Positions 1 through 10,460 of a stretch of 10,460 bases of DNA are shown here, piece after piece (the stretch's first letter is position 1; every line of letters starts with the position of its first letter). The stretch covers positions 1-10,460 of the forward strand of contig NZ_LSJI01000172.1 in assembly GCF_001557235.1 (NCBI RefSeq). The letters run 5' to 3'. Source of the stretch: Phenylobacterium sp. CCH9-H3. GTDB taxonomy: Bacteria; Pseudomonadota; Alphaproteobacteria; Caulobacterales; Caulobacteraceae. Made by a program: the position numbers and the translations under genes. The notes beneath the pieces were generated by a model, which ran no database searches, was not told the origin of the DNA, and saw only the letters and a list, made by a program, of their open reading frames with translations.

Positions 1-220
1 GCGTTTCGGTCGCCGCCTCCTGCGTTTCCGGCCCCTGCTCGGCGGGCCGCGTATCCAGGTCGGGCGCGTTCGAGACGATGGTCACCGGCACCACGGCGCC
101 CACCTTCAGGTCGCGGCTGCCCCACGACATCATGAAGGCCGCCGCCACGGCCACGTGCAGGGCGATGGAGCCCAGAGCCGCCGGAGAGACCTCGATGCGC
201 CTGGCGCGGGCCGCGGTCAC
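1..220 (-). CDS. tolA: TolA, N-terminal part (cut by window edge)
   Basis: Only the first 73 codons are present; the gene continues past the left edge. TolA spans the periplasm, linking the TolQ-TolR motor in the inner membrane to TolB and Pal at the outer membrane. The visible part begins [17 protein letters not shown], a basic cytoplasmic tail, followed by one hydrophobic segment at about residues 15-33 ending in FMMSW. A short stretch (VGAVVPVTIVSN) and then a Glu/Gln/Thr-rich beginning of the periplasmic region follow. The start is GTG at 218-220, chosen because it overlaps the tolR stop as GTGA, the usual coupled arrangement. There is no ATG before the membrane segment. The call rests on topology and on its place after tolQ-tolR; the diagnostic C-terminal domain is outside the window. 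An ordinary TonB-like transducer is the alternative, made unlikely by the ybgC-tolQ-tolR context. Confidence 0.8.
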   Translation of the reverse strand, partial: MTAARARRIEVSPAALGSIALHVAVAAAFMMSWGSRDLKVGAVVPVTIVSNAPDLDTRPAEQGPETQEAATET

Positions 221-708
221 GAGGCGGCCTCCTCCTGCTCCGTGGCGCCCGACGACGGCCCGCCGGTCTCGGTGATCAGGTTGATCGAGCTGAAGCCCGA
301 GGTGGACAGCGAAGCCATCACCCGCGCCACGATCTCATAGCTGGCCTTGCCGTCGGCCCGCACATAGATCGGCCGGGTGACGTCGGACGCCATCTCCTTC
401 AGCCGCGGCGACAGGTTGGCGAACGGAACCTCGTTCTCGCCGATGTAGAGCTGGCCGTCCGAGCGGATCGAGATGGTGATCGGGTCGGGCACGTCCTGCA
501 TGGCCCCGGCCTCGGTCTTGGGCAGCTCCACGGGCACGCCGGCCGTCAGCAGCGGGGCCGAGATCATGAACACGATCAGCAGCACCAGCATCACGTCCAC
601 CAGCGGCGTGACGTTGATCTCGCTGAGCGCGCCCCGGCGACCGCGGCCGTAGCGCCGGCGCCGCTTGGCGCCGCCCGCCGCGAAGGCGTCGTTGGCCGAC
701 AGCGCCAT
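217..708 (-). CDS. tolR: TolR, ExbD/TolR-family proton-channel subunit
   Basis: This inner-membrane protein of 163 residues forms, with TolQ, the proton-driven motor of the Tol-Pal system, which drives outer-membrane constriction during division. A basic cytoplasmic N-terminus ([12 protein letters not shown], about 15-26) leads into the family signature [20 protein letters not shown] at residues 29-48. Asp38 is the membrane aspartate equivalent to the proton-carrying residue of E. coli TolR/ExbD. A periplasmic ExbD fold follows ([10 protein letters not shown], then [18 protein letters not shown]). Length is normal for alphaproteobacterial TolR, with a short Glu-rich tail. The ATG at 708 lies three bases after the tolQ stop, and the end overlaps the tolA GTG start. 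ExbD is the alternative name for such proteins; the neighbours decide for TolR. Confidence 0.95.
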
Positions 709-711
709 GGC

Positions 712-1413
<702 letters not shown>

Positions 1414-1463
1414 CGTGTCTCCTCGTCGTGTCCGGTCGTGGTTGGCTTTGGTCGGTGGCGATC

Positions 1464-1907
1464 TTATGGCGCGAAGTAGGGACGCAGCCGGTCCACCATT
1501 CCCGGCGGGGGGCGCCGCGCGCGCCCGGCCAGGTCGATGCACACCGCCTGGACCTGGGCCTCGGCGATCAACTCCTCGCCCCGGGTGATGCGCTGGCTGA
1601 CGAACAGGCGGGGCCCCTTCACGCTGTCATAGGTCGTGCGGACCAGCAGCGCATCGTCCACCCGGGCGGCGCGCTTATAGTCCAGCTCGATCCGAATGAT
1701 CGTGAAGGCGGTCGGTTCCGGCAGCTCGAGCAGCGCCGTGTGGCTGATCCCCACGAGCCGGAAGAAATCGCTCCGCCCCCGCTCGAAATAGCGCAGGTAG
1801 TTGGCGTGGTAGACCACTCCCGTGAAGTCGGTGTCCTCGTAATAGATCCGCACCGGCAGCTGGTGCTCCCGGCCGTCGAGCCAGCCGGCGGAGGGTTCGG
1901 CGCTCAT
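1464..1907 (-). CDS. ybgC: YbgC-type acyl-CoA thioesterase (hotdog fold), Tol-Pal associated
   Basis: A cytoplasmic thioesterase of 147 residues in the 4-hydroxybenzoyl-CoA thioesterase/YbgC family. The signature [20 protein letters not shown] lies at residues 22-41; Asp27, the second Asp of the EDTD, matches the catalytic aspartate Asp18 of E. coli YbgC. ERGRSDF (42-48) and [15 protein letters not shown] (about 71-86) are the other expected family stretches. Family members hydrolyse short or long acyl-CoA thioesters, and E. coli YbgC has been linked to acyl carrier protein and phospholipid enzymes; the role within the Tol cluster remains unclear. The ATG at 1907 overlaps the ruvB stop as ATGA, so translation is probably coupled to ruvB. 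Stop is TAA at 1464-1466. Confidence 0.93.
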
Positions 1908-2932
1908 TCGAACAGGTCCGGCGTCTGCGGCTGGCCGACGCCCTTGGGCGCCGTCAGGCCCAGGTGGGCATAGGCCTTGGCGCAGGCCATGCGGCCGCGG
2001 GGCGTGCGCTGGATGAAGCCCTGCTGCAGCAGGAAGGGCTCGATCACGTCCTCCACGGCGTCGCGGGCCTCGGCGATGGCGTAGGCCAGGGTCTCAACGC
2101 CGGCCGGCCCGCCGGCGTAGTTCTCGATCAGGGCGCGCAGGTAGCGGCGGTCCAGGGCGTCCAGGCCCATCTCGTCTACGTCCAGCCGCGCCAGGGCCGA
2201 GGCGGCGGCCTTGCGGTCGATCACCGCCGCGCCGTCGGCGGCCGCGAAGTCGCGCACGCGGCGCAGCAGCCGGCCCGCCACCCGGGGCGTGCCCCGGGCG
2301 CGGGCGGCGATCTCCATGGCCCCGTCGGGCGACAGCTGGGTCCCCATCTTGGCGGCCGCGCCCAGCAGCACCTTCTGCAGCTCCTCGTGGGTGTAGAACT
2401 CCAGCCGGATCGGGATCCCGAACCGGTCGCGCAAGGGTGTGGCCAGGAGGCCCGCCCGCGTCGTCGCCGCCACCAGGGTGAAGGGCGCCAGGTCGATGCG
2501 GATCGACCGCGCCGATGGCCCTTCGCCGATCATCAGGTCCAGCACATGGTCCTCCATGGCCGGATAGAGGATCTCCTCGACGTTGGCGGCCAGGCGGTGG
2601 ATCTCGTCGATGAACAGGACGTCGCGCGGTTCCAGGTTGGTCAGGATCGCGGCCAAATCCCCGGCCTTGGCGAGCACCGGCCCGGACGTGGCGCGGAAGT
2701 TCACCCCCAGCTCCCGGGCGACGATCTGGGCGAGGGTGGTCTTGCCCAGGCCCGGCGGGCCGAACAGCAGCACGTGGTCCAGCGCCTCGGCCCGGTTCTT
2801 GGCCGCGTCGATGAAGACGCTGAGGTTGCCCTTGGCCTGTTCCTGCCCGACGAACTCGCCGAGCGTCTGCGGCCGCAGGGCCTTGTCCGTTGGCTCGAAC
2901 GCCTGCGGTTCGCCGGAGACGATGCGGGTCAC
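1904..2932 (-). CDS. ruvB: RuvB, Holliday-junction branch-migration helicase motor
   Basis: An AAA+ ATPase of 342 residues that forms hexameric rings on DNA at a RuvA-bound Holliday junction and drives branch migration during recombinational repair. Visible motifs: Walker A GPPGLGKT at 58-65, Walker B LFIDE at 106-110, sensor-1 ATTRAG at 156-161, the RDRFG stretch at 168-172 containing the trans-acting arginine, and sensor-2 [17 protein letters not shown] at about 214-230. The C-terminal winged helix ends with [16 protein letters not shown] (299-314). The sensor-2 stretch reads VAGRL where many RuvB proteins have IANRL, a conservative-looking variant. Start is GTG at 2930-2932, overlapping the ruvA stop as GTGA. 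Length is full for the family. Confidence 0.98.
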
Positions 2933-3543
2933 CGCCCCAGCTCCTGCAGCGCGGCCTTGATGAGCGCGGGCGGCTCGACGTCCTCGCCCAGGCGGATCGC
3001 GGCGGCCTCGACCACGCGGCGGGCGGCGGGCTCGGCCACGCCCAGGCCCATCAGCGCGGCTACAGCCTCGCCCGACGCGGAGGGTTTCACCGGCTGGCTC
3101 GGCAGGGCCTGGGCGTGGAAGGCCGCGACCGGTCCGTCCGTGATCGGCTTGCCCTTCAGCTCGGTGACGATGCGCAGCGCCAGCTTGGGCCCGACGCCGT
3201 TCGCCCGCGCCACGGCGGCCTTGTCGTCCCGCGCCACGGCCCCCGCCAGTTCGCTCGGCGGCAGCACGTCCAGCACCGCCAGGGCCGCCTTCGGCCCCAC
3301 GCCCTGGATCGTGCGCAACAGCACGAACGCCTGCCGGTCCTCCCGAGCGAGAAAGCCGTAGAGCGTCAGGCCGGTCTGCTCCCCCCAGTGGCTCTCCACG
3401 TGCAGCAGGGTCTCGGCCCCGATCTCGGGCAGGCGCGACAGGGTCCGCGCGCCGCAGCGCACGACATAGCCCACGCCCATCACGTCGATGAGCGCCTCTT
3501 CCTCGCCGACCTCGGCCACGGCGCCGCGCAGTCGGCCGATCAT
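2929..3543 (-). CDS. ruvA: RuvA, Holliday-junction recognition subunit
   Basis: A protein of 204 residues that binds four-way junctions as tetramers and loads RuvB. It begins [20 protein letters not shown], with the OB-fold domain at about 1-64 ending LTLYGF. Two helix-hairpin-helix motifs follow, [14 protein letters not shown] (78-91) and [19 protein letters not shown] (114-132). A flexible linker (about 134-155) and the C-terminal RuvB-binding domain (about 156-204) complete it. At the acidic-pin position (E. coli Glu55-Asp56) this protein has Glu55-Gln56. ATG 3543 is the start, since MIGRLRG is the canonical N-terminus; the frame is open upstream but has no plausible start. No clear ribosome site precedes it. 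A seven-codon mini-ORF (3540-3563) overlaps the start. The marR stop lies 74 bases upstream. Confidence 0.97.
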
Positions 3544-3563
3544 GTGCGAATCGGGTTCGGCAT
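3540..3563 (-). other. Seven-codon mini-ORF overlapping the ruvA start
   Basis: On the minus strand an ATG at 3561-3563 opens MPNPIRT and stops with TGA at 3540-3542, which overlaps the ruvA ATG (3541-3543) as ATGA. ruvA has no evident ribosome site of its own, so reinitiation from this mini-ORF is conceivable. The mini-ORF has only a weak GGA upstream, and such a short overlap can arise by chance. Inference only. Confidence 0.2.
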
Positions 3564-3617
3564 GTGTTCCGCAGGAGTACCGCAGCGCGGACTCCGGGGG
3601 AACAACGGGAAGGGGCC

Positions 3618-4121
3618 TTAGGGACCCTCTTCGGCGCTTGCGCCGGACCTCCCGCGGGGGTGCGGCAGTTCCAGCTGCTCCAGGGCGTGCAGCAGGTCGG
3701 TGAACACCGGCATGGTGCTCTTCAGCTGCCCGAGGTTGTTGCGCGAGATGATCTCCAGCAGGCGGGCGCCCTCGTCGGTGAGCGTCAGGGCCACGCGCCG
3801 CCGGTCGTCCGGCGCCGGCGCCCGGCTGAGCAGGCCCCGCTCCACCAGCCGGTCCACCAGTCCGAGGGCGCTGTGGTTCTTGATCAGCAGCGACGCCGCC
3901 AGCCCGCCGACGCTGAGGGCGCCCGGCCCCGGATGGGCGCGCACGGCCAGCAGCGCCTGATGCTGCTGCGGCGTCAGCCCGACCGCGCGGGCCTCGGCCT
4001 GGCTGAACGCGAGGAACCGGCGCAGGGCCTGGCGAAAGGCGCCGAGGGCCTGATAGTCCGCGCCGGTCAGCTTGCGCCGGGTGGGGCGGCGCGCGGGGGA
4101 CTCGGACGGGTTCGACGCCAT
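3618..4121 (-). CDS. MarR-family winged-helix transcriptional regulator
   Basis: A cytoplasmic DNA-binding regulator of 167 residues with the MarR layout. After a Pro/Arg/Ser-rich N-terminus come a dimerisation helix (about 21-45, [22 protein letters not shown]) and [12 protein letters not shown] (49-60). The helix-turn-helix is [24 protein letters not shown] (about 69-92), and the wing carries [14 protein letters not shown] (105-118). A long C-terminal helix (about 119-152) closes the dimer interface. The inducer and targets cannot be read from the sequence. The ATG at 4119-4121 is chosen because upstream codons lie in hairpin-rich non-coding DNA. It lies 74 bases before ruvA on the same strand, in a place where ruvC would often be expected, and may share its transcript. 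MarR proteins commonly repress their own promoter; see the palindrome at 4449-4461. Confidence 0.88.
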
Positions 4122-4221
4122 CGGGGTGATCTCGGGTACGCGGCCCCGGACGCTCGGGGCCTGATTCGCACGCCTGGAGGATCGGAGAAATCCAGCCGGC
4201 GGACCAGGGGTCCGGGGGGCA

Positions 4222-4275
4222 CGGCGCCGCCGGCACGTCCTGCCGGCGGCGCCGCCCGCGGTGGCCGACCGCGGG
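4222..4275. repeat. Two abutting perfect hairpins (14-bp and 8-bp stems)
   Basis: Bases 4222-4235 (CGGCGCCGCCGGCA) pair perfectly with 4241-4254, leaving loop CGTCC. The very next base begins a second perfect stem, 4255-4262 (CCCGCGGT) with 4268-4275, leaving loop GGCCG. Both have five-base loops and there is no spacer between them. The pairing is read directly from the sequence; any role (RNA structure, protein site, replication or transcription block) is unknown. Confidence 0.75.
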
Positions 4276-4358
4276 GCCCCGACCGGCGCGGCTGCAAGGT
4301 GACCCCAATGCTGCAACCCGCCAGTGTCCTGTCGCACCAGCCCCCGGTGCGGCGATGT

Positions 4359-4402
4359 CGCGCGGCGCCGGAGCCGGGGGGGCAAGAAACCGGCGCCGCG
4401 CG
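4359..4402. repeat. Perfect 13-bp inverted repeat with 18-base loop
   Basis: Bases 4359-4371 (CGCGCGGCGCCGG) are the reverse complement of 4390-4402, separated by 18 bases that include GCAAGAAA. The arms share the core CGGCGCC with the hairpin at 4222-4254, so alternative pairings between the two elements are possible, as in an RNA switch. No T run follows. Function unknown. Confidence 0.7.
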
Positions 4403-4435
4403 GGGGATCGCTGCGGACCCAAGGCACGACTACCC

Positions 4436-4478
4436 CATGCCCGAAAAGATCGTAAGACGATGTATCATAACAACCCTG
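4436..4478. promoter_or_regulatory. AT-rich patch with a 13-bp palindrome, possible promoter/operator for marR or the 4517 ORF
   Basis: In a GC-rich intergenic region this stretch is clearly AT-richer. It holds the inverted repeat ATCGT-aag-ACGAT at 4449-4461. A TATCAT hexamer (4463-4468) resembles a -10 element on the plus strand, but has no good -35. On the minus strand TTGTTA (complement of 4467-4472) resembles a -35, but has no well-placed -10. The patch lies between marR and the plus-strand ORF at 4517, a natural place for a MarR autoregulatory site. The palindrome is seen; the function is inferred. Confidence 0.3.
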
Positions 4479-4516
4479 TGAACCCGGACCTCGCCGGCAA
4501 CGGCTAAGCTGCGGCG

Positions 4517-4705
4517 ATGACGCCGCCCAAGACCCGCCCATCGCCGACGCTTCGAACCGCAGCCGTCCGCGGGTCGCTCCTCGTCGCCGGCGCCCTCGCC
4601 GCCGCCTGGCTCGGGGCGGCTGCGGCCCGGTCGCTCGCGCTGGACGCGGACGACTTCGCGCCCCTCGGCGCGTCGCGGCTCTATGTGTCGGGCGAGCGGA
4701 ACTAG
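4517..4705 (+). CDS. Small single-pass membrane or exported protein, unknown function
   Basis: A 62-residue ORF starting ATG at 4517. A basic N-terminus (residues 1-18, with K5, R7, R13 and R18) leads to one hydrophobic segment at about 20-42 (LLVAGALAAAWLGAAAARSL), then an acidic patch (LDADDF) and a short tail ending YVSGERN. Third codon positions are almost all G or C, as in real genes of this genome, which favours coding. Against it, no clear ribosome site is seen and I do not recognise a family. It sits alone between two hairpin- or promoter-like regions and reads in the direction of otsA, which begins 240 bases later. It could be an inner-membrane miniprotein, or the segment could be a signal peptide with a very short mature part. 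Confidence 0.45.
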   Translation: MTPPKTRPSPTLRTAAVRGSLLVAGALAAAWLGAAAARSLALDADDFAPLGASRLYVSGERN

Positions 4706-4725
4706 GCGCCGATCGTCGGAATACC

Positions 4726-4765
4726 GTTTGAAATCAAACCTCCCGCAGGCGTGATTTGAACGCCT
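4726..4765. promoter_or_regulatory. Two inverted repeats in the AT-rich otsA upstream region
   Basis: GTTTGA-AA-TCAAAC occupies 4726-4739 and AGGCGT-GATTTGA-ACGCCT occupies 4747-4765, seven bases apart. Both contain a TTTGA core. They precede the candidate otsA promoter, and the second overlaps its proposed -35, so a repressor or activator site is a reasonable guess. The pairing is seen directly; no known regulator motif was recognised. Confidence 0.4.
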
Positions 4766-4784
4766 ATATATGTCCTAATACGAT
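4756..4784 (+). promoter_or_regulatory. Candidate promoter for the otsA leader transcript
   Basis: TTGAAC at 4756-4761 and TACGAT at 4779-4784 are spaced by 17 bases, each matching the general sigma-70 hexamers at four of six positions. The surrounding 4720-4790 is the most AT-rich stretch near otsA. Only moderate evidence; a GGAAC...CGTT general-stress promoter was looked for and not found at correct spacing. Confidence 0.3.
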
Positions 4785-4816
4785 GTAATCGCCGGACCGC
4801 CTGGCGTCGGCGCCAT

Positions 4817-4830
4817 GCCGCGGCCGCGGC
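4817..4830. repeat. 14-bp perfect palindrome in the otsA leader
   Basis: GCCGCGGCCGCGGC at 4817-4830 is its own reverse complement. It follows TGGCG-tcgg-CGCCA (4802-4815), another small stem. Both would lie in the 5' untranslated part of the otsA message if transcription starts near 4790. Such GC palindromes are partly expected from composition. Confidence 0.4.
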
Positions 4831-4892
4831 CGAGGAAGCGGTTGGGCCCACGCGCCCGCCGCCCTCACGAGCCCAATTCGAGGAGACCCAAG

Positions 4893-4949
4893 ATGAACGG
4901 CAAGACCGGACGATCCGCTTTCGAGACGGCCGCGAGGCGCGCCTCTTGA
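4893..4949 (+). CDS. Candidate 18-residue leader peptide coupled to otsA
   Basis: ATG at 4893-4895 is preceded by GAGGAGA (4880-4886), the best ribosome site in this intergenic region, and encodes MNGKTGRSAFETAARRAS before TGA at 4947-4949. That stop overlaps the otsA TTG start (4946-4948) as TTGA, so ribosomes finishing here are placed to reinitiate on otsA. The peptide is basic, without runs of one amino acid that would suggest classical attenuation. It could be a translational-coupling leader, or simply the remains of a different otsA start in another frame. Sequence arrangement is seen; the regulatory role is inferred. Confidence 0.45.
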   Translation: MNGKTGRSAFETAARRAS

Positions 4950-6358
4950 GCCGCCTGATCGTCGTCTCCAATCGGGTCAGCCCGCCGCAGGACGCCGGCG
5001 TCGCCTCGGCCGGCGGCCTGGCCATGGCGCTGTCGGCCGCCCTCCGCGACGGCCGCGGCGTCTGGTTCGGCTGGAGCGGGAACACCGTCGAGTCCTACAC
5101 CGGCCAGCTCACCGTCCAGCGGGTGGGCGACGTCACCGTGGCCCTGGTCGACCTCGAGGGCCAGGACGTGGACGAGTACTACAACGGCTACGCCAACCGC
5201 ACGCTCTGGCCGCTGTTCCACTACCGCACCGACCTGGCGGAGTACGAGCGCAGCTACCACGAGGGCTATCAGCGGGTGAACGAGCGGTTCGCGCGCGCCC
5301 TGGCGCCCCTGCTGTCGCCGGACGACATCATCTGGGTGCAGGACTACCACCTCATCCCGCTGGCGCAGCAGCTGCGCAAGCTGGGCGTGCGCAACCGGAT
5401 CGGCTTCTTCCTGCACATCCCCTGGCCGTCCCGCCGCCTGTTCCTGACCCTGCCGGGCGGGCGCGACCTGGTCAGCAGCCTGTTCGACTACGACCTGGTC
5501 GGCTTCCAGGCCCAGGACCACCGCGAGGCGTTCAGCGACTACATCGTCCACGAGGCCGGCGGCGCCGCGGCGGGCGAGGACCAGCTGCGCGCGTTCGGCA
5601 AGACCCTGCGCATCGGCGTCTTCCCCATCGGCATCGACGCCGAGGCCTTCGTCGAGGCGGCCCGGCTGCCTCCGGGCGAGGCCCAGTTCGCGCGCATGGA
5701 AAAGAGCAAGGCCGGGCGCAAGATGCTGCTGGGCATCGACCGGCTGGACTATTCCAAGGGGCTGGAGGACCGCTTCCAGGCCTACGAGCGGTTCCTGGGC
5801 GAGCACCCGGAACACCACGATCAGCTCTTCTACCTGCAGATCGCCACCGCCAGCCGCGAGGAGGTGGGGACCTACCAGGACCTGCGCGCCCGCCTCGACG
5901 CCATCTCCGGCCGGATCAACGGCGCCTACGCCGACCTCGACTGGACGCCGCTGCGCTACGTCAGCCGCTCCTACCGCCGCGACGAGCTGGCGGGGGTCTA
6001 CCGCGCCGCCGACGTGGCGCTCGTCACGCCCCTGCGCGACGGGATGAACCTGGTGGCCAAGGAGTTCGTGGCGGCCCAGGACGCGTCCGATCCCGGCGTC
6101 CTGGTCCTCTCCCGCTTCGCCGGCGCCGCCGACCAGCTCAAGGACGCCCTGATCGTCAATCCCTTCAGCCGCGAGGAGATCGGCGACGCCATCCGCGAGG
6201 CCATCGCCATGCCCCTGGCCGAGCGCCGCCGCCGCTGGGAGGCGATGATGTCCATCGTCATGACCGCCGACGTCGGCGCCTGGCGCGACGACTTCGTGGC
6301 CACCCTGGCCCGGGCCGCTCCGGCGGTGGCGCAGGAGCCGGAACTGCGGGTGGTCTAG
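4946..6358 (+). CDS. otsA: Alpha,alpha-trehalose-phosphate synthase (UDP-forming), GT20
   Basis: A cytoplasmic enzyme of 470 residues that joins UDP-glucose and glucose 6-phosphate to trehalose 6-phosphate, the first step of the OtsAB route to trehalose, an osmo- and desiccation protectant. Family landmarks: LIVVSNRV (4-11), GGLA (23-26), FGWSGN (41-46), DEYYNGYAN with Tyr79 and Trp88 (76-88), VQDYHLIPLA (131-140), FFLHIPWPSRR (154-164), GIDRLDYSKGL (263-273) and LRDGMNLVAKEFVA (363-376). Arg10, Tyr79, Trp88, Asp133, Arg266, Lys271, Asp365 and Glu373 line up with E. coli Arg9, Tyr76, Trp85, Asp130, Arg262, Lys267, Asp361 and Glu369. The start is TTG at 4946, which puts SRLIVVSNRV at the family N-terminus; GAGG at 4934-4937 is eight bases upstream. 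No otsB (phosphatase) lies in the window. The TAG stop overlaps the convergent CAP gene stop. Confidence 0.97.
   Translation: MSRLIVVSNRVSPPQDAGVASAGGLAMALSAALRDGRGVWFGWSGNTVESYTGQLTVQRVGDVTVALVDLEGQDVDEYYNGYANRTLWPLFHYRTDLAEYERSYHEGYQRVNERFARALAPLLSPDDIIWVQDYHLIPLAQQLRKLGVRNRIGFFLHIPWPSRRLFLTLPGGRDLVSSLFDYDLVGFQAQDHREAFSDYIVHEAGGAAAGEDQLRAFGKTLRIGVFPIGIDAEAFVEAARLPPGEAQFARMEKSKAGRKMLLGIDRLDYSKGLEDRFQAYERFLGEHPEHHDQLFYLQIATASREEVGTYQDLRARLDAISGRINGAYADLDWTPLRYVSRSYRRDELAGVYRAADVALVTPLRDGMNLVAKEFVAAQDASDPGVLVLSRFAGAADQLKDALIVNPFSREEIGDAIREAIAMPLAERRRRWEAMMSIVMTADVGAWRDDFVATLARAAPAVAQEPELRVV
6355..6358. other. Shared CTAG: overlapping stop codons of convergent genes
   Basis: otsA ends with TAG at 6356-6358 on the plus strand, and the CAP gene ends with TAG at 6355-6357 on the minus strand, both within the self-complementary CTAG. 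There is no intergenic space for terminators, so transcripts from each side must run into the other gene unless stopped by structure or Rho. Confidence 0.9.
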
Positions 6359-7149
6359 GCGGTCAGGAAGATCGGCCCGCCCACCACATCGAAGCCGCCG
6401 GCTTCGCGGCGGCGGATGGCGGTGATCTGCATCACCGGCGCCGCGCCCTCGACCTTGCCGAGCCGGCTGCCCTGCGGCGGCGACAGGCGGGGGCGGTGCT
6501 CGCGGGGGACCGCCTGCAGCGCCCGGGCCACCTGCGGGCCCTCGGCGCGGAAGGGCAAGGGCTCGGGCAGGCTGGCCACCGGCCGCGCGAACAGCCCCAC
6601 CATCCAGACCCGGTCCCGGGCGCGCACCACGCCATAGGCGGCGTGGGTGTGGCTGGGCCGCAGGAGGTTGCGCCAGTGGCCCGGGCTCCTCCGCCACCGC
6701 ATCACCAGGTCCGCCGCGGCGACCGGCGGCCCCGACCCGCGGTGATAGGCGATGTTCTCCGACGGCGATCCGATGGTCGTGCGGCCCAGCAGCCAGAAGC
6801 GGTGGCTGGGATCGAACCCCTCGGGCGACAGGTGCTCCACATAGCCCCGCGCGGCCAGGTCGCCCGCATGGGCGCGCGCCGCCGCGGCTAGCTCCTCGTG
6901 CCAGGCCACAGCCCCGGCGCCCGCCGCCGCCCGCGCCGCATTGGTGGCGCTCAGCGCCGCCCGACCCGCCGCCGCGTCGAACCGATGCCCGCCCGCGTCG
7001 CCGGACCGGGCCTGCAGCCGCGCCTCATAGGCGCTCCAGGCCTCCGCGTCCGAGGCGGGCGGCGCCGCGTCGGTGATCGCCTCGGCCAGCGCCGGCCCGG
7101 CGGCCAGCGCCAGCCCGGCCCCCAGCACGGCGCGCCGGCCAAGCCTCAC
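6355..7149 (-). CDS. Exported CAP/SCP-domain protein (YkwD-like)
   Basis: An exported protein of 264 residues. The N-terminus MRLGRRAVLGAGLALAAGPA, followed by LA and then EA, is a signal peptide; GRRAVLG resembles a twin-arginine motif, so Tat export is possible. The CAP domain spans about 63-187: NAARAAAGAGAVAWHEELAAAA (70-91), GYVEHLSPEGFDPSHRF (102-118) with His106, SENIAYHRG (130-138) with Glu131, and SPGHWRNLLRPSHTHAAYGV (155-174) with His158. These His/Glu residues match the conserved CAP cavity. About 75 residues after it (190-264) are not recognised. Bacterial CAP proteins are found outside the cytoplasm, and their biochemical role is largely unknown. The GTG at 7149 is chosen over the GTG at 7173 because it overlaps the cytochrome stop as GTGA and gives a normal signal peptide. 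It is last in the beta-helix/cytochrome operon. Confidence 0.88.
   Translation of the reverse strand: MRLGRRAVLGAGLALAAGPALAEAITDAAPPASDAEAWSAYEARLQARSGDAGGHRFDAAAGRAALSATNAARAAAGAGAVAWHEELAAAARAHAGDLAARGYVEHLSPEGFDPSHRFWLLGRTTIGSPSENIAYHRGSGPPVAAADLVMRWRRSPGHWRNLLRPSHTHAAYGVVRARDRVWMVGLFARPVASLPEPLPFRAEGPQVARALQAVPREHRPRLSPPQGSRLGKVEGAAPVMQITAIRRREAGGFDVVGGPIFLTA
6391..6413. terminator. Hairpin just past the otsA stop, weak terminator candidate
   Basis: GCCGCCG (6394-6400) pairs with CGGCGGC (6407-6413) around GCTTCG, and GAAGCC (6391-6396) can alternatively pair with GGCTTC (6400-6405). It begins 33 bases after the otsA stop, inside the 3' end of the CAP gene. No T run follows in the otsA direction, so it is at best a partial terminator or 3' stabiliser, and coding constraint could explain it. 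Confidence 0.2.
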
Positions 7150-8201
7150 GAGGCGGGCATGCCGGCGATCCACTGGCGGATCAGGGCCAGCCCCTCCTCA
7201 TGCGTCAGCGAACGGCCCAGCTCCGGCATCATCACCCCCGGCTCGGTGGAAGCCATGCGATAGGCCAGGATCGAGGCCTCCGGATGCCCCGGCTCCACGC
7301 TGACCCGAAGGCCGCCGGATCCCCGCCCCGCCGCCACCGGCGCCTTGCCCACGCCCAGGGCCGGGGCCCGCGTCTCCTCCAGGTTCAGGAACAGGCCCGA
7401 GTTCGAGGCCACCGCCCGCGGGTTGTGGCAATGGGCGCAGTTGGCGTCGAGGTAGGCCCGCGCCCGCGCCGCTGTCGGCTCGGCCGGATCGTCCCACCGC
7501 GCGGTCCTGGGCGCGTCCTGCGGCTTCGGCGCGCCCGAGAGCAGGCCCCGCCGGCTCCAGTGCGCCAGCTGGTTCTCCGCCCCGCCGGCGTAGGCAAAGG
7601 TCCCGTTCAGGTTCCGCGCCTTGGGCCCCACCGGCAGCAGCGTCTTGTCCAGCTGGTGGCACTCCTTGCACTGGTTCTGGTTCGGCACCGCATAGTCCAC
7701 CTGCCGCGCCTGGCCGCGCGCGTCCACGAAGCTCACGTCCAGCCGCGCGCCCGCCCGCTTCAGCACCGCCTCGGTCTGCTCGGCGTTCCACACATAGGCC
7801 AGCGCCACCCACCCCTCGCGCTTGTGGATCAACAGGCGGGTTTCCAGATACCGCACCTTTTCGTCCGGCCGGCGCAGGTCGGCCGGATAGGCGAAGGTCT
7901 TCACCAGCGCCGTCCCCACCGGAAACGCCAGCACCCCCTCGGCCCGATAGGCCGCCTTGGTCCCCGGCGGCAGGTAGAGGAAGCGGTGCTTCTCGGCATA
8001 GTCGCTGAACAGCGGCGTGTTGAGGGCATAGGGCGTCAGCCCGTTCGGCCGCCGGCCTGCCGCATCCGTGAACAGCCGATAGTCCGACAGCTTGGGCGCC
8101 GGCGCCTCGGCCAGCAGGGTCTCCAGCGACACGGCCGCCGGGGCCGGCGCCGCACTCACGCACGCGAGCGCCGCCAGGCTGGCCAGCCAGCGCCGCATCA
8201 T
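7146..8201 (-). CDS. SO2930/HNE_0200-family diheme c-type cytochrome
   Basis: A periplasmic protein of 351 residues with a signal peptide (MMRRWLASLAALACVSAAPA, cleavage near 20-23). Two heme c attachment motifs are visible: CKECH at 178-182 within PNQNQCKECHQLDKTLLPVG, and CAHCH at 255-259 within LDANCAHCHNPRAVASNSG. Met324 or Met325 in EPGVMMPELG, before the C-terminal helix ALIRQWIAGM, is a likely axial ligand of the second heme. The N-terminal 170 residues (LSDYRLFTD, LTPYALNTPLFSDYAEKHRF) are typical of this family and carry no known catalytic motif. From memory of the family models, it pairs recurrently with the parallel beta-helix family encoded just upstream here, with unknown function. 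ATG 8199-8201 overlaps the beta-helix stop (ATGA), and its own stop overlaps the CAP start. Electron transfer is inferred from the hemes; donor, acceptor and substrate are unknown. Confidence 0.9.
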   Translation of the reverse strand: MMRRWLASLAALACVSAAPAPAAVSLETLLAEAPAPKLSDYRLFTDAAGRRPNGLTPYALNTPLFSDYAEKHRFLYLPPGTKAAYRAEGVLAFPVGTALVKTFAYPADLRRPDEKVRYLETRLLIHKREGWVALAYVWNAEQTEAVLKRAGARLDVSFVDARGQARQVDYAVPNQNQCKECHQLDKTLLPVGPKARNLNGTFAYAGGAENQLAHWSRRGLLSGAPKPQDAPRTARWDDPAEPTAARARAYLDANCAHCHNPRAVASNSGLFLNLEETRAPALGVGKAPVAAGRGSGGLRVSVEPGHPEASILAYRMASTEPGVMMPELGRSLTHEEGLALIRQWIAGMPAS

Positions 8202-9409
8202 GCCCCCAGGTCGGCCTGGCGCTTAGGCAGGACCACGGCCGCCGGCTCGGCGATCTGGGCGTCGCCCACGGTGTCGGCCTTCACCGGCTTGGCGGCCATC
8301 AGCGCCCCCGGCGCCGGCAACTGCAGGTTCAGCACCGGCCCGTCCGAGATCCGCACCCGCACCGGATCGCTGGTCCCGGCGAAGCTGGTCACCCCGTCCC
8401 ACATCACCGGCGGCAGCGACCCGCCCATCATCTTGGCCAGGATCTCGCCCCCGGTGAACTTGGGGTCCCACCCGTTCCGGCCGATGCGGTTGTCCCGCAC
8501 CACGATGTCCCGGGGCAGGGGGTTATAGGTCTTGTCGTCGAACTTCTCGGTGTAGCTCACCAGCATCACCGCCGCCGACTGGTTCTCGGCGATCTCGTTG
8601 TCGAAGACGTGGACGTTCTTGTTGGCCATGATCATCACGCCGGTGCCGGTGGGCACGTTGGCGACGATATTGCCCTTGGGCGCGAAGTTCGGCGTGTCGT
8701 TCTGCACCACCTTGTTGCGGAACAGCCGGGTGGAATGGCCCCCCATCTGCGGCAGGTTCGGCAGGTCGAACACCAGGATGCCCCCGGTGTTGCGGGTGGC
8801 GACGTTGTCGAACACGTCGGCGTTCATCGAGTTCTCGATCTCGATCCCGGCCACGTTGAACTCGGCCCGGCTGCGCTTGACCACGATGTTCTTCGACTGG
8901 CCCACATAGATGCCGGCGTCCGAGGCCCCGCGCACCACCACCCTGTCGATCAGCACATTGGTCGAGCTGACGGGATAGACCCCATAGGCGCCGTTGGTCT
9001 CCTTCGGCCCGCCGGTCCACTCCACCCGCACATTGACGAAGCTGATCTGGTCCGAGCCCTTGGACTTCACCCCGTCGCCCTTGGTGTCCTCCACCCCCAG
9101 GTCGCGGACGGTCACCCGGTCCGAAGTGACCAGCAGCCCCTCGCCGGCGCCCTTCTGGCCCTTGAACGACAGCACCGTGGCCTCCGGCCCGGCGCCCTTC
9201 ACCGTCACGTCGTCCACGCCCAGCGACAGCCCGTCCACCAGCTCGTACCGCCCGGCCGCCAGCTGCACCACGTCGCCCGGCTTGGCGTCCAGCAGAGCCG
9301 TCTGGATCCGCTCCTGCGCCTCGGGCCCCGGCGCCACCGACAGCGTCTTGGCCTGGGCGACGGCGCCCAGCGCAGTGGCCGCCAGCAGGGCGGTGGTGAA
9401 CCTGATCAT
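8198..9409 (-). CDS. Exported parallel beta-helix repeat protein, partner of the diheme cytochrome
   Basis: A protein of 403 residues with a Sec signal peptide (MIRFTTALLAATALGAVAQA, then KT). Residues about 32-55 (RIQTALLDAKPGDVVQLAAGRY) are the capping segment typical of pectate-lyase-like beta-helices. Successive short turns follow from about 65 to 310, such as DDVTVKGAG, DRVTVRDLGVED, TNVLIDRVVVRG, SDAGIYVGQSKNIVVKRS, NVAGIEIENSMNADVFDN, GVMIMANKNVHVFDNEI and RDIVVRDNRIG. The last 90 residues leave the repeat pattern. Beta-helices of this type often bind or cleave polysaccharides, but I could not assign a catalytic site. ATG 9409 is chosen: GAGGG (complement of 9416-9420) is six bases upstream and the signal peptide begins there; a TTG further out adds a basic extension. 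The stop overlaps the cytochrome start. Confidence 0.9.
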   Translation of the reverse strand: MIRFTTALLAATALGAVAQAKTLSVAPGPEAQERIQTALLDAKPGDVVQLAAGRYELVDGLSLGVDDVTVKGAGPEATVLSFKGQKGAGEGLLVTSDRVTVRDLGVEDTKGDGVKSKGSDQISFVNVRVEWTGGPKETNGAYGVYPVSSTNVLIDRVVVRGASDAGIYVGQSKNIVVKRSRAEFNVAGIEIENSMNADVFDNVATRNTGGILVFDLPNLPQMGGHSTRLFRNKVVQNDTPNFAPKGNIVANVPTGTGVMIMANKNVHVFDNEIAENQSAAVMLVSYTEKFDDKTYNPLPRDIVVRDNRIGRNGWDPKFTGGEILAKMMGGSLPPVMWDGVTSFAGTSDPVRVRISDGPVLNLQLPAPGALMAAKPVKADTVGDAQIAEPAAVVLPKRQADLGA

Positions 9410-9492
9410 GTCGTTCCCTCGGATGTCTGCCCGGCATCGTGACGCGCCGTTCAACTTCGAAGGTGGCTCCGATGGGGGGCGGGACGCAAGGG
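9410..9492 (-). other. Upstream gap of the beta-helix operon
   Basis: These 83 bases between the accessory cassette and the beta-helix gene hold its ribosome site (GAGGG, complement of 9416-9420). A TTGAAC (complement of 9449-9454) resembles a -35, but no matching -10 is found 16-18 bases away. I see no terminator for the cassette. The composition changes from accessory-like to genome-like across this gap. Confidence 0.4.
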
Positions 9493-9708
9493 CTAGCCTT
9501 CCGGATCGTCGCTGTAGGGCTGGAAGATCGGGCCGATCGGCAGATCAGTGACCAGGGATGGGAGCATGCCATTCGTGACCTGGCTGCTCGACACATACTC
9601 CTTGATCCGGATCAGTCGAGCCTTGGCGGATCGAAGATGAAGTCCATCCGCTTTCCGCTCGATCTCTCCCACGGGGCGGAACGTCGTCCCGTTGGGGCTG
9701 GCTTGCAA
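9493..9708 (-). CDS. Small ORF of unknown function, in frame after the amber stop of the 154-residue gene
   Basis: A 71-codon ORF with the possible start TTG at 9706-9708, encoding a soluble protein that includes GTTFRPVGEIERKADGLHL and later LPSLVTDLPIGPIFQPYSDD. AAGGG (complement of 9717-9721) lies eight bases upstream of the TTG. The previous gene's TAG (9712-9714) and this ORF are in the same frame with only one codon, CCC, between them. It could be a separate coupled gene, a readthrough extension, or the tail of a longer gene split by a nonsense mutation. About three quarters of its third codon positions are G or C, which fits coding DNA of this region. NGTTFRPVGEIER reads like the N-terminus of an independent small protein, which I slightly favour. 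I do not recognise the family. Confidence 0.45.
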   Translation of the reverse strand: MQASPNGTTFRPVGEIERKADGLHLRSAKARLIRIKEYVSSSQVTNGMLPSLVTDLPIGPIFQPYSDDPEG

Positions 9709-9722
9709 GGGCTAGGCCCTTG
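9706..9722. repeat. Palindrome over the stop/start junction of the two accessory ORFs
   Basis: CAAGGGC (9706-9712) and GCCCTTG (9716-9722) pair perfectly around TAG. In the minus-strand RNA the AAGGG ribosome site is in one arm and the TTG start in the other, with the upstream stop codon spanning the centre. Folding would hide the start until a ribosome translating the upstream gene opens it. The structure is seen; the coupling is inferred. Confidence 0.45.
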
Positions 9723-10176
9723 TGACCTCTCGGACCTTTCGCTCAAACGCCCGCTCGATGCGCGCCGCATCCTTCGGGAGCGTCGGCCTCATGTCACTGC
9801 GATAGATCATCCCGTCGAATTGGAGCCCATTGATGCTGCAGTCCTTAAGCGTGAACTCACCCCGCACGCCCGGGGGCACACCTATGGCGCCCGAAATCGC
9901 TTGGAACAGCGGATCACTGGGACTCCCTAGATGAACGTCCTCGACCGTCATCTCCTCGGGCAGGTCCAATCGCTCAAAGGCGTCGACGAGAAGCTTGTAG
10001 GTCTTGCGGCGGCCAATGGAGTCCACCAGCGATGTGACGAGGTAATAGCGCCAGTCGCCTAGGGCGTGGCTATAAATCCACATCGCGCCCTGCGCGCTCA
10101 TGTTGAGCGCGTCAGTGGCGTCCAGCAATTCGGCTCCCGCTCTGATCAGAGCGCGTGATAGAGGCTGTCCAGCCAT
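9712..10176 (-). CDS. Conserved-looking accessory protein, function unknown
   Basis: A soluble protein of 154 residues with no signal peptide or membrane segment. The N-terminal third is helical and rich in alanine (RALIRAGAELLDATDALNMS). A strand-like core follows, GAMWIYSHALGDWRYYLVTS (30-49), then LVDSIGRRKTYKLLVDAFERL (50-70) and VEDVHLGSPSDPLFQAI (78-94). The later part, GEFTLKDCSINGLQFDGMIYRSD (106-128), ends in a basic, charged helix (135-154). I do not recognise a family. The ATG at 10176 is chosen over the upstream GTG at 10203: GGAG (complement of 10184-10187) is seven bases upstream, and the shorter overlap with the preceding gene (31 bases) is more usual. Codon use (CTA, TCA, AGG) and lower GC suggest acquired DNA. 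It reads in an apparent operon with the partial gene upstream. Confidence 0.75.
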   Translation of the reverse strand: MAGQPLSRALIRAGAELLDATDALNMSAQGAMWIYSHALGDWRYYLVTSLVDSIGRRKTYKLLVDAFERLDLPEEMTVEDVHLGSPSDPLFQAISGAIGVPPGVRGEFTLKDCSINGLQFDGMIYRSDMRPTLPKDAARIERAFERKVREVTRA

Positions 10177-10460
10177 TTCATCACTCCGTCCTGATGGTGG
10201 CACACGGCAGTAATCAGGTCATTAACCTCTTGCTGGGGCTTCTTGTTGCCGGGGAACCTAGCGTTGCTGTCCCAGTCTCTCGCGGTCAGCCAGTTTGCGT
10301 ACAAGCCCTTCTGTTTTACATCGCATTGGACGTTCGCCGCCGCGGCGATCAGGCGGAGGTCGTGCCAATTCGCGCCCTTTTGTTCGTCTGGCCACTCTGA
10401 AAGATTCTGACGTGACCCCCGTTTCTCATCCAGCCATAACGAGAGTCCTGGTTTGATCTG
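10146..10460 (-). CDS. C-terminal part of an accessory protein, possibly HEPN-like (cut by window edge)
   Basis: An uninterrupted frame enters from the right edge and stops with TGA at 10146-10148, giving the last 104 residues of a protein whose start is outside the window. It looks alpha-helical and soluble: NWHDLRLIAAAANVQ (31-45), then LYANWLTARDWDSNARFPG (53-71) and EVNDLITAVCHHQDGVMKWL (78-97). The order HDL..L, a helix ending in an S/N-A-R-F/Y-P-like stretch, and a last helix ending V..WL resembles the second half of HEPN domains found in toxin-antitoxin and abortive-infection genes. This is pattern recognition only, and the usual R-x4-6-H nuclease motif is not seen in this part. TTA and AGA codons and lower GC set it apart from the core genes. 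Its end overlaps the 154-residue gene by 31 bases. Confidence 0.7.
   Translation of the reverse strand, partial: QIKPGLSLWLDEKRGSRQNLSEWPDEQKGANWHDLRLIAAAANVQCDVKQKGLYANWLTARDWDSNARFPGNKKPQQEVNDLITAVCHHQDGVMKWLDSLYHAL

What the first reader, a model, noticed from the sequence alone, without database searches (positions are those of the whole stretch)
6355..9409. Three-gene secreted operon: beta-helix, diheme cytochrome, CAP protein, of unknown function
Three exported proteins are encoded with four-base overlaps at both junctions (ATGA at 8198-8201, GTGA at 7146-7149), so they are almost certainly made together. The first two match, by their visible features, the parallel beta-helix family (TIGR03805-like) and the HNE_0200/SO2930 diheme cytochrome family (TIGR03806-like), which I recall as a recurring pair without known function. 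A substrate-binding-type beta-helix plus a two-heme electron carrier suggests oxidation or reduction of something bound outside the cytoplasm. The CAP protein as a third, coupled member is less expected and may be a lineage-specific part of the system.
Basis: partly seen in the sequence, partly recalled or inferred. Interest (0 to 1): 0.7.

Follow-up and report, generated by a model that had tools for sequence, protein, structure and literature searches.

The report
Beta-helix plus P460-like diheme cytochrome pair
Three exported proteins are encoded together; two of them form a widespread and often fused pair whose heme protein looks like an unrecognised distant relative of the cytochrome P460 enzymes of the nitrogen cycle, while the third is a local, optional addition.

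The parts
8198..9409 (-). BH: exported right-handed parallel beta-helix protein (403 aa), TIGR03805; AlgE-epimerase fold without the epimerase's catalytic Asp and His
7146..8201 (-). CYT: exported diheme c-type cytochrome (351 aa), TIGR03806 / SO2930 family
   Evidence: (417.0 bits), AF2 pLDDT 95.1
7557..8114 (-). CYT residues 30-215: cytochrome P460 / c'-beta-like domain carrying heme 1 (limits approximate)
   Evidence: (top 16 rows all P460/c'-beta)
7899..7901 (-). CYT Lys101, aligned with the P460 heme-crosslinking lysine (NsP460 Lys106)
   Evidence: 72 of 72; 239 of 240 long relatives listed; K106 located by the K106L entry 6w6n
7842..7844 (-). CYT Glu120, invariant carboxylate, candidate distal-pocket residue
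   Evidence: 72 of 72, 240 of 240; Thr in the divergent GSDH fusion L141
7836..7838 (-). CYT Arg122, candidate distal-pocket residue
   Evidence: 72 of 72, 240 of 240; Ser in the divergent GSDH fusions L141 and L142
7656..7670 (-). heme 1 motif CKECH (CYT residues 178-182)
   Evidence: Cys, Cys and His invariant
7425..7439 (-). heme 2 motif CAHCH (CYT residues 255-259), class-I-type cytochrome c domain
   Evidence: Cys, Cys and His invariant; weak PF00034/PF13442 hits
7227..7229 (-). CYT Met325, probable sixth ligand of heme 2
   Evidence: 72 of 72
8198..8201 (-). ATGA overlap of BH stop and CYT start
   Evidence: sequence
6355..7149 (-). CAP: exported CAP/SCP-domain protein (264 aa, GTG start); lineage-specific, optional
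   Evidence: PF00188 63.8 bits; distribution
7146..7149 (-). GTGA overlap of CYT stop and CAP start
   Evidence: sequence
9416..9420 (-). likely ribosome-binding site of BH (GAGGG)
   Evidence: sequence

Best explanation
BH and CYT are two halves of one exported redox module. CYT is a two-domain heme protein. Its N-terminal half is a cytochrome P460/c'-beta-like beta-sandwich whose c-type heme (His182 ligand, no conserved distal protein ligand) is the reactive site, with an invariant charged set Lys71, Arg73, Lys101, Glu120 and Arg122 that probably lines the pocket, and Lys101 possibly cross-linked to the porphyrin as in cytochrome P460. Its C-terminal half is a His/Met class-I-type cytochrome c that passes the electrons of that reaction to or from the respiratory chain. 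BH is an alginate-epimerase-fold beta-helix without the epimerase's catalytic Asp and His; it most likely positions the heme protein on a polysaccharide or another long ligand. In other bacteria the same CYT domain is fused either to BH or to a PQQ sugar-dehydrogenase propeller, so its partner is exchangeable. I expect heme 1 to carry out redox chemistry on a small molecule (hydroxylamine, nitric oxide or peroxide). Shown by computation: pairing, fusions, partner exchange, conservation. Supported: P460-like fold and the lysine equivalence. Inferred: pocket, cross-link, substrate, direction of electron flow, glycan binding. The CAP protein is a lineage-specific add-on and not needed.
Confidence: 0.6

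Rival explanations
1. CYT is only an electron conduit: both hemes are low-spin, and it accepts electrons from a sugar oxidised by the GSDH partner or from something bound by BH. This would be a bacterial analogue of the heme domain of fungal PQQ pyranose dehydrogenases (analogy recalled).
For: CYT lies behind a PQQ sugar dehydrogenase domain in one chain in 4 of 40 loci and PF07995 is in each of the best 120 of 1120 relatives listed; class-I-type C-terminal domain; SO_2931, numbered next to the family's namesake SO_2930, is counted among the outer-membrane cytochromes of S. oneidensis (PMC12175506 passage).
Against: Heme 1 has no conserved distal His/Met and its domain resembles ligand-binding heme proteins; the invariant charged set is more than a conduit needs.
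Confidence: 0.2
2. The N-terminal domain works like cytochrome c'-beta: a gas-binding or NO-scavenging heme without a lysine cross-link, with Lys101 only structural.
Against: c'-beta proteins have Met or Phe at the cross-link position and mainly hydrophobic pockets (PMC11928373); here it is Lys in 72 of 72, with Glu and Arg invariant further along.
Confidence: 0.15
3. BH is itself an active polysaccharide lyase, hydrolase or epimerase, and CYT oxidises its product.
For: Best structural neighbours are carbohydrate-active (AlgE4, AlgE6, an alginate epimerase/lyase, RbmB, polygalacturonases). Invariant polar and aromatic residues Trp131, Tyr142, Tyr145, Asp164, Tyr168, Gln171, Glu190, Glu192 could form an active groove.
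Against: The AlgE catalytic Asp152 and His154 fall on Tyr and Val/Gly. I noticed no recurrent carbohydrate-active neighbour gene in what I read, but did not search for one systematically.
Confidence: 0.15
4. CAP is a true third subunit of the system in this lineage.
For: CAP follows CYT in 14 distinct rows, with an estimated gap of zero in 7, and the three-gene block lies in two different settings: beside otsA in the window and L031, before an OYE-type gene in others.
Against: CAP is missing from 9 of 23 rows of the same clade; 10 genus genomes have CAP without CYT; L159 keeps CAP beside the adenosine deaminase gene with no pair in the locus.
Confidence: 0.12

Closest known systems
TIGR03806 / SO2930-HNE_0200 family diheme c-type cytochromes
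   Same: Full-length match over cut-off (417.0 against 313.3 bits)
   Different: A normal member; a P460-like N-terminal domain is not described for the family in anything I found (searches, open-licence PMC only)
TIGR03805 parallel beta-helix family
   Same: Full-length match over cut-off (416.9 against 141.5 bits); partner of TIGR03806
   Different: None found
Cytochrome P460 (NeP460, McP460, NsP460; PF16694)
   Same: Fold, position of the CXXCH motif after the beta-sheet, (F)PxGTxxxK motif with the lysine at the cross-link position, no conserved distal His/Met
   Different: Only about 8-12% identity in structural alignment; below the Pfam cut-off; longer stretch before the heme motif; joined to a class-I-type cytochrome c; partner BH or GSDH; distal carboxylate not assignable
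Cytochrome c'-beta
   Different: The three c'-beta proteins in PMC11928373 Table 2 lack the lysine; here it is invariant
AlgE mannuronan C-5 epimerase A-modules
   Different: Catalytic Asp152/His154 not present
NosD periplasmic copper protein
   Different: TIGR04247 34.6 bits against a cut-off of 300; no nosF/nosY/nosZ seen among the neighbours read
S. oneidensis SO_2930/SO_2931 outer-membrane cytochromes
   Same: SO_2930 is the family namesake; L111, whose fusion is 96% identical in its CYT part to a Shewanella protein, carries a BH-CYT fusion followed by a second CYT
   Different: Single-chain fusion with a lipoprotein-like start there, two chains here; that SO_2931 equals the second CYT is inferred from gene numbers

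Membership tests
TIGR03806 (SO2930 family) | NCBIfam curated cut-off 313.3 bits | tested here: met
   417.0 bits over profile 2-314/314
TIGR03806 (SO2930 family) | two CXXCH motifs | tested here: met
   residues 178-182 and 255-259; Cys/Cys/His invariant in 72 of 72
TIGR03805 (beta_helix_1) | NCBIfam curated cut-off 141.5 bits | tested here: met
   416.9 bits over 1-314/314
CAP superfamily (PF00188) | Pfam gathering score 21.1 bits | tested here: met
   63.8 bits
Cytochrome P460 (PF16694) | Pfam gathering score 27 bits | tested here: not met
   window protein 16.0 bits; 40 of 72 members match at E<=1, best 2.2e-4. Therefore not filed as a member of PF16694, only as a distant relative
Cytochrome P460/c'-beta superfamily | beta-sandwich fold with c-heme | tested here: inconclusive
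Cytochrome P460 | lysine at the heme-crosslink position | tested here: met
   67 of 67 rows that aligned there, of 72; position fixed by the K106L entry
Cytochrome P460 | covalent Lys-porphyrin bond | not testable with these tools
   needs mass spectrometry, spectroscopy or a structure
Cytochrome P460 (NH2OH-oxidising) | distal carboxylate (Glu96/Asp102) | tested here: inconclusive
   Glu120 and Arg122 both invariant on that strand; register uncertain
AlgE mannuronan C-5 epimerase | catalytic Tyr149, Asp152, His154, Asp178 (residues as in PMC7385640) | tested here: not met
   HMM alignment (a weak stretch, -1.0 bits) puts Tyr168 at Asp152 and Val169/Gly170 at His154; Asp178 was not examined
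NosD (TIGR04247) | curated cut-off 300 bits | tested here: not met
   34.6 bits

The most novel reading that the evidence does not exclude
TIGR03806 proteins are a large, overlooked branch of P460-type heme enzymes, with a lysine-crosslinked heme wired to a built-in cytochrome c and docked on an exchangeable extracellular partner (an epimerase-fold beta-helix or a PQQ sugar dehydrogenase). This would put P460 chemistry in ordinary heterotrophs of soil and sea, outside ammonia and methane oxidisers and tied to extracellular carbohydrate.
Probability: 0.35. Interest if true: 0.85.

Novelty: new variant of a known kind. Interest (0 to 1): 0.6.

Why it matters
A pair of gene families without known function, found in about two thirds of the sampled genomes of this order (TIGR03806 over cut-off in 131 of 200) and scattered through the Pseudomonadota (37 of 398), gets a testable active site. 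If the heme is of P460 type, enzymes best known from ammonia and methane oxidisers have relatives in common heterotrophs, with possible bearing on NO, hydroxylamine and N2O turnover or on a new heme chemistry. The exchange of the beta-helix for a PQQ sugar dehydrogenase is also a direct experimental handle on what the cytochrome accepts or donates.

Tried and rejected
CAP as a fixed third part: rejected by its distribution. NosD-like copper loading: rejected by score. Active AlgE-type epimerase: rejected by residues, though the stretch of that alignment is weak; in the other register I considered by eye (AYGVYPV, residues 141-147) the Asp position is also Tyr. TonB-dependent receptor as a conserved neighbour: suggestive only (6 of 157 against 2 of 173, p=0.16; 9 against 3 with a better profile, p=0.075; a receptor within two genes in 8 of 47 loci). 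A purine or nucleoside theme (adenosine deaminase upstream in Phenylobacterium, a purine phosphorylase-like gene downstream in Sphingomonas, names read by eye) was not seen in the other neighbours I looked at. Hydrazine synthase alpha, which also joins a propeller with two hemes, was considered from PMC12758564 (passages); it was not among the 10 solved-structure matches listed, which does not exclude it. Foldseek alone found nothing significant for CYT. A single-sequence search of BH against solved structures found nothing. Hits of phage and defence libraries to the ORFs upstream of BH were weak or none. Papers: SO_2931 is named in PMC10986466, PMC5955497 and PMC12175506, and SO_2930 in a table of PMC4837345 (passages only); no passage I saw tests its function. 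The ORF caller used for neighbourhoods was home-made and misses or over-extends some genes in GC-rich DNA (CYT of L055 and CAP of L160 were not called); pairing was therefore counted by tblastn, without a check of strand.

Full report
What is there. The window is from a Phenylobacterium-like bacterium: the nearest held genome shares 31% of sampled 31-letter words, and the closest locus, MAG RIFCSPHIGHO2_01_FULL_69_31 (L031), has 98, 94 and 91% identical BH, CYT and CAP. On the minus strand lie BH (8198-9409), CYT (7146-8201) and CAP (6355-7149), joined by ATGA and GTGA overlaps. NCBIfam and Pfam place them in TIGR03805, TIGR03806 and PF00188, all well over the curated cut-offs. The stop ends of CAP and of otsA, on the other strand, overlap by four bases.

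The pair. With several BH and CYT queries, tblastn finds BH within 1500 bases of CYT, or in one chain with it, in 108 of the first 110 loci; L023 begins 56 bases before CYT, and L055 has CYT and CAP without BH. These 110 were gathered by similarity to CYT and include duplicates. In 40 further loci chosen for diversity (one search hits and a few), BH is next to or fused with CYT in 36. The other four (L139-L142) carry CYT inside very long proteins (1196 to 2369 aa), behind a GSDH domain (PF07995), with repeats, CBM26, PKD, F5/8, ThuA or DUF1592-type domains in one or other of them. Single-chain BH-CYT proteins occur in L111-L113 and L136-L138; for L111, L136, L137 and L138 both NCBIfam models were found in one chain. 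A database search with the CYT part of L111 lists 120 of 661 relatives, 106 of them with PF13229 and some named from Shewanella, Ferrimonas, Endozoicomonas and Halioglobus. The same search with the CYT part of L139 lists 120 of 1120, each with PF07995 (only the 7991 candidates sharing most words were scored). So CYT is found with one of two partners, and BH and CYT most probably touch.

CAP. In a sample of 299 genomes of the family, 89 have CYT and 99 have a CAP match, a good part of them weak. Within the genus, 51 genomes have CYT and 27 have a strong CAP match (E below 1e-40; one more is weak). Seventeen have both: 12 side by side on one contig; 2 cut by a contig end, with the start of CAP next to CYT (G697, G797); 1 unresolved (G673: if it is the record of L036, as its numbers suggest, there is no CAP match in 472 bases behind CYT); and 2 far apart (G701, G824). 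Ten have CAP without CYT. In a tree of 58 CYT rows, CAP neighbours occur in 14 of 23 rows of one clade (support 97/91) and in 0 of 35 other rows, needing six changes, which fits one gain and several losses. In the loci of this clade that keep the common setting, the order is adenosine deaminase - BH - CYT - (CAP) - OYE-type oxidoreductase (the first and last names read from sequence). CAP is thus a recurrent but dispensable neighbour.

Active site. The shared motif is FPxGTxxxK. In the solved NsP460 variants the K of GTVIVKEL is the residue replaced in the K106L entry, and Lys106 is the heme-crosslinking lysine, while the c'-beta proteins have Met or Phe there (PMC11928373 Table 2). Lys101 of CYT sits at that position in 67 of the 67 rows that aligned there, of 72, at a permissive threshold. 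It is Lys in 72 of 72 rows of the alignment (that alignment holds one GSDH fusion, L140), in 239 of 240 listed long relatives and in all ten sequences of a set with the four GSDH fusions. Lys71, Arg73, Glu120 and Arg122 are invariant in the same 72 and 240; in the divergent fusions L141 and L142 only Glu120 of L142 is kept. No His or Met column of the N-terminal domain exceeds 29 of 72 except the heme's own His182, whereas heme 2 has His259 and Met325 in 72 of 72. I infer an open, reactive heme 1 and an electron-transfer heme 2. Whether the P460 distal carboxylate corresponds to Glu120, or is replaced by Arg122, cannot be decided without coordinates.

How it works, most likely. Exported BH and CYT form a complex. 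BH holds it on a glycan or similar ligand; heme 1 of CYT reacts with a small oxidisable or reducible molecule, and heme 2 exchanges the electrons with a periplasmic or outer-membrane carrier. In other lineages a PQQ sugar dehydrogenase takes BH's place. Pairing, fusion, exchange and conservation are computed results; P460-like fold and lysine equivalence are supported but not proven; cross-link, substrate and direction are inference.

Known and new. Both families are in NCBIfam; that their pairing was already noted there is recalled. I found no paper that names TIGR03806 or links it to P460 in the searches (open-licence PMC only). SO_2931, numbered next to the namesake SO_2930, is listed among the outer-membrane cytochromes of S. 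oneidensis (PMC12175506 and PMC10986466 passages). The P460-like domain, the lysine, the two-partner pattern and the limits of CAP are what this analysis adds.

Noticed in passing
window 9493-10460: Two or three minus-strand ORFs upstream of BH without Pfam, NCBIfam or PADLOC matches (weak PHROG hits, E 0.0025 and 0.0005), lower GC (0.61 at 9501-10000), without counterparts among the ORFs called in the close relative L031: perhaps a small mobile insertion.
   Followed up: partly
window 6355-6358: CAP and otsA are convergent and overlap by four bases at their stop ends.
   Followed up: no
L159 (G779): Adenosine deaminase gene next to CAP with no BH or CYT found in the 11.5 kb locus and no CYT in the genome search: the pair seems lost while CAP stayed.
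   Followed up: partly
L055 / L170: CYT and CAP present without any BH match in the locus, a rare break of the pair.
   Followed up: no
L111 6623-10566: BH-CYT fusion followed by a second CYT paralogue, probably the SO_2930/SO_2931 arrangement of Shewanella.
   Followed up: partly
L140 7383-13499, L141 6720-13193, L142 6380-13489: Proteins over 2000 aa that join GSDH and CYT with starch-binding, PKD, F5/8, ThuA or DUF1587/1592/1588/1585 domains.
   Followed up: partly
Pseudoalteromonas plasmid NZ_CP013139.1 41893-42801: A CYT relative annotated only as 'starch-binding protein', possibly one of the GSDH-type fusions.
   Followed up: no
window 2890-4541: Overlapping long ORFs on both strands in GC-rich DNA; the probable gene at 3618-4106 is a MarR-type regulator.
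   Followed up: no
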